Under the pieces are notes generated by a model. That model was not told the DNA's origin, searched no databases, and saw nothing but the letters and a program-made list of their open reading frames with translations. From NCBI GenBank assembly GCA_025363635.1, contig JANYDL010000056.1:62001-126000 (forward strand): DNA of 64,000 nt. The letters are read 5' to 3'. This document shows, one piece after another, positions 1 to 64,000 of the stretch (the stretch's first letter is position 1; each line of letters begins with the position of its first letter). The stretch is from Actinomycetes bacterium. GTDB taxonomy: Bacteria > Actinomycetota > Actinomycetes > Nanopelagicales > Nanopelagicaceae. Position numbers and translations under genes: made by a program.

Positions 1-1059
1 AACTGTCACTCGAGAAGCTCCGCGAAGTGAAAGTACCCTCATGGTCGCTACAACCATGATCCAGAAGAGACTTACCGGAATTAGAACTTTCCAACCAAAC
101 TTCATGAACTGGTCATAACGCAATCGTGGCAACGTTCCTCGTAACCAAACAAATATAAAGAAGAAGAAGAGGACTTTTGCAAAGAACCAGAACAAGGTGA
201 ACCAACCGCCCAACCAAGTCTCAGTAAAGGTCAGGCCGGGGAGAGCGTGATATCCGCCAAGGAACAGAGTCGTTGCTAGAGCGGATACAGCAACGATATT
301 TACGTACTCTGCAAGGAAGAAAAGTGCGAACTTCAAGGATGAATATTCCGTGTGGAATCCCCCAACGAGTTCACCTTCGGCTTCCGCTAAATCGAATGGG
401 GCTCGGTTGGTCTCACCAACCATTGAGATGGAATAAATAACGAAGGACGGAAAGAGGACGACTGCAAACCACCACTTACTTTGTGCAGCGACAATATCTG
501 AAGTGGACATCGATCCGGAATAAATAAAGACGGCGACGAGTGAAAGTCCCATTGCCACTTCATAGGAAATTACTTGAGCGCTGGAGCGCAATCCGCCAAG
601 TAGAGGGTATGTCGATCCAGAGGACCAACCTGCGAGAACGATTCCGTAAACGCCAACTGAGGCAATGGCGAGAACATATAAAACTCCAACAGGCAAGTCT
701 GTCATTTGCATAACGGTCTCATGTCCAAAGAGACTTACTTTCCCAGTTACGGGAATTACAGCGAAAGACATGAAACAGGTTGTCGCACTAATAATAGGAG
801 CGATGATGAAAACAATTTTGTCGGCTGCTGCAGGGATGAGATCTTCTTTGAGTGCCAACTTCACACCATCGGCCAGTGCCTGCACTAATCCAAATGGACC
901 AACACGGTTAGGTCCAAGTCGCATCTGCATGCGAGCCACAATTCTTCGCTCGCCCCAAACGGCCATCAACGTCAGTAGTACGCAGACTGCAAAGACAAGA
1001 AGTCCCTTGACTGCGATGATCCATCCAGGATCTTGACCAATGAGTTGTGCTGTTGTCAT
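1..1059 (-). CDS. nuoH: NADH-quinone oxidoreductase subunit H (C-terminus cut by window edge)
   Basis: Membrane subunit of respiratory complex I that lies next to the quinone-binding cavity and links the peripheral arm to proton pumping. The open frame runs from ATG at 1059 to the window edge, 353 codons without a stop. It reads [14 protein letters not shown], followed by several hydrophobic helices and the family signatures [19 protein letters not shown] and [18 protein letters not shown], which mark NuoH clearly. The start overlaps the nuoG stop in an ATGA, so translation is probably coupled. The end of the protein lies outside the window. Identity is certain from the motifs; only full length is unknown. 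Confidence 0.97.
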
Positions 1060-3404
1060 TCCTTCACCACCGTTACAACGGAGCCACTGGCAACGCCCAA
1101 GGTGGCGAGTAAATGTGAACCACGTGAATTGCGTGGCAACCAAACTGCATCGTCATGAATACTTTCTACGAGAACTGGAAGCACTACTGATCCGTGAGCA
1201 TTGGAAACGGATACTTGGTCACCATCAACCACACCAATTGCCTGTGCCCGTGTAGGTGAGATCACTACAACTGTCTTTCGTGCGGTTCCGGCAAGATTTT
1301 CTTCCCCAGCTTGTAAAGAACCTTCATCCAAAAGCCGTCTCCATGAGGTGAGAATCGCCTCGTTATTTCCAAGGGAGATTGGTCCCGAAGGTGGCGCGGA
1401 GGTAAATTCAGCGCCTGCTCCGTCCCACATACCAAGTGAGTCAAATTCCTTAGCCGCCGATTTCACCGTTGGAAGATTTATGGGTGCATTGAGTGCGTCA
1501 GCGAGCATGGAAAGGATTCGAAGATCAGATCTTTGAAAAGATTCCACTGCGAGATCAAACGAACGCGACCTCCCTTCCCAATTCATAAAGGAACCTGATT
1601 TTTCAACTACTGCGGCGACGGGAAATACAACATCTGCAAGTTGAGTCACATCACTATGTGAGATTTCAAGACTGATCACAAATGCCTTCTTTAAGGCGTT
1701 CAACATTTGTTGACTGTTTGCGCTATCGAGTGGATCGACCCCACCAACAATGAGTGCTTCAATCTGGCCCTCGTTTGCTGCATTTACAATTTCATCGGAA
1801 CTTAATCCAGACTGCGATGGAAGTGAATCAACACCCCAAGCGGCAGCAAGATCTACTCGAGCCTCTGTGTCATTCACTGGTCGTGCACCAGGAAGAAGAT
1901 TTCCGATCGCTCCCGCGCTTAAGGCGCCGCGTTCTCCTGCACGACGTGGAATCCAAGCAATTTTCGCGCCGCTCTCTTTTGCTAATGAAACAACAGCGGA
2001 AAGAGAACCAGCGCTTTCACTTGCCCTCTCGCCGACGAGAATAATTGACTTGCTCGTCAACTCCTGCACTTTAATCGCTGCAGGTTCAGCACCAGGAGCA
2101 ACGCAAACAAAATTGGATTTCAACTTCTCGTTGCCAATGGACAACTTGCTCGCTATCGCCGTCACCTTAAGAGCGCGTTTGCGAACTTGCTTATGAATGC
2201 GCAAAAAGACGATGGGCGATTCTTCTTCTGGCTCAAAGCCAACCAACAACACAGAATCTGCCCGATCAATATCGAGGTAGCTAGGTGTGGACTTAATCAC
2301 AACCGCAGCAAGGAACTCTCTCTCTTCATCAGAGGTGGCACGATTGCGGAAATCAATATCGTTTGTTTTGAGCGCCACTCGAGCAAATTTGCTATAGCCA
2401 TAAGCATCTTCGACCGTAACGCGACCGCCTACTAATACCGCGGTTTGCTTGCCTCCCAATCCTGCGACTGCTGCGGCGAGCGCTTCCGGCCATGATGCTT
2501 CCTGTAGATCTCCAGCAGAGTCGCGAACAAGCGGATGGGTGAGCCGTTCTGCCGAGGTTATGTACTTGAATGCCCAACGTCCCTTGTCGCAATTCCACTC
2601 TTCATTGACGCTGGCATCTTCCCCAGCCAGGCGGCGGAGAGTTTTTCCACGACGTACATCGGTTCGCAACGAACAACCCGAAGCACAATGTTCGCAAGCG
2701 GACGGAGATGAAACAAGATCGAAAGGTCGAGCTCGGAAACGGTACGAAGCGCCAGTTAAGGCACCGACTGGGCAAATTTGTACGGTATTGCCGGAAAAAT
2801 AAGATTCAAAAGGTTGCTTCTCATAAATGCCTACCTGCTGAAGTGCGCCTCGCTCATTGAGAGTAATGAAAGGATCTGAAGCGATCTGATCAGAGAAGCG
2901 AGTGCAACGAGCACAAAGAATGCAACGCTCTCTATCAAGAAGTACTTGCGAAGAAATATTGATCGGCTTTTCAAAAGTCCGCTTCACGCCTTCAAAGCGA
3001 GATTCGCCCTGTCCTGTGCTCATCGCCTGATTTTGCAATGGGCACTCGCCACCTTTATCGCATACAGGGCAATCAAGTGGGTGATTGATCAACAAAAACT
3101 CCATCACTCCACGTTGAGCTTTCTCGGCGACTGGCGATGTGAGTTGAGTTTTTACGATCATTCCGGGTTCAACTGGAATTGTGCACGAAGCCTGCGGCTT
3201 TGGAAATGCTCGACCATTAATCTCGATATCGACTAAACACTGGCGGCAAGCACCGACTGGATCCAATAGCGGATGATCGCAAAAACGTGGGATTTGAATT
3301 CCAAGTTTTTCTGCCGCGCGAATGACCAGAGTTCCCTTAGGAACGCTAATCTCGAAACCATCAATCACTACAGTAACCATGTCTACGAGCTCTGCCGTCG
3401 TCAT
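1056..3404 (-). CDS. nuoG: NADH-quinone oxidoreductase subunit G
   Basis: Largest peripheral subunit of complex I, carrying electrons from NuoF/E toward NuoB. 782 residues. Cluster ligands are visible in order: a [2Fe-2S] ferredoxin domain (C42, C53, C56, C74), the His-Cys [4Fe-4S] site (H108, C112, C115, C121), a [4Fe-4S] site (C161, C164, C167, C211) and a fourth Cys set (C237, C240, C244, C272) matching the N7 cluster found in only some bacteria. The remainder is the molybdopterin-oxidoreductase-like fold without an evident cofactor role. ATG at 3404 abuts the nuoF stop; M9 is an alternative start that would still keep all clusters. Confidence 0.97.
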
Positions 3405-4712
3405 CTATGCACCTGCCTTTGCTGACGCGAAAAGAGTTGCAGCATGGGGATCAAATGGGCATCCACCATTCGTGATGTGAGCAATGTACTCATCTCTAAA
3501 ATACTTGATCGAAGATGTGATCGGACTTGTAGCGCCATCACCGAGAGCGCAGAAAGCGCGTCCCAAAATGTTTTCGCATAAATCGAGCAATTTATCTAGA
3601 TCCGCTGCGGTACCTTTTCCATTTTCAAGATCTCGAAGCAGTTGGACGAGCCACCACGTACCCTCTCGACATGGAGTGCACTTTCCGCAAGATTCGTGCT
3701 TGTAAAACTCACTCCAACGCAATACCGCTCGAACCACACAAGTGGTTTCATCAAAAATCTGAAGTGCTTTAGTACCGAGCATTGAGCCAGCAGCGGCGAC
3801 TCCTTCATAATCAAGCGGAGTATCAAGATGATCTGCGGTAAAGATCGGCGTTGATGATCCGCCTGGCGTCCAAAACTTAAGCTGGTGTCCCTCGCGAACG
3901 CCACCGGACATATCAAGCAATTCTCGCAGAGTGATTCCAAGAGGAGCCTCGAATTGTCCAGGTCGAACTACGTGACCAGAAAGCGAATAAAGGGTCATGC
4001 CCTTGCTTTTCTCAGTCCCCATTGAAGAGAACCACTCCGCTCCACGGGCCACAATTGCGGGAACAGAAGAAATCGATTCAACATTATTTACCACTGTTGG
4101 TCGCGCATAAAGACCTGCGATCGCAGGAAACGGTGGGCGAAGTCGGGGTTGGCCACGGAAACCTTCAAGTGAATCAAGAAGGGCAGTCTCTTCTCCACAT
4201 ATGTATGCACCGGCGCCAACGTGTAGAACTAAATCGACCTCAACACCTGTCCCAAATATGTTCTTGCCAAGATAGCCCGCCTTGTAAGCATCTTCGATCG
4301 CTTGGTTGAGACGACGAACTACATGAGTGACTTCCCCGCGCACATAAATAAAAGCTTTCTTCGCGCGGATGGCATACGAGGCAATAATGACGCCTTCGAT
4401 GAGCACATGCGGATTGGCTAGCAACAATGGCATGTCCTTGCATGTGCCCGGTTCAGATTCGTCAGCATTGACTACTAAGTAATGATCTTTATTGTCACCT
4501 TGAGGAATAAATCCCCACTTCATTCCAGTTGGGAAACCCGCTCCACCACGACCACGTAATCCAGAATCTTTAACGAGCTGGATGACTGCGTCCGGCTCCA
4601 TAGCAAGGGCTTTTGCGGCGGCTGCATAGCCGCCGTGGCGCTTATAACCCTTGATTGTGAATGAATCCTTCTCATCCCAATGCTCGGACAGAACTGGAGT
4701 GAGAGTTGTCAT
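3405..4712 (-). CDS. nuoF: NADH-quinone oxidoreductase subunit F
   Basis: NADH-oxidising subunit of complex I. 435 residues, normal length. Visible are the FMN/NADH-binding glycine-rich segment GRGGAGFPTG (residues 54-63), the second nucleotide-binding segment GAGAYICGEETAL (about 166-178) and the [4Fe-4S] N3 ligands C342, C345 and C348 in SCGKCTPC, with C388 in GRAFCALGDGA. The start overlaps the end of nuoE by 4 bases (ATGA), and the stop is directly followed by nuoG. It is part of the nuoA-to-H operon. Confidence 0.98.
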   Translation of the reverse strand: MTTLTPVLSEHWDEKDSFTIKGYKRHGGYAAAAKALAMEPDAVIQLVKDSGLRGRGGAGFPTGMKWGFIPQGDNKDHYLVVNADESEPGTCKDMPLLLANPHVLIEGVIIASYAIRAKKAFIYVRGEVTHVVRRLNQAIEDAYKAGYLGKNIFGTGVEVDLVLHVGAGAYICGEETALLDSLEGFRGQPRLRPPFPAIAGLYARPTVVNNVESISSVPAIVARGAEWFSSMGTEKSKGMTLYSLSGHVVRPGQFEAPLGITLRELLDMSGGVREGHQLKFWTPGGSSTPIFTADHLDTPLDYEGVAAAGSMLGTKALQIFDETTCVVRAVLRWSEFYKHESCGKCTPCREGTWWLVQLLRDLENGKGTAADLDKLLDLCENILGRAFCALGDGATSPITSSIKYFRDEYIAHITNGGCPFDPHAATLFASAKAGA

Positions 4713-5335
4713 CCCTTTACCTTTGAAATCTCTAGCCCTAGAAGTGTTGGAGCGCCCGCCTGAACACCCTCATGAGCATGGCCATCATTTAGCCCTGCTA
4801 GCACTGCAGAATTCTCTTTCCAAGTAGGAAGCACATTCGGACCTCGTGTTGGCGCGGGCGGATTTCCCGCTCGTGCGCCATCCACAAGAGCTATTGCGGA
4901 TTGCACTGTCTGGTTGTCGTAAAACTCCCAATTGGCCATAACGACCGGTGCGTAATCACATGCCGCATTGCACTCGAGATGTTCAAGTGAGACTTTTCCA
5001 TCTGCCGTCACTCCATCATTTTCAATGTCAAGATGTTCTTTCAGAGCGGCAAATATTGCGTCTCCACCCATCACGGCACAAAGAGTGTTTGTGCAAACTC
5101 CGACATGGTACTCGCCAACAGGTTTGCTCTTATATTGCGTGTAAAAAGTGGAAACAGCTGTGACCTCCGCCGTTGATAAATCCAACTTCTTCGCTACGAG
5201 CTCAATACCTTCCGCGGTCACAAAGCCATCGATCGACTGCACATAATGCAATAGCGGCATGATGGCTGAACGTGGGCGGGGATAGCGCGCGATGATGGAA
5301 TCCATCGTCTCTATGTTTTTGTCAGTAAATGCCAT
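4709..5335 (-). CDS. nuoE: NADH-quinone oxidoreductase subunit E
   Basis: Thioredoxin-fold [2Fe-2S] subunit that pairs with NuoF. 208 residues, with the cluster ligands C81 and C86 (CTNTLC) and C122 and C126 (CNAAC). The C-terminal tail after about residue 160 (proline/glycine-rich, ending near EISKVKG) is longer than the E. coli protein; an extended tail is common in actinobacterial NuoE. The start overlaps the nuoD stop by one base (TAATG), and the end overlaps nuoF by four. Confidence 0.97.
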   Translation of the reverse strand: MAFTDKNIETMDSIIARYPRPRSAIMPLLHYVQSIDGFVTAEGIELVAKKLDLSTAEVTAVSTFYTQYKSKPVGEYHVGVCTNTLCAVMGGDAIFAALKEHLDIENDGVTADGKVSLEHLECNAACDYAPVVMANWEFYDNQTVQSAIALVDGARAGNPPAPTRGPNVLPTWKENSAVLAGLNDGHAHEGVQAGAPTLLGLEISKVKG

Positions 5336-6687
5336 TAGCGATCTACACCACCCATCACGGGATCAATTGATGCAACAGCGGCAACTACGTCAGCGATCAG
5401 AGAGCCTTCGCACATTGCAGATGTTGATTGCAGGTTATTAAATGATGGTTCACGGAAGTGAAGTCGATATGGTCGAGTTCCACCGTCTGAAACAAGGTGC
5501 ACACCCACTTCGCCTCGTGGTGATTCCACTGCTTCGTAAACTTGACCAGCCGGAACCCTAAAGCCCTCTGTAACCAATTTGAAGTGATGGATAAGTGCTT
5601 CCATGGAAGTACCCATAATTTCTCGAATGTGATCGAGAGAGTTACCAAGACCATCGCCACCTAGCGCCAATTGTGATGGCCAAGCAATTTTTTTATCTGC
5701 AACCATCACAGGTTGACCCTCTAGCTTCTCTAATCTATCCACGCACTGTTCAATAATGCGAAGGGATTGCTCCAATTCCCCCATGCGGATTAGGAAGCGA
5801 CCATAGACGTCACAGGTATCAGCAGTGACTACATCAAAACTATAATTTTCATATCCACTATACGGTTGGAGTTTGCGTAAATCCCAGGGCATTCCAGTGG
5901 CCCGAAGAACTGGCCCTGTCACACCGAGAGTCGTGCAACCGGCTAAATCCAGATATCCAACGCCTTCTGTGCGCTTCATCCAAATGGTGTTTCCAATCAG
6001 GAGTTTTTCATTGTCCTTGAAATCTCGACGAAGGACCTTCACTGTCTCTCGAATTTTTGAAAGTGCATTGGGCGGAAGATCCTGAGCAACTCCGCCCGGT
6101 CGAATGTAAGCCATATTCATCCGAAGGCCAGAAATCATTTCGAAAACGTCCAAGACTTTTTCACGTTCGCGGAAACAGAAAATCATCGGGGACAACGCAC
6201 CCAGTTCCAGCGCGCCAGTACCTAGAGCCACCATGTGTGATGAAATTCTGTTGAACTCCATCATGAGAACGCGAATCACACTTGCACGTTCGGAAACATC
6301 GTCGGTAATCCCAAGCAATTTCTCTACACCGAGGCAATATGCAGCTTCATTAAAAATTGGTGCCAAGTAATCCATTCGTGTAACAAAAGTGACTCCTTGG
6401 GTCCAACTTCGGAACTCAGCATTCTTCTCAATTCCAGTGTGTAAGTAGCCGACCCCTGCTCTTAATTCTGTAACTGTTTCACCTTCGAGTTCGAGTACAA
6501 GTCGAAGAACACCATGCGTAGAAGGGTGTTGCGGACCCATATTGACAACGACGCGTTCTTCCTTCGTTGCACCAATTTCAGTTACTAGAGAATCCCAGTC
6601 GCCACCTGTAACAGAGAAGACTCGACCTTCAGTAGTCTCGCGCGATGCGGCGTATGGATCAATTATTGCATCTGCTGAAGTAGTCAT
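5335..6687 (-). CDS. nuoD: NADH-quinone oxidoreductase subunit D
   Basis: The 49-kDa subunit of complex I that forms the quinone-reduction site with NuoB and NuoH. 450 residues. It contains the signature [13 protein letters not shown] (about residues 52-64), the conserved [11 protein letters not shown] segment, and the C-terminal ESPRGE and [18 protein letters not shown] motifs expected at the end of this family. No hydrogenase nickel ligands are present, as usual for NuoD. ATG at 6687 overlaps the nuoC stop (ATGA). Confidence 0.98.
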
Positions 6688-7307
6688 CGATAGGACCTGC
6701 GCTGGCTAGGAGGAGGCACTGTTGCGCCCTTGTATTCAACTGGAATTCCACCAAGTGGATAATCTTTTCTCTGCGGATGTCCGCGCCAATCATCGGGCAT
6801 CAAAATTCTCGTTAAGCCGGGATGGCCATCAAAAATGATTCCAAACATGTCAAAAGTTTCTCGCTCGTTCCAGTTGCTGCCCGCCCATACCTCTACCAAC
6901 GAGGGCAAGTGTGGATCGGATTCAGAAATCGATATTTCTAGTCGAATTCTTCGATTGTGAGTCATAGATAGAAGGTGTAGTACGGCGTGTAGCTCACGGC
7001 CAACTTCCTCGGGGTAGTGAACTCCATTAACACCTAGCGACATTTCAAAGAGAAGCTTGTCACGCAAAATAAGGGCGACTTCTAATAACTTTTCGCGCTT
7101 TACATGCAGGGTAAGTTCACCACGGTACACAACTACTTTTTCGATCGCTTCTGCGAAATCTGGGTAGGCGCGTTCAAGATCATCTACTACTTCATCGAAA
7201 TATCCACCATATGGTCTTTCGCTGGACCCGGAGGAGACGGTGGCTCGCACAAGGCCACCAAATCCGGAGGTATCTCCCGAACCACTTGAGCCAAACAGGC
7301 CGCTCAC
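6684..7307 (-). CDS. nuoC: NADH-quinone oxidoreductase subunit C
   Basis: The 30-kDa peripheral subunit of complex I, a scaffold protein without a redox centre. 207 residues, encoded separately from nuoD. It contains the family signature [10 protein letters not shown] followed by [20 protein letters not shown] and the terminal [11 protein letters not shown]. The first 30 residues (serine/glycine-rich) are poorly conserved in the family. ATG at 7307 overlaps the nuoB stop by four bases. Confidence 0.97.
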
Positions 7308-7870
7308 GCTAGAAGTCCCTTCAATTCTAGAGTTGGTTTTGCTGCGAGCGCTGCCGCTTCGACTTCACGGATAATGTCTGCGCGATTTGAACCAAGTTTT
7401 GTATCACTAATTTGTTCGTGCAGTTTCAAAATAGCATCCATCAGCATCTCTGGTCGTGGAGGACAACCTGGAAGGTAAATATCAACCGGCACAACGTGAT
7501 CAACACCCTGCACAATTGCATAGTTGTTGAACATACCGCCGGATGAGGCGCAAGCCCCCATAGCAATAACCCATTTTGGTCCCGCCATTTGATCATAAAT
7601 CTGTCGAAGCACCGGTGCCATTTTGTTTGAAACTCGTCCGGCAACAATCATCAGATCGGCCTGGCGAGGTGAAGCGCGGAAAACTTCCATTCCGAATCTA
7701 GCTAAGTCGTATCGCCCACCACCAGCCGCCATCATCTCGATGGCACAACACGCGAGTCCGAAGGTTGCGGGCCAGAGAGAATTTTTGCGCATGTAGCCTG
7801 CAAGTTTCTCAACACTCGTTAATGCAAAGCCGCTCGGTAATTTTTCTTCCAGACCCACTATTAATCCCAT
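7304..7870 (-). CDS. nuoB: NADH-quinone oxidoreductase subunit B
   Basis: Carries cluster N2, the last iron-sulfur centre before quinone. The N2 ligands are the adjacent cysteines in LACCAIEMM, the Cys in GACASSGGM and the Cys in PGCPPRPEM. Start choice is open: ATG at 7870 (188 residues, beginning [11 protein letters not shown]) overlaps the nuoA end by 10 bases, while GTG at 7858 would give the usual actinobacterial start (M)GLEEKLPSG just after the nuoA stop. A longer reading from GTG at 7891 is less likely. Neither site has a strong Shine-Dalgarno, which fits coupling to nuoA. Confidence 0.96.
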
Positions 7871-8232
7871 TCCAATCCGCCGCGGCGCCACACATACGCA
7901 TATGCCACAAAAACTGTTGAAATGAAAACTCCCATTTCAACTAAGCCGAAGAGGCCGAGTTTGTCGAAAGTCACTGCCCATGGATAAAGGAAAACAATTT
8001 CAATATCAAAAATAATAAATAACATTGCTGTTAAAAAATACTTAACAGGAAATCTACCCCCCTCAGCAGCCTGAGGACTTGGTTCGATACCGCATTCATA
8101 CGCCGCTTGCTTAGCGCGGTTGTAACGCTTGGGCCCCGTGATCGCTGCAATGATCAGCGAGATAGCAGCAAAACCAAAACCGATTGCCCCAATGACGAAG
8201 ATCGGTACATAAGGGTTGGATGTGGAGGTCAT
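7861..8232 (-). CDS. nuoA: NADH-quinone oxidoreductase subunit A
   Basis: Small membrane subunit of complex I, 123 residues with three hydrophobic helices (about 10-32, 66-85, 92-113). The loop between helices 1 and 2 carries [22 protein letters not shown], matching the conserved NuoA segment with its cysteine. First gene of the nuo cluster; its ATG has no Shine-Dalgarno and sits 10 nt downstream of a TAGGAT box, so the transcript may be nearly leaderless. Confidence 0.96.
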
Positions 8233-8242
8233 AATGAACGAA

Positions 8243-8272
8243 ATCCTATGGTCGCCACGGCTTTACCTCTAA
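8243..8272 (-). promoter_or_regulatory. Candidate promoter of the nuo operon
   Basis: Reading the minus strand, TTAGAG (8272-8267) and TAGGAT (8248-8243) are separated by 18 nt, and the nuoA ATG follows 10 nt after the second box. This resembles a housekeeping -35/-10 pair with a two-to-four-base leader. menG lies just upstream on the same strand, so nuo could be served both by read-through and by this site. The call rests on pattern only. Confidence 0.45.
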
Positions 8273-8275
8273 CCG

Positions 8276-8968
8276 TTATGCCTTTTGGGCCATGTGAACT
8301 GCGACAACCCCACCAGTGAGATTGCGCCATTGAGCGTTGCTCCAGCCAACACCCGCGATTCGCTTCGCTAAAGCCTTTTGATCGGGCCATGCTCTGATCG
8401 ATTGAGCCAGGTAAATGTAGGCGTCAGGATTGCTGGAGGTAAATCGAGCGACAAACGGCAAGGCTCGCATGAGGTAATTAGTATAAATGACACGAAACGG
8501 GCGCCAGACTGGCTGCGAGAACTCAACAACTACTAACCGTCCACCAACCTTGGTCACTCGAAACATCTCTGCTAACGCTTTATCCATATCAGCGGTGTTG
8601 CGAAGACCAAATGAAATGGTGACAACGTCAAATTCGCCGGCTTTAAAGGGCAAATTCAGGGCATCTGCCTTGGTGAAAGGCAGATGAGGGCGTGCCTTTC
8701 GACCGGCAGCAAGCATTCCTTCTGAAAAATCAGCGGGAATGACCTCAGCGCCTGCGGCGGCGAGTGGTTCGCTGGAAGAGCCGGTCCCAGCCGCCAAATC
8801 CAATATCTTCATTCCAGGGCCGGGAGCGATGATTGAGGTTGCCGCTTTTCGCCAGGCTTTTGTCCGTCCAAGGCTTAATAGGTCGTTGACCAGGTCATAA
8901 CGCTCTGCTACCGCATCAAACATCGCCGCTACTTCATCTGGGTCCTTATCAAGATTGGCGCGGGACAT
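8276..8968 (-). CDS. menG: Demethylmenaquinone methyltransferase
   Basis: Final step of menaquinone synthesis: SAM-dependent C-methylation of demethylmenaquinone. 230 residues from ATG at 8968, which has GGGG four bases upstream; an in-frame upstream extension to 9004 lacks family similarity. It contains the UbiE/COQ5 features [15 protein letters not shown] (about 20-34), SAM motif ILDLAAGTG (55-63), and SFGLRN followed by [19 protein letters not shown]. Its position directly before nuoA is common in actinobacteria and joins quinone synthesis to its main consumer. The C-terminus ends near [12 protein letters not shown], as usual. Confidence 0.93.
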
Positions 8969-9051
8969 GCCCCTATTCTCTTGCAGAGTAGGCTTCACCC
9001 ACAAATCCCAGATGCAGCATTCACGCGCGCTATTTTCAATCGGAGGCTTCC

Positions 9052-9624
9052 ATGTCCGTTACGGCATCACTTCGTAGCTCAGTTTTTCCTCGATCAACCA
9101 CGTTCACTAATTCCCTGCTCGTCGCTGGTGGAGTCTTCTTTCTCTCTGGTCTGGCTCAAGTGGCTCTCCCGATTCCCGGGTCACCAGTCCCTGTTACGGG
9201 ACAGACTCTCGGAGTTCTGCTTATTGGAACAAGTTACGGAGCATCCCTTGGGCTTTTAACATTTTTTACCTATTTATTGGTCGGCATCGCAGGGGCGCCA
9301 GTATTTGCTGCTGGAGGGCATGGCCTGGCTCGACTTACGGGAGCCACGGGTGGCTACTTGGCGGGAATGCTCCTTGCAACTCTCGTAGTTGGCGCGCTCG
9401 CAGGGCGTCGATGGGATCAACGTTTGCGCTCTGCCATCCCCACAATGCTCATCGGAGACGCCATAATTTTTACATTAGGTCTCTACTGGCTTCACTCGTT
9501 TACCGAGAAAAGTTGGTCATGGACATTCTCTGCGGGATTAACCCCTTTTATTTTCGGAGAAGTTTTGAAAATCGCAATTGCGGGAACCTCTCTGCCACTT
9601 GTGTGGCGTTTCGTACACAAGTAA
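9052..9624 (+). CDS. bioY: Biotin transporter S-component BioY
   Basis: Substrate-binding membrane component of an ECF-type biotin importer. 190 residues with about six hydrophobic segments. The BioY hallmarks are visible: [40 protein letters not shown] (glycine-rich ligand-binding loop), GGYLAGM and the terminal [17 protein letters not shown] lies 7 nt before ATG at 9052. No bioM/bioN energising genes are adjacent, so it would depend on a shared ECF module elsewhere or work alone. It is the first gene of a short plus-strand pair with menF. Confidence 0.93.
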
Positions 9625-9637
9625 CACTGACTCATCC

Positions 9638-10900
9638 GTGCCACCCCTTACTCCTGTCACTAGCGCACGCATCGGTGAACACCTTCCACTATTAGCACTG
9701 CTTCCTGATGAGGAGCCACTGTCGTGGGTGCGTCGAGGTGAAGGCCTTGTGGGATGGGGAGTCCATGCTCAAACCACAGTCTCTGGGAAAAATCGTTTTC
9801 GCGATGCACGAGATTGGTGGCATCAACAATTAGGAAAACTTTCGATCACTGATTCTGTCCATAGCAACGGGACTGGTCCAATCCTTTTCACTTCATTTTC
9901 TTTTTCGGGGGATGAAGAATCCGTCTTGGTAATTCCGCAAGTGATCGTTGGTAGCAAGGGAGGGCAATCATGGATTACATGGATTGGCCAAACACCTCAA
10001 CCCAAACTCTTAACGCAGAATGAAAATGTCACACCCTCACTGAATTCGCGTTCCATCTCGGTCCAGGACGCAACTCACATTAAATGGAGCGGCGGAACAC
10101 TCACTTCCCAGGTTTGGCAAGAGAGAGTTGCCGAAGCAATCGCTGCAATTCAAGCAGGGCAGATAGACAAAGTTGTCTTAGCTCGAGATCTGAACGGAAA
10201 GTTCTACGAAGCCATAGACACGCGGAAAATTTTGAAAAATCTCGAAGCGGAGTATCCATCCACATGGTGCTTTTCGGTCGCAGGCCTTGTCGGTGCCACA
10301 CCGGAATTACTCCTTCGACTTAATAGATCCATGGTCACCTCCCGTGTACTCGCGGGAACGATTACCAAAACTGGCGATGATGAAAAGGATTTGGCTCTTG
10401 CCGGCTCTTTAGCGCGTTCGTCTAAAGATTTAGAGGAACATGTGTACGCGGTGCGATCGGTCGCGGAATCCCTCGCTCCTTTCTGTTCTTCAACAAATGT
10501 GCCAGATTCGCCATACGTACTTCACCTAGCAAATGTTATGCACCTAGCAACGGATGTCACTGGAGCGCTAGCGGAGACATCACAGCATTTTGATGTATTT
10601 TCAATTTTAGAAAAATTACATCCCTCTGCCGCAGTGTGCGGAACGCCTACCGACATTGCAACAAAAGTAATCGCGACCCTAGAGGGACTAGAAAGAGGAC
10701 GCTACGCCGGTCCGGTTGGTTGGATCGATGCACGAGGTGATGGAGAACTAGGAATTGCCCTCCGCTGTGGACAGATCAAAGAGAATACAATTCGTCTTTA
10801 CGCTGGTTGTGGAATCGTCTCTGGTTCAGACCCTCGTCGCGAGTTGGATGAAAGTCAAGCGAAATTCGCACCCATGATCAATGCCCTAACTATGAAATAG
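9638..10900 (+). CDS. menF: Isochorismate synthase
   Basis: Converts chorismate to isochorismate, committing it to menaquinone. I start it at GTG 9638 (420 residues, VPPLTPVTSARIGEH), 13 nt after the bioY stop; an upstream ATG at 9578 would read through the bioY tail and is rejected. The chorismate-binding domain occupies about residues 150-420 with LAGTITKTGDDEKDLA, SSKDLEEH, LHPSAAVCGTPTDIA, GRYAGPVGWID, LGIALRCGQI and YAGCGIVSGSDPRREL. MenF versus another isochorismate synthase is decided by the surrounding menDCB and menEA genes. Confidence 0.9.
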   Translation: MPPLTPVTSARIGEHLPLLALLPDEEPLSWVRRGEGLVGWGVHAQTTVSGKNRFRDARDWWHQQLGKLSITDSVHSNGTGPILFTSFSFSGDEESVLVIPQVIVGSKGGQSWITWIGQTPQPKLLTQNENVTPSLNSRSISVQDATHIKWSGGTLTSQVWQERVAEAIAAIQAGQIDKVVLARDLNGKFYEAIDTRKILKNLEAEYPSTWCFSVAGLVGATPELLLRLNRSMVTSRVLAGTITKTGDDEKDLALAGSLARSSKDLEEHVYAVRSVAESLAPFCSSTNVPDSPYVLHLANVMHLATDVTGALAETSQHFDVFSILEKLHPSAAVCGTPTDIATKVIATLEGLERGRYAGPVGWIDARGDGELGIALRCGQIKENTIRLYAGCGIVSGSDPRRELDESQAKFAPMINALTMK

Positions 10901-10917
10901 AACAAACTAGGAAAGAG

Positions 10918-12492
10918 TTAAAAACTCGCAATTTCACCGTTTAGCGCGAGAAGAATTTCTGCGTTAGTTTGGCGGGAGGGAAGTTCGATCACTAATACCG
11001 ATACGCCGCTGACAGTAGTCGCTAATTCGCGGGCTAACTCACTCTGTTCCGTGATCGTGGAGGTCTTTATTCTCAGAGCTTTGGAAATCGCTGCAAGGTC
11101 AAAACCATGAGGTGTACCAAAAATCTTTTCAAATCCATCTACTCCACTCTGTGGGAGTGTGGAGAAGATCCCGCCGCCATCATTGTTGAGAACAATGATT
11201 CGAAGCGCTACATCTTCAGTCAATAAGAGACCATTGTGGTCATGGAGAAAAGACAAATCTCCAATAAGAGCGGTTGTCGATTGGCGCTGAGAGGCGATGC
11301 CTAATGCACATGAAATATTCCCATCGATTCCAGCTAGACCTCGATTCGCAAATGTCTCTATACCTGATCTGGGGCTAGCAAAAGCTTCAATGTCTCTAAT
11401 CGGTCTGGAGGATGAAAGATACAAAGTGCTGTCCTGCGGCAGAGAACTTGCTATTGCACGACATATTGCAGCCTCACTCCAGCTCTCAATTTCTGGGATC
11501 AGGCTTTCGGTCTTCTCTGAGTAGAGGTTCCACAAAGAGTGCCACTCGTGGTCAACTTCCATTTCATCGAGGAGTGGCATGCGTAAGAAAATCTGATCCG
11601 CAACCCTTTTGGTATCAATATTCTCAATTCGCGGATCAATAACAATTTCGCTTGGTGAAGATTTGACGAATGTATTTACGGAACGAGATAAAGTAGTTCG
11701 ACCAATCACAATGACACACTCTGGTTTCAAGTCATTTCTCACTTTATCCGCACCTAGAAAGAGTGAAGCATGCGAAACCGCCTGCGCAAACGAAAGAGGA
11801 TCTTCGGCGATAAGTGGCCATCCAACTTTCTTAGCAAAGGCAGTTACTTCGTCAACTGTGAACCCTGCTCTGTCGTGGCCCACCACAATGACTCCTCGAG
11901 ATGGCTCTAGCGACAAACTTTCAACGACGTAATCTTCTCTTCGTTTTGGCAAAGCGGGGCGAGCATCGACTAGCCAATCACTTTCATCGTCGGGCAATAA
12001 AGGTTCATCAAATTGCAAGTTGAGATGTACTGGACCTTCCCTTAAGAAATCGAGGGCGGAAGAAAAATCAAAATCTGCGTCTTCGACGTCTGCGCTAAAT
12101 GAGACTGCGTCAATGAAAATACCTGCTTGCAATGTCGTTTGATTTGCACCCGTCTGCCTCAAGCGCGCCGGTCGATCAGCTGTGAGCGCGAGCAGCGGTA
12201 CTTGCGAATGCCATGCTTCCAAAATTGCGGGATGGTAATTTGCAACTGCAGTTCCACTTGTGCAAACAAGAGCCACGGGTCGTGCTGACGCTTTAGAAAT
12301 TCCCAGTGCAAAAAAAGCGGCAGACCGCTCATCAATATGAACGTGCAAGGAAATCAATCCCTTTGCTTCGGCACTGTATAGAGCAATTGAGAGTGGCGCA
12401 TTTCGCGAACCAGGCGATAGCACAAAATCTCTAATGCCTTCTGAGATCATCTGAAGTACTAGGGTGCGTGCAAGATGCGTTGCCGAATTCAC
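10918..12492 (-). CDS. menD: SEPHCHC synthase (MenD)
   Basis: Thiamine-diphosphate enzyme joining isochorismate and 2-oxoglutarate to 2-succinyl-5-enolpyruvyl-6-hydroxy-3-cyclohexene-1-carboxylate. 524 residues from GTG at 12492, chosen because it makes a GTGA overlap with the menC stop and has GGAAGG about 8 nt upstream; an upstream start at 12555 would run far into menC. Motifs: VLSPGSRNAPLSIAL, HIDERSAAFFALG and VCTSGTAVANYHPA in the N-terminal domain, and FANRGLAGIDGN with ALIGDLSFLHDHNGLL and NNDGGGIFSTLPQ in the ThDP domain. Confidence 0.95.
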   Translation of the reverse strand: MNSATHLARTLVLQMISEGIRDFVLSPGSRNAPLSIALYSAEAKGLISLHVHIDERSAAFFALGISKASARPVALVCTSGTAVANYHPAILEAWHSQVPLLALTADRPARLRQTGANQTTLQAGIFIDAVSFSADVEDADFDFSSALDFLREGPVHLNLQFDEPLLPDDESDWLVDARPALPKRREDYVVESLSLEPSRGVIVVGHDRAGFTVDEVTAFAKKVGWPLIAEDPLSFAQAVSHASLFLGADKVRNDLKPECVIVIGRTTLSRSVNTFVKSSPSEIVIDPRIENIDTKRVADQIFLRMPLLDEMEVDHEWHSLWNLYSEKTESLIPEIESWSEAAICRAIASSLPQDSTLYLSSSRPIRDIEAFASPRSGIETFANRGLAGIDGNISCALGIASQRQSTTALIGDLSFLHDHNGLLLTEDVALRIIVLNNDGGGIFSTLPQSGVDGFEKIFGTPHGFDLAAISKALRIKTSTITEQSELARELATTVSGVSVLVIELPSRQTNAEILLALNGEIASF

Positions 12493-13466
12493 CGCGCCCA
12501 ACCTTCCTTCTCTAAACCTAGATCCCAAATCTTTTTGATTCTCTCCTGCCACCACAATAAACGATCCTGCGGGACTGCGAATTCGGTAAGAGATTGAATC
12601 GAAGGTACAACGTCGACGATCTCAATCGCTCCATCAATAATGGGGAAATGAGCGACATCTGCACCGAGCAGACTTCCGGTGGCTAAACCACAAGCGTAAT
12701 TGAGTTTTGGCAGAACCCCTGCCAATCGAAGGCCATGAAGGATCCCGATGGTGGATTCCAGAGCACTTGAAACAACGACTGGAAGTCCGTGATGGTTAGC
12801 CAAGCGAAGTGAACGCGCAATTCCGCCTAACGGGGCAACTTTCAGCATCACAATATCTACGGCTCCATCTAAATCAATTGCAAAAGGGTCCTTCGCCTTT
12901 CTCAGTACTTCATCTCCAGCGATCAAGATGGGAACGTCGAGGACACGCTTCAGTTCTCGTAACTCTTGAATCGTTGCGCAAGGTTGTTCAACATACTGAA
13001 TATGCCCCGCGTGAATAAATATTTCACCCAAGTATTGACAGGCTTGTTGCACAGACCACAAGCCATTGACATCGAGTCGAATCTGCAGACCTGGTATTAC
13101 TTCTTGTGCTATTCGAATTCGATTTAGATCGTCTTCAAAATTGTCACCAACTTTTATTTTGGCCACCTGACAGCCTGGGTACCACGAAAGAACTTCTTCA
13201 ATCTTTTCTCTACCGTTTACCGCGGGAAGGGTTGCATTCACATCTATTTTGCTTCTTAGTAAAGCGGGTGGTGAAAGGTACGCTGACTCAATGGCGCTTT
13301 GTAACCACGGCAAGGATTCTTCTGGGCCATATTCCAAAAAAGGCGAGAACTCGCCCCAGCCTGCCGGCCCTCTAATGAGTGCAACTTCGCGAACTTCTAT
13401 TGAACGAAAATTAGTTTTCGTTGGTAAAGCTACAACGTGCAGTGATTCAAGAATTGAATCAAGCAT
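12489..13466 (-). CDS. menC: o-Succinylbenzoate synthase
   Basis: Enolase-superfamily dehydratase making o-succinylbenzoate from the MenD/MenH product. 325 residues. Catalytic lysines K103 and K105 (KIK), metal ligands D132 (LDVNG), E160 (YVEQP) and D185 (AGDEV), and the second-side lysine K209 (MLKV) are all present. It has no DxD motif of the dipeptide-epimerase type, unlike the related protein at 36818-37819. It begins immediately after menB on the minus strand and overlaps menD by four bases, forming menB-menC-menD. Confidence 0.93.
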   Translation of the reverse strand: MLDSILESLHVVALPTKTNFRSIEVREVALIRGPAGWGEFSPFLEYGPEESLPWLQSAIESAYLSPPALLRSKIDVNATLPAVNGREKIEEVLSWYPGCQVAKIKVGDNFEDDLNRIRIAQEVIPGLQIRLDVNGLWSVQQACQYLGEIFIHAGHIQYVEQPCATIQELRELKRVLDVPILIAGDEVLRKAKDPFAIDLDGAVDIVMLKVAPLGGIARSLRLANHHGLPVVVSSALESTIGILHGLRLAGVLPKLNYACGLATGSLLGADVAHFPIIDGAIEIVDVVPSIQSLTEFAVPQDRLLWWQERIKKIWDLGLEKEGWAR

Positions 13467-14345
13467 TTATGGGCGCCTTGGAAACTTTCCAAAATCTGGG
13501 CGTCTCTTTTCTTTATATGCATCGCGACCTTCTTGTCCTTCTTCGGATAAATAGAAGAGCAGCGTTGCATCACCCGCCAGTTGTTGAACGCCCGCCAAGC
13601 CATCATCGGCCGCGTTGAGGCTCGCTTTCAATAGGCGCAGCGCCATCGGTGAATTGCGGAGCATCTCTCTACACCATGAGACAGTTTCATTTTCTAAATC
13701 CGCAACAGGAACGACAGTGTTGACTAATCCCATGTTCAACGCTTCTTGGGCATCATATTCACGGGTGAGGAACCAAATTTCACGCGCTTTCTTCTGGCCA
13801 ACGTGAGCCGCAAGTAGTCCTGCTCCGTACCCGCCATCAAATGAGCCGACCATTGGTCCTGTTTGTCCAAATTTGGCATTCTCGGCTGCAATCGTGAGAT
13901 CGCATACAACGTGTAGTACATGCCCGCCTCCGATAGCCCAACCGGCGACCATAGCAACCACCGGTTTCGGTGTACGACGAATCTGAATCTGAAGATCAAG
14001 AACGTTGAGTCTGCCGATTCCTTTCTTAGCTAAAGAATCATCACCTAAATATCCATCATCTCCACGAACGCTGATGTCTCCGCCTGAGCAAAACGCTTCG
14101 GTACCTGCGCCAGTTAAAATGATCACACCGACGTCTTCGGCATCACGCGCTAGCGAAAAGGCGCTTTGCAACTCAATGATTGTTTGGGGGCGAAAAGCAT
14201 TGCGCACATGGGGGCGATTGATCGTGATCTTGGCCATTCCATCCGCGATTTCGTACATGACATCAACAAAATTCTTTCCGCCTTCACCGATCTTCCAATT
14301 TGGGATAGAACGGCTGCCGAATTCACGCTTGATTGGCTTGCTCAC
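13467..14345 (-). CDS. menB: 1,4-Dihydroxy-2-naphthoyl-CoA synthase
   Basis: Crotonase-fold enzyme that closes the naphthoquinone ring from o-succinylbenzoyl-CoA. 292 residues. Hallmarks: [13 protein letters not shown] (oxyanion and flexible loop), [37 protein letters not shown] with the family Asp, and the C-terminal [20 protein letters not shown] lies 5 to 10 nt before ATG at 14345. It heads the menB-C-D operon and diverges from menE across only 41 bases. Confidence 0.96.
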
Positions 14346-14386
14346 ATTTCCTCCTGCTCGGTCACAGGCGATAGCCTACGGCGGCA

Positions 14387-15487
14387 ATGGAAAAGAGAAC
14401 AAAAGAACTGCGCTCGCTACGTGTCGAATCCGTTCACACCGTGATGGATTATCTGGCGCGGGCGTTATCTGGCGTTGGGCCCGCGGTCACATTTGGCCCT
14501 GTCTCCGACCAGACCTTGAGCAGCACGGTCTCTGAGGCGATTGCAATTGTTGTCACCACTACTGGTTCCACAGGGAGGCAAAAGGAAGTCGCTCTAGAGG
14601 CAAGTTCGATACTCGCAAGTGCGCGGGCATCCAATGAATTCCTCAATGCTCACTTTGGCGATACGTGGTCATTATTGCTGCCACTGACCCACATAGCAGG
14701 AGTCAATGTTTTGGTACGTAGTTTGGAACTTGGTACCACTCCGATTGACTTACGTAACGCTATCGAATATCCAAAAGTGAATTTCACCGCGATAGTCCCC
14801 ACTCAACTTTTTCGGGCTCTCAATGGAGATTCACTTTTGCTTGCGCATTTACAGGGGTGCAAAGCCGTATTAGTTGGAGGTTCCACCTTGACTCCTCAAG
14901 TTAAGGCTCAAGCAATTGAGGCAGGAATCGAGATTGTGACCACTTATGGAATGAGTGAGACATGTGGGGGGTGCGTCTATGAAGGAACTCCCTTGCGCGG
15001 TGTTGAAATCCAGATCCGTGATGGTTACATCAAAGTAAAAGGCAAGACGCTCGCCTCGACTTATTTGAATGATGAAACTGCTTGGTTCGACGCTTTTGAT
15101 GACGGCTGGTTCGTCACTCACGATCTCGGCGTAATAGAAAATAACTTACTTACCGTTTTAGGTCGCGATGATGAGGTGTTTATCAGCGGAGGTGAGAACA
15201 TTTCACTTTCTGCAGTCGAAGAGGTCATCACACAGAATTATCCCTCTCTTATATTTGCCGCATTTGCTATGGAGGATGCGGAGTGGGGAAGCGCGTTGCA
15301 CCTGGCAATTGATGCGAGCTCCAGTGTTTCTCCTGACGAAATTTCTAGCACACTGGTCCAAACTCTTGGATCGCATACCAAACCAAAAGATTTCCTCAGG
15401 ATCAAGGAAATTCCATTGGTTGGGATCGGAAAAGTAGATCGACAAGCCCTTATAGAGTTAGCAATCCGCGAGAAAGGGAATTCATGA
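14387..15487 (+). CDS. menE: o-Succinylbenzoate-CoA ligase
   Basis: Adenylate-forming ligase that activates o-succinylbenzoate with CoA. 366 residues, the short form usual in actinobacteria. Seen: the phosphate-binding loop TTTGSTGRQKEV (about 56-67; Gln replaces the common Pro), PLTHIAGVNVL, TYGMSETCGGCVYEG, DGWFVTHDLG, GRDDEVFISGGENIS and near the end VGIGKVDRQAL with the catalytic lysine. ATG 14387 has no clear Shine-Dalgarno; a TAGCCT box ends 9 nt upstream. ATG 14444 would give a shorter N-terminus and is possible. The stop overlaps menA (ATGA). Confidence 0.92.
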   Translation: MEKRTKELRSLRVESVHTVMDYLARALSGVGPAVTFGPVSDQTLSSTVSEAIAIVVTTTGSTGRQKEVALEASSILASARASNEFLNAHFGDTWSLLLPLTHIAGVNVLVRSLELGTTPIDLRNAIEYPKVNFTAIVPTQLFRALNGDSLLLAHLQGCKAVLVGGSTLTPQVKAQAIEAGIEIVTTYGMSETCGGCVYEGTPLRGVEIQIRDGYIKVKGKTLASTYLNDETAWFDAFDDGWFVTHDLGVIENNLLTVLGRDDEVFISGGENISLSAVEEVITQNYPSLIFAAFAMEDAEWGSALHLAIDASSSVSPDEISSTLVQTLGSHTKPKDFLRIKEIPLVGIGKVDRQALIELAIREKGNS

Positions 15488-16338
15488 CCCCAGTTTACGT
15501 CTGGATAAAGGGAGCACGTCCCCGAACATTACCGGCAGCGGTAGCGCCAGTGATTGTGGCGACCGCACTCGCAGATTCACAGAGCAATCTCCCTCGCGCG
15601 CTACTTGCACTGATTGTTAGCCTCTCATTACAAATCGCAGTTAACTATGCAAATGACTACTCAGATGGCGTGCGCGGAACAGATACAGATCGAATAGGAC
15701 CAACACGCATTGTTGCAAGCGGCTTAGCGACACCACTTGCTGTAAAGAAAGCGGCTTTCATTGCATTCTTTATCGCTGGAATATCAGGTCTTGTTCTCGC
15801 TGCACTCAGCTCCTGGTGGATACTTGTAGTGGGTGCCATCGCGATTGCAGCTGCATGGTTTTATACTGGAGGAAAATCCCCATATGGTTATAGCGGATTC
15901 GGCGAGGTCTCGGTATTTGTTTTCTTTGGGTTGGTCGCAACTATGGGAACTTTCTTCGTTCAGACCGAGAAGTTGACACTCAACTCTTTTCTCGTCGCCG
16001 TCCCCCTCGGAGCACTCTCTTGTTCCCTCCTCGCTATAAACAACATCCGTGATCGTGCAAAAGACTCCCTTGTGGGCAAAAGGACCTTGGCGGTTCGCAT
16101 GGGCGATGATGGAAGTCGATTCTTTTTTGCCATCTTGTTGCTGATTTCTCACGTTGTCGCACTTTTTGTAACTCCATGGGCCTTACTTACCCTTGCGGTG
16201 GCGCCACTCTCTTTGAACTTGGCGCGAAAAGTTAACGGAAACGCTGAAGGCGCTGAATTAATCCCTTTACTCGCCAAGACTGGTCAACTACAACTTCTCT
16301 TTGCTCTCCTGTTTGCCATTTCTCTCTGGCTTGCTTAG
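15484..16338 (+). CDS. menA: 1,4-Dihydroxy-2-naphthoate polyprenyltransferase
   Basis: UbiA-family membrane enzyme attaching the polyprenyl tail to DHNA, giving demethylmenaquinone. 284 residues, about eight to nine hydrophobic helices. Both prenyl-diphosphate binding motifs are visible: NYANDYSDGVRGTDTDR (about 58-74) and NNIRDRAKDSLVGKRTLAVR (about 188-207). Early TLPAAVAPVIVATALA is typical of MenA. Overlaps the menE stop by four bases, so the pair is co-translated. Confidence 0.95.
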   Translation: MTPVYVWIKGARPRTLPAAVAPVIVATALADSQSNLPRALLALIVSLSLQIAVNYANDYSDGVRGTDTDRIGPTRIVASGLATPLAVKKAAFIAFFIAGISGLVLAALSSWWILVVGAIAIAAAWFYTGGKSPYGYSGFGEVSVFVFFGLVATMGTFFVQTEKLTLNSFLVAVPLGALSCSLLAINNIRDRAKDSLVGKRTLAVRMGDDGSRFFFAILLLISHVVALFVTPWALLTLAVAPLSLNLARKVNGNAEGAELIPLLAKTGQLQLLFALLFAISLWLA

Positions 16339-16346
16339 CGAAAGGC

Positions 16347-16352
16347 TAGACT
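16347..16352 (+). promoter_or_regulatory. Leaderless-type -10 box before the small membrane protein
   Basis: TAGACT ends exactly 6 nt before the ATG at 16359, and no Shine-Dalgarno is present. The same box and spacing recur before several other genes in the window. Confidence 0.45.
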
Positions 16353-16358
16353 TCCCTC

Positions 16359-16610
16359 ATGCGCGCCCTCCTGGTCTTACTTCCAATTATTTTCACCATC
16401 TACTCGTTAGTTGATTGCGCCGGTACAGATCAATCCGCGATCCGTAATCTTCCAAAGTGGGCATGGATTCTCATCATTATTCTTTTTGAACCAATCGGCG
16501 GAATTGGCTACTGGATCGCTGGTCGGCCTCGTCGCCCCGGCGGCTTACCTGGTGGATCGCGACGAATCTTGCCACCCGATGATGATCCAGATTTTCTTCG
16601 CAAACTCTAA
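16359..16610 (+). CDS. Small PLDc_N-type membrane protein
   Basis: 83 residues. Two hydrophobic helices (about 3-22 and 34-53) flank LVDCAGTDQSAIRNLPKW, and the second helix ends in FEPIGGIGYWIAGRPRRP. This is the pattern of the phospholipase D-nuclease N-terminal domain family, short actinobacterial membrane proteins of unknown function. The C-terminal tail is proline/glycine- and aspartate-rich and probably cytoplasmic. Start ATG 16359 is supported by the upstream TAGACT box. Its stop codon lies in a palindrome shared with the ccsB stop. Confidence 0.8.
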   Translation: MRALLVLLPIIFTIYSLVDCAGTDQSAIRNLPKWAWILIIILFEPIGGIGYWIAGRPRRPGGLPGGSRRILPPDDDPDFLRKL

Positions 16611-16620
16611 AAATTTAGAG
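16605..16620. repeat. Palindrome holding two convergent stop codons
   Basis: CTCTAAA-AA-TTTAGAG, a 16-base perfect inverted repeat. The TAA of the plus-strand gene (16608-16610) and the TAA of ccsB (complement of 16615-16617) each lie in one arm. The stem is AT-rich and has no T-run, so it is at best a weak bidirectional terminator. Confidence 0.5.
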
Positions 16621-17547
16621 ACCTGAGTAGGTGTGCTTTCCGGTTCCCCAAATATTTATGTAAACGTAATTAAAGAGAAAAGTTGATCCCGCAAGTAAAC
16701 ATAACCATGCTGCCTTGCGACCACGCCAACCCACCGTAACTCGCGCATGCAGATACGCGGCATAGGCAACCCAAGTAATAAATGCCCAGGTCTCTTTGGG
16801 ATCCCAACCCCAATACTTACCCCAGGCGTGTTCAGCCCAAATGGCGCCCGCGATGACGGAAAATGTCCACAGTGGGAAAACAAAAGCAACAAGCCGATAT
16901 GAAAGTTGGTCAAGAACTTCAAGGGAAGGCAAACGCCGAGCCCATACTTTCCGCTCCCCTTTTTGTTCCATTGAATCGAGATATAGATATGAAGCAGCTA
17001 TGACATTTGAAAGTAGAAAGACACCACCCGAAATGATCGCCGCGGAAACATGAATTATTAGCCAAGTAGATTTTAGAGCCGGAACCAATGGCGCACTGGG
17101 GCGGTAAAGAACCGCGACGGCGGTACCGAGGGTAAGTAGAACCGAAATCGAAACAAGAAGGCCCAGCCATCGTAAGTCATATTTTCTCAGCGCAAAGAGG
17201 TATGCCCCGCTAAATGCCAGTGCCCCCGTAATAGAGAATTCGTACATATTACCCCAAGGCACTCGACCAGCCGATAGTCCACGTGTTACTACTCCGGCCA
17301 GTAATAAAAGAAATGCGAGGATCATTAAGGCGGTGGCGATTCGAGCTATCTTCTCTGTTCGTTGAAAATCAAAAGTCTTCACTAACAAATTTCCTTGTGA
17401 AACTTGTGAATTACTTTCCACATCAGTTTGAGGGGCTCGAATCGCAAAGGCCGTTTCATACGCATGTGCAAAAAATGCCAGGGTAAAAACTGCCATTGCT
17501 GAATAAATGAAATCGTTGGATAAATATGCAAGAGATGTGTGAGTCAT
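16615..17547 (-). CDS. ccsB: Cytochrome c biogenesis protein CcsB (CcsA/ResC-type)
   Basis: Membrane partner of ResB in system II cytochrome c maturation; it carries heme to apocytochrome c on the outer face. 310 residues, about eight hydrophobic helices. The tryptophan-rich heme-handling loop reads WGKYWGWDPKETWAFITW (about residues 244-261), with further conserved histidines in LIIHVSAAI and AYLHARV. ATG overlaps the resB stop by one base. It is the last gene of the phosphatase-resA-ccdA-resB-ccsB operon, whose order matches the Mycobacterium cluster. Confidence 0.95.
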   Translation of the reverse strand: MTHTSLAYLSNDFIYSAMAVFTLAFFAHAYETAFAIRAPQTDVESNSQVSQGNLLVKTFDFQRTEKIARIATALMILAFLLLLAGVVTRGLSAGRVPWGNMYEFSITGALAFSGAYLFALRKYDLRWLGLLVSISVLLTLGTAVAVLYRPSAPLVPALKSTWLIIHVSAAIISGGVFLLSNVIAASYLYLDSMEQKGERKVWARRLPSLEVLDQLSYRLVAFVFPLWTFSVIAGAIWAEHAWGKYWGWDPKETWAFITWVAYAAYLHARVTVGWRGRKAAWLCLLAGSTFLFNYVYINIWGTGKHTYSGL

Positions 17548-19022
17548 TAATACAGCCCCTTCACTTCAGTTATCAATTTTGCGATTTCTTCTTCGAGGCC
17601 CGGAGCCCCGCTCTTTGCCAACCCTGCTACTTCAATGAACCCTTCTGAATTGAATCGAATCCAGATTCGTCGACGTCGAGCGAACAGCGATGCAAGTAAA
17701 CCGAGAATGGCGAGGATACCTCCAATTAAGGCATAGCCTTTGCCAGGATCTTTTACCACTTGCAGATTTACCCACTGTACAAAGCCATCAAATCGAATAC
17801 TGCCCTCAGCAAAAGTGTATGTATCTCCCACCTGCAGTGCTTTGAGCCCAATCTTCTGCATGGGCTGCGTGTTAATTCGATAGACAGATTGCGGTACTCC
17901 CTTATCAAGCCCTAAATTCCCCTTCCAGGCTGAAAGTAAAAGTAGTGGGTCTAACGCTTCTGGATAAGAAGAAATCCCTCCGCGAATCTTGTCTCGAGCT
18001 GCGGTGGGCAGAAATGATGCAACAAAACCCAGTTGGGGCGAAGAATCTGGAACCTTAATTGCGCCGATAGAGGTCATATTGGAATCTTGTGGCAAGAAAG
18101 GAATGGGGCCCTGCAAAACTATCTTCCCCGCCCTATCGCGGACGGTCACCACTGGCGAGTATCCATTGGCTTGTAAATAAACGTTTGTACTGCCAAAACC
18201 GAGCGGGCTATTTACTTTAATGATTTTTTTCACAGGCACTGCCCCAGGCTCAGCAATCACGCTGACTTTGAGCGAGTAATCCTCCGGTGCGCTGGTAGCT
18301 GGATTGTAAGTAGCTTTAAAGTCTTCCACCTTGAGTGAAAATGGAGGCATTGAACTATCTTTAAATAGCCTTCCGAAACTGAGATCGTCATAAGTAGTTG
18401 GGGTATTGGTAAAACGCTCTCCCACATTGACGATGGCCTCTCCGTTCATGCTGAAGAGAGCACCAAGACTTACACCGATGAGGATCAAAATAAGTGCAAG
18501 ATGGAAAACTAAATTTCCAGTTTCCCGTAAATAACCTTTCTCTGCAGAAACTGATCCTTCGAACTCTCGAATTCTAAATTTCTCCCTTTTAAGCCAGAGC
18601 TTGGCGCGCTCCAATTCCAATTCGCTCCCTGCCCACGATTGGTGAAAATCCATTCGATTAAGGTTGCGGGGCATGAGCGGGGGCAAAGCACGAGCGGCCT
18701 GCAGATGTTCAAAGGTTCGAGGTAGAACACAGCCGATGAGGGAAATGAAGAGCAAAATATAAATTGCACTAAACCAACTTGAACCGTACACATCGAAAAG
18801 AGATAGCCGATCTAGCCACGATGCGATCGTTGGGTCACTAGCAAAATACTCCCGAACCTTCATTGGATTTTGCGAACGTTGCGGAATAAGAGAACCAGGA
18901 ATTGACGCTACTCCTAATAGGAGCAGCAATATGAGCGCTGTCCTCATGCTTGTTAATTGTCGCCATGCAAAACGAAGGAGGCCGCCAGTGCCGATGTCAG
19001 GGATTTTTACTTCGCTGGTCAT
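17547..19022 (-). CDS. resB: Cytochrome c biogenesis protein ResB
   Basis: Large membrane protein of the system II heme ligation complex. 491 residues: an N-terminal helix after FAWRQLTSMRTALILLLLLG, a second near 84-100, a third near 170-190, a long extracytoplasmic region (about 195-430) and a last helix at about 433-450 followed by ARRRRIWIRF. The motif SIPGSLIPQR near residue 42 and GYLRETGNLVFHLALILILIG (in two parts, GYLRETGNLVF and HLALILILIG) are family hallmarks. Sits directly after the ccdA stop. Confidence 0.94.
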   Translation of the reverse strand: MTSEVKIPDIGTGGLLRFAWRQLTSMRTALILLLLLGVASIPGSLIPQRSQNPMKVREYFASDPTIASWLDRLSLFDVYGSSWFSAIYILLFISLIGCVLPRTFEHLQAARALPPLMPRNLNRMDFHQSWAGSELELERAKLWLKREKFRIREFEGSVSAEKGYLRETGNLVFHLALILILIGVSLGALFSMNGEAIVNVGERFTNTPTTYDDLSFGRLFKDSSMPPFSLKVEDFKATYNPATSAPEDYSLKVSVIAEPGAVPVKKIIKVNSPLGFGSTNVYLQANGYSPVVTVRDRAGKIVLQGPIPFLPQDSNMTSIGAIKVPDSSPQLGFVASFLPTAARDKIRGGISSYPEALDPLLLLSAWKGNLGLDKGVPQSVYRINTQPMQKIGLKALQVGDTYTFAEGSIRFDGFVQWVNLQVVKDPGKGYALIGGILAILGLLASLFARRRRIWIRFNSEGFIEVAGLAKSGAPGLEEEIAKLITEVKGLY

Positions 19023-19748
19023 TTACACCACCGGAATAAAGCCAGAGATTGTAGATCGAAGAGAATTCATAACATCATTCCAAATACCCAATACTTGAAG
19101 TACTCCGATTACCACCAAGAGCCAACCACCCACTTGAGAGATTATGTTTCCGCGACGTGCAATAAATTTTCGAAGATTCTCAGATCGATCCAAAAAGAGT
19201 CCAGTGAGAATGAAAGGGATTCCAAGACCAATGCAGTAACCCAAAGAAAGCAAGGCGCCTCTCAATGCGCTCGCTTGTTCAAAAGCCAGAGTCTCAACTG
19301 CAGCAAGTGCCGGACCGATGCAAGGGGTCCAGCCAACCCCAAAAAGAAAGCCCAAAAGTGGAGCGCCGAGCAGTCCACCATTAGTTGAAATAGATGGTCT
19401 ATAAGTGCGCATTAGAGGGAAACGGCCCATAAAGACAAGTCCCAGTCCAATCGTAAAAACGCCTAAGACTTGAGTAATGATGCGTTCGTGACCCAATATC
19501 CGCGAACCAAGCCCTCCGAAAAGGGCGCCATATGAGACAAAAAGAAAACTGAATCCAGTAATGAAAAGAACAGATCCCAGCAAAACCCGTCCCCGACTCT
19601 TTGACATTCCCGCAGCAAAAGAAATATATCCAGGCACCAAAGGAAGCACACACGGGGAGAGAAAAGAGATGAGCCCAGCGATTATCGCGATCGGGAATGC
19701 GGTCAACATCGTTCCATCCATTATCTGGCTGACAAAGAAATCTTTCAT
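19023..19748 (-). CDS. ccdA: Thiol-disulfide transporter CcdA
   Basis: Passes reducing power from cytoplasmic thioredoxin across the membrane to ResA-type proteins, keeping apocytochrome cysteines reduced. 241 residues, six hydrophobic helices. The two redox cysteines are C33 in LSPCVLPLVPGYISFAAG and C143 in GWTPCIGPALAA. Overlaps the resA stop by four bases and is followed immediately by resB. Confidence 0.95.
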   Translation of the reverse strand: MKDFFVSQIMDGTMLTAFPIAIIAGLISFLSPCVLPLVPGYISFAAGMSKSRGRVLLGSVLFITGFSFLFVSYGALFGGLGSRILGHERIITQVLGVFTIGLGLVFMGRFPLMRTYRPSISTNGGLLGAPLLGFLFGVGWTPCIGPALAAVETLAFEQASALRGALLSLGYCIGLGIPFILTGLFLDRSENLRKFIARRGNIISQVGGWLLVVIGVLQVLGIWNDVMNSLRSTISGFIPVV

Positions 19749-20293
19749 TCAGCACTCACTCGATCTATGAGCTGCGTCAATGACGCGACGGTAATCTCAC
19801 CCGATATTCTGCCTGCTACGCGCCCCTTCTTATCTATGACGACCGTAGTAGGAATAGCATTCGCAGAAAGTGAACCTCTAAATCCAAGCAGGACGGAATC
19901 GTCCACCAAGGTTGGGTAGGGCAATCCAAATCTCTTCACAAAGGCCCGAGCAGTTGATTCGTTGTCCCGAGTCAAGATTCCTACAAAAGAAACACTCGTG
20001 TAACTCTGCGACAAAGATGCAAGAGCAGGTGCCTCTGCTCGGCAAGGTGCACACCATGACGCCCAGACATTTACCACAGTCACCTTGCCGGGAATCATCG
20101 CAAAACTTCCACCATCTAGGGTTTTACCTGAAAGAGATGGTGCGGCTTTCCTAGCATCCATGCTTTCATATGTAATCGTTCCATTGCCAGCCACAAAACT
20201 TTGTGAAGCACCTGTCGAATTTCCTCCGCCACAGCTCGACAATAAAAGGACGCTCGAGGTTCCAATAACAATTGCGCGAAGAATTGACTTCAT
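19745..20293 (-). CDS. resA: TlpA/ResA-like thiol-disulfide lipoprotein
   Basis: Membrane-anchored thioredoxin-fold reductant for apocytochrome c. 182 residues with a lipoprotein signal: a basic start, a hydrophobic stretch, then lipobox LSSC (Cys21). The thioredoxin domain (about 50-180) has the active site WASWCAPC (C81, C84) and cis-proline NAIPTTVVID. Overlaps the phosphatase stop by one base and ccdA by four. ResA is chosen over a general TlpA because of the resB/ccsB/ccdA context. Confidence 0.9.
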   Translation of the reverse strand: MKSILRAIVIGTSSVLLLSSCGGGNSTGASQSFVAGNGTITYESMDARKAAPSLSGKTLDGGSFAMIPGKVTVVNVWASWCAPCRAEAPALASLSQSYTSVSFVGILTRDNESTARAFVKRFGLPYPTLVDDSVLLGFRGSLSANAIPTTVVIDKKGRVAGRISGEITVASLTQLIDRVSAE

Positions 20294-20913
20294 TACTTCT
20301 TCGCAGGCAACAAATGTCTAGCGGGTTCTGAATAGGTGACTCCAGAAATCATGTCATCTGCATCGAAATGAATTGATGTGACCGAAGCGAGGCTGCACTC
20401 TCTTTTACGTGGGTCATGAATCATCCTGCGTTGCTCGATGGCGCTACGCAAAATCCAAATCGGTAGTTGATGCGACACACATATCGCATCTTTTCCATTC
20501 GCAGCGAAATGAGCGGTAAATATGGCTGCAAGCATCCGATCTACCTGTTCTACATAAGGCTCGCCCCAGGACGGCCTCCAAGGATTCCACAGATGTCTCC
20601 ATGCTTTCGGACGAAGGAGAGCGCCGTCGCCTATTCCAAAAGGTTCCCCTTCAAAGACGTTGGATGCTTCGATCAATCTTTCATCTGTGGTGATCTCAAT
20701 GCCATGCGCTTGTGAAATAGGCGCACTCGTCTCCTGTGCCCTTTGTAACGGAGAAACATGCAATGCGCCAAGAGCAATTCCTTGTGACCAATTCCCCAAG
20801 ACTTGCGCCATTTCTTGACCCCGCGAAGACAATCGCCACCCGGGTTGACGCCCATAAAGAATTTTCTTTGGGTTTTCAACTTCCCCATGTCGAATTACAT
20901 GCACCGATGTCAT
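20293..20913 (-). CDS. Histidine phosphatase family protein
   Basis: 206 residues from ATG 20913; a longer in-frame reading to 21099 is rejected because it would overlap the divergent HAD gene and lacks homology. Branch-1 histidine phosphatase: VIRHGE with catalytic H9 (about 6-11), YGRQPGWRLSSRGQEMA, HVSPLQRAQETSAPI (second conserved Arg), and ICVSHQLPIWILRSA with the second catalytic His. The substrate is unknown. It heads the cytochrome c maturation operon, as in Mycobacterium (Rv0525 context). A TATGCT box lies 6 nt before the ATG and there is no Shine-Dalgarno. Confidence 0.88.
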   Translation of the reverse strand: MTSVHVIRHGEVENPKKILYGRQPGWRLSSRGQEMAQVLGNWSQGIALGALHVSPLQRAQETSAPISQAHGIEITTDERLIEASNVFEGEPFGIGDGALLRPKAWRHLWNPWRPSWGEPYVEQVDRMLAAIFTAHFAANGKDAICVSHQLPIWILRSAIEQRRMIHDPRKRECSLASVTSIHFDADDMISGVTYSEPARHLLPAKK

Positions 20914-20919
20914 GCGGCA

Positions 20920-20925
20920 AGCATA
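20920..20925 (-). promoter_or_regulatory. Leaderless-type -10 box of the cytochrome c maturation operon
   Basis: On the minus strand TATGCT is followed by exactly 6 nt and then the ATG at 20913. No ribosome binding site is present. Confidence 0.45.
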
Positions 20926-20991
20926 AAGCGTCTCAGTGGGTCCACGACCCGGCTTGCAGGAAAGGCTGAATATGAAGAAAGAGCAAAGAGA

Positions 20992-20997
20992 TAGGCT
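20992..20997 (+). promoter_or_regulatory. Leaderless-type -10 box of the HAD phosphatase gene
   Basis: TAGGCT followed by 6 nt and ATG 21004, with no Shine-Dalgarno. Faces away from the similar box at 20920-20925 in the same 90-base divergent region. Confidence 0.45.
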
Positions 20998-21003
20998 TAA
21001 GTA

Positions 21004-21783
21004 ATGGCTCCCACTCCCAAGCGAACGGCGTTTTTTGATGTCGACAACACGCTGACTCGAGGTTCCACTCTCTACTTCCTGGGACGTGGCATGTACCAAC
21101 GTGGTTTCTTTTCCAAGAAAGATATTTCACGGTTTGTACTTGCTAATTTGCGCTTCAAATTAACGGGTAAAGAAAAGCCAGATGAGATGAAACGTTGGCA
21201 GAACGCGGCCACGGAATTCATCGCCGGTCACAAAGTGGACGATATCGCACGCATGGCTCAAGACGTATATGACCAGTATGTCTCACCCGCGCTATGGCAA
21301 GGCACAATTGACATTGCTCAGACTCATCTCAGCAATGATGAAGAAGTGTGGCTCGTAACTGCAGCGCCGGAAGATATGGCTAGGCTGATTACAGAAAGAC
21401 TTGGATTTACTGGCGCCATTGGCACTAGGGCAGAGACGGCTGACGGTTACTACACCGGAAAAATGTGCGGAAATCTGCTTCATGGAAATGAAAAGGTAGT
21501 CGCAATAAAGGAATTAGCTCTAACTCATGGCTTTGACCTCAAAGACTGCTATGCCTATTCAGATAGTCATAACGATCTTCCGCTTCTGCTTGCAGTTGGA
21601 CACCCCAGCGTGATCAATCCGGATGCCATTTTGCGCCTTCGGGCATTGCGCGAATTGTGGCCGATTCACGATTTCCGCCGAGCGCGAATCTTGAATCTCG
21701 TCCTAGGACCGATATTTAGTCGCCTTGTCTGGCTCCTTACTTTGATTAAACCTACTCGTCGTGGGAAACGACCACCTCAATAA
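21004..21783 (+). CDS. HAD-IB family hydrolase (SerB-like)
   Basis: 259 residues. The haloacid-dehalogenase phosphatase motifs are present: FFDVDNTLTRGS with D12 and D14, WLVTAAPEDMARL with the motif II Thr, a motif III lysine in HGNEKVVAIKEL, and the acidic YSDSHNDLPLL. The cap region (about 28-90) resembles the HAD-IB subfamily with phosphoserine-phosphatase-like members, whose substrates vary. The last 40 residues hold a hydrophobic segment (LNLVLGPIFSRLVWLLTLI) that might touch the membrane. Function beyond small-molecule phosphatase cannot be assigned. Confidence 0.85.
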   Translation: MAPTPKRTAFFDVDNTLTRGSTLYFLGRGMYQRGFFSKKDISRFVLANLRFKLTGKEKPDEMKRWQNAATEFIAGHKVDDIARMAQDVYDQYVSPALWQGTIDIAQTHLSNDEEVWLVTAAPEDMARLITERLGFTGAIGTRAETADGYYTGKMCGNLLHGNEKVVAIKELALTHGFDLKDCYAYSDSHNDLPLLLAVGHPSVINPDAILRLRALRELWPIHDFRRARILNLVLGPIFSRLVWLLTLIKPTRRGKRPPQ

Positions 21784-21803
21784 GGCACTAATGTAGATAG
21801 GTT

Positions 21804-23999
21804 ATGGAAACTCGATCCTTTGCCGATTATTTGCGCGGTTTAAACGATGAATCGCTGGCTGCTCTATTTGCGTTACGTCCCGATCTCATATCCCCTGTTC
21901 CATCTGATATGTCATCACTTGCGATTAGAACCAATTCTGCGCCAAGTTTGGCGCGAGCTGTAGATGGACTAAATGAGTGGCAATTTCAAGTTCTTGAAGC
22001 ATGCATCGCAATTAATGAGCCGATGACAGAAAAAGAAATTATTGAGGTAACCGACTCTTCAGCCAAATTTGTTATTCCTCACCTAATGAGTCTGGCTCTT
22101 CTCTATACCTCTCGTGATGGAATCAGAATTCCGCAAACATTACGCGATGTTTTGGGCACTGAGCCTGCAGGACTTGGTCCTGTTTCCATGGCGAAGCTCT
22201 CCATGAAAAAACTCGAAGAAGCGCCAGCGGCAGCAAAAAAGATTCTAGAACAACTTACGTGGGGCCCTCCTCGTGGAAGCGTAGGAGACATTCGAAATCC
22301 AGGACCAGGAATTGCTTGGTTACTGAAGGAGAATTTTCTAGTTCCACTTGACCAACGCTGCGTGGTCTTGCCTCGAAATGTGGCAATACATTTACGTGGA
22401 GGCAAAATCCATAAAAATCCCCAGCCTAACCCTCCAATTTTGAATGGAAAAGCGGTAAAGCAAAACGTGGTCGATCGCGCTGCCATCGCCAATATTGCAA
22501 CAGTTCTGCGTTGGTGCGAAGAGATTCTCAATTTCTGGTCAGAAGAACCACCTAGTGCGTTACGAGCTGGTGGGCTAGGAGTTCGTGATCTCAAATCCGC
22601 GGCGGAACACCTAGGAGTAGATGAAAACTGCGCCGCATTTGTTTCAGAATTGGTTTATCTCCGCGGCCTTGTAGTCATTGATGCTGATGATCGAGTTCTG
22701 CCCACCCATGCTTTCGATCTCTGGCTTACGCAAAGCGCTGAAGCGCGTTGGCGAGGAATTGCATCGCTCTGGCTTGCTACTTCACGAGTTAGTGGCCTGG
22801 TTGGGCGAGCAGAGTCAAAACATATTTCAGCGCTCGGCCCGGAACTTGATCGCGTTAATGCGGCGAGCACGCGACGCTTAGTTTTAGAACTTCTTTCAGC
22901 ATCACGGGAAATATCACCCGATGTCGTCTCTTTTTCAGCGCTAGTAAAATGGCGGGCTCCCTCACGACGAAGTCCCGGATTACAACCTGATTTAGTGAAG
23001 TGGACTCTTAGAGAATCTGAATGGCTAGGGATCACTGGCCAAGGAGCGATATCTAAATACGGATTGGCTTTCTACAAAGGTGAAGAAGCAATCGGTGTGG
23101 ATCTAGACTTACCAAAATCCATCAATCACATTTTGATTCAAAGTGATAACACGGCAATTGCTCCCGGAAGACTCGAGATTGAATTAGCTCGCACACTTGA
23201 TTCGATTGCCGATATTGAAAGTCGTGGCGGAGCGACAGTTTATAGATTTAGCGAAACATCTCTGCGGAGGGGCCTTGACCACGGAAAGACTGGTGAAGAA
23301 ATTCGAGAGTTTCTGCGCAAAACTTCCAAAACACCAATCCCGCAACCACTCGATTACCTGATAAGTGATGTATCTAAAAGACACGGTCGAATTCGCGTAG
23401 GCAATACCAGCGCTTATATTCGCTGTGAAGACCAAAATATTCTCACTCAAATTCTTAATGACAAGCGAATGGAAACGCTTCCCCTGCGACGTATTGCGCC
23501 GGAAGTGCTCGTGTGCGATATGGATGCCAGAGATATCATTGCTCTCTTACGCACTGCTGGTTATCTTCCTGCAGCCGAATCCACCACGGGCGTTCTACTC
23601 CTTGGTCCACGTCTCAACCGCGCAAAATCAAAACCCCGACCGCCAAGAGTTATCGGGGAACTGGAGGCGCCTTCCGATGAGACCCTTGCCGCCGCGCTCA
23701 GATCGATTCGCGTGGGAGAGAAATCAAGCAGCAAACAGAGCGCTTTGAGAGAAATTGCCGCTAATGCTCTCGGCGCGATTCCACGAACCACCGCAAATGA
23801 AACTTTGGATCTCCTTAACAAATTCATCGCTGAAGCTTGCACACTTTCGATTGGCTATGCTGATAACAACGGTTCGGCGACCCACCGCATAGTCGACCCT
23901 CTCAGCATTAGCGCGGGTTCCCTTATTGCGCGCGATCATGCAACCGGAGAAGTCCAATCCTTTAGAATTCCGCGCATCACTGGAGTGGCTCCGCTATGA
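21804..23999 (+). CDS. Helicase-associated protein (XPB/Ssl2-like partner)
   Basis: 731 residues. Begins METRSFADYLRGLNDESLAALFALRPDL, the usual opening of the actinobacterial protein encoded next to the XPB-type helicase (as in Mycobacterium Rv0862c-Rv0861c). The N-terminal part appears to be winged-helix-like; the region from about 420 to 570 (NHILIQSDNTAIAPGRLE, HGRIRVGNTSAYIRC) matches the helicase C-terminal type 3 domain. There is no Walker motif, so it is not an ATPase. Probably a DNA-binding partner of the XPB helicase at 25109, but this is inferred from gene pairing. Confidence 0.82.
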   Translation: METRSFADYLRGLNDESLAALFALRPDLISPVPSDMSSLAIRTNSAPSLARAVDGLNEWQFQVLEACIAINEPMTEKEIIEVTDSSAKFVIPHLMSLALLYTSRDGIRIPQTLRDVLGTEPAGLGPVSMAKLSMKKLEEAPAAAKKILEQLTWGPPRGSVGDIRNPGPGIAWLLKENFLVPLDQRCVVLPRNVAIHLRGGKIHKNPQPNPPILNGKAVKQNVVDRAAIANIATVLRWCEEILNFWSEEPPSALRAGGLGVRDLKSAAEHLGVDENCAAFVSELVYLRGLVVIDADDRVLPTHAFDLWLTQSAEARWRGIASLWLATSRVSGLVGRAESKHISALGPELDRVNAASTRRLVLELLSASREISPDVVSFSALVKWRAPSRRSPGLQPDLVKWTLRESEWLGITGQGAISKYGLAFYKGEEAIGVDLDLPKSINHILIQSDNTAIAPGRLEIELARTLDSIADIESRGGATVYRFSETSLRRGLDHGKTGEEIREFLRKTSKTPIPQPLDYLISDVSKRHGRIRVGNTSAYIRCEDQNILTQILNDKRMETLPLRRIAPEVLVCDMDARDIIALLRTAGYLPAAESTTGVLLLGPRLNRAKSKPRPPRVIGELEAPSDETLAAALRSIRVGEKSSSKQSALREIAANALGAIPRTTANETLDLLNKFIAEACTLSIGYADNNGSATHRIVDPLSISAGSLIARDHATGEVQSFRIPRITGVAPL

Positions 24000-24048
24000 G
24001 TGAGCAATTCCAAAGCGCTCGCACGAAAAAGAGAGAAGAATAGAGAGC

Positions 24049-25116
24049 ATGATTACAGCACTTGATTGTCTTGAAAAACTGGTTCGATGTGAATCACCTA
24101 CGGATGACCTTGTTGCGTGCAATGAAGTAGTTTCACTGGCAGCCTCCATGGCAGAAGAAATCCTCGGCATTCCAGCGCAAATAATTCACGTAAAGGGTCG
24201 TCCAGTTTTTTGGTGGGGAGCCGAGAATCCTGCCGTTGTACTTCTGGGCCACCTTGATACGGTGTGGCCACACGGTTCCTTTGAACCCCTCTGGGATGTT
24301 GATGGGGATGTAATCCGTGGCCCTGGCGTTTTTGATATGAAAGCAGGGTTCGTCCAGGCACTCTTTGCCCTCAAAAATATTTCAGGTTCGGTCGCGTTAG
24401 TTGCAACTACGGATGAAGAAACCGGAAGCGCGTCGTCGCGGGAACTTATCGAAGATCTTGCCCGTAATTCCAAAGCCGTCTTGATACTTGAGGCTTCACT
24501 GGATGGGAAAGTAAAGACCGGTCGAAAAGGAACCGCGATGTATCAAATCCATGCGCATGGGAAGGCCGCACATGCCGGGCTTGAGCCAGAGAAAGGCATC
24601 AACGCCAGCGTTGAAATAGCTCACCTCATTTTGAAACTTGAGTCACTTGAAAATTCTGAGCATGGCACAACTGTTGTGCCAACGGTTGTACGGTCTGGAA
24701 ATACAACAAATACCGTTCCTGACCATGCAGTTCTTGATGTCGATGCCCGCTCTTACTCTCAAACCGATTTAGTCCGAGTCGACGTCGCAATAAAGGCACT
24801 CAAAGCAGTTCATCCAGAAGGCCGAATAGAAATTCAAGGTGGCCTCAATAGACCGCCGCTTGAGCTGGCCTCGACCAAAGAACTTTTTGAGATCGCCCAA
24901 AAAGTTGCGACCGAAATGGGATTCGCTTTAGGAGGTGCTGCAGTAGGTGGAGCCAGCGATGGGAATTTTGCAGCCGCGACTGGAGCAAGGGTTTTAGATG
25001 GCATGGGCGCCATTGGTGCAGGAGCGCATGCGCAAAATGAATGGGCAAGCCTCAGGGCTCTCAATGAGAGAAGTGTCTTTCTCGCTAGATTCGTTCAAGA
25101 GATTCTCAATGACTGA
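24049..25116 (+). CDS. M20 family metallopeptidase (carboxypeptidase G2-like)
   Basis: 355 residues. The zinc-peptidase residues are visible: H68 and D70 in LLGHLDTVWP, D96 in GPGVFDMKAG, the general base Glu in TTDEETGSASS (E123/E124), E148 in LILEAS, and a late His in GAGAHAQNEW. The dimerisation domain (about 165-275) starts at GTAMYQIHAHGKAAHAGLEP. Cytoplasmic, with no signal peptide. The best guess is a glutamate-carboxypeptidase or acetyl-amino-acid deacylase; the exact substrate is open. It is wedged between two helicase-related genes and overlaps the XPB gene start by 8 bases, so it is co-transcribed with them. Confidence 0.87.
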   Translation: MITALDCLEKLVRCESPTDDLVACNEVVSLAASMAEEILGIPAQIIHVKGRPVFWWGAENPAVVLLGHLDTVWPHGSFEPLWDVDGDVIRGPGVFDMKAGFVQALFALKNISGSVALVATTDEETGSASSRELIEDLARNSKAVLILEASLDGKVKTGRKGTAMYQIHAHGKAAHAGLEPEKGINASVEIAHLILKLESLENSEHGTTVVPTVVRSGNTTNTVPDHAVLDVDARSYSQTDLVRVDVAIKALKAVHPEGRIEIQGGLNRPPLELASTKELFEIAQKVATEMGFALGGAAVGGASDGNFAAATGARVLDGMGAIGAGAHAQNEWASLRALNERSVFLARFVQEILND

Positions 25117-26758
25117 CGGCCCTCTTATAGTTCAAAGTGACAAGACACTTTTACTAGATATTGATCATCCATTAAGTACCGAGTGTCGTCGAGCAATCGC
25201 TCCATTCGCAGAACTCGAGAGATCACCGGAGCACATTCACACCTACCGCCTTACCTCTCTAGGGCTCTGGAACGCGCGAGCTGCCGGACACGATGCAGAA
25301 CAAGTAATCGACACACTTTTGAAATACTCTCGCTACGCAGTTCCTCATTCAATATTGGTTGATATTGCCGAAACGATGTCTCGCTACGGTCGACTTCGAC
25401 TAGAAGCAAACCCCATTCACGGTCTCGTTCTCATTACAACTGACACCGCGGTTCTTGAAGAAGTCATCCGGGCTAAGAAAATTGCCCCATTACTCGGAAA
25501 TAGAATCGATCCTGAAACTATCGCTGTCCATCCAAGTCAACGCGGAGCAATTAAGCAAGCGCTACTGCGACTCGGTTGGCCTGCGGAGGATTTTGCAGGC
25601 TACGTAGATGGTCAGCATCATGAAATTGAACTCGTTCAAAATGGATGGAGCGTCCGACCATATCAATCTTTGGCTGCAGAAGGCTTTTGGCATGGTGGCT
25701 CTGGTGTGGTGGTTCTTCCTTGCGGTGCCGGAAAAACTATCGTTGGCGCAGTAGCAATGGCACATGCAAAGGCCACGACTTTGATCCTTGTGACCAACAC
25801 GATCGCCGCTCGCCAATGGCGAGAAGAACTTCTGCTCCGCACGACTCTCAATGAAGACGAGATTGGCGAATATTCCGGATCGAAGAAGGAAATTCGTGCA
25901 GTGACAATCGCTACATATCAGGTCATGACTAAGAAGAAGAATGGTGTTTACGCACATTTAGATTTGTTCGACACACATGACTGGGGCTTGATCATCTACG
26001 ACGAAGTGCACTTGCTGCCTGCGCCAATATTTCGCTTTACCGCGGATATTCAATCTCGACGGCGCCTCGGCTTAACCGCAACTTTGGTACGCGAGGACGG
26101 ACTCGAGGGAGAGGTCTTCTCTCTTATCGGACCAAAGCGTTACGACGTACCGTGGAAAGAGATTGAAGCACAGGGATACATTGCTCCCGCCGAATGTGTT
26201 GAAGTGCGAGTCACTTTGACGGATGCAGAACGAATGACATACGCCACCGCGGAACCAGAAAATAGATATCGACTCTGTGCAACAACCGCGACGAAGAGAA
26301 AGATTGTTGAAGCCCTTACTCAAATTCATGCTGAAGACCAAGTCCTGGTAATCGGACAATATATTGATCAGCTAGATGAACTCTCAGAAGTATTGGGAGT
26401 CCCCTTAATAAAAGGTGATACCCCAATAAAGGAACGCGAACGACTCTTCAAACTTTTTCGTAGCGGAGAAATAAAGTGTCTAGTTGTTTCAAAGGTCGCA
26501 AATTTCTCCATTGATTTACCTGAAGCGACAATTGCAATCCAAGTTTCTGGTGCGTTTGGTTCACGGCAAGAAGAAGCCCAACGTTTAGGGCGCATATTGC
26601 GTCCCAAATCAGATGGCCGAACCGCCCGCTTTTACTCTCTCGTTTCCCGCGACACAATAGACCAGGATTTTGCTCAAAATCGTCAACGCTTTCTTGCTGA
26701 GCAGGGATATTCTTATCGGATTATTGACGCTGACGATGTCGCTCAAGGGAAGCTCTAA
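25109..26758 (+). CDS. XPB-type DNA repair helicase
   Basis: 549 residues from ATG 25109; an in-frame start at 24998 would lie inside the M20 gene and is rejected. Superfamily 2 helicase: N-terminal XPB domain opening with TDGPLIVQSDKTLLLDIDHP, Walker A LPCGAGKT (GAGKT at 206-210), DEVH at 298-301 in IIYDEVHLLPA, motif III GLTATLVRED, and motif VI EEAQRLGRILRPK. Bacterial XPB proteins are 3'-5' helicases; their in vivo role is unsettled. The 3' end overlaps the convergent glutaredoxin-like gene by 38 bases. Confidence 0.93.
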   Translation: MTDGPLIVQSDKTLLLDIDHPLSTECRRAIAPFAELERSPEHIHTYRLTSLGLWNARAAGHDAEQVIDTLLKYSRYAVPHSILVDIAETMSRYGRLRLEANPIHGLVLITTDTAVLEEVIRAKKIAPLLGNRIDPETIAVHPSQRGAIKQALLRLGWPAEDFAGYVDGQHHEIELVQNGWSVRPYQSLAAEGFWHGGSGVVVLPCGAGKTIVGAVAMAHAKATTLILVTNTIAARQWREELLLRTTLNEDEIGEYSGSKKEIRAVTIATYQVMTKKKNGVYAHLDLFDTHDWGLIIYDEVHLLPAPIFRFTADIQSRRRLGLTATLVREDGLEGEVFSLIGPKRYDVPWKEIEAQGYIAPAECVEVRVTLTDAERMTYATAEPENRYRLCATTATKRKIVEALTQIHAEDQVLVIGQYIDQLDELSEVLGVPLIKGDTPIKERERLFKLFRSGEIKCLVVSKVANFSIDLPEATIAIQVSGAFGSRQEEAQRLGRILRPKSDGRTARFYSLVSRDTIDQDFAQNRQRFLAEQGYSYRIIDADDVAQGKL

Positions 26759-26975
26759 AACGTTCTGGATTGACTCTCCAAAAATCGTGGTGTTCGCCGT
26801 CGATCAAAATAACCGGAATTTGTTCTCCATATTTTGCTTCTAAGGCAAGGTCTCCGTCAATAAATCTTTTTTCGATCTCGAAATCTAATTCGCTTTGCAA
26901 ACCTTTGAGAGTTTCCTCGGCAATTTCACAGAGATGACACCCATTCCGCGTATAAATTGTGACCATGGGGCGCAT
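26721..26975 (-). CDS. Glutaredoxin-like protein
   Basis: 84 residues. Thioredoxin fold opening MVTIYTRNGCHLCEIAEETL with the redox pair C13 and C16, and a cis-proline in EQIPVILIDGEHHDFWRV. This is the DUF836-like glutaredoxin family common in actinobacteria; partner and function are not known. Start could be ATG 26975 or ATG 26966 (M4), which would begin directly at MVTIY. Its last 38 bases are antisense to the end of the XPB helicase gene. It diverges from the metalloprotease gene over 35 bases. Confidence 0.82.
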   Translation of the reverse strand: MRPMVTIYTRNGCHLCEIAEETLKGLQSELDFEIEKRFIDGDLALEAKYGEQIPVILIDGEHHDFWRVNPERFRASLERHRQRQ

Positions 26976-27010
26976 GGGAGCATCATCTCATCCTGATACG
27001 GTTTCCCAAT

Positions 27011-29386
27011 ATGTTTCAGACCTCTAGATTCCGCCACCTTCTTCGCAGCCTTGCTTTTCTCGGGCTCGTTGGAGGTTTGTTGTATACGCCGAGCGCGCAC
27101 GCTTTGCCGCTCACTCTTGAGCGCCCCTCTACGGTTTGGGGTTACACACTTGCCGGTCCAAACACGAAACACGTCACGACCACGACCAGTGGTGTTCATC
27201 TGGAAAAGCAAAGCAACTTCGTCGTTACCTATAACAACTTTCCGGAGTGGGCAAAAGCCGATGTTCAAGCAGCGATAGATATTTGGTCTGCCAGTTTCTC
27301 CTCCACTGTTCCCATCACCGTCGATGCAACCTGGGCACGCTCTTCTTCTCCTGGGGTACTGGGCAGTGCTCGGCCTGGGAATTATTTTGCAAACTTTATC
27401 AATTCTCCAGATCCAATTCTCTGGTATCCATCTGCCCTTGCCAACGCGATTTCCGGAACCGATCTAGACAAACGAAATCCGGAAATTATTATTCAAGCTA
27501 ACTCAACCGCCAACTGGGATCAGCGTAACGATCGCAAACCGACCTCAAGCGAGTATGACCTGACTTCGGTATTTATCCATGAGCTTGGGCACGGATTAGG
27601 TTTTCTCTCCACAGATACCTATGACAATTTTTATAAATATGGAATTTTGGAACAGCCGACTCCCTTCGACGCGTTCACTCAAACTCCTGATGGCCGTCGA
27701 CTTTCAGACCTACCTTCGCCATCCATCGACCTCGGTACAGCACTCACCAACACTTTAGTGTGGACCGGTGCCTTGGGAATTTCAGCGAACGGTGGAGTAA
27801 AACCGAAGCTATACACCCCCACACGTTATGAATCTGGTTCATCGGTGAGCCATCTAGATGAAGCGACTTTTTCAGCCAGCGGTTTAGATGCTGTCATGAC
27901 ACCCAATCTTGATGCAGGTGAAGTGTTCCAAGGCCCTGGGCCACTCGCAATCGCAATGCTTACCGATCTGCGATCTAAACCACCAGTTGGAATCTCGAAC
28001 ACAATTCCTCAAGCACCTCGGAACGTCGCAGCCCTGGTTGGCGACAAATCCGCGCTTGTTACCTTTGATCTACCTGCCAATGCGCGAACTGCTCAAATCA
28101 CTGCATATTCCGTCACGAATACTATTACAGGCGAATCTTTTTCTGCGTTATCGAGCCCAATCTCAATAACAGGCTTGCAGAACGGCGTCGCATATTCATT
28201 CGGAATCTCAGCCCAAAATATGTTGGGGGCTTCAAATTCAGTACTCACCAACACAATCACCCCCCAGCCCTCGTGGAAGGCAAGTCCTCTCGATCCCTCA
28301 TCTGATGGCTTGCATTTAGCGACAACACTTTTTCGCGGCCAACCGGCAATTGTTTATACCGATAAGACACGTGGAGACCTCAAGGTTGCGTTGTGGAACG
28401 GTAAAGCGTGGAGAAAACTCATCGTGGATGGCCGTGGTGGCACCGCAGGTCGCACTTCACATAACTTGGCTGGTCCAGTCTCACTTTGTGTCAGTGGATC
28501 TGGTTTAAAAGAAATACTTCAAATATTTTATACAGACATGGTAGATAAAGATTTGCGTCATGCGACCTACAACAATGTTAAATTCAATTATGAGATCGTC
28601 GATGGAAATGGTGCATCAATACTTCCCTACGATGCAATTGAACGAGTGAAAACGGCTGGTGATGTTAGCGTCAGCAATGCTTGTGCCGTAACGGCGGAAG
28701 GGGTGCAAGTCTTTTATCGAGATGAATCCCAAGGAATTCTTCTTGGAGCCTTCAGAGGTGCAACAAATAAATGGATTTACGAAATAGTTGATGGAGATAC
28801 AAAGAATAATGACCGCACGACAGGCGATGTTGGCACTTCACTCAAAGCCGTTTCAGTAGGTTCTAAAGTATCTGTACTTTATGATTCGATTCTGACAATC
28901 AATCAACAACATGCGAGCACATCAGGGGAAGTTCGATTAGCGACCCGCATTGGCGGTAGCACGCAATGGACTTATAAAACGCTGGACGGGCCAAGTGGCG
29001 CGATTGCAGTAGCAGGTTATGGTGTGTCTCTAAATAAATCTGCCGACGGTGTAATCGCATCCTGGCTGACCTCAAGCGGCGTTTCTTCCTCAACCCCGAC
29101 ACAAATTCGATGGACCAACATTGATAAGAGTTCTCTCATTTCCACGATCGCAACGGATGGATACGGCGCCCCCAGTTCGCCACTATCGGTAAACGCCAAG
29201 ACGCTGGCTTTCGGGTGCCAAACTCGACTCTGCACAAGTTCACTTTCAGGTACAACAAAACCAACATTGATGCTTATTTCAAATTTACGACAGGTCGAAC
29301 GATCAGATAGCGACTGGGTAACGGTGAATAAAGTGCGCTACCTTGCGACTTCCTTGGCAGGAAAATTAAGTTTGGTAAAGCCCTAG
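27011..29386 (+). CDS. Secreted zinc metalloprotease with FN3 domain and propeller-like repeats
   Basis: 791 residues. Signal peptide with a probable cut after SAHA (residue 31). The zincin domain spans about 65-320, with the site FIHELGHGLGF (H190, E191, H194) and a later SHLDEATF and DAVMTPNLDAGEVF; the position of a metzincin third histidine (200) is Ser, so the third ligand is unclear. A fibronectin type III domain covers about 334-418. From about 440 on there are four roughly 60-residue repeats sharing Y-D, G-x-L-x-x-A, W and VDG/LDG (DG at 473, 531, 594, 659). Probably extracellular; the substrate is unknown. Confidence 0.85.
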   Translation: MFQTSRFRHLLRSLAFLGLVGGLLYTPSAHALPLTLERPSTVWGYTLAGPNTKHVTTTTSGVHLEKQSNFVVTYNNFPEWAKADVQAAIDIWSASFSSTVPITVDATWARSSSPGVLGSARPGNYFANFINSPDPILWYPSALANAISGTDLDKRNPEIIIQANSTANWDQRNDRKPTSSEYDLTSVFIHELGHGLGFLSTDTYDNFYKYGILEQPTPFDAFTQTPDGRRLSDLPSPSIDLGTALTNTLVWTGALGISANGGVKPKLYTPTRYESGSSVSHLDEATFSASGLDAVMTPNLDAGEVFQGPGPLAIAMLTDLRSKPPVGISNTIPQAPRNVAALVGDKSALVTFDLPANARTAQITAYSVTNTITGESFSALSSPISITGLQNGVAYSFGISAQNMLGASNSVLTNTITPQPSWKASPLDPSSDGLHLATTLFRGQPAIVYTDKTRGDLKVALWNGKAWRKLIVDGRGGTAGRTSHNLAGPVSLCVSGSGLKEILQIFYTDMVDKDLRHATYNNVKFNYEIVDGNGASILPYDAIERVKTAGDVSVSNACAVTAEGVQVFYRDESQGILLGAFRGATNKWIYEIVDGDTKNNDRTTGDVGTSLKAVSVGSKVSVLYDSILTINQQHASTSGEVRLATRIGGSTQWTYKTLDGPSGAIAVAGYGVSLNKSADGVIASWLTSSGVSSSTPTQIRWTNIDKSSLISTIATDGYGAPSSPLSVNAKTLAFGCQTRLCTSSLSGTTKPTLMLISNLRQVERSDSDWVTVNKVRYLATSLAGKLSLVKP

Positions 29387-29427
29387 AAGTTCACTCGGGT
29401 TACCACGGAAGTGATTGAGCAGTCGAA

Positions 29428-29526
29428 TTACTTGGCGTTACGACGTTGAATGCGGGTTTTCTTAAGAAGTTTCTTATGCTTCTTCTTTGCCATCCGCTTA
29501 CGTCGCTTCTTGATTACTGAACCCAT
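29428..29526 (-). CDS. Small ribosomal protein bS22 (AURKAIP1/COX24 family)
   Basis: 32 residues, [18 protein letters not shown] followed by [14 protein letters not shown] and a TAA stop at 29430-29428. AAGGAG lies about 10 nt before ATG 29526. This matches the actinobacterial 30S protein bS22 (Rv0500B in Mycobacterium), which is likewise encoded near proC. Its length and extreme basic composition mean gene finders often miss it. Between it and proC lies an extra secreted-protein gene. Confidence 0.93.
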
Positions 29527-29568
29527 ACGCCACAATCTCCTTATAACTGTTAATACGCTAGCTAGTGA

Positions 29569-29583
29569 GGGGCACGTGGCCCC
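29569..29583. repeat. Short GC hairpin between the secreted-protein gene and bS22
   Basis: GGGGC-ACGTG-GCCCC, 5-base-pair stem, located between the stop of the gene at 29596-30819 and the bS22 start. Without a T-run it is not a standard terminator; it may slow read-through or be incidental. Confidence 0.35.
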
Positions 29584-29595
29584 AAGGGAGTTAGG

Positions 29596-30819
29596 TTAGC
29601 GTGTCAGGGCATGAAAAATCGAAACGCCCTTTCCCCCGAAGCTCCCCACAACTACTAATCCCAACGCCGTGCTGTAGCCAATCGAGATCGGATCTGAGAG
29701 TGAGGTGGCCGAAAAGGCGCGAAGGAGTTGCCCTTTGGCATCAAATTCCAAGGAAATAACTGATGCCCTTCTCGGTTTCCAACTTCCCACCCCAATAATC
29801 GGCGCATCTGAGGCAAAAACCGCGAATCGCGTCTGCGGTGCGTCCACAACAAGTGCCGGTCCAGTCGAGGAAAAACGAGCGGTCCATGTCGGAGCCATCT
29901 TCGCAGAGAATTTCGTCACAACTGCAGAATTCTTTCCGTTGATGAGAGCATCCCCTCCAAAAAAGAAAGATGGCGTTGAAAAACGCCAAGTCCGTGCGGT
30001 TGCGATGTTTGTACTTCGTAGCACCGAGGAAATCTTTCCGGCAGATGTCGTTGAGACCGCAATTGCATCACGTACACCTATCAATGGCTTTCCCGACAAT
30101 TTTTCTGTACTGCTCCCACTCAATAAAAAACCTGAGCTGGTGCTAATTACTGAAGATAGTTCTGTATCTTTCGAACCGACAACTTGAAGTCCTCCAAAAT
30201 TGCCTGCCGTATCAACTTGTTGCAAGAAGCCTGCATTTCCAAATGTGGTCGCAACTAATCCGACTATCGCAAAACCATTTGCTGCCGGAGTAATGCCTTT
30301 GCCTATGACAGAACGCGACATCTCAGTTCTTCGAGTGGAAATGAGAGTGCCATTCTGATCTACCTCCCACAAAATCAGATTTGTGAGGTCTGCACGAAGA
30401 GCCGAAACAGGATCGAGCACGACCGAATCTGGATTCAGAACTGAAGTGGAGGGCAACACGGTTGGTTGAGCATCTTCGGCGAGTGGTCCAGAGGTTCCAG
30501 CAACCCAAATATGGCCCTGCGTGTCAAAGTTTGCTGCAGTTGCTACGTCATCAATTCCTGATTCAAGAGGTAACGACCACAACAAAGTGCCAGACTCTCC
30601 AATTGCTTCAATGAATCCGTGCACATGAGGAGTGGTTTGTTTATTACCAAAAACATAAACCGTTTTTGCTTTGACAAGCGCCCCAACTACCTGACCTTCT
30701 ACTGAAAGGCTGGCAATTTTGGTCATTGGAATCGGTACAACCGATTTGGTTGAGGCGAAAGCGTTTGGTATATAAAGAGAAATTAACATCACCCCAAGGA
30801 ATATTCTCCAGGACTTCAT
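29596..30819 (-). CDS. Secreted protein of unknown function, possible beta-propeller
   Basis: 407 residues. Signal peptide: MKSWRIFLGVMLISLYIPNAFAS, probable cut after AFA. The rest is rich in beta-type segments with recurring short patterns such as VYVFG, GHIWVAGTSG, GFLLSGSS and LVVVGSFGG, which resemble blades of a propeller or quinoprotein-like repeat protein, but I recognise no named family. Its ATG lies 10 nt after the proC stop, so it is probably co-transcribed with proC. In Mycobacterium this position between proC and bS22 holds a small DNA-binding gene instead. Confidence 0.7.
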   Translation of the reverse strand: MKSWRIFLGVMLISLYIPNAFASTKSVVPIPMTKIASLSVEGQVVGALVKAKTVYVFGNKQTTPHVHGFIEAIGESGTLLWSLPLESGIDDVATAANFDTQGHIWVAGTSGPLAEDAQPTVLPSTSVLNPDSVVLDPVSALRADLTNLILWEVDQNGTLISTRRTEMSRSVIGKGITPAANGFAIVGLVATTFGNAGFLQQVDTAGNFGGLQVVGSKDTELSSVISTSSGFLLSGSSTEKLSGKPLIGVRDAIAVSTTSAGKISSVLRSTNIATARTWRFSTPSFFFGGDALINGKNSAVVTKFSAKMAPTWTARFSSTGPALVVDAPQTRFAVFASDAPIIGVGSWKPRRASVISLEFDAKGQLLRAFSATSLSDPISIGYSTALGLVVVGSFGGKGVSIFHALTR

Positions 30820-30829
30820 AACAGCCTTC

Positions 30830-31639
30830 TTACGCTAGTTCTTGAGAACGATCTCGGGCGGCGGTCATTGCTTCTGCGACGATTTCACCCAGACCCGATC
30901 GCTCGAAAGAAGCCAATGCGGCAGCCGTAGTGCCGTGAGGGCTGGTGACGTTTTCACGCAACGCTTTAGCGCTCTTGCCGCTCGTACTCAATAACTTCGC
31001 TGCGCCGACCAGCGTTTGAGCAGTCAACTCCGTCGCCACTTCTATAGGTAGGCCCAACTTGGCTCCTGCAGCCACCATCGCTTCCACAAAAGCAAAAAAA
31101 TAGGCGGGGCCAGATCCACTTACGGCAGTGACTGCGTCTTGCAAGGATTCGTCAATTTCAACGACTCGACCTGTGGCTTGGAGGAAACTTTTAACAAAAT
31201 TTCTTTGAAGTTCAGTAACGTGCGTCCCGATAGACATTGCGGCCATGCCTTCACCAACGAGAGCAGGAGTATTCGGCATTACGCGAATCACCGGAAATGA
31301 ATCTCCCACATGAGCCAAAACAAATTCAATCTTCTTCCCAGCAGCAATAGAGATCAGCAGTGTCCCCTCAGAAAGAAATGGCTTTATTTCGGTGAGGAGT
31401 GCTGACATATCTTGGGGTTTTACAACAAGAAGAATCGCTTCACTATTGGCTGCGTTCTCGTTCTGATCGGCAATGTTAACACCGTACTTATCTCTGAGTT
31501 CGATTGCCCTGGTCTCGCGCTTTTCCGAGACAGTTATGGCGCGCGGGTTTATCCCCGATGTTATGAGAGCGTTCAATAGCGCCTCGCCCATAACGCCCGC
31601 ACCTATTACAGCAATCGTTGCCGGATAACTTTCATTCAT
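30830..31639 (-). CDS. proC: Pyrroline-5-carboxylate reductase
   Basis: Last step of proline synthesis. 269 residues from ATG 31639 (MNESYPATIAVIGAG). A TTG two codons upstream is in frame but unnecessary: a TAGCCT box lies 6 nt before this ATG. Contains the Rossmann motif IGAGVMGEALLNAL, VKPQDM, ISIAAGKKIEFV, VIRVMPNTPALVGEGMAA and the dimer/active-site segment AVSGSGPAYFFAFVEAM. Ends in the conserved LRENVTSPHGTTAAAL region. Confidence 0.95.
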   Translation of the reverse strand: MNESYPATIAVIGAGVMGEALLNALITSGINPRAITVSEKRETRAIELRDKYGVNIADQNENAANSEAILLVVKPQDMSALLTEIKPFLSEGTLLISIAAGKKIEFVLAHVGDSFPVIRVMPNTPALVGEGMAAMSIGTHVTELQRNFVKSFLQATGRVVEIDESLQDAVTAVSGSGPAYFFAFVEAMVAAGAKLGLPIEVATELTAQTLVGAAKLLSTSGKSAKALRENVTSPHGTTAAALASFERSGLGEIVAEAMTAARDRSQELA

Positions 31640-31645
31640 ACCCAA

Positions 31646-31651
31646 AGGCTA
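31646..31651 (-). promoter_or_regulatory. Leaderless-type -10 box of proC
   Basis: TAGCCT on the minus strand, 6 nt before ATG 31639, with no Shine-Dalgarno. Confidence 0.45.
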
Positions 31652-31686
31652 CCTGTTCTCAATGTGCGTCGTCGGCCAATAGCACG

Positions 31687-31692
31687 TAGGCT
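31687..31692 (+). promoter_or_regulatory. Leaderless-type -10 box before the cysteine-rich gene
   Basis: TAGGCT, 8 nt before ATG 31701, with no Shine-Dalgarno. Divergent from the proC box about 36 nt away. Confidence 0.4.
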
Positions 31693-31700
31693 CTGCCTCT

Positions 31701-32504
31701 ATGTCTGAGATTAAGCCGGGGTTTGCTCGCGATTGGATTGAATTCACCGATCCATCAGACGAATCGGAAATCTACAAGTGTGACATTACGTGGTTAACCT
31801 CTTTTTGGAGTTGCATTTACGGCGACGGTTGTAAAGGCGTATTCGCCGATCGCCCAAATGATGGTTGTTGCACTGAAGGGGCGATGTACTCGGACGAAGA
31901 GGACGAAAAACGAGTAGTTGACATTGCTCGCAGGCTTACACCAGAGATGTGGCAATTTCATAACGAAGCCTTAGCAAGTGTAGATAATTTTCTCGTCAGT
32001 GATGTTGACGAGGATGGCGATAGAAAAACGAGAACTATTGAGGGTTCGTGTATTTTTCTGAATCGAAAGGGATATACAGCACCGGGATTCGCTGGCTCTT
32101 TTGGATGCGTCCTACACCATTTGGCGCAAAAGGAAGATCTTCACTTTGTAGAAACAAAACCCGACGTGTGTTGGCAACTTCCTCTACGTCGAAGTTTTGA
32201 AACACGCGAAGTGGGCGAGCGCGAATACTCCATTACCGTTATTGGAGAGTATGAGAGATTGGCCTGGGGAGATGGAGGCGATGACTTTGATTGGTACTGC
32301 ACCAGTAATACTGAGGCACATGTTGGAACCGAGCCCGTCTATCTCTCCAACAAGACCGAACTCATCGCGCTGATGGGTGAAGCCAATTATCGAATTCTTG
32401 CTAGCCATTGCGACTCTCGCATGGCCGCAATCCGCGAGTTGACCCGGCGTTCTTTGCCACTATTTATCATCACTCACCCTGCAACACTGGGTGCGGCGCT
32501 CTAG
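31701..32504 (+). CDS. Cysteine-rich protein of unknown function (YkgJ/DUF3109-like)
   Basis: 267 residues with ten cysteines (27, 38, 44, 56, 57, 117, 136, 157, 200, 237). The spacing GDGCKG...NDGCCTEGAMYSDEED followed later by GSCIFL and FGCVLHHLA recalls the Zn/Fe-chelating cysteine-cluster families (YkgJ, DUF3109), so a metal-bound fold is likely. No signal peptide or membrane segment. It stands alone between proC (divergent) and radA (9 nt downstream), and radA has its own promoter-like box. No function can be assigned. Confidence 0.72.
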   Translation: MSEIKPGFARDWIEFTDPSDESEIYKCDITWLTSFWSCIYGDGCKGVFADRPNDGCCTEGAMYSDEEDEKRVVDIARRLTPEMWQFHNEALASVDNFLVSDVDEDGDRKTRTIEGSCIFLNRKGYTAPGFAGSFGCVLHHLAQKEDLHFVETKPDVCWQLPLRRSFETREVGEREYSITVIGEYERLAWGDGGDDFDWYCTSNTEAHVGTEPVYLSNKTELIALMGEANYRILASHCDSRMAAIRELTRRSLPLFIITHPATLGAAL

Positions 32505-32507
32505 GCT
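32502..32507 (+). promoter_or_regulatory. Leaderless-type -10 box of radA
   Basis: TAGGCT, 6 nt before ATG 32514. The box contains the TAG stop codon of the preceding gene (32502-32504). Confidence 0.45.
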
Positions 32508-32513
32508 ATCGCC

Positions 32514-33881
32514 ATGGCTAAACCTGAAAAGGATCCCTTCCGCTGTACGGAGTGCGGTTGGACTACGAGTAAATGGGTTGGTCGCTGTGGTGAGTGTCAG
32601 ATATGGGGAAGTGTCGAGGAGATAGCTGCCCCTAAGCGACTCTCTCTCGTGCCTGGGGCTGTTACTCGAGCAGCCGCGCCCATAGGTGATGTAGATCTAT
32701 CAAGTGCTTCTGCCCGGACCACGGGAGTCTCAGAACTAGATCGAGTTCTAGGTGGCGGACTAGTCCCAGGTGCAGCCATTCTCTTAGCTGGAGAGCCGGG
32801 CGTCGGAAAGTCCACTCTCTTATTAAGCGTTGCGGCAAAGAGCGCCTCACGTGGAATCAGAGCGCTGTATATAAGTGGTGAAGAATCTGCATCACAAGTT
32901 CGATTGAGGGCAGAACGAATTGGCGCTGTTGACCCAAATCTATTTCTGGCATCTGAAAATGATTTAGGTGCTGTGATTTCACATGTGGATGCAGTCAAAC
33001 CACAACTACTGATCATCGACAGTATCCAAACAATGAGTAGTAGCGCCGCAGATGGAGCATCTGGTGGAGTTACGCAAGTGCGAGAAGTCGCTGCCGCGCT
33101 TATCAGAATCTGTAAAGAGCGAGATATTACACTTCTCCTCGTTGGCCACGTCACTAAAGATGGGTCCATCGCAGGTCCACGTCTTTTGGAACATATTGTT
33201 GATGTAGTTCTGCAATTTGAAGGCGAACGACATTCACGCCTTCGACTTGTTCGCGCGACAAAGAATCGGTTCGGGGCAAGTGATGAAGTGGGCTGCTTTG
33301 ATCTTCATGATGGCGGCATCGAAAGTGTCATCGATCCGACAGGGCTTTTCACTACTCGTCACACCGAGCCCGTACCGGGAACGTGCGTGACTGTGACTTT
33401 GGAAGGACGACGTCCTTTGCTTGCTGAAATCCAAGCACTAGTGGGTGCCGGTAGAGATAGCGATTACGGAAACGCTCGTCGGGTGACGAGTGGTCTAGAT
33501 GCATCACGTACCTCTATGACACTCGCTGTCCTCGAACTACGTGCACACGTACGAATTGCTGGACGAGATGTTTATGCCGCGACAGTCGGGGGAATGAAAA
33601 TGTCAGAACCAGCAGCAGATTTGGCCCTCGCATTAGCGGTGGCCTCTGCGGCAAAAGGTCTGGCTCTTCCCTCGGATCTAGTCGCGATCGGCGAAGTGGG
33701 GTTGGCAGGAGAAATTCGCAAAGTGAGCGGTGTCGACCGAAGGCTTTCAGAAGCGTTTCGCCTTGGTTTCAAACGAGCGCTCGTTCCACTTGGGAGCGAA
33801 ACAAAAATCGCAGGAATGGAAATTGTTGAAGTTTCACGTCTTGATCAAGCGCTGAGTCGGGTAAAGATTTCCGGAGAATGA
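32514..33881 (+). CDS. radA: DNA repair protein RadA
   Basis: RecA-like ATPase that assists branch migration during recombinational repair. 455 residues: zinc finger C11, C14, C25, C28; Walker A LAGEPGVGKST (about 91-101); Walker B LLIIDSIQTM; the RadA-specific KNRFG (ATKNRFGASDEVG); and the C-terminal Lon-protease-like domain from about 290 (VGGMKMSEPAADLALALA) without a protease dyad. The start is supported by the upstream TAGGCT box and the immediate zinc finger. The stop overlaps mutY by four bases. Confidence 0.96.
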   Translation: MAKPEKDPFRCTECGWTTSKWVGRCGECQIWGSVEEIAAPKRLSLVPGAVTRAAAPIGDVDLSSASARTTGVSELDRVLGGGLVPGAAILLAGEPGVGKSTLLLSVAAKSASRGIRALYISGEESASQVRLRAERIGAVDPNLFLASENDLGAVISHVDAVKPQLLIIDSIQTMSSSAADGASGGVTQVREVAAALIRICKERDITLLLVGHVTKDGSIAGPRLLEHIVDVVLQFEGERHSRLRLVRATKNRFGASDEVGCFDLHDGGIESVIDPTGLFTTRHTEPVPGTCVTVTLEGRRPLLAEIQALVGAGRDSDYGNARRVTSGLDASRTSMTLAVLELRAHVRIAGRDVYAATVGGMKMSEPAADLALALAVASAAKGLALPSDLVAIGEVGLAGEIRKVSGVDRRLSEAFRLGFKRALVPLGSETKIAGMEIVEVSRLDQALSRVKISGE

Positions 33882-34726
33882 CCTTACAGAACGAAGTTAT
33901 CTTTTGGTTTGAGAAAAACAAGCGCGATCTTCCGTGGCGAAACACTACCGCGTGGGGAGTTGTTGTAAGTGAATTCATGTTGCAACAAACACCTGTATCA
34001 CGCGTACTTCCACAATGGATATCTTGGATGCAGAGATGGCCATCGCCTTATTCGCTTGCAAAAGCTACCCCCGCCGAAGTTATTACCGCATGGGGAAGGT
34101 TGGGATACCCTCGTCGCGCCCTACGTTTACACGAATGCGCCAAGATAATTTCTCGTGACTTTGATGGCGAAGTTCCACAGACTGAAACGGAACTCCTCTC
34201 ATTGCCTGGAATTGGAGAATATACGAGCGCTGCAATCATGGCTTTTGCTTTTGGCCATCGCTCGTTGGTACTCGATATCAACATCAGGCGACTTTTTTCT
34301 CGAGTTCTTGATGGAATAGATATCCCACGCCAATCAGCAACTCGTGAAGAAGTGGAATCACGTCGCGGACTCATTCCTTCAGAAGCGCCCGATCTTTGGG
34401 CCGCCGCGACGATGGAACTTGGCGCTCTCCTCTGCACATCTAGAAAACCACTCTGCGATCAATGTCCGATTAGGGAGCGATGCAAGTGGAGAGCAAACGG
34501 ATTTCCAGAGTCAGGAGTCGTTCGTAAGACCCAAACATGGCATGGAACTGACCGTCAGTGCCGGGGGGTAATCGTTCAGGCTTTGCGAGAAAACAAATCA
34601 CTTACTGAATCAACTCTCAAACAGTTATGGAATGAAGATTCGCAGGTCGAGAAAGCACTTTCAACCCTGATAAGGGACGGACTAATCGCATCTACCGATC
34701 GCGGAATGTACTGTCTTCCCCAATAA
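33878..34726 (+). CDS. mutY: A/G-specific adenine glycosylase
   Basis: Removes adenine mispaired with 8-oxoguanine. 282 residues. Catalytic Glu32 in SEFMLQQTPVSRV, helix-hairpin-helix LPGIGEYT (109-116), Asp133 in VLDINIRR, and the [4Fe-4S] ligands C186, C193, C196, C202 (C-x6-C-x2-C-x5-C). Instead of a Nudix domain the last 60 residues form a short winged-helix-like tail beginning GTDRQCRGVIVQAL, as seen in other actinobacterial MutY proteins. Overlaps radA by four bases; its end overlaps the convergent regulator gene by 35 bases. Confidence 0.92.
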   Translation: MTLQNEVIFWFEKNKRDLPWRNTTAWGVVVSEFMLQQTPVSRVLPQWISWMQRWPSPYSLAKATPAEVITAWGRLGYPRRALRLHECAKIISRDFDGEVPQTETELLSLPGIGEYTSAAIMAFAFGHRSLVLDINIRRLFSRVLDGIDIPRQSATREEVESRRGLIPSEAPDLWAAATMELGALLCTSRKPLCDQCPIRERCKWRANGFPESGVVRKTQTWHGTDRQCRGVIVQALRENKSLTESTLKQLWNEDSQVEKALSTLIRDGLIASTDRGMYCLPQ

Positions 34727-35633
34727 CTTTCTTACCAGATCGATATCCAACCGCGTAACGGGATTGGTCTAGCGAATTCTTAGTCCCTTTCCAATTCCGT
34801 TGTGCCAAAGCCACACAAAGGCAGTCGACTACCGTAAGTTGAGCAATTCGACTGGCTGTAGCGCCACTGCGAAACGTTGTTTCTCGTGCAGAGGTAAATA
34901 GGACTAAATCTGAAACTGCAGTTGCCGAACTGCGAACAGTGTTGGTTATAAGTACAACGGTGACTCCGCGTTTTTTGAATTCCGTTATAACTTCCACAAT
35001 GTCTAGGGTCATTCCACTGTGACTGATAGCAACAAGTACATCTCCGCGATTTAGCATTGCGATCGAGGTAAGAGCGCTATGAGCATCTCTCCAGGCAATG
35101 CAGTTTCTTCCTAGGCGATTCAATTTGAGTTGCAAGTCCATGGCCACGTATCCACCTGAAGCGACGCCGATGACCCCGATCATCTTTGCGCTCTCCCACG
35201 CATCCACGGTTGCGACAAAACTTTGAACATCAAGGCGTGCTGCAGTTGCTTGGATTGCTCGTGCATCCGAATGGGATATCTTTCGAATTATTTCTTCGGG
35301 CGTGTCACGGACCGTTATGCCTCCATCTAGCTCGATTCTTTCATCACCAGAATGTTGAATCCTGCTCAATTCGCTTACAAGCGCCATACGAAACTCTGGA
35401 TAACCTTTGAAGCCTATGGCCTTGCTAAATCGGACAACTGAGGCGACTGAAGTGGCACTGACTTGTGCTAATTGGGTGATATTCATTTGGGCAACGGACG
35501 AAGGATTATCAAGAACAGCGTGAGCGATTGCCACCTCGCTTGCGTGAAAGGAGGGAAAGGAATTGGCAATCTCTCCCAGAAGATCGCGATAAATTCGATG
35601 GGAAGGGTTCGATCCCTCTCCACTTTTAACCAT
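34692..35633 (-). CDS. RpiR/MurR-family transcriptional regulator
   Basis: 313 residues from ATG 35633, preceded by GGGAGGG; an in-frame TTG at 35648 is less likely. N-terminal helix-turn-helix (about 20-85, with AQMNITQLAQVSATSVASVVRFSKAIGFKGYPEFR) and a C-terminal SIS sugar-phosphate-binding domain (about 130-260, with VIGVASGGYVA, ISHSGMTLDIVEV and TNTVRSSATAVSD). RpiR proteins commonly sense sugar phosphates; MurR of E. coli senses MurNAc-6-P. The neighbouring anmK, murQ and importer genes make a muropeptide signal likely. Its own upstream region carries the element shared with the importer operon. Confidence 0.9.
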   Translation of the reverse strand: MVKSGEGSNPSHRIYRDLLGEIANSFPSFHASEVAIAHAVLDNPSSVAQMNITQLAQVSATSVASVVRFSKAIGFKGYPEFRMALVSELSRIQHSGDERIELDGGITVRDTPEEIIRKISHSDARAIQATAARLDVQSFVATVDAWESAKMIGVIGVASGGYVAMDLQLKLNRLGRNCIAWRDAHSALTSIAMLNRGDVLVAISHSGMTLDIVEVITEFKKRGVTVVLITNTVRSSATAVSDLVLFTSARETTFRSGATASRIAQLTVVDCLCVALAQRNWKGTKNSLDQSRYAVGYRSGKKVIGEDSTFRDR

Positions 35634-35651
35634 TGTCCCTCCCTTCAAGCC

Positions 35652-35697
35652 TGAAAAAAAACTTCATGATTAAACATTTATTGCGGAAATTATTGCC
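35652..35697 (-). promoter_or_regulatory. Bipartite palindromic regulatory element upstream of the RpiR gene
   Basis: Plus-strand view: TGAAAAAAAACTTCA (35652-35666; TGAA-N7-TTCA) and GGAAATTATTGCC (35685-35697; GG-N-AAT-N-ATT-N-CC). Starts of the two parts are 33 nt apart, exactly as in the copy at 44911-44956. On the minus strand the ATG at 35667 opens a 13-codon mini-ORF (MKFFFRLEGRDNG) whose stop at 35626 lies past the regulator ATG at 35633. Likely an autoregulatory operator/promoter. Confidence 0.65.
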
Positions 35698-35728
35698 AAA
35701 TAATCTATACCCGTCAAGAATTTTTATA

Positions 35729-36817
35729 CTACGAATGAATGCTCCGATGCAGTTCGCTCAAGACGGGACGCCATATATCTTCGGTCGGGACGGGTGGATT
35801 TTTTACGTGGAGGCGGTTGGTGAGCAAAGTCGCCACGAAATCGTGCTTAGGGGATATCGCAAAAACTGTCCCGGGAAAACCCGTGTGACCATAAAACTCG
35901 TCCGTACATCCATCCACGGTGTCACTCCAACTTCGAAATCCTAATGTTTGATGCGAATCTGGACCTACCGTAAGAAAAAGTTTTACTATTTCCTGCGCAA
36001 AGTATCCCTCTCCTCGAAGACTTCGCAAGATCTCTTCACCGAATATTACAAGATCAGAAGCAGTGGAAAAAAGTCCGGCGTGGCTTGAACCTCCCTGAAA
36101 GAGATGAAATGCATTTCCATCATTTACTTCACCACAAAGTATTTCTTTACGCCAATTCCCAAATTCTGACTCTGATTGCGGAATTGGATAAGGGGTTTTC
36201 GAGCGAACCATTTCACGTTCAATTGAATCCCCCCATGAGGTAGCTGCAACATTCTCTCTCGAGATAGGGTGCGAAAATCGGGTCGAGTACATCTTTAAGG
36301 GATTAGAAACTAATTCTTCTACGGTCTTATCCAGCGAATTGCCAGAAATGATTGTAAGTATCTTTCCGAGAGTGAGAAAACCAAGATCTGAATAGTGACG
36401 ACCTTGATCCACTCCATATCTGAGAGGCATACTTGCAATTCGCGTGTGAACATTATTTGGATTTTGATCCTCTATATACAGTGGTTGCCACTCCCATAAG
36501 CCGGCGCGATGTAAAAGTAAATGTTTTAGCGTAACAATAGATTTCTCACTAGAACTCCACGCTGGGATATATTTTGCGACCTTATCTTCTAATGAATACT
36601 TCTCTTCATGCGCCAAAGCCATCAACGCAGAGGTGGTTGCGATTATCTTGGTGATTGATCCCAGGTCAAAGGAGGTATCAGGATTCATTGGTAGAGGTTG
36701 ATCAACTCCATAGATTTGACGATCGCCAAGAGATAAGGTGCGCTGCTGGCCTGAGTGAGATGTGGCTAGTACTACTCCTGCCACACTTTGAAGAGTTACT
36801 TTCAGAGTTTCAAACAT
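35729..36817 (-). CDS. Beta-lactamase-family serine hydrolase (AmiE/AmpC-like)
   Basis: 362 residues with no signal peptide, so cytoplasmic. Penicillin-recognising fold motifs: S54-I-T-K57 (SxxK nucleophile and base), Y142-S-D (YxN-type) and H311-T-G313 (KTG-type). Members include class C beta-lactamases, esterases and the Bacillus muropeptide amidase AmiE (YbbE) encoded with murQ/murR. Here it sits directly after the dipeptide epimerase gene and before the RpiR gene. I infer cleavage of MurNAc-peptide or peptide fragments after uptake; an esterase or D-amino peptidase role is the alternative. Confidence 0.8.
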   Translation of the reverse strand: MFETLKVTLQSVAGVVLATSHSGQQRTLSLGDRQIYGVDQPLPMNPDTSFDLGSITKIIATTSALMALAHEEKYSLEDKVAKYIPAWSSSEKSIVTLKHLLLHRAGLWEWQPLYIEDQNPNNVHTRIASMPLRYGVDQGRHYSDLGFLTLGKILTIISGNSLDKTVEELVSNPLKMYSTRFSHPISRENVAATSWGDSIEREMVRSKTPYPIPQSESEFGNWRKEILCGEVNDGNAFHLFQGGSSHAGLFSTASDLVIFGEEILRSLRGEGYFAQEIVKLFLTVGPDSHQTLGFRSWSDTVDGCTDEFYGHTGFPGTVFAISPKHDFVATLLTNRLHVKNPPVPTEDIWRPVLSELHRSIHS

Positions 36818-37819
36818 CTAAAACATCACCGACCCTTCTTGATAAATCAAATCCGATCGCTTTGCCCACCAAGCAGCATCCAGATCATGCACTGCGGAAG
36901 GAGAAATCTTGCTGGCGAGTCGGGCAGCATTAAGAAGTCCCAAATCTCCTTCCATCATTGATCCGACGATGACCTCTATTCCAGCCGAACGAGCCACCTT
37001 CGCCATCTCAAAACTACTATATAAACCGCCACTTTTTAAGAGTTTGATATTAATGAGGTCAACCGCATCTAGCTCAATCAGTTCCAATAAGTCTTCCATG
37101 TCATAACAAGACTCATCAGCCATAATTCTGATATTGCTTCGCTTGCGTATTTCAGCAAGCCATTGCTTCTCCTTTGCTAAAGTTGGCTGCTCTAAGAATT
37201 CTATAGAAATGCCTTGGCCTTCTAAACGATCAAGAAATTTCAAGGTGTGCGCAACGGACCATGATTGATTTGGATCGATACGAATTAGTCCAGTAGGACC
37301 AATAAGTGAACTGATGCTCTTTAATTTCTCTATGGATAGATCAATCTCTTCAGACCTCATCTTGACCTTAAATACCTCAAAGCCCTCTAATTGTCGTACT
37401 TTGATAATTTGCTCATACTCATTGACTGAAGCAATCGGAACCGTAATATCAGTTTTGATTTTTACATGAGCCGAATGATTTGGAAATTCCAAATCATATA
37501 GCGCCATATCCACTGCCGCCTTCGCACTTGACGTCGCATGAATATTCGACAGATCTAGCGCAATATCTTCGTATGTGGAGTACGAGCGACCCTTTAGAAA
37601 TGCGGACAAGGTAACGTGTAAGTCTTCTAGAATTTGCGCTTTTGTATCGCCCGTAATCGCAGGTGTCTCAACACACGCCCCTCTTCCTTTTCGACCGTCG
37701 GAAGTTATTAGGACGCATTCAAATAACTCAAGGGTTGAAACAGTTCTCAGAGCGGTAGTAAATGGCGCTTTCAATTCACTAAAAGTCGAGGATATAGAAA
37801 TTTGCTGAATTCTTGTCAT
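36818..37819 (-). CDS. Dipeptide epimerase (L-Ala-D/L-Glu epimerase type)
   Basis: Enolase-superfamily protein, 333 residues. Catalytic lysines K151 and K153 (KVK), metal ligands D182 (RIDPN), E210 (FLEQP) and D235 (MADES), and opposite-face lysine K259 (NIKLLKSGG). Near the C-terminus D312-L-D314 (HDLDAAW) matches the DxD that binds the substrate amino group in dipeptide epimerases and is absent from MenC. In E. coli and Bacillus the enzyme turns L-Ala-D-Glu from peptidoglycan into L-Ala-L-Glu. The preceding region holds a divergent promoter pair; the serine hydrolase gene follows with no gap. Confidence 0.88.
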   Translation of the reverse strand: MTRIQQISISSTFSELKAPFTTALRTVSTLELFECVLITSDGRKGRGACVETPAITGDTKAQILEDLHVTLSAFLKGRSYSTYEDIALDLSNIHATSSAKAAVDMALYDLEFPNHSAHVKIKTDITVPIASVNEYEQIIKVRQLEGFEVFKVKMRSEEIDLSIEKLKSISSLIGPTGLIRIDPNQSWSVAHTLKFLDRLEGQGISIEFLEQPTLAKEKQWLAEIRKRSNIRIMADESCYDMEDLLELIELDAVDLINIKLLKSGGLYSSFEMAKVARSAGIEVIVGSMMEGDLGLLNAARLASKISPSAVHDLDAAWWAKRSDLIYQEGSVMF

Positions 37820-37833
37820 GCGTAACTCGATTG

Positions 37834-37845
37834 ACTATATAGGCT
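37834..37845. promoter_or_regulatory. Back-to-back promoter boxes of the epimerase and acetyltransferase genes
   Basis: Plus strand: TAGGCT at 37840-37845, 7 nt before ATG 37853. Minus strand: TATAGT at 37839-37834, 14 nt before ATG 37819. The two candidate -10 boxes are directly adjacent, so the two divergent polymerases would compete for the same DNA. Confidence 0.45.
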
Positions 37846-37852
37846 TGGGTCC

Positions 37853-38365
37853 ATGAGTTTTGAAGTGCGAATAGCCACCAGTGAAGACCTTGAAGATATC
37901 GTTGACATATTCCTTGAATGCTGGCAGCAGTCGTACCGAGATCTCCTGCCAGAAGATGTCCGCCTGAAAATGACTAAGGAGAGCGCAAGGGAGCTGTGGC
38001 GACCTTCGCTTTCGTCACGCCTCGACAAGAAAACTCTCCTCATTATCTCCGAAAAGTTTGTCGTGGGTGTTGCGAGATTTGGTAGTGATATCCAGATTCC
38101 CGAGCGCGGACATCTCTTCTCGCTATACATCCACCCGAAATACGCTGGAAAGGGCTTTGGGAAGGCACTTTTGGTTGAAGTCCTAGAAGTTCTAGCAAGA
38201 GAAGGTTTCACGGAAATCTCCCTCTGGGTCTTTAAGGAAAATCAGAGCGCACAGCGACTCTATCGAAAGTGTGGTTTTCTCCCCACCGGACTTGAACGCA
38301 CGGATGAGCGATGGAAAATTCCGGAAATTGAGATGCTGAAAAACGGGACTAACCTACAAAACTAA
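37853..38365 (+). CDS. GNAT family N-acetyltransferase
   Basis: 170 residues. GNAT fold with the acetyl-CoA loop in HPKYAGKGFGKALLVEVLEVL (signature YAGKGFGKAL) and the late SAQRLYRKCGFLPTG motif. The RimI/YhbS-like class does not reveal the substrate. It is the only plus-strand gene inside the minus-strand recycling cluster, and its last 17 bases overlap the end of anmK. No Shine-Dalgarno; the TAGGCT box 7 nt upstream suggests leaderless expression. A role in handling amino-sugar or peptide products is speculative. Confidence 0.85.
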   Translation: MSFEVRIATSEDLEDIVDIFLECWQQSYRDLLPEDVRLKMTKESARELWRPSLSSRLDKKTLLIISEKFVVGVARFGSDIQIPERGHLFSLYIHPKYAGKGFGKALLVEVLEVLAREGFTEISLWVFKENQSAQRLYRKCGFLPTGLERTDERWKIPEIEMLKNGTNLQN

Positions 38366-39518
38366 TTGTGGTGGGCCTCGTTAGTTCTATTTTTGGAAGG
38401 CTAAAAGGTCGGGATCCCGGTATCAAGGCCCCGAGAAGACGCTCCCCTTCTGCTCCAGTGCAACTCGGAATCTGACCTGGGAGTCCATGCAGTGTCAAGT
38501 ATCCAATTAACGCGAATGTAACTGATTCTTTTGCTCGTGGATCGAGTCGTAAATCCAAAATTGAGAGCACGTTGCAATTTGCTAGCCGTTCTTTCAAGCG
38601 TGCCATCATGACAGGATTCGCACTTCCTCCGCCAGCGATGTACAACTTAGCTAACGAAAACTTTTCTACCTCTCGAGCAACTGTTTCGACAGTGAGTTCG
38701 AGGAGAGTGGCCATCAGATCGTTTATCTGCCATGTGTCAACTTCGCCGGCACGTTCAATCACGTACGGTAAATGAAAGAGTTCCTTTCCAGTGGATTTTG
38801 GAAAAGGTAATAAATAGTACGGCTCGTCAAGAAAGCGAGAAAGCAACTCGAGATTCACCTTTCCTCTAGCTGCAATCTCACCATCTTTATCAAAAGATTT
38901 CTCACCCTTTGTGTATGCAGATATTGCCGCATCCAGTAGTCCATTTGCTGGTCCAATATCAAAAGCCATGGGGACAATGTTCTTCCCCGCAATCGTGATA
39001 TTCGAAATTCCACCCAGGTTCAAAGCACCTTCGACATTCTCACTATGTCCTAAAAGCAATTGATCCAGAATGCTCACAAGTGGTGCGCCGTGACCGCCGG
39101 CCGCAACATCGCGAGAGCGAATGTTGTACAGAACTTGCACACCAGTTTCTTCTGCAATCCATGATGCTTCTCCGAGTTGCAGAGTTCCTTTTGCGCGATG
39201 GTCAGCATCAATCCAGTGAAAGAGAGTCTGGCCATGAGAAACAATGAGATCAGGTTCAAAAGCAAAGTCTGCCATTGCTTTTTGCGCTGCCTTCGAAAAA
39301 GCCTGCCCTATCAAGGTATCTAAGATGCAGACTCGCTCCATATCCACAGGTCGTGGAGGCATTGCGTCAGCAATCATTTGATGGAGTTCTGGGGAATAAT
39401 CAACTGAGATAAAGCCCATTTGCTTCACTTCTAGGAGATCTCCGCTTTGCGTGACATCAATGCAGGCAACATCAATTCCATCAAATGAAGTCCCAGAAAT
39501 CATTCCGATAATTTTCAT
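38349..39518 (-). CDS. anmK: Anhydro-N-acetylmuramic acid kinase
   Basis: Hydrolyses and phosphorylates 1,6-anhydro-MurNAc to MurNAc-6-phosphate. 389 residues from ATG 39518, chosen because it makes an ATGA overlap with the upstream ATPase gene and has GGAGG about 8 nt upstream; a start at 39536 would bury that site. Contains MISGTSFDGID (phosphate-1 loop), ISHGQTLFHW, LGEASWIAEETG, LNLGGISNIT, FDIGPANGLLD and IAGGGSANPVMM. Anhydro-MurNAc arises from lytic transglycosylase cleavage. The product is the substrate of MurQ, encoded at 45072. Confidence 0.94.
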   Translation of the reverse strand: MKIIGMISGTSFDGIDVACIDVTQSGDLLEVKQMGFISVDYSPELHQMIADAMPPRPVDMERVCILDTLIGQAFSKAAQKAMADFAFEPDLIVSHGQTLFHWIDADHRAKGTLQLGEASWIAEETGVQVLYNIRSRDVAAGGHGAPLVSILDQLLLGHSENVEGALNLGGISNITIAGKNIVPMAFDIGPANGLLDAAISAYTKGEKSFDKDGEIAARGKVNLELLSRFLDEPYYLLPFPKSTGKELFHLPYVIERAGEVDTWQINDLMATLLELTVETVAREVEKFSLAKLYIAGGGSANPVMMARLKERLANCNVLSILDLRLDPRAKESVTFALIGYLTLHGLPGQIPSCTGAEGERLLGALIPGSRPFSLPKIELTRPTTISFVG

Positions 39519-40468
39519 ATCTTTGCCTCCGGGCATGCGACGTAATGGGTAGAAGAAACTTCAATCAAGAGCGGAATATGAGTCGAACATGCATCTACTG
39601 CAATGGGACAGCGCGCGTGAAATGCGCATCCCTTTGGCAAATTGGCAGGATCTGGAACTTCACCTTGCAAGGTCTTGGCAAGAGTTTCAGGGTTACCAAT
39701 AATGCTGTGATCTGGCATAGCTGCGATAAGCGCACGAGTGTATGGATGCAAAGGTCGCTCAATAATCTGACGCCAATCTCCCTGTTCGACTATTTTCCCA
39801 AGATACATGACGACGATGAAGTCACTGATGTAACGGACCATCCCTAAATCGTGGCTAATGAATATATAAGTTAGTCCAAGCCTGGTTCGAAGGTCTATGA
39901 GTAAATTCATTACTTCTGCACGAACCGAGACATCTAGGGCGGAAACTGGCTCATCAAGAATAAGAAGTTCAGGCTCCGAGGCGAGAGCTCTGGCAATACT
40001 TACACGTTGGCGTTGTCCGCCCGAAAGTTGATGTGGGTATCGATGGGCCAAATCGGAAGTCAGGCCAACAAAAGAGAGCAATTCTTCCATACGTTCAGTA
40101 ACGGTATCTTTTGGAACTAATTTGTAAACACTTAGAACTTCAGTAATCGATTCTCCCACTTTTTGTCGCGGATTCAGCGATGAATAAGGGTCCTGAAATA
40201 CAAGTTGAACTTGAGAGTGTCGGGACCGGATGTGATTTCTTCCTTTGTCTGAAATGGTCTTGTCATCCCAAATGACACTTCCGTGCGTTGGCTTCTCTAA
40301 ACCTGAAATTACGCGAGCGAGAGTGGATTTACCGCAGCCACTTTCCCCAACGATTCCAAGAGTCTTTCCCTTAGGAATCTCGATTGAGACGCCATTGAGC
40401 GCATTAATAGTTGTGCCAGTCGCCATTATTTTGTACTGTTTTTCAACGCCTTCAATGACCAGGCTCAT
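39515..40468 (-). CDS. Oligopeptide/dipeptide ABC importer ATPase (DppF/OppF type)
   Basis: 317 residues. Walker A GESGCGKST (about 38-46), signature LSGGQRQRVSIARALA, Walker B LLILDEPVSALD, and the C-terminal oligopeptide-transporter domain with GEVPDPANLPKGCAFHARCP, the Cys-rich segment of this subfamily. Overlaps the DppD-type gene upstream and anmK downstream by four bases each. Substrate is not readable from the ATPase, but linkage to anmK and murQ points to muropeptides or cell-wall peptides. Confidence 0.92.
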   Translation of the reverse strand: MSLVIEGVEKQYKIMATGTTINALNGVSIEIPKGKTLGIVGESGCGKSTLARVISGLEKPTHGSVIWDDKTISDKGRNHIRSRHSQVQLVFQDPYSSLNPRQKVGESITEVLSVYKLVPKDTVTERMEELLSFVGLTSDLAHRYPHQLSGGQRQRVSIARALASEPELLILDEPVSALDVSVRAEVMNLLIDLRTRLGLTYIFISHDLGMVRYISDFIVVMYLGKIVEQGDWRQIIERPLHPYTRALIAAMPDHSIIGNPETLAKTLQGEVPDPANLPKGCAFHARCPIAVDACSTHIPLLIEVSSTHYVACPEAKI

Positions 40469-41433
40469 GGCTTAACTCCGATCGCATGGAAACACGAGAC
40501 GCTTTTTTCGAGAGTCCCTTCCAATCTCGGTGCGCTCTCTAAGCAATCGGCCTTTACCTTGAAGCACCGAGGAGCAAAGGAACAGGAATCTCCAACCAGC
40601 CAAGGCTTTTGGGGGACACCTGCAATGGAGGTTAGACGCTTGCGTTCTGGATCAGAGGTCGTGGGGAGAGATGAGAGAAGACCGGCGGTATACGGATGCT
40701 GGGGATTGGTGAAAATCTCTTTCACTGTTCCGGATTCTACGATCCGACCCGCATACATCACGATGAGTCGATCAACAAGATTTGCAACCACCCCAAGATC
40801 ATGTGTAATCCAAAGCATCGACATATTTCGCTTACGACGTTGCTCTGCAACTAAGGACAAAATCTGTTGTTGTATGGTGACATCGAGGGCAGTAGTCGGC
40901 TCATCTGCAATGAGCAATTGAGGTGACATTAGCAGTGCCATCGCGATCATCACTCGCTGTCTCATTCCACCTGAGAACTCATGCGGGTAACTTTTAATTG
41001 CCCGGTCCACATCTGGAATACCAACTTCTCCGAGTGCATCCCTCACTCGTTGTTCCGAACGGACATCCACCTTTTCGTGTGACTCTATTGCCTCAAGTAA
41101 CTGCTTACCGATCTTCATGACAGGATTGAGTGCAGTCATAGGATCCTGATAGACCATGGCAATATCTTTTCCTCGGATCCCTCGCATTTGTTCTGGGGAG
41201 AATGTCGTGAGATCATCACCTTTATATGTTATGCAACCTTCTATTACATGTACGCCTCGCGGTAATAGATTAAGAATCGAAAGCACACTCAGTGTTTTGC
41301 CTGAACCACTCTCACCCACGATTCCTACCGCTTCACCAGGGTAGATATCGAAACTTACATCTTTGACCAAAATCTTCGGATCCTGAACCGTTGAAATCCC
41401 AAGACTTTTTACGGATAGCAATGGAGACGTCAT
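40465..41433 (-). CDS. Oligopeptide/dipeptide ABC importer ATPase (DppD/OppD type)
   Basis: 322 residues. Walker A GESGSGKT (about 39-46), Q-loop YQDPMTALNP, signature FSGGMRQRVMIAMALL, Walker B LLIADEPTTALD, and the C-terminal oligopeptide-binding extension with GDSCSFAPRC. Starts in an ATGA overlap with the permease gene and ends in an overlap with the partner ATPase. The two ATPases would form the nucleotide-binding pair of the importer. Confidence 0.92.
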   Translation of the reverse strand: MTSPLLSVKSLGISTVQDPKILVKDVSFDIYPGEAVGIVGESGSGKTLSVLSILNLLPRGVHVIEGCITYKGDDLTTFSPEQMRGIRGKDIAMVYQDPMTALNPVMKIGKQLLEAIESHEKVDVRSEQRVRDALGEVGIPDVDRAIKSYPHEFSGGMRQRVMIAMALLMSPQLLIADEPTTALDVTIQQQILSLVAEQRRKRNMSMLWITHDLGVVANLVDRLIVMYAGRIVESGTVKEIFTNPQHPYTAGLLSSLPTTSDPERKRLTSIAGVPQKPWLVGDSCSFAPRCFKVKADCLESAPRLEGTLEKSVSCFHAIGVKP

Positions 41434-42287
41434 GAGCTCCTCCTTGCGGGGTCAAGCGCATCACGGAGCCCATCACCAACAAGGTTGAGACCCACCACGA
41501 CAACAGTGATAAATAGAGATGGAAAAACCAAAGTCCACCAAGCAAAAGCGGCAGTTGACTGTGCTTCGGAGACCATCAAGCCAAGTGACGCGTTGGGAGG
41601 TTGAGTACCTAAACCCAAAAAGCTCAGTCCTGATTCAGTGAGTATCGCCCACGAAAGCGAGAGCGCAATTTGCACGATGATCGGCGCCAAGACATTAGGT
41701 AAAATGTGCTTCACAAGAATTCGAGGTGATGAATAACCCAAAATTCTTGAACCTTTGATGTAATCCATCTCTTTAGTGCTGAGCACCGGTCCTCGAGAAA
41801 CTCTGATAAAGATCGGCGTATACACAATGCCAATTGATATCGCAGTGTCATACCAAGCGGTACCGAGGCTGCTGACAATTGCTAGGGCCAGTAGGATGGC
41901 AGGAAAAGCAAAGACTGCATCACTCATTCGGGTAATCAAAGTGTCAAACCACTTGCCCAGATATCCCCCCATAACCCCAAGAATAATTCCCAGCACTGCC
42001 GCAATGAGAACGGCAGTAATAGAGACGGTCAGTGAACGTCGCATGCCATCGAGGGTTCTAGAAAAAATATCTCTTCCGAATTGGTCGGTTCCAAACCAAA
42101 ACTTTCCTGATGGTCCCTTTAGGATGGAATCAATATTTTGATCAAGTGGGTTGTGTGGGAGCCACCCAAAGGCGGAAAAGATTGAGGCTGGAATCATAAA
42201 GAAGACAAGGCCAGCGCCAATGACCCCGCTGGTGCTCTGATGGTAATAATGGAGTGCGCCTTTAACGCTTTTATCTCGTTTTTTCAT
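41430..42287 (-). CDS. Oligopeptide/dipeptide ABC importer permease (DppC/OppC type)
   Basis: 285 residues with about six hydrophobic helices. N-terminal OppC domain around GVIGAGLVFFMIPASIFSAFG, then LDQNIDSILKGPSGKFWFGTDQFGRDIFSR, the standard OppC/DppC entry segment (key part FGTDQFGRDIFSR). The EAA coupling loop is near GSRILGYSSPRILVKHILPN (key part HILPN). Overlaps both neighbours by four bases. Confidence 0.92.
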   Translation of the reverse strand: MKKRDKSVKGALHYYHQSTSGVIGAGLVFFMIPASIFSAFGWLPHNPLDQNIDSILKGPSGKFWFGTDQFGRDIFSRTLDGMRRSLTVSITAVLIAAVLGIILGVMGGYLGKWFDTLITRMSDAVFAFPAILLALAIVSSLGTAWYDTAISIGIVYTPIFIRVSRGPVLSTKEMDYIKGSRILGYSSPRILVKHILPNVLAPIIVQIALSLSWAILTESGLSFLGLGTQPPNASLGLMVSEAQSTAAFAWWTLVFPSLFITVVVVGLNLVGDGLRDALDPARRSS

Positions 42288-43267
42288 TTCTTTATCCGCG
42301 GATCAATCTTGCGATATATGAGGTCGGTCAAAACATTTACCGAGACAAAGAGAATTGCAAAAATCATAACGGTGCTCTGAACGGTTGCGTATTCACGTTT
42401 CGTAATTGCATCAAGAACTTGCCGACCCATGCCAGGCAGAGCAAAAATCTTTTCAACAATAACAGCACCACCCAGCAAATATCCGAATTGGATTCCCGTC
42501 ATGGTCACAATGGGAATGAGCGAGTTTCGTAATACGTGCTTCAGCGCCACTTTTCGAGGTGGGACTCCTTTACCGTGGGCAGTTCTGACAAAATCCTTGT
42601 CCACCGTCTCCAGTAGAGCAGAACGAGTAGTACGCATCACTGGAGCAGCGACTGCGATACCTAGAACGAGCCCCGGAAACATCATTTGTTGAAAATTCAT
42701 CCATGGGTTTTCCCAAGGGGTCATATATTCAAATCCGTTTGGGAAATAGTGAAAGACGTTAGCCATCACAGTCACAATCCCGGTGCTCAGAACGAAACCC
42801 GGGATGGCGAGGGCGAGAAGTCCAAAGAGTTGGCCAGCGAAATCCCTAAAACTTCCTGGCTTTCGAGCACTAAACATCCCCACGGCAATACCCATAATCA
42901 CACCCAGAATGGTCCCAATCAACGCTAATTCAATGGTAACTGGCAAAGCAGATTTTGTTAATTTCAAGACTGAAACGCCGGTAGAAAATGAATAGCCAAG
43001 TTGCCCGCTGAGAAAGCTCTTTATCCAAGATACATATTGCATGATCAGAGATTGATCAATACCGTAATAATGACGAAGCTCAGATATTTGCTGAGGAGTG
43101 AGAACGCCGGTCTCTATTCCAAAAGAGCCGGTAATCGTATTGCCTGGAATGATTCGTAAGACGATAAATACAAAAACGGATATTCCCAAAAGTGTGGTGA
43201 AGATACTAAAGGTCTTGGTGACGAATGGTGAAAAGAGGGCTCGCTGCAGTCTTGTTATGCCCTGCAT
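42284..43267 (-). CDS. Oligopeptide/dipeptide ABC importer permease (DppB/OppB type)
   Basis: 327 residues, six hydrophobic helices. LRIIPGNTI near residue 38 and DQSLIMQYVSWIKSFLSGQLGYS (key parts YVSWIKSFLSG and LGYS) are DppB/OppB hallmarks; the EAA loop is AHGKGVPPRKVALKHVLRNS. GGAGG precedes ATG 43267. It is separated from the binding-protein gene by 109 bases that contain a strong hairpin, so expression below the binding protein is expected. Confidence 0.93.
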   Translation of the reverse strand: MQGITRLQRALFSPFVTKTFSIFTTLLGISVFVFIVLRIIPGNTITGSFGIETGVLTPQQISELRHYYGIDQSLIMQYVSWIKSFLSGQLGYSFSTGVSVLKLTKSALPVTIELALIGTILGVIMGIAVGMFSARKPGSFRDFAGQLFGLLALAIPGFVLSTGIVTVMANVFHYFPNGFEYMTPWENPWMNFQQMMFPGLVLGIAVAAPVMRTTRSALLETVDKDFVRTAHGKGVPPRKVALKHVLRNSLIPIVTMTGIQFGYLLGGAVIVEKIFALPGMGRQVLDAITKREYATVQSTVMIFAILFVSVNVLTDLIYRKIDPRIKK

Positions 43268-43333
43268 TGCGAGTTACCTCCGACTTTTCTACGAAGAATT
43301 AGATGTGTCGATCAAGATGGAAGGAAAAAGAAG

Positions 43334-43369
43334 GAGACGGTGTGTAGACCTAAATCCACACACCGTCTC
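43334..43369 (-). terminator. Hairpin between binding-protein and permease genes (attenuating terminator)
   Basis: Perfect 12-bp inverted repeat: GAGACGGTGTGT (43334-43345) and ACACACCGTCTC (43358-43369) with a 12-nt loop. It begins 7 nt after the binding-protein stop. On the minus strand the stem is followed by CTTCTTTTTCC, a T-rich tail. This looks like a partial intrinsic terminator or 3'-stabilising stem, a common arrangement where the binding protein must exceed the permeases. Confidence 0.75.
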
Positions 43370-43376
43370 AATCTAA

Positions 43377-44888
43377 TTACTTGAGATCGGCCTTGCGGAG
43401 TTCGAGAAGCGAGCCGGTAGCCAGTGGTACGAATCCAACTAGGTTCTTGCTCGCGACACGATACTCATATGGCGAGAAGAGCCATACCCAGACTGCGTTG
43501 CTCTCCAACTCTTCTGAGATCAATTTATAGGCAAGTTTACGAGTAGTGACATTGCCTGAAGATTTGCCCTTTGCAAAGAGCGCGTCAAGTGTTGGTGATG
43601 AGTAGCCAGCAACCTTGTTCAAGTTACCGGTTGAGGTGAAGTAACGCGTGTACATGGTATCTGGGTCGATTCGTCCACCATTATTTGCAATGGCGGTTGC
43701 GAAGTCAGCGGCTAACCAACGAGAAACGAAGGTCGAATCGTCAACAAGCTCGAGATCCAATGTAATTCCGGCCTTTGCCAATTGCGCCTTCAGGCTTTGG
43801 GCAACTGCCGATGCAGTTGCAAATTGTGAAGGTGCAACCATTGACTTAATCGTCAAACCGTTTGGATATCCAGCGGCATCAAGATATTTCTTTGCCTTTG
43901 CGATATCCGCGGTTGGGCATGGACGATCATTGATATCAGACCTGTAGGCAGGGCTAGTGATTGGACCTATGACTGTGCCTTCACCAGATTGCGCGGTCTT
44001 TACCACTTCTTGGCGGCTGATCGCACATTGAATAGCAAGGCGAACATTCACGTTATCCAGAGGCGCTTTCTTCGCATTGAGTTGAAGCGCCATGTAAGCA
44101 AGAGAAGGTGTCGAATACTTGGTGAGATTCGATCCAACTTGCTTTGCAATGAGCGGATCAGTGATGACCGAGAACTGAACCGATCCAGCGTTAAGGGCTG
44201 AAAGGATTGAGGACTCAGACGGAATGATTCGGAATGTCACAGTGTCGAGCTGGGGTGCCTTCTGCCAGTAAGTAGCATTCTTTGCCAACTTAACTGATTG
44301 ACCTGGCTCCCACGAAATGAACTTGAAAGGACCAGTTCCATTGACGGTCTTTCCAATGGTTCCAGCTTTGATGTCTTTAGCCGACAACATCGCCATGTTC
44401 ACGCCATCAAGAGCGGCAAGAATTGCGACGTTTGGAATCGTAAGATCCAAAATTACATCCCAGCCCGCGACAGTAACGGATTTAATTGTTGCGATGTTGG
44501 CACGAGCTGCTGCCTTCGTGGCAGGGTCCAGAATTCTCTCTATAGATGCCTTGACATCCGCTGGAGTGAAAGGAGTTCCATCTTGGAACTTAACGTTTTT
44601 ACGGATGTGCAAGGTCAATCGTGTACCAGCATCATTGAAGCGCCAAGAGGATGCAAGTCCCGGACGAACGTCTAACTTTGGACCAACTTCTACCAAGCTT
44701 CCATAAACCAACCCAAGAGCGCGCACAGTTGCGAAACTAGTTGCGCCTTGCGGATCTAACTTGTCAATATCGAGGGTAATTCCCACGACCAAATCTTTGC
44801 TTGCTGCCTGTGCAGGCGCCACTAGAGCAACCCCTGCCACCAACGCGGCAGTTACTCCCACGACGGCGATTTTTTTACGTAATCTCAC
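43377..44888 (-). CDS. Oligopeptide/dipeptide ABC importer substrate-binding protein (DppA/OppA type)
   Basis: 503 residues, SBP family 5. Sec signal: basic MRLRKK, a hydrophobic stretch, then APAQAA with probable cleavage near residue 28; no lipobox is visible. Domain features: LRLTLHIRKNVKFQDGTPF in shortened form here as LTLHIRKNVKFQDGTPFT, LAYMALQLNAKKAPLDNVNV, and RLAIQCAISRQEV. GTG start at 44888 with AAGGGG about 6 nt upstream; the GTG overlaps the stop of a 13-codon mini-ORF. First gene of the importer-anmK operon, preceded by the shared regulatory element. Confidence 0.92.
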   Translation of the reverse strand: MRLRKKIAVVGVTAALVAGVALVAPAQAASKDLVVGITLDIDKLDPQGATSFATVRALGLVYGSLVEVGPKLDVRPGLASSWRFNDAGTRLTLHIRKNVKFQDGTPFTPADVKASIERILDPATKAAARANIATIKSVTVAGWDVILDLTIPNVAILAALDGVNMAMLSAKDIKAGTIGKTVNGTGPFKFISWEPGQSVKLAKNATYWQKAPQLDTVTFRIIPSESSILSALNAGSVQFSVITDPLIAKQVGSNLTKYSTPSLAYMALQLNAKKAPLDNVNVRLAIQCAISRQEVVKTAQSGEGTVIGPITSPAYRSDINDRPCPTADIAKAKKYLDAAGYPNGLTIKSMVAPSQFATASAVAQSLKAQLAKAGITLDLELVDDSTFVSRWLAADFATAIANNGGRIDPDTMYTRYFTSTGNLNKVAGYSSPTLDALFAKGKSSGNVTTRKLAYKLISEELESNAVWVWLFSPYEYRVASKNLVGFVPLATGSLLELRKADLK

Positions 44889-44910
44889 TTAGTTCCCCTT
44901 TCAAGGATGG

Positions 44911-44956
44911 TGAAAAAAAACTTCATAGATATCGGACAATTGTGGAAATCATTACC
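44911..44956 (-). promoter_or_regulatory. Bipartite palindromic regulatory element upstream of the importer operon
   Basis: Plus-strand view: TGAAAAAAAACTTCA (44911-44925) and GGAAATCATTACC (44944-44956), starts 33 nt apart. The first part is identical to the copy at 35652 and the second differs at two positions within the same palindromic frame. On the minus strand ATG at 44926 opens a mini-ORF of 13 codons (MKFFFTILERGTK) ending in a GTGA overlap with the binding-protein start at 44888. The -10 could be TATCTA at 44931-44926. Probable RpiR-controlled operator. Confidence 0.65.
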
Positions 44957-45021
44957 TTCATTGCCCTCAGGGTCAAGCCAGAGCCACGCTCAAATCATTC
45001 CAATTTGATTACGATTTGTTT

Positions 45022-45045
45022 CATCAAAATTTCGCATTTTTGATG
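45022..45045. repeat. Inverted repeat between murQ and the importer operon
   Basis: CATCAAAA (45022-45029) and TTTTGATG (45038-45045), 8-bp arms with an 8-nt centre. It lies 27 nt past the murQ stop and about 134 nt upstream of the binding-protein start. No T-run follows it on the minus strand, so it may be a binding site rather than a terminator. The rest of 44957-45071 shows only AT-rich sequence. Confidence 0.4.
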
Positions 45046-45071
45046 CCGAGGTAACTCAGGAAAGGAGATCC

Positions 45072-45986
45072 TCAGTCTGACAGGGCAGCCCTCACGCGAT
45101 AAGAGGCAGCACTTAAACGAACTCGAGCCGCGGAGGCATCAATACCCAGAAGTATGGCGACAATGGCGACCTTCACTTGATTTTCAGATTCCACCAATGC
45201 TCTCTCAGCGCGTGCACGATCAACTCCAGTTGCACTTTCTATGATCCGTAGGGCTCGATCCTGCAATTTCTTATTAGTAATCTGCAAATCAACCATCAAA
45301 TTGCCGAAAGTCTTACCGAGCCGAACCATCGTGATCGTGGAAATCATATTGAGCACCAATTTTTGAGCAGTGCCGGACTTCAAACGTGTGGAACCGGCTA
45401 GCAACTCAGCTCCGGTATCAATATCCAGTGGGTGTTCCACGCTACGTGAGATCTCAGAGCGTAGATTTGAAGTCAGACCAATAGTTAGAGCGCCTACCTT
45501 TCGCGCATGATCAAGTGCTCCTAAAACATAGGGCGTACGTCCGCTTGCTGCAATTCCCACGACGCAATCCAGCGATGTGAGATGCGCTTCTCGCATCTGA
45601 TCTTCGCCAGCGCCGAAATCATCTTCCGCGCCCTCGACACCAAATCGAAGTGCGCGATCACCTCCCGCGATAAAACCTACGACCTGCTCTTCCGATACAG
45701 AGAAAGTCGGGCCGCACTCGGCTGCGTCAAGCACTCCAAGCCTTCCTGAGGTACCCGCACCGACATAAATGAGTCGGCCGCCTCGCTCCATTCTTTCTAC
45801 AATTTCATCGATTGCTCTTTCAATATTTGGTAACAACAAAGCGATTGCTCGAGGTACTAAGGCATCGCCTTCATTCATCGCGTGAAGAAGTTCAGAGGTC
45901 GACATCACGTCTAACAGTTGATATTTCGCATCGACTTCTTCTGTGCGCAATTGACCAAATGTTTCGTCGTTAGATATATGACTCAC
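45072..45986 (-). CDS. murQ: N-acetylmuramic acid 6-phosphate etherase
   Basis: Cleaves the lactyl ether of MurNAc-6-phosphate to GlcNAc-6-phosphate and D-lactate. 304 residues, SIS fold. Signature VGAGTSGRLGVLDAAECGPTF (key parts GAGTSGRLG and DAAECGPTF, about 76-95), AGGDRALRFGVEGAEDD with the catalytic Glu region, GIAASGRTPYVLGAL, and TGAELLAGSTRLKSGTAQK (key part GSTRLKSGTAQK). GTG start at 45986 with GAGGGGG about 5 nt upstream. It lies upstream of the importer operon on the same strand and diverges from a membrane-protein gene. Confidence 0.95.
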   Translation of the reverse strand: MSHISNDETFGQLRTEEVDAKYQLLDVMSTSELLHAMNEGDALVPRAIALLLPNIERAIDEIVERMERGGRLIYVGAGTSGRLGVLDAAECGPTFSVSEEQVVGFIAGGDRALRFGVEGAEDDFGAGEDQMREAHLTSLDCVVGIAASGRTPYVLGALDHARKVGALTIGLTSNLRSEISRSVEHPLDIDTGAELLAGSTRLKSGTAQKLVLNMISTITMVRLGKTFGNLMVDLQITNKKLQDRALRIIESATGVDRARAERALVESENQVKVAIVAILLGIDASAARVRLSAASYRVRAALSD

Positions 45987-46079
45987 CGTTCCCCCTCTCT
46001 TTATCTTTACTATGCCAGAACTTTACTTCGAAACACCAATCCTTTGGCAACAGCCCAGAAAACGCATAGTCTTACTAAG

Positions 46080-46643
46080 GTGAGCCAATACGCAGTGGCC
46101 TTGGGAATTATCTTTCTAGCAAATCTTGTGCCTGCTTTCGCGCCCCCCACATGGTCAATCTTGGTTTTTTTCACGCTTAAACATGATCTTCATCCTTTGG
46201 TGCTAGTTCCTCTCGGAGTCCTAGGTGCGACCTCGGGTCGAGCCGTACTGGCTGTCACCTTCCGCGCTATTCGGGATTGGCTGCCAAAAGGTTATGTCGA
46301 AAATATGGAGGCAATCGGTAAATACATAACGGATCGCTCTGCTCGAGCCTTCGGATTGATGACCTTGTTCTTTATTTCGCCAATTTCTTCGGCACAATTA
46401 TTTGAAGCAGCAGGCATCATCAAGAGGTTCAAGCTAAAACCACTCTTGCTTGTCTTTGCCGTAGGTCGTCTTATTTCCTATTCAATCTATGTTTCGGGAG
46501 CGCAAGCGCTGCAGTCGACTTCACTTGGCGAGGTCATTGCGAAAGATATGACATCGCCAAAAGCGATTGCTGTACAACTCTTTTTTGTCCTTGGCTTAGT
46601 AGCCCTAGGAAATATCAAGTGGGCGAAACTGATTAAACAGTAG
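46080..46643 (+). CDS. Membrane protein of unknown function
   Basis: 187 residues from GTG 46080, preferred because a TAGTCT box lies 7 nt upstream and the first hydrophobic helix then follows at once ([20 protein letters not shown]). An in-frame ATG at 45978 would add 34 mostly polar residues and overlap the murQ start. About five hydrophobic segments. [12 protein letters not shown] and [16 protein letters not shown] suggest a VTT/DedA-like topology, but I cannot name the family. The end overlaps clpC by 11 bases. Confidence 0.68.
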
Positions 46644-49134
46644 GTGTCTCAGTCAGATCACTTGGAGAATCCGGCATTAAAGTCTTCGGCTCACCTGCAA
46701 AAGTAAATTTCGAATCGGTGCCCTCTCCCTGGACATCAACGACAATAATTTCACCGGCTTTAAGTTCTCCAAAAAGAATCTTCTCAGAAAGTGAATCTTC
46801 GATCTCCCGCTGAATAGTTCTGCGAAGTGGTCGAGCACCCATCAATGGGTCATACCCGCGAGCAGCTAGCAATTCTTTTGCAGCAGGGGTGAGCTCGATG
46901 CCCATATCTTTCGCCTTAAGGCGATCATCAAGGTTGGTGATCATAAGGTCCACAATCTGAATGATCTCCGGCTTGGTCAATTGATGGAAGACGATGATGT
47001 CGTCAATACGGTTAAGGAACTCAGGACGGAAATGAGTTTTAAGTTCGTCTCCCACCTTTGCTTTCATACGTTCATAATTGGTGAGCTCATCTTCCGAGTT
47101 AGCAAAACCTAATCCTGCGCCCTTGGAAATATCGCGAGTACCCAAGTTTGTGGTCATGATGATGACGGTATTCTTGAAATCAACAACTCGACCTTGTGCG
47201 TCAGTGAGACGGCCATCCTCAAGCACTTGTAGCAATGAATTGAAAATATCAGGATGTGCTTTTTCAATTTCATCAAATAGAACAACTGAGAACGGTTTAC
47301 GACGTACTTTCTCCGTCAACTGTCCACCCTCGTCATATCCGACATATCCTGGAGGGGCACCGAAGAGTCGCGATGCAGTATGACGCTCTGAATACTCAGA
47401 CATATCTAACTGAATCAGCGAATCAGCGCTTCCGAAGAGGAAGGCAGCCAAAGTACGTGAAAGTTCTGTTTTGCCAACACCCGATGGCCCAGCAAAAATA
47501 AAAGATCCACCAGGGCGTTTAGGATCTTTGAGCCCGGCACGAGTGCGTCGAATTGCCTGAGATAGCGCCTTGATCGCTTGATCTTGGCCAATGACGCGAC
47601 GATGCAATTCATCTTCCATACGAAGTAAACGAGCAGTTTCTTCTTCGGTGAGTTTGAAAACCGGAATACCTGTGGCCAACGAGAGGACCTCTGCAATGAG
47701 TTCCTCATCTACCTCGGTAACAACATCTAAATCTCCAGCTTTCCAGGTCTTTTCGCGCTCCGATTTCTCGGTCATTAACTGCTTTTCCGCGTCGCGCAAC
47801 CCTGCTGCTTTTTCAAAATCCTGACCATCAATCGCAGATTCCTTTTCACGACGAACGCTTGCGATCTTGTCGTCGAATTCGCGCAACTCCGCTGGAGCAG
47901 TCATACGTCGTATGCGTAAACGCGAACCGGCTTCATCAATGAGGTCAATGGCTTTATCGGGAAGGAAACGATCAGAGACGTAGCGATCGGCCAAAGTTGC
48001 TGCGGCGACCAGCGCCGCATCTGAAATTGAAACACGGTGATGCGTTTCGTAACGATCACGCAAACCTTTAAGAATTTCAATTGTGTGCTCAAGGGTTGGT
48101 TCTGCTACCTGAATCGGTTGAAAACGTCGTTCGAGCGCCGCATCCTTTTCAAGATGCTTGCGATACTCGTCCAACGTTGTAGCCCCGATTGTTTGGAGTT
48201 CACCACGAGCCAACATCGGCTTCAAAATGCTGGCAGCATCTATCGCACCTTCTGCAGCTCCTGCGCCAACCAACGTGTGGATTTCATCGATGAAAAGAAT
48301 AATGTCGCCCCGAGTCCGAATTTCTTTAAGAACTTTCTTTAGGCGCTCTTCAAAATCTCCGCGATAGCGGCTTCCTGCAACTAGCGCTCCAAGATCAAGT
48401 GAATATAGTTGCTTATCTTTCAAGGTTTCAGGAACATCGCCCTTAACAATTGCTTGAGCAAGGCCTTCGACTACTGCTGTTTTTCCAACTCCTGGCTCGC
48501 CAATTAAAACCGGGTTATTTTTTGTGCGACGTGAAAGCACCTGCATCACACGTTCGATTTCCTTCTCTCGTCCGATGACTGGGTCAAGCTTTCCTTCGCG
48601 AGCGGCCTGTGTGAGATTGCGGCCGAATTGATCGAGAACTAACGAAGTTGATGGTGTTCCTTCGGCTGGGCCGCCCGTTGTAACAGTTTCTTTCCCTTGA
48701 TAACCAGAGAGAAGTTGGATTACCTGTTGGCGCACGCGCGAGAGATCTGCACCCAATTTTGTGAGCACCTGTGCGGCAACGCCTTCACCTTCGCGGATCA
48801 AACCAAGGAGAATGTGCTCAGTGCCAATGTAGTTATGTCCAAGTTGAAGTGCTTCACGGAGAGAAAGTTCCAGGACCTTCTTCGCACGAGGGGTGAAGGG
48901 GATGTGTCCACTAGGAGCTTGCTGACCTTGGCCGATGATCTCTTCAACCTGCGAGCGCACCGCCTCGAGCGAGATTCCTAACGACTCAAGTGCTTTAGCG
49001 GCAACTCCTTCTCCCTCATGGATGAGGCCCAGAAGGATGTGCTCCGTGCCAATGTAATTGTGGTTCAGCATGCGTGCTTCTTCTTGAGCGAGAACGACGA
49101 CTCGCCTTGCTCTATCGGTAAAGCGCTCAAACAT
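46633..49134 (-). CDS. clpC: ATP-dependent Clp protease ATP-binding subunit ClpC
   Basis: AAA+ unfoldase that feeds ClpP. 833 residues: two N-terminal Clp repeats (about 1-145), first AAA module with Walker A GEPGVGKT, a UVR-type middle region ([21 protein letters not shown], key part DGQDFEKA), and a second AAA module with [12 protein letters not shown] and [19 protein letters not shown] (key part [10 protein letters not shown]). The C-terminal D2 domain ends in an acidic tail. ATG 49134 follows a GGGG at about 11 nt. Likely monocistronic. Confidence 0.97.
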
Positions 49135-49164
49135 GGCTCAAACCCCTTTTCTTCTACTCTTCTA

Positions 49165-49194
49165 AGCCTAATGTAATAGGTAAAGAAGCCTCAA
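49165..49194 (-). promoter_or_regulatory. Candidate clpC promoter
   Basis: On the minus strand TTGAGG (49194-49189), 18 nt, then TAGGCT (49170-49165). A start site near 49158 would give a leader of about 24 nt carrying GGGG before the clpC ATG. No obvious ClgR or CtsR box was recognised. Confidence 0.5.
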
Positions 49195-49249
49195 TTACCT
49201 CTGCTCTAACCTTGAATCTTCGGAATTTATGCCCGACAGAGATGTCTAC

Positions 49250-49334
49250 AGAATTTTGAGCTATTCCTTCGTGCTCAGAAATTCAGAGAATTTTGAGCTA
49301 CTCCTTCGTGCTCAGAAATTCAGAGAATTTTGAG
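49250..49334. repeat. Tandem 37-bp repeat, each unit a hairpin
   Basis: Unit 1 at 49250-49286 and unit 2 at 49287-49323 differ at one base (T/C in the loop); an 11-base partial third copy (49324-49334) lies inside the end of the argA-like gene. Each unit folds: GAATTT-TGAGC pairs with GCTCA-GAAATTC with one bulge, loop about 11 nt. No T-run follows in either direction. The region 49135-49249 otherwise holds the clpC promoter. Confidence 0.8.
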
Positions 49335-49814
49335 CATTCTGGTATTTCCCAGCGTATTCGGCTTCACACTCTCAAGGTCGAGGAATTCAGCGACACCAGT
49401 GTCATACGAATGAAGAAGTTGGCTAAATATCTCTGGCTCAACTGGAGTTCCTTCTATTTCCTCAAAGCCATTGCGGCCAAAGAACTCGGTCTCAAATGTC
49501 AGACAAAAAATGCGCTTCACGCCAATCGCTCCTGCCCTCGCCATGACAGCTTCAAGGATCTTTTGTCCCACTCCTTGGCGTCGAATATGCGGGGAGACTG
49601 CAACCGTTCGTATCTCTGCAAGGTCTTCCCAAAGGACATGAAGAGCGCCGCACCCAACAACTTCACCATCTTCAATCGCGACCGTAAACTCTTGCACGCT
49701 TTCGTACAAAGTTACGGTCTCCTTTGAAAGCAAAAGTCTTTGCACGGTGTAAGTATCAATCAGCTTTCGAATGCCTTTAACATCACTTGTACGTGCAGAA
49801 CGAATCTCGATCAT
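49320..49814 (-). CDS. argA: Amino-acid N-acetyltransferase (short ArgA-type GNAT)
   Basis: Likely makes N-acetylglutamate for arginine synthesis. 164 residues from ATG 49814, one base after the lysS stop (TAAAATG); a TTG at 49823 is less likely. GNAT features: EIRTVAVSPHIRRQGVGQKIL with the acetyl-CoA loop, FETEFFGRNGFEEIEG, and an opening IRSARTSDVKGIRKLID as in the stand-alone actinobacterial ArgA (Rv2747-like). No kinase domain. The last 15 bases lie in the 37-bp repeat array. The family assignment is firm; the amino-acid substrate is inferred. Confidence 0.8.
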   Translation of the reverse strand: MIEIRSARTSDVKGIRKLIDTYTVQRLLLSKETVTLYESVQEFTVAIEDGEVVGCGALHVLWEDLAEIRTVAVSPHIRRQGVGQKILEAVMARAGAIGVKRIFCLTFETEFFGRNGFEEIEGTPVEPEIFSQLLHSYDTGVAEFLDLESVKPNTLGNTRMLKIL

Positions 49815-49815
49815 T

Positions 49816-51327
49816 TTAATCAATCTCGGGTTTTACAAAAGGAAAGAGAATAGTCTCACGGATACCTAAGCCTGTGAGGGCCATCAAAAGACGATCTACT
49901 CCCATACCTAGTCCACCCATAGGAGGCATTCCATATTCCATAGCACGTAAGAAATCCTCGTCCACGCGCATCGCTTCGACATCGCCTTTAGCACCGAGTC
50001 GCGCCTGTTCTACCAATCGTTCGCGCTGCACAACTGGGTCAATCAGTTCTGAGTATCCAGTCCCTAGTTCGAAGCCATCAACATAGAGATCCCACTTTTC
50101 GACCACACCGGGAATTTCTCTATGACCGCGCACCAACGGTGCATTATCGATTGGAAATCCCATTACAAAAGTAGGTTCATTCAATTTTCCAATGGTGACG
50201 CGCTCAAAAATTTCCTCGGCAAGTTTTCCCTGAATCCAATTCGGATCAACCTTCATTCCTAACTTTTCTGCAATCTTCCGCAACTCAGCAATGGAAGTTA
50301 ATGCAGTTACTTCCTCACCGACCCCTTCTGAAATTGCCTCATAGAGAGAAATTTCGCGCCACTTCCCACCAAGATCCGATTCGCGTCCATCGTGGTGACG
50401 CACAATATGTGAGCCAAAGATATTCAAGGCGGCATCCTGAACCAAAGAACGTGCAAGGTCTGCTTTGGTTCGCCAATCTCCGTAGGCCTCATAACTTTCG
50501 ATCATCGCAAATTCGGGAGAATGTGATGAGTCAGCACCTTCATTGCGAAAATTCCTATTAATCTCAAAAACTCTATCTATTCCACCAACAACACATCGTT
50601 TTAGAAAGAGTTCCGGCGCAATTCGCAGAAAAAGATCTATGTCATAGGCATTGCTGCGCGTTTTAAATGGCCGAGCAGCTGCTCCTCCTGGCTGAACTTG
50701 CAGCATGGGCGTTTCTACTTCAAGGTATTCACGAGAGTGAAAAGTTTCCCGCAAGGAGCGCATTACCGCAGGACGAAGTCGGGCGATGCTTCTGGCCTCT
50801 GGCCGCACAATGAGATCGACGTAACGCATTCGCACGCGAGTCTCCTCTGACATCGGCTTATGGTCGTTTGGCAAAGGACGTAGGGCTTTCGCAGCTAGAG
50901 CCCAACTTGAAGCAAGAATCGAGAGTTCTCCACGTTTCGAGGTAATGATCTCCCCGGTAACCGAGACCATATCTCCGAGGTCAATATCTGCTTTCCACGC
51001 TGCCAGTGAATCTTCACCTACTTTGTCGAGCGAGAACATGGCTTGTAATTCAGTTCCATCACCTTCGCGCAAAGTCGCAAAGCATAGTTTCCCGGTGTCT
51101 CGTTTGAAGATAATTCTTCCAGCAACGCTCTCTGTATCTCCCGTGGCAACATCTATTTCGAGATTGCTGTACTTTTCGCGAATCTGCGATAAAGACTTAG
51201 AACGTGGAACGTTTACAGGGTATGGATCCAGACCTCTCTCGATATACCCAGAGCGCTTATCACGACGGATGCGCAACTGCTCGGGCAGGTCGTCCTCAAT
51301 TTCGAGTGGAAGATTATTCTCAGACAT
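49816..51327 (-). CDS. lysS: Lysyl-tRNA synthetase, class II
   Basis: 503 residues. OB-fold anticodon domain about 60-160 ([19 protein letters not shown]), then the class II core with motif 2 [29 protein letters not shown] and motif 3 [16 protein letters not shown] near the C-terminus. ATG 51327 has no Shine-Dalgarno; a TAGACT box ends 9 nt upstream. Followed within one base by the argA-like gene. Confidence 0.96.
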
Positions 51328-51347
51328 AGTCAGCGAAGTCTATCGAC

Positions 51348-52115
51348 CTAGGCATTTCGCTCGTAAATAAGTCGCAGACCAGTCAAAGTTAGATCTGGTT
51401 CGTGATGTTCAATAGTTTCTGAAATTCCAACCACTAGGGGCGCTAAACCCCCTGTTGCAATAACTGTTGGTGCTTGATTATAACTTTCGACCAATTCAGC
51501 CGTAATTCGATGAACAAGACCATCAACCTGTCCAGCAAAGCCATAAATCGTCCCCGACTGAAGGGCTTCGACCGTATTTTTCCCAATGACCGATTTCGGC
51601 CGAATCAACTCAACCTTTCGAAGTTGAGCAGCGCGCGCGGCAAGGGCATCGACGGAAATCTCAATCCCAGGTGCCAGTGCGCCGCCTAGAAACTCACCTT
51701 TAGGTGAAACAACATCTAAATTTGTTGAGGTTCCAAAATCGACCACAATCGCTGGACCAAAAGGGTAAAGCGTATGCGCGGCCAATGTGTTTACAATGCG
51801 ATCTGCGCCGATTTCCTTTGGATTATCGACCAATAAAGGGACTCCGGTCTTAATTCCAGGCTCCACAATAGTCGTGCGCAGGTCGGGAAAATAAGAGTTA
51901 ATCATGGTTCGCATTTCCCGAAGTGTTGATGGAACGGTAGAACACACGACCAAACCAGTCAATTCATAATCTGCAACGAGTCCGCCGAACTGCAACCACA
52001 GTTCGTCTGCTGTATTTCGCGGATCAGTTTTAACGCGCCACGAACGTGTCAAATCATTACCACTAAAAATTCCAAGAACAGTATTTGTATTTCCTACATC
52101 GATCGCTAATAACAT
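51348..52115 (-). CDS. coaX: Type III pantothenate kinase
   Basis: First step of CoA synthesis from pantothenate. 255 residues of the ASKHA fold: LLAIDVGNTNTVLGIF (phosphate-1, with the conserved Asp and Asn), NPKEIGADRIVNTLAA, VVDFGTSTNLDVV and GEFLGGALAPGIEIS (phosphate-2), and TGGLAPLV (adenosine). Starts directly after the nadC stop. Together with panC upstream it accounts for two steps of the pantothenate-CoA path; panB and panD are not in the window. Confidence 0.95.
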   Translation of the reverse strand: MLLAIDVGNTNTVLGIFSGNDLTRSWRVKTDPRNTADELWLQFGGLVADYELTGLVVCSTVPSTLREMRTMINSYFPDLRTTIVEPGIKTGVPLLVDNPKEIGADRIVNTLAAHTLYPFGPAIVVDFGTSTNLDVVSPKGEFLGGALAPGIEISVDALAARAAQLRKVELIRPKSVIGKNTVEALQSGTIYGFAGQVDGLVHRITAELVESYNQAPTVIATGGLAPLVVGISETIEHHEPDLTLTGLRLIYERNA

Positions 52116-53003
52116 TTAGATCTCCGCCTTTAGGTCGAGTCCGATATCTAAAACCGGCGCGGAGTGGGTAAGGGCTCCTACCGCCAAATAATCAACGCCC
52201 GTAGCTGCATAATCTTTTGCATTCGTAAGAGTCAGTCCTCCAGACGCCTCCAACTGACATCTCTTTGCCACTAGTTCGACAGCCTTCCTACATTCCACAA
52301 CGCTCATGTTGTCAAGCAAAATTAAGTCAGGGTTAAAATCAAGAATCTCATGGAGTTGGTCCAATGTGTCCACTTCAACTTCTATTTCGAGGTCAGGATA
52401 GCGATCGCGCACTTTCATAAATGCGCTACCGATTCTTCCTGAGGCGGAAATGTGATTATCTTTAATGAGAGCCGACTCACTCAGTGACATACGGTGATTT
52501 GTGCCGCCACCTATTCGGACAGCATATTTTTCCAATTCTCGCAGCCCGGGCGTCGTCTTTCGAGTATCACGAATTTTCGTTTCGAAACCATTCACTTCAT
52601 CTACCCAACGCCTTGTCAACGTCGCGATGCCACTGAGATGCCCGAGAAAATTAAGAGCAGTTCTTTCAGCGAGAAGCAACGCTCGTGTGTTGCCTTTTGC
52701 GCGAATTAAAACTTCTCCTGCTTCGACCCGGTGAGCACAATGAATATTCACTTCATAGTGACGAACTCCGACCATTTCGAGTGCGGCTTGCACAATTGGA
52801 ATGCCAGCAATGACACCTGCTGATCTTGTGCGAAATTCCCCAATGGATTCTTGATCGGGGGAGATTGTCGCCACGGAGGTGGCGTCTTCACCACCTTGGA
52901 GATCCTCCTCATATGCGCGAATAATTTGCGATATAACAGCGTCGACATCCAACCCGTGAATCTGGAGATCGGCTTTCGTTTGAGCAGTGACTGCGGCTTT
53001 CAT
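52116..53003 (-). CDS. nadC: Nicotinate-nucleotide pyrophosphorylase (carboxylating)
   Basis: Converts quinolinate and PRPP to nicotinate mononucleotide. 295 residues. Motifs: AGEVLIRAKGNTRALLLAERTALNFL (key part LAERTALNFL), TRKTTPGLRELEKYAVRIGGG (key parts TRKTTPGLR and GGGTNHRMSL), KDNH, EVEVDTLDQL, LLDNMS, LEASGGLT and VDYLAVGALTHSA. ATG overlaps the nadB stop by four bases. Confidence 0.96.
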   Translation of the reverse strand: MKAAVTAQTKADLQIHGLDVDAVISQIIRAYEEDLQGGEDATSVATISPDQESIGEFRTRSAGVIAGIPIVQAALEMVGVRHYEVNIHCAHRVEAGEVLIRAKGNTRALLLAERTALNFLGHLSGIATLTRRWVDEVNGFETKIRDTRKTTPGLRELEKYAVRIGGGTNHRMSLSESALIKDNHISASGRIGSAFMKVRDRYPDLEIEVEVDTLDQLHEILDFNPDLILLDNMSVVECRKAVELVAKRCQLEASGGLTLTNAKDYAATGVDYLAVGALTHSAPVLDIGLDLKAEI

Positions 53004-54613
53004 TCGCCCATAACCTCCTCAAAAGTAGTACTCCATACTCCTCGGGCATCGAGGTGTTGCACAATGCGTTTAAGCCAAGCCGTTTCATTCTCTGGAAAAT
53101 CTTCCCTCCAATGGGATCCCCGCGTCTCTTGGCGCACGAGAGCAGACTTCACGATAGCAAGGGCGAGTTGGTAAAGATTGGTTGTCTCCCATGCCTCCAC
53201 GCATGGCTCCTCACTGTTGTGATTACCTAAAGTGAGTAATTCATTTTCGGTTTTCTCTAAAGAACGTGCTGAGCGCAACACTCCAGCACCAGCACTCATG
53301 CTGAGCTGTAGCGCCTTTCGATCTCCAGGATCAAGAAGAATTGTTGGCTCGTTGATAGCGATGGGATCAGAGAAATCAGGAAGATTCTTGGCGATGTCTT
53401 CAGCGATCCTCGCGCTGAAGACCAAACCTTCAAGGAGCGAATTCGAAGCAAGGCGATTTGCACCATGAACACCTGAGCAGGCAGTTTCGCCACAGGCATA
53501 TAGTCCCGACACGCTCGTACGACCATTGAGATCCACTCGCACACCACCTGATGCATAGTGCGAGGCAGGTGCAACCGGTATGAGATCTGTCATTGGATCA
53601 ATGCCATGCGCAGTACAAGATGCAAAGACAGTAGGAAATCGTTCTGAAAATCTTTCTATCTCTCGCACATCGAGCCACACGTGGTGCGCACCAGTTGCAT
53701 TCATATGTCGCATGATCGCCTTGGCGACAACATCTCTGGGAGCCAATTCGGCGAGTGGATGTTGTCCGACCATGAAACGTTTTCCGTCGTCATCTACGAG
53801 AAAAGCTCCTTCTCCGCGAAGCGCCTCACTTATCAAAGGTTGCTGTCCTTGTGATGCATCTCCAAGCCACAACACAGTTGGGTGAAATTGTATGAACTCC
53901 ACGTCAGCAACATCAGCGCCAGCGCGAAGTGCCAGAGCAACGCCATCACCAGTGGAGACGGAAGGATTAGTTGTTTGAGCAAATACTTGACCCAAGCCAC
54001 CTGTGGCAAGAACAGTGGCTCGAGCAAGTGCTCGACCAACTCCGTCTCGCGTGCCTGCGCCGATTACATGCAAAGTTACTCCGCAAACGCGACCCGAAGA
54101 ATCTTTTAGCGCGTCAAGCACGAGTGCATCTTCAACAACTTCAATCTCAGGATCGTTGTGAACGGCGGCCAGGAGAGCGCGTGAAACTTCAGCACCCGTG
54201 GCATCGCCACCTGCGTGCAAGATTCGATTGCGAAGGTGACCACCTTCTCTCGTAAGGGAAATTTCTCCACTCGCCTCTCTATCAAAAACTGCACCTCTAG
54301 CAATGAGTTTTCGAACAGCAAACGGTCCTTCAGAAACTAATACTCGAACAGCGTGCAGATCGCACAAGCTTGCCCCCGCTATCAGAGTGTCACGTTCATG
54401 TTGACCAGGTGAATCTTCCGGCCCGAGCGCTGCGGCAATTCCACCTTGAGCCCACTTCGTTGAACCTTCATCTACTTTTGCTTTAGTCACAAGTAAAACG
54501 GAAAGACCAAAACTTCTCACTTGTAGTGCAGTAGTTAGACCAGCAACCCCTGACCCCACAACAATGACATCTGCCCTCGCAGTCCATCCTGGCGCAGGAG
54601 CGAGGAGTTTCAT
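53000..54613 (-). CDS. nadB: L-Aspartate oxidase
   Basis: FAD enzyme forming iminoaspartate for NAD synthesis. 537 residues. N-terminal dinucleotide fold VIVVGSGVAGLTTALQ (about 19-34), STKWAQGGIAAAL, TREGGHLRNRILHAGGDATG (key part HAGGDATG), FIQFHPTVL, PASHYASGGV, GLYACGETACSGVHGANRLASNSLLEG (key parts GLYACGE and GANRLASNSLLEG), and a C-terminal helical domain. Ends overlapping nadC; starts overlapping panC. nadA, the usual partner, is not in the window. Confidence 0.95.
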   Translation of the reverse strand: MKLLAPAPGWTARADVIVVGSGVAGLTTALQVRSFGLSVLLVTKAKVDEGSTKWAQGGIAAALGPEDSPGQHERDTLIAGASLCDLHAVRVLVSEGPFAVRKLIARGAVFDREASGEISLTREGGHLRNRILHAGGDATGAEVSRALLAAVHNDPEIEVVEDALVLDALKDSSGRVCGVTLHVIGAGTRDGVGRALARATVLATGGLGQVFAQTTNPSVSTGDGVALALRAGADVADVEFIQFHPTVLWLGDASQGQQPLISEALRGEGAFLVDDDGKRFMVGQHPLAELAPRDVVAKAIMRHMNATGAHHVWLDVREIERFSERFPTVFASCTAHGIDPMTDLIPVAPASHYASGGVRVDLNGRTSVSGLYACGETACSGVHGANRLASNSLLEGLVFSARIAEDIAKNLPDFSDPIAINEPTILLDPGDRKALQLSMSAGAGVLRSARSLEKTENELLTLGNHNSEEPCVEAWETTNLYQLALAIVKSALVRQETRGSHWREDFPENETAWLKRIVQHLDARGVWSTTFEEVMGE

Positions 54614-55422
54614 TGCTCCACGCTAGTCATTGCCATATTGTCAATCAACCTGACCCCATTCACCCAGCCCGCTACAAGCGCCCTTTTATGGGGGGTCCGC
54701 TCTATCGCCATTTCAAAAGTTTCTTCATCAATAATTGCCGCGTAATCCAGGAGAAACCCTCGTTCACCAGAAAGAGTCTCAACTAGAGAAAGCCTCGCTT
54801 CGGAAATCGAGGACTTCTCTATCGCCTTGTAAAGAGCCTTCGAAATCGCCAAGGCCACTTCACGATCACTTTCACTTAGCAGAAGATTTCGCGAAGAGAG
54901 TGCAAGACCATCGGGATCTCTTACAGTCGGGGCTGCAATGATCTCTACATTCATCTTTCGCTCAACGACCATCTGTCGGACGAGAAAGAGTTGTTGGAAA
55001 TCCTTCTCTCCAAAGACCGCCCATCTCGGTTTCACGGCACTGAACAGTGCATTTATTGCGGTAAGTGCTCCTCCAAAATGTCCTTTACGATTCACGCCTT
55101 CGAAAACCTCACCTTGTAAGGGCGATGGAATTATTGCGAAACCTGGTGGATAAACCATTTCTTCTGAAGGCATCCACATAATCGAGGCGCCTGCATCACT
55201 CGCAATCACGAAATCGCTCTCAAAAGAACGTGGATATTTTGCAAAGTCCTCGGGGTCTTCGAATTGACGCGGATTAACAAAAACGCTGACGATTACTGAC
55301 TCTGAATATGTCCTTGCTTGCTTTATCAATTCTGCATGACCAGCATGGAGGGCACCCATGGTAGGGACAAAAGCGATTGGGTACCGAAGGTCCACATCGT
55401 CAAGGCTCTGAACTACGTGCAT
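54610..55422 (-). CDS. panC: Pantoate-beta-alanine ligase
   Basis: ATP-dependent pantothenate synthetase. 270 residues. Motifs: FVPTMGALHAGHAELI (HIGH-like), VSVFVNPRQFEDPEDFAKYPR (key part VNPRQF), VNRKGHFGGALTAI in the form GVNRKGHFGGAL, VFGEKDFQQL, VRDPDGLALSSRN. ATG 55422 with GGAG about 5 nt upstream. Heads the panC-nadB-nadC-coaX block; folK ends 51 bases upstream. Confidence 0.95.
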   Translation of the reverse strand: MHVVQSLDDVDLRYPIAFVPTMGALHAGHAELIKQARTYSESVIVSVFVNPRQFEDPEDFAKYPRSFESDFVIASDAGASIMWMPSEEMVYPPGFAIIPSPLQGEVFEGVNRKGHFGGALTAINALFSAVKPRWAVFGEKDFQQLFLVRQMVVERKMNVEIIAAPTVRDPDGLALSSRNLLLSESDREVALAISKALYKAIEKSSISEARLSLVETLSGERGFLLDYAAIIDEETFEMAIERTPHKRALVAGWVNGVRLIDNMAMTSVEQ

Positions 55423-55473
55423 CTGCTCCAGTCCTTTCCGGGTACCGGGCTTACATCGAATATAGGTATGAGA

Positions 55474-55929
55474 TTACTCGGACGAAGGTAATTGCGCCAA
55501 AATCTCGCGCACATATCCATGTCCTGGTAAAAAAGCGTCTTGATCAATTTCAAGCCATGGTTCGAGCACAAATCTTCGTACGTGGGCCAATGGATGCGGC
55601 AAAGTCAGCCCAGCGTTCTGCATTTTCGCATCTCCATAAACAATAAGGTCGCAGTCAATAGTCCGTGGTCCCCACTTCTCACTCCGCACGCGACCCATGC
55701 TCACCTCAATTCCATGCAGAACACTCAAAAGGTCCAAAGGTGGTAGATCGGACTCAATAATGCATACAGCGTTGATGAAATCTGGCTGGACGGGCCCGCC
55801 GATCGGCTTGGTCGCATGAAGAGTTGAACTAGAAAGAAGTTCGCTTGCTTGGCTAAGTAAGGTGATTGCTAATTCAACATTGGACACTGGGTCATGGATG
55901 TTTGCCCCGAGTGCAACGACTGCTTTCAC
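55474..55929 (-). CDS. folK: 6-Hydroxymethyl-7,8-dihydropterin pyrophosphokinase
   Basis: HPPK of folate synthesis. 151 residues. Motifs: VVALGANIHDPVSNVE, IGGPVQPDFINAVCIIES, EVSMGRVRSEKWGPRTIDCDLIVYG (key part GPRTIDCDLIVYG) and LTLPHPLAHVRRFVLEP. GTG start at 55929 overlaps the folB stop (TAGTG). Third enzyme of the folE-folP-folB-folK run. Confidence 0.95.
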   Translation of the reverse strand: MKAVVALGANIHDPVSNVELAITLLSQASELLSSSTLHATKPIGGPVQPDFINAVCIIESDLPPLDLLSVLHGIEVSMGRVRSEKWGPRTIDCDLIVYGDAKMQNAGLTLPHPLAHVRRFVLEPWLEIDQDAFLPGHGYVREILAQLPSSE

Positions 55930-56297
55930 TAGCGTTCACGTGGACGATGAATTGTTACAGCGATATCGAGAAAGTTTTGGTCGATTGGAGCAGATGGTTT
56001 ATGAACCGTCACTTCCACTTCGCTAATTAAGGAAAAATCTTCTAGGAGTCTTTCAGATATTCTTCCTGCAAGTCGCTCAATAAGGTTGACCGGTTCGCCA
56101 ATTATTTCTTCGCTGATGGCAGCACATACAGTTGCATAATTGATTGTCTGCTCTAAATCATCCGAACGAGAAGCGCGCGAAAGATCCAACGTGAGAACGG
56201 CATCTACGAGAAACTCTTGTCCATTTCTACGCTCTTCCTCCAAAACACCGTGGTAGCCAAATTCACTCACGCCTCTAACAAAGATTCGATCTTTCAT
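55929..56297 (-). CDS. folB: Dihydroneopterin aldolase
   Basis: 122 residues. T-fold aldolase: IFVRGVSEFGYHGVLEEERRNGQEFLVD (key parts GYHGVLEEER and GQEFLVD), TINYATVCAAI with the conserved Tyr, NLIERLAGRISERLL and EVTVHKPSAPI with the catalytic Lys. Overlaps folP by four bases and folK by one. Confidence 0.95.
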   Translation of the reverse strand: MKDRIFVRGVSEFGYHGVLEEERRNGQEFLVDAVLTLDLSRASRSDDLEQTINYATVCAAISEEIIGEPVNLIERLAGRISERLLEDFSLISEVEVTVHKPSAPIDQNFLDIAVTIHRPRER

Positions 56298-57112
56298 TTA
56301 AACTTCCCCGCAACTTTGATGGCGTCTCGATGCGCTTTTACATCGTGAACTCGAACTCCCCAGATTCTTCGCTCTGCAAGAATTGCTGTGAGAGCAATTG
56401 TGGCAGGTTCACGGGAATCAGTGTCTGAGGCATCCACTAATTCACCTAAGAATCTTTTTCGCGAGGCGCCAATCAATACAGGAAATCCAAGTTCCTCGAA
56501 CTGGGGTAGCGCATTCAGTATTGCCCAGTTATGAATTGCTTCCTTAGCAAAACCGATTCCGGGATCAAGGACAAGATTTTTGGTAGATATTCCCGCCGCA
56601 AGAATTTCTCTGACGCGCTCGGCCAATTCGTTCAAAACTTCTGCGACAATATCCTTATACGTGGCCAAAGAAGTCATCTCTTTTGCATTTCCCCTTGTAT
56701 GCATAGCCAGATAAGGGACATTTCTGGCTGCAACTTCTTTTAGCATCGTAGGATCAGCAAGGCCAGCACTAATGTCATTTACTATTTTAGCCCCTGCTTC
56801 TATTGCGGCAATTGCAACTTCGGCGCGGGTGGTATCGATGCTGATGATTGCATTTAATTCGGAGAGAGCACGTATGACTGGAATAACTCGCGCTAACTCT
56901 TCATCGACTGAGATTCTTTCCGAACCCGGTCGAGTCGATTCGCCGCCTACATCTACGATATCGGCGCCCTCGTCCAATAACCTCTTTCCACGATGCAACG
57001 CCGCTTCAATGGAGTTGTACCTTCCCCCGTCGGCAAAAGAATCCGGGGTTACATTCAGGATTCCCATGACTAACGTTCGATCTGTCGGAAAACGCAAGTC
57101 GCTGATCGCCAT
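56294..57112 (-). CDS. folP: Dihydropteroate synthase
   Basis: 272 residues, TIM-barrel. LVMGILNVTPDSFADGGRY (loop 1), ADIVDVGGESTRPGSERIS (loop 2), ISIDTTRAEVA, IVNDISAG, LVLDPGIGFAKEAIHN and PVLIGASRKRFLGEL with the lysine/serine of the pterin site, ending in RVHDVKAHRDAI. All sulfonamide-site residues appear intact by eye. Starts 7 nt after the folE stop. Confidence 0.96.
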   Translation of the reverse strand: MAISDLRFPTDRTLVMGILNVTPDSFADGGRYNSIEAALHRGKRLLDEGADIVDVGGESTRPGSERISVDEELARVIPVIRALSELNAIISIDTTRAEVAIAAIEAGAKIVNDISAGLADPTMLKEVAARNVPYLAMHTRGNAKEMTSLATYKDIVAEVLNELAERVREILAAGISTKNLVLDPGIGFAKEAIHNWAILNALPQFEELGFPVLIGASRKRFLGELVDASDTDSREPATIALTAILAERRIWGVRVHDVKAHRDAIKVAGKFK

Positions 57113-57119
57113 GCTTGTA

Positions 57120-57707
57120 CTACCTAGTCGTTATTAAACTTATAGCTTCAGATCGAGTGGATGGATCGCGCAGAATGCCTCGTACCGCACTTGTGACTGT
57201 TCTTGCTTGACCTTTTCGCACACCTCGCATTGACATACATAAATGTTCACATTCAATAATGACAATAACACCTGCAGGTTTCAATATTTCGACGAGCGCA
57301 TCTGCAATTTGGGTGGTCATTCTTTCTTGTACTTGTGGTCGTCGTGCATAGAGATCAACCAATCGGGCAATTTTGGAAAGGCCCGTGATTTTTCCGTTAG
57401 GGATATATCCCACATGTGCCACTCCGTGGAAAGGAGTCAGATGGTGCTCACAATGTGAGAACACTTCAATATCTTTTACGATAACTAATTCTTCGTGTCC
57501 AATATCAAAAGTCGTGGTGAGAATTTCTTCAGGAGATTTCCACAGACCCGAAAAATTCTCACTCAACGAACGAGCCACCCTTTCTGGTGTCTCGCGTAAA
57601 CCATCTCTACTTGGATCTTCGCCCAAAGCCAGGAGAAGTTCAGTCACAGCACTTACCGCACGATCGTGGTCATAAGGATTTTTTGCACGACCATCGTGCG
57701 GCCCCAT
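57120..57707 (-). CDS. folE: GTP cyclohydrolase I
   Basis: First step of folate synthesis. 195 residues from ATG 57707. An in-frame TTG at 57731 (overlapping the ftsH stop, reading MTEVSPIS) would add eight residues and cannot be excluded; both lack a clear Shine-Dalgarno. Motifs: [39 protein letters not shown] (key part CEHHLTPF, zinc Cys and His), [23 protein letters not shown] (key part GLSKIARL), [13 protein letters not shown] (second zinc Cys). Confidence 0.94.
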
Positions 57708-57723
57708 TGAAATTGGACTTACT

Positions 57724-59757
57724 TCAGTCAATTTCTTTTACAATCTTTGGTTTTCGGGCAGCCCGCTTCTTCGGGGTTGGTTCGACCTCAACTTGTGAGA
57801 GCGCGACGCGCGTGGCAATCGGTGGAAGTTCCGAGGGCCTACGTGTAGGAGAACCTGTCCAAGAAGGTCTGGCGGGCCAGGGAGCTACCTTGGCAAATAT
57901 TTCTGCGATCTCCTCTTTATTGAGTGTTTCACGCTCAAGTAACTGGACAACCATCTCATCCAAGATCGTGCGATTTTGTTCCAAAATATCGAAAGCCTCT
58001 TGGTGAGCGTTCTCTATCAAAGTGCGAATTTCGGTATCCACAACCGCTGCGACACTTTCAGAAAAATCTCTCGTATGTCCATAATCGCGACCCATGAATG
58101 GTTCAGAGGCATCTGTTCCTAACTTTATGGCTCCGATCGCTTCTGTCATTCCGTATTGAGTCACCATCGCCCGCGCAAGTGATGTCGCTTTCTCAATGTC
58201 GTTACTGGCGCCGGTGGAGGGATCATGAAAAATCAATTCTTCAGCAGCACGTCCACCCAAGGAATAGGCCAGTTGATCAAGCAATTGATTTCGAGTCACT
58301 GAATATTTATCTTCGTCTGGAAGCACCATCGTGTAGCCCAGTGCACGTCCGCGCGGCATGATCGTAATTTTATGAACTGGATCTGTGTGTGGAAGGGCAT
58401 GAGCAACGAGGGCATGTCCACCTTCGTGATATGCAGTAACTCTCCGCTCTTCCTCGCTCATAATGCGACTCTTACGTTGGGGTCCTGCCATGACACGATC
58501 TATGGCTTCATCCATTTCTGGATTTGAAATTACTTTTTTATTCTCTCGCGCAGTTAAAAGCGCGGCCTCGTTAAGCACATTTGCGAGATCAGCACCGGTA
58601 AAGCCAGGAGTGCGACGCGCATAGTTAAGTAGTTCAACATCATCACTCAGAGGCTTTCCCTTTGCATGCACCTTCAGAATATCCCCACGTCCCTTGAGAT
58701 CTGGACGCTCCACGGGAATTTGTCGATCGAATCTGCCTGGCCTTAGCAGTGCCGGATCTAGTACGTCGGGACGGTTAGTGGCTGCAATTAGAATTACTGC
58801 GCCATTTGTTTCAAAGCCATCCATTTCCACGAGCAATTGATTAAGTGTTTGTTCCCTTTCATCGTGACCGCCGCCCATACCGGCGCCGCGTTGGCGACCC
58901 ACCGCATCAATTTCGTCTACAAAAACGATTGCAGGCGCATTTGCTTTTGCTTGTATAAATAGATCGCGCACTCGAGCAGCACCCACGCCGACAAACATCT
59001 CGACAAAGTCAGATCCAGAGATCGAATAAAACGGAACGCTTGCCTCTCCAGCTACTGCTCGTGCAAGCAGAGTCTTGCCGGTTCCTGGAGGGCCATACAG
59101 TAAAATGCCTTTAGGAATTTTCGCTCCCAAGGCAACATATTTAGCCGGACTGGCAAGAAAGTCCTTAATTTCATTGAGTTCTGCGATCGCCTCATCTGCG
59201 CCAGCGACATCTGCGAAGGTTGTCTTAGGGACATCATTGCTCTGCAATTTTGCACGTGAGCGGCCAAAACTAAATGCTTTATTGCCACCTTGTCCTTGGC
59301 TCATCATTAAGAAGAAGAGAAATCCGATAAGTAGAAAGGGTCCAAAGGTAAAGAGAAGCGAAACAAGTAATGATTGCGTCGCGATTTTGACATTCCATGC
59401 ACGCGGAGGTGGATTGCTCACCAGTGCATCGATCAGAGTTGGCTCTTGATTGGTGATGTAATTCGCTTCCACTTTGGACGAGCCAGAAATTGTTTTTCCA
59501 GCTTTCAGTATTACTTGAATCTTTTGATCTTTGTCTATGAGAATTGCAGAATCCACTTCGTTCTGCGAGATGGCTGCGAGGATTTGAGAGGTCTTTACCT
59601 TTGTATATTGATTACCAACACTAGAGATCTGTCCGAAGACTGTGACGCCAATTATTCCTGCGATTATCCAAAATAGTGGACCGCGCATGGCACGCCTAAA
59701 ACGAGTCTGCGGTTTCTTTCGCGCATCCTTCTTTTTTTCGTCTTTCTTGTCGACCAT
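57724..59757 (-). CDS. ftsH: Membrane AAA+ zinc protease FtsH
   Basis: 677 residues. Two membrane helices (about 28-42 and 130-152) around a small extracytoplasmic domain. AAA module: Walker A GPPGTGKT (222-229), Walker [18 protein letters not shown] (key part FVDEID), pore motif [13 protein letters not shown] region. Protease: HEGGH at 444-448, where Gly replaces the more frequent Ala without touching the zinc ligands. C-terminal tail basic, ending KIVKEID. Its stop lies at or inside the folE start region. Confidence 0.97.
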
Positions 59758-59777
59758 ATTCTTCGTCAGACCTTCTC

Positions 59778-60329
59778 TTAGGAGTACATATGTTTGGCGA
59801 GAACGCCAACAAAGGGGAGATTGCGATACTTCTCGTCGAAATCTAATCCATATCCGACAACGAAATCAGAAGGAATTTCAAAACCGACATATTTAACGTC
59901 AACTTCAACCTTGGCAGCGGCAGGCTTTCTTAAGATGGAGAGAATCTCAACACCTTTTGCGCCACGCGATTCCAGGTTCGATTTAAGCCACGAAAGTGTC
60001 AGCCCCGAATCGACAATATCTTCGACGATAAGAACTTCTCGCCCTGTGATATCACGATCTAAATCTTTAAGGATGCGGACAACACCACTCGATTTGGTGC
60101 CAGACCCGTAAGATGAGACAGCCATCCAGTCCATATCAACATGACGTTGCAATGAGCGTGACAAATCTGCCATTGCCATAATTGCACCTTTAAGAACACC
60201 GACTAAAAGCAAATCTCGACCGGCATAATCTGCATCTATGCGCGCAGCGAGTTCCTTAATTTTGGCTTGCAGTTCTGCTTCAGTAACAATCACTCTTTCC
60301 ACATCATTACCTAGGGCTGAAAGTTCCAC
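59778..60329 (-). CDS. hpt: Hypoxanthine(-guanine) phosphoribosyltransferase
   Basis: Purine salvage enzyme. 183 residues, GTG start at 60329, 15 nt after the tilS stop, with AGGAG from that stop region about 13 nt upstream. Motifs: LLVGVLKGAIMAMADLSR (pyrophosphate loop), the flexible loop VSSYGSGTKSSGVVRILKD (key part SSYGSGTKSSG), PRPP motif EVLIVEDIVDSGLTL, and VKYVGFEIPSDFVVGYGLDFDEKYRNLP (key parts VGFEIPSDFVVGYG and DEKYRNLP). Confidence 0.94.
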   Translation of the reverse strand: MELSALGNDVERVIVTEAELQAKIKELAARIDADYAGRDLLLVGVLKGAIMAMADLSRSLQRHVDMDWMAVSSYGSGTKSSGVVRILKDLDRDITGREVLIVEDIVDSGLTLSWLKSNLESRGAKGVEILSILRKPAAAKVEVDVKYVGFEIPSDFVVGYGLDFDEKYRNLPFVGVLAKHMYS

Positions 60330-60344
60330 GGGGGTCAGGTGCTC

Positions 60345-61313
60345 CTAAACGGTTGGGGGTGAGAGCGAAAGTCTGCCTGATAAACGGGCTACCTTCACAC
60401 CGCCTGGAAGATCCAGACTTCCTTGGCCGTGCCACGCTGAAACCAAGGCTTCTACTCCAACAACGTGCTCGGCCGAAATACTCCCCAAAGGTGCGCCCGC
60501 TGCATACAGGGCCAACCGGAGAACTCGAGATCGGACCGCTTTAGGTAGTTGGGCTAACTCCCCGCAATTAAGTGAACGCCAATCCATCGAAGAAAACTCA
60601 CCTTCAGCCCATTCATCCAGCGCATCAGCATCATCTCGAAGGAGAGAGGCGGAGCGAGCAAGAGCGGCTGAGATCCCCGGGCCCAAATATTCTTCCATGA
60701 CAGGTAAAACTCTTAAACGCGCACGAATCCTTCGAAATTGTAGGTCAGCATTATGGGGATCGTGCCAAGGTTCAAGCCCCACCTCAAGACATGCAGCGAC
60801 CGTATCCTCACGCGTGATTCCCAAAAGAGGGCGCATGTAAATCCCATTTTCAGGTGCCATGGCCGAAAGCGAACGAGCCCCCGATCCGCGAGCCAAACCC
60901 AAAAGAACGCTCTCTGATTGATCATCGCGGGTGTGGCCGAGAAATACCTTGGCATCGGCGTGGTCTCCACTGGATTGGGAGAGGGCTTTATAGCGGGCCC
61001 GACGGGCTGAGGCTTCAATTCCGTCAGTTGGGCGTACCGTCACGACAAGAATCTCAGTCTGAGGAATGCCTAACTGAGCAAACTGATCCAGGACCTTAAC
61101 CGCTTGGGCATGAGATCCAGATTGCAATTGATGGTCAATTGTTACGCCTATCACTGAAAGAGCCAGGGGCGGGGCCTCTTTCGCGATGGCAAAAGCGAGG
61201 GCAAGAGAATCTGCTCCCCCGGAACTGGCGACAATGATCATCTCCCCCGAAGGAATTCTTTCAAGGTGCGAACGGACGGCAGTTCTAATACCAACCATCC
61301 GGCTCGAAGACAT
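60345..61313 (-). CDS. tilS: tRNA(Ile)-lysidine synthetase
   Basis: Modifies the wobble cytidine of the tRNA reading AUA. 322 residues from ATG 61313 (MSSSRMVGIRTAVRSH); a TAGTCT box sits 7 nt upstream. A longer open frame to 61505 lies antisense-free but inside the NlpC gene and shows no similarity. PP-loop SSGGADSLALAFA (about 31-43), HTRDDQSESVLLGLARGSGARSL (key part HTRDDQSESVLL), MRPLLGITREDTVA, and a short C-terminal part without the full TilS C-domain of E. coli, usual for actinobacteria. Confidence 0.9.
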   Translation of the reverse strand: MSSSRMVGIRTAVRSHLERIPSGEMIIVASSGGADSLALAFAIAKEAPPLALSVIGVTIDHQLQSGSHAQAVKVLDQFAQLGIPQTEILVVTVRPTDGIEASARRARYKALSQSSGDHADAKVFLGHTRDDQSESVLLGLARGSGARSLSAMAPENGIYMRPLLGITREDTVAACLEVGLEPWHDPHNADLQFRRIRARLRVLPVMEEYLGPGISAALARSASLLRDDADALDEWAEGEFSSMDWRSLNCGELAQLPKAVRSRVLRLALYAAGAPLGSISAEHVVGVEALVSAWHGQGSLDLPGGVKVARLSGRLSLSPPTV

Positions 61314-61320
61314 AAAGATA

Positions 61321-61326
61321 AGACTA
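61321..61326 (-). promoter_or_regulatory. Leaderless-type -10 box of tilS, overlapping the upstream stop codon
   Basis: TAGTCT on the minus strand, 7 nt before ATG 61313. Its first three bases are the TAG stop of the NlpC/P60 gene (61326-61324). Confidence 0.45.
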
Positions 61327-62550
61327 GACCCGACCACCAAATGGCATAAGCCCACTAACACTGTACATATCTGAATAACGAAGACCAGTCTTTGTCGAAC
61401 GCGCCTCCCACACCATTCCGCCACCGGCATAAATCGACATGTGGTGAATATTTGCGATTGATCCGTTATAAGAATAGAAAAGCAAATCTCCGGGTTGTAA
61501 TTCACTCAGTGCAACGTGATGGGTATAGGTCGAATAGAGAGCAGCATTGAGGCGATCCCAATTTGGCCAATTCAATCCCGCCGCTTTAAAAGCGGCATAC
61601 ACAAGTCCAGAGCAATCAAAAGAATTTGGACCCGAGGCACCCCACACATAAGGCTTTCCAGCCAAAACTTGTTTGCGAGCGTAAGCAACTGCAGTGGCTC
61701 TTTGTGCCACACTTGTTCGAATTGTGGAACGTCCGCTAAAACCAAGGTCTGGCCAAATCTTCTTCTGTCCAGGCGTTTGCGCGGCTCGACTCGCTTGAGC
61801 CTCTTCTAAAAGCGCCAATTGGCGTTGTTGTTCGAGTGTTGTGCGTACTCGTTTTGCACTTGCAAGCTCCTTCATCAATTGATCTTGAACTGCTTGCAAC
61901 TTATTGACTTCAGATTGTTGAGCAAACTTTGCATCGTCCGCAACTTTTTTCGAAGCTGCAACTTTATCGCTTGCTTTCTTGGCTGCAGCCTTCGCAGCAT
62001 CGGCTTGATACTTCGCAACGATCGCGATTGCTTCTGCCGCTCTGTAGCGGTCGAGGGCAGTCGAATTCTTTGACCCCAAAGTACTCAGTGTGGAAAGTCG
62101 ATCAGCCAATTCCTGCGGTCCGTTCGAACTTAAAATGGGTTCGATATCGGTTAAACCGCCACCCATGATGTATGCATTCGAGGCAAGCTTGCCGATAGTT
62201 CGATGTGCGGCACTGACATCAGCCGATGTTAGTTTCGCGTGAAGGGCAGCTGCATCGGAAACTCCAATCGCCACGACCAATTCTCGCTGTGCCTGTTGAT
62301 ACAGATTGCGCGCATGATCCGCTTGCGCGGTGAGAGTGCGAAGAGTTTGATTTGCCGCAGCAAGTTTTGCGGATGCCGCACTCGCTGCCGCTCTCTTGGC
62401 GTCTTCAGCTGCTTTCGCTGCAGCTATTTGCGCCAAGGTTGGTTTTGGACTCTTAGCAAAAGCAGGAGTAGAAGTTGAGACGAGACCTAAAAGAAGTACA
62501 GGAGCGAGCGACATCGCAATGAATCGAGTGCGGCGGGTAACGCTAGGCAT
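61324..62550 (-). CDS. Secreted NlpC/P60 peptidoglycan endopeptidase
   Basis: 408 residues. Signal peptide with probable cut after TPAFA (about residue 32). Residues 36-255 are an Ala/Lys/Gln-rich coiled coil, as in RipA-like and PcsB-like proteins. The NlpC/P60 domain covers about 283-408 with catalytic C313 in NSFDCSGLVYAAF and His in ANIHHMSIYAGGG (H370). Likely cuts cell-wall stem peptides during division. AGGAGG lies 8 nt before ATG 62550. The stop codon overlaps the tilS -10 box. Confidence 0.92.
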   Translation of the reverse strand: MPSVTRRTRFIAMSLAPVLLLGLVSTSTPAFAKSPKPTLAQIAAAKAAEDAKRAAASAASAKLAAANQTLRTLTAQADHARNLYQQAQRELVVAIGVSDAAALHAKLTSADVSAAHRTIGKLASNAYIMGGGLTDIEPILSSNGPQELADRLSTLSTLGSKNSTALDRYRAAEAIAIVAKYQADAAKAAAKKASDKVAASKKVADDAKFAQQSEVNKLQAVQDQLMKELASAKRVRTTLEQQRQLALLEEAQASRAAQTPGQKKIWPDLGFSGRSTIRTSVAQRATAVAYARKQVLAGKPYVWGASGPNSFDCSGLVYAAFKAAGLNWPNWDRLNAALYSTYTHHVALSELQPGDLLFYSYNGSIANIHHMSIYAGGGMVWEARSTKTGLRYSDMYSVSGLMPFGGRV

Positions 62551-62632
62551 AGGGAATTCCTCCTAAGGTGAAAAGAGTAAAGGCTCCGTCCTACTTTTGC
62601 GCCGAAATCGAGTCGCTCAAGAGGTTGTGTCG

Positions 62633-63424
62633 CTAATTTGAAACGTCTCTACGCCTAAACAAAATGGAAACGACGACAACCCCAAGGAATAAATAGCCAC
62701 CCAGTACCAATAGCGCATGTGAATATGTGGAGTTGAAATCTCCACCTGAAGCAACCGTCTGCGATAACTGACCTGGCATCCATTTAGCAGAATGTTTTAC
62801 AGTAGCAGAGATAATGTTTTCAACCACCAGTAACCAAGCAACTCCGATTGAAATTGCTGTGATGGGTGAGCGAAGAAGTAGGCCAAGAATCATCCCAATA
62901 GTTCCATAAACTAATACAGAGACCAAGACGTTAATAAAAGTGTGAAGCAATCCATTTCGCGCTTCAGTCGTCGTCCAAGCGGCAGTTGCAACCTTTGCCT
63001 TCCCAGAAAGTGCGAAAGCGAGTGAAACACTCACAACGAGAGATACAACTACAGTGGCAAACGCAAAACTTGCCATTGATAAAAACTTCCCTACCAATAG
63101 TGTCAACCGCTTTGGCTGGCGAACAAGTAAATTTCGTAAGGTGCCGTATGTGTATTCCTGAGCAGTCTGGGAAGCAAAAATGCAGAGCGCAACTAAACCA
63201 AGTAGTCCCGCCGAACTACTAAAACCAAGTGAAAGACCTTGAGCCAACTCCAACGTGGCGCGAGAGATGACAGTTCCTTCTCGAGCATTTCCTCTCACGG
63301 AATCGATCAGAAGAAAAAGAAGAGAAGTTACAAGAGCGGTTACGCCCGATACGGCGATCATTGTTCCAATAAACAGAGTTGGTCGTCGCAACTTGCGCCA
63401 TTCAGAAAAGAAAACGCGAATCAT
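62633..63424 (-). CDS. ABC-2 type exporter permease
   Basis: 263 residues with six hydrophobic segments. Opens FFSEWRKLRRPTLFIGTMI (cytoplasmic amphipathic start typical of ABC-2 permeases), then ASQTAQEYTYGTLRNLLVRQPKRL (key part EYTYGTLRNLLVRQP, a hallmark of the ABC-2 family fused to bacitracin/ion type exporters). Overlaps the ATPase gene by four bases. Substrate unknown. The 82 bases downstream before the NlpC gene hold its leader and Shine-Dalgarno. Confidence 0.85.
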   Translation of the reverse strand: MIRVFFSEWRKLRRPTLFIGTMIAVSGVTALVTSLLFLLIDSVRGNAREGTVISRATLELAQGLSLGFSSSAGLLGLVALCIFASQTAQEYTYGTLRNLLVRQPKRLTLLVGKFLSMASFAFATVVVSLVVSVSLAFALSGKAKVATAAWTTTEARNGLLHTFINVLVSVLVYGTIGMILGLLLRSPITAISIGVAWLLVVENIISATVKHSAKWMPGQLSQTVASGGDFNSTYSHALLVLGGYLFLGVVVVSILFRRRDVSN

Positions 63425-64000
63425 TCATTATCCCCTGTCATCTCAAAAAATGTCTCTTCCAAGCTAGGGAGTATCGGTGCCAACTGCGATAGAACTATTC
63501 CGGAATCAAAGGCCAATTTATTTAACACTGGAGCCCATTCGCGGGGACCTAAAATATGTGCTGTCTGATCAATAATCGAGCCTGTATGTCCAGCAGATGC
63601 GGCAATCTCAATGAGTCTTGGTAGATCATCTGGATTCTCACTCTTAGCCAAAAGCGTTGGCTGTTGCTGCAAAAGAAGGTCTTGTGTCATCCCCGCGAAA
63701 ATAACTTCACCTTTTCGAAGCATGACCAGCGAATCACTGATCATTTCGATTTCGGAAAGTAAATGTGATGAGATGAATACCGTCGTGCCTTCGTCCGCGA
63801 GAGATCGAATAAGTTCTCGTATCTCTTGGATGCCAGCCGGATCCAAACCATTGGTTGGTTCATCAAGAACTAATAATTGAGGTGATGGCAAAAGTGCGGC
63901 TGCAATCCCCAGTCTTTGTTTCATTCCAAGAGAATAAGTTTTGTATTTAGATCCGCCGCGATCACCCAGCCCAACCCGTTCGAGTAGGCTCTGAACTTGG
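63421..64000 (-). CDS. ABC exporter ATPase (N-terminus cut by window edge)
   Basis: The frame is open through the right edge, so the Walker A region lies outside. Visible: QVQSLLERVGLGDRGG, signature YSLGMKQRLGIAAALL, Walker B LLVLDEPTNGLDPAGI, H-loop VFISSHLLSEI, and the C-terminal region usual for the BcrA/ABC-2 ATPase class. It overlaps the permease gene by four bases; together they form a two-gene exporter. Confidence 0.88.
   Translation of the reverse strand, partial: QVQSLLERVGLGDRGGSKYKTYSLGMKQRLGIAAALLPSPQLLVLDEPTNGLDPAGIQEIRELIRSLADEGTTVFISSHLLSEIEMISDSLVMLRKGEVIFAGMTQDLLLQQQPTLLAKSENPDDLPRLIEIAASAGHTGSIIDQTAHILGPREWAPVLNKLAFDSGIVLSQLAPILPSLEETFFEMTGDNE

Follow-up and report, generated by a model that had tools for sequence, protein, structure and literature searches.

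The argA-end array and its hairpins

The window analysed here, a stretch of 64 kb (positions 62001-126000 of contig 9), belongs to a genome of 104 contigs and 1.85 Mb. Its minus strand carries, in this order, lysS (49816-51327), an argA-like gene (49320-49823) and a clpC-like AAA+ ATPase gene (46633-49134), the last of these 185 nt past the argA stop. The argA-like gene encodes a single-domain amino-acid N-acetyltransferase (NCBIfam PRK07922) and matches NF005921 over residues 3-167 with 265.5 bits (cut-off 180). The ATPase gene exhibits Clp-family matches (ClpB, ClpA and others) that all lie under their cut-offs, and the name clpC is our own judgement.

At the end of argA lies an array of 86 bp (49250-49335, strand not assigned), composed of two 37-bp units (49250-49286 and 49287-49323) and the start of a third, AGAATTTTGAGC (49324-49335). 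The two units are identical except at their position 15, which is T in the first (49264) and C in the second (49301). Direct reading and TRF thus agree with a previous reading of the sequence only, which had described two tandem 37-bp units with a one-base difference; the third start, given there as 11 nt, measures 12 nt. This partial copy is coding, as had also been proposed, because the stop codon TGA of the argA-like gene occupies 49320-49322 on the minus strand. In the 64-kb window TRF reports this array alone at a score of at least 40 (period 37, 2.5 copies, 94% matches, score 166). With head-to-tail units of tens of base pairs, it fits the description of a minisatellite. A 34-nt unit pattern (up to 3 mismatches) gives 2 matches in the window and 0 in 100 dinucleotide shuffles.

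All elements of the array are read on the minus strand. The final 16 nt of argA including the stop codon (R1, 49320-49335) contain the partial third copy. The gene-proximal unit (49287-49323) is divided into L1 (49310-49321), a loop (49299-49309) and R2 (49288-49298), and the second unit (49250-49286) into L2 (49273-49284), a loop (49262-49272) and R3 (49251-49261). The order along the argA mRNA is therefore R1 - L1 - loop - R2 - L2 - loop - R3, the L arm being a partial reverse complement of R.

Each 37-bp unit forms an 11-bp stem that has a single bulged base and encloses a loop of 11 nt (z from -2.4 to -3.7 over the two strands), which bears out the stem of about 11 bp with one bulge noted before; two extra pairs are possible inside the loop of the second unit. 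A tighter hairpin, absent from the sequence-only reading, is formed across the argA stop by R1 and L1 (49310-49335, minus strand), where the coding end 49325-49335 pairs with 49310-49321 on the transcribed strand. It has 11 bp, one bulge and a 3-nt loop, TCT (-7.9 kcal/mol, z -3.4). Each L arm can thus pair either with the preceding R, through a 3-nt loop, or with the following R (-9.4 and -11.9 kcal/mol on the minus strand for the two units). On the minus strand, a 116-nt stretch that contains the two units gives a single nested structure (-31.6 kcal/mol, z -2.5), with R1-L2 as the outer and L1-R2 as the inner stem. Among 328 stops of the genome's own sequence, taken from open frames of at least 150 codons and so including frames that are not genes, the argA stop has the top stop-spanning hairpin score (10; next 8). 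A weak stop-spanning hairpin is not rare, since 8 of the 328, argA among them, score 7 or more. Rfam covariance models give no match up to E = 1 in 48900-49900. Neither a T-run, already reported as missing, nor a terminator-like match is found at the array, which does not have the form of a canonical intrinsic terminator, in which a T-run follows a G+C-rich hairpin.

We also searched 343,854 bases of the same genome (the window and 20 further stretches) for arrays of period at least 15 and score at least 50 that cross no long open frame. One other was found (L154:17691-17736, contig C13), in which a 23-bp unit occurs twice, flanked by a tRNA-like stretch, recognized by eye, and a T-rich run; the sample contains no further noncoding array of this type. 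Long open frames at three contig starts (L155:195-1817, L157:9-1192 and L154:13-459) contain in-frame repeats whose units look collagen-like by eye.

The argA-clpC junction in related genomes

The argA-like gene is present in all 21 genomes of the genus, and all 21 junctions were read. Four exhibit the R-L-loop-R arrangement and 17 have no unit. The window genome (G000) has two units, while G005 (ArgA identity 78%) has three of 33 bp with arms equal to its own gene end, its three further R copies matching that end at 16, 15 and 16 of 16 positions. G003 (ArgA 92%) and G004 (ArgA 82%) have one unit each, with a decayed R2 (14/16). In a tree of ArgA, ClpC and LysS pieces, G000, G003, G002 and G005 are grouped (support 0.95), and G004 is placed nearby with weak support. 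G002 (ArgA 89%), near the window genome in this tree, has just 4 nt from the argA stop to the conserved box upstream of clpC. With one genome per species, the unit count thus differs across species from 0 through 1 and 2 to 3, as expected for the slippage-prone locus that had been suggested. The repeated arm of each carrier equals its species' own argA end, exactly or in decayed form, in agreement with the proposal that the array grew from the end of the gene.

Strong folding around the argA stop by means of this element is limited to G000 (z -4.0), G004 (z -3.2) and G005 (z -5.2) among the 21. The stop region of G003 gives z -1.3, and that of G013 gives z -2.95 from a different dyad. Of 141 junctions, 108 retain the clpC upstream box, GGGCATAA (49227-49234, minus strand), and 111 retain GGCATAA. 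The box resembles a promoter or regulatory element of clpC, and some members of the genus, G013 for example, have it within an inverted repeat (CTAGATATGG...CCATATCTAG).

A wider set of 162 distinct junctions contains seven with a second gene end at 14 to 16 of 16 positions, always 17-22 nt past the stop. The carriers are G000, G003, G004 and G005, together with G231, L054 (G287 by coordinates) and G281, which belong to a second genus of the family, g16. The next-best second gene end within 150 nt reaches 12, in one outgroup, and all others at most 11. Shuffled queries reached 14 once in 3240 (162 junctions), with a maximum of 13 in 2260 for the first 113 junctions. The set is partial: the argA gene was found in 264 of 296 family genomes, but junction places come from the best matches only, so that the 60 and 19 added junctions lean to sequences closest to the window, and loci L032-L090 were taken in regardless of family. 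Among the 675 stops of the window genome, three have a second gene end of at least 14/16 (argA, one in a repetitive gene and one with the copy 104 nt away). Of the 1512 stops in other loci, which are enriched for the lysS-argA-clpC region outside the genome itself, five reach 14/16; all are argA ends, one being the same genome again. Both counts are based on open frames of at least 100 codons and so include non-gene frames. Noncoding copies of a gene end are accordingly rare at other stops.

Within g16, G281 has a period of 37 with two alike units, G215 has a shorter second copy of 10 nt, G211 has an L arm without a second copy, and the L arm of G245 is non-matching. G211 and G245 have no extra unit, and next to them the state of G281 looks like a recent duplication. 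The g16 carriers fall within a 15-member group of the ArgA tree (support 0.96) in two clusters, G281 with G245, G211 and G215, and L054 with G231. Fitch parsimony requires 6 changes for the presence of R2, equal to the minimum over 500 shuffles (mean 7.9). The tree therefore does not separate an ancient unit that was lost many times from one that was gained repeatedly. The G281 junction, used as query against the DNA of the 296 family genomes, returns G281, G215, G211 and G245 at E ≤ 2.5e-11; the next match (G107, L279, E = 9.9e-5) does not look like an argA end and was discarded. The same search with the window junction returns the array, G003 and G004 and misses G005, many weaker matches spanning query positions 70-106 alone, that is, the argA coding end.

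The arms follow the end of their own gene. CTC is accompanied by GAG in G000, G003, G004 and G215, and CTG by CAG in G005, G281 and G211, both CTC and CTG being leucine codons. G245 is the exception, having CTC with CAG, and its stem no longer folds. The five R1-L1 pairs of the outer stem GCTNA/TNAGC are kept in 9 of 10 hand-picked rows (with a bulge in G231 and L054), a rate that is biased because the rows were chosen for a readable L arm. Two pair types occur at one outer-stem position of these ten related rows. The arms were read by eye, as the MAFFT alignments A1 and A2 misplace the L arm in some rows. We take the paired change as an indication and not as formal covariation. Within 26 nt of the stop, 14 of the 162 junctions contain 5 nt exactly complementary to the gene-end arm, against 3.4 by shuffling; 6-nt complements number 3 (0.9 expected) and 7-nt complements 1 (0.2 expected), counts that treat related junctions as independent, which they are not.

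Origin of the array

The array is, in our view, probably a single-locus gene-end minisatellite under weak selection or none; a quasi-palindrome that spans the argA stop would have given rise to it through template switching and slippage. Template switching makes hairpins and paired changes, as stated in PMC8794818. R, the last 16 nt of argA, and L, the bases just past the stop, would constitute the quasi-palindrome across the stop codon. Short-range template switching at the replication fork could make or mend the inverted arm, so that the two sides of the stem would be altered in a single step. The short direct repeats R-R would then allow slippage, assisted by the hairpin, to duplicate R-L-loop or to remove whole units, and later units would decay or get lost. 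Switching and slippage would account for arms that track the host gene, near-identical units, variable copy number and decayed units. Copies and gene end are indeed alike within a species and different between species. The array resembles the template-switch hairpins described in PMC8794818 in having an arm complementary to the adjacent sequence and stem sides that appear, in the chosen rows, to change in step; it differs from them in that the quasi-palindrome extends across a stop codon and has also given rise to tandem copies.

Several observations speak against a purely mutational origin. Pairing is not preserved in every case, since G245 departs from the rule, and in G231 and L054 the arms pair only with a bulge. 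The loop CGAAGGA is common to the window and G281, across two genera. The filler sequences of G004 and L054 resemble each other (p about 0.01, without correction for the 15 comparisons made); the remaining four comparisons that involve L054 give p from 0.04 to 0.24. In addition, the copies share one starting base within the gene end. Fixed ends of this kind are not expected from plain slippage, and the unit may therefore be old or kept by selection. The constant copy start and the shared CGAAGGA-like loop are left unexplained by switching and slippage; an old unit with losses, or selection, may explain them. A selected RNA role is not needed by the mutational origin, though it could overlie it. 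A literature search on this argA-clpC locus found no paper, which is no proof of absence.

The foremost alternative is that the stop-spanning hairpin, sometimes doubled, is a selected RNA element, which would either end the lysS-argA transcript, as an I-shaped terminator lacking a U-run, or shield the 3' end of this transcript, and in this way separate it from clpC. We regard it as possible but rather unlikely. In its favour, the stem across the stop is retained through a double change (CTC/GAG and CTG/CAG) in both genera, and the argA stop ranks first among the 328 stops for such a hairpin. According to a section of PMC12288462, I-shaped terminators predominate in Mycobacterium tuberculosis and lie within 50 bp of the stop, and the argA hairpin is likewise U-less and right behind a stop codon. 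Unlike them, it occurs in a minority of relatives and has an AT-rich stem. The same source, in the parts concerned, also describes mycobacterial intrinsic terminators as scarce and Rho-dependent ending as dominant, and it cites one title in which the U-tract is dispensable and one in which it is required. The argument that the missing T-run makes termination doubtful is weaker than it was put before: the T-run is absent, but U-less terminators close behind stops have been claimed, and disputed, for mycobacteria. Most relatives lack the element, and G002, close to the window genome, leaves only its 4 nt for it. Since strong folding by the element is limited to 3 of the 21 genus members, it is unlikely that argA transcripts generally require it for their termination. 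Moreover, a change in the gene followed by template switching gives the same pairing with no selection. A local role of the hairpin as a candidate terminator or 3'-end protector is possible. A further reading, in which changes of the late argA leucine codon (CTC or CTG) are tied to changes past the stop, appears to us improbable.

We hold it very unlikely that a site-specific recombinase acting at the argA 3' end left the repeat as a scar or uses it for attachment; such an enzyme would restore the gene end and leave a displaced copy. Integrases act likewise at the ends of tRNA genes. The copies start at the same gene-end base, 17-22 nt on, and the 34-bp inverted-repeat unit may resemble a recombinase core site. 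Against this, clpC starts less than 250 nt from the argA stop in 85 of 89 loci (L002-L090), which leaves no room for an element (the exceptions being 642 nt in L029 and an unplaced clpC in L026, L076 and L078), and the arms follow the host gene end. A viral attachment site was considered and rejected: a first pattern scan of viral contigs gave one match (L183), in an unrelated 154-codon frame without repeat, a second gave none, and a scan of viral contigs for the encoded argA product found no relative. An assembly duplication of the metagenome-type assembly is likewise very unlikely, even with 104 contigs, because the two copies differ by one base and relatives share the arrangement, having one to three units at the same place; the array is also just 86 bp.

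Dispersed repeats and related systems

The palindromic unit lies behind a coding region, and an early stage of a mobile palindromic repeat had been suggested. REP elements of the GTAG and CGTC families are 20-40 bp palindromes found mostly downstream of coding regions, as a part of PMC3733652 describes, a likeness that the array shares; the word "actinobacteria" does not occur in the main text of that paper. A DNA search of the window genome with the 106-nt array region, a check proposed along with the suggestion, gives a single match at E ≤ 10, the array itself; there is no second place, instead of the many dispersed copies of a REP family. The loop pattern (up to 2 mismatches) has 8 matches in this genome, 2 of them in the array, compared with 5 for the reversed control. 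In six genus genomes, 30 matches are listed, of which 3 are array copies and the 27 others were examined; of the 25 that lie outside arrays, one (in G002) has an exact stem of 5 bp in its flanks and the others have at most 4 bp, so none is comparable to the array. The R pattern with 2 mismatches gives 5 matches beyond the array in the window genome, against 1 in the control; inspection by eye of the following 50 nt revealed no second copy or array at these 5. We thus rejected dispersed copies of the unit, the pattern matches being the array and scattered weak ones near the control level, the R pattern excepted. The REP-associated Y1 transposase (PF01797, Y1_Tnp) is found in 0 of 5 genomes searched, none of them fully complete (controls matched in 5 of 14).

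Family member G033 (genus g14) possesses a 19-nt hairpin repeat, TGAGCGGCGAGTYSCCTCA, at dispersed places and frequently as tandem copies with a 22-bp spacing, for example between argA and clpC (L028) and at about 1500-1586 of L184. With up to 1 mismatch it has 148 matches in G033, where the reversed control has 1, and 0 in the 295 remaining genomes of the family; its CC form with up to 2 mismatches has 98. A single 19-mer folds weakly (z -0.6), and Y1_Tnp was not found in G033. This repeat is a species-specific REP-like family without visible transposase.

That the argA array is itself an early REP-like mobile palindrome is very unlikely, despite its palindromic form and the G033 array in the same junction, given its single place, the loop matches with flanking stems of 5 bp or less, the lack of Y1_Tnp matches in the 5 genomes searched, an arm that changes with the host gene, and the different sequence of the G033 unit and its absence from the other 295 genomes. 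The array is unlike REPs in being low-copy and in having no Y1 transposase found in the 5 genomes.

The mycobacterial interspersed repetitive units (MIRUs) lie between genes. MIRU/VNTR repeats measure 46-101 bp, and 12 of 41 loci are variable, according to an excerpt of PMC3914561. The array is similar as a short tandem repeat of an actinobacterium, although MIRU copy number, in that excerpt, varies between isolates and that of the array between species; and, unlike MIRUs with their 41 scattered loci, the array unit occurs at one locus, measures 33-38 bp and is copied from the end of the host gene.

As a probable gene-end minisatellite, the argA array forms part of a natural series (no unit, one decayed, one, two and three units) at one orthologous site, with arms following the host gene. 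The practical value of this finding is small. The series could let the birth of a hairpin by template switching and its growth in tandem be followed step by step. It also serves as a warning that gene-end repeats and covarying stems may stem from the mechanics of mutation alone.
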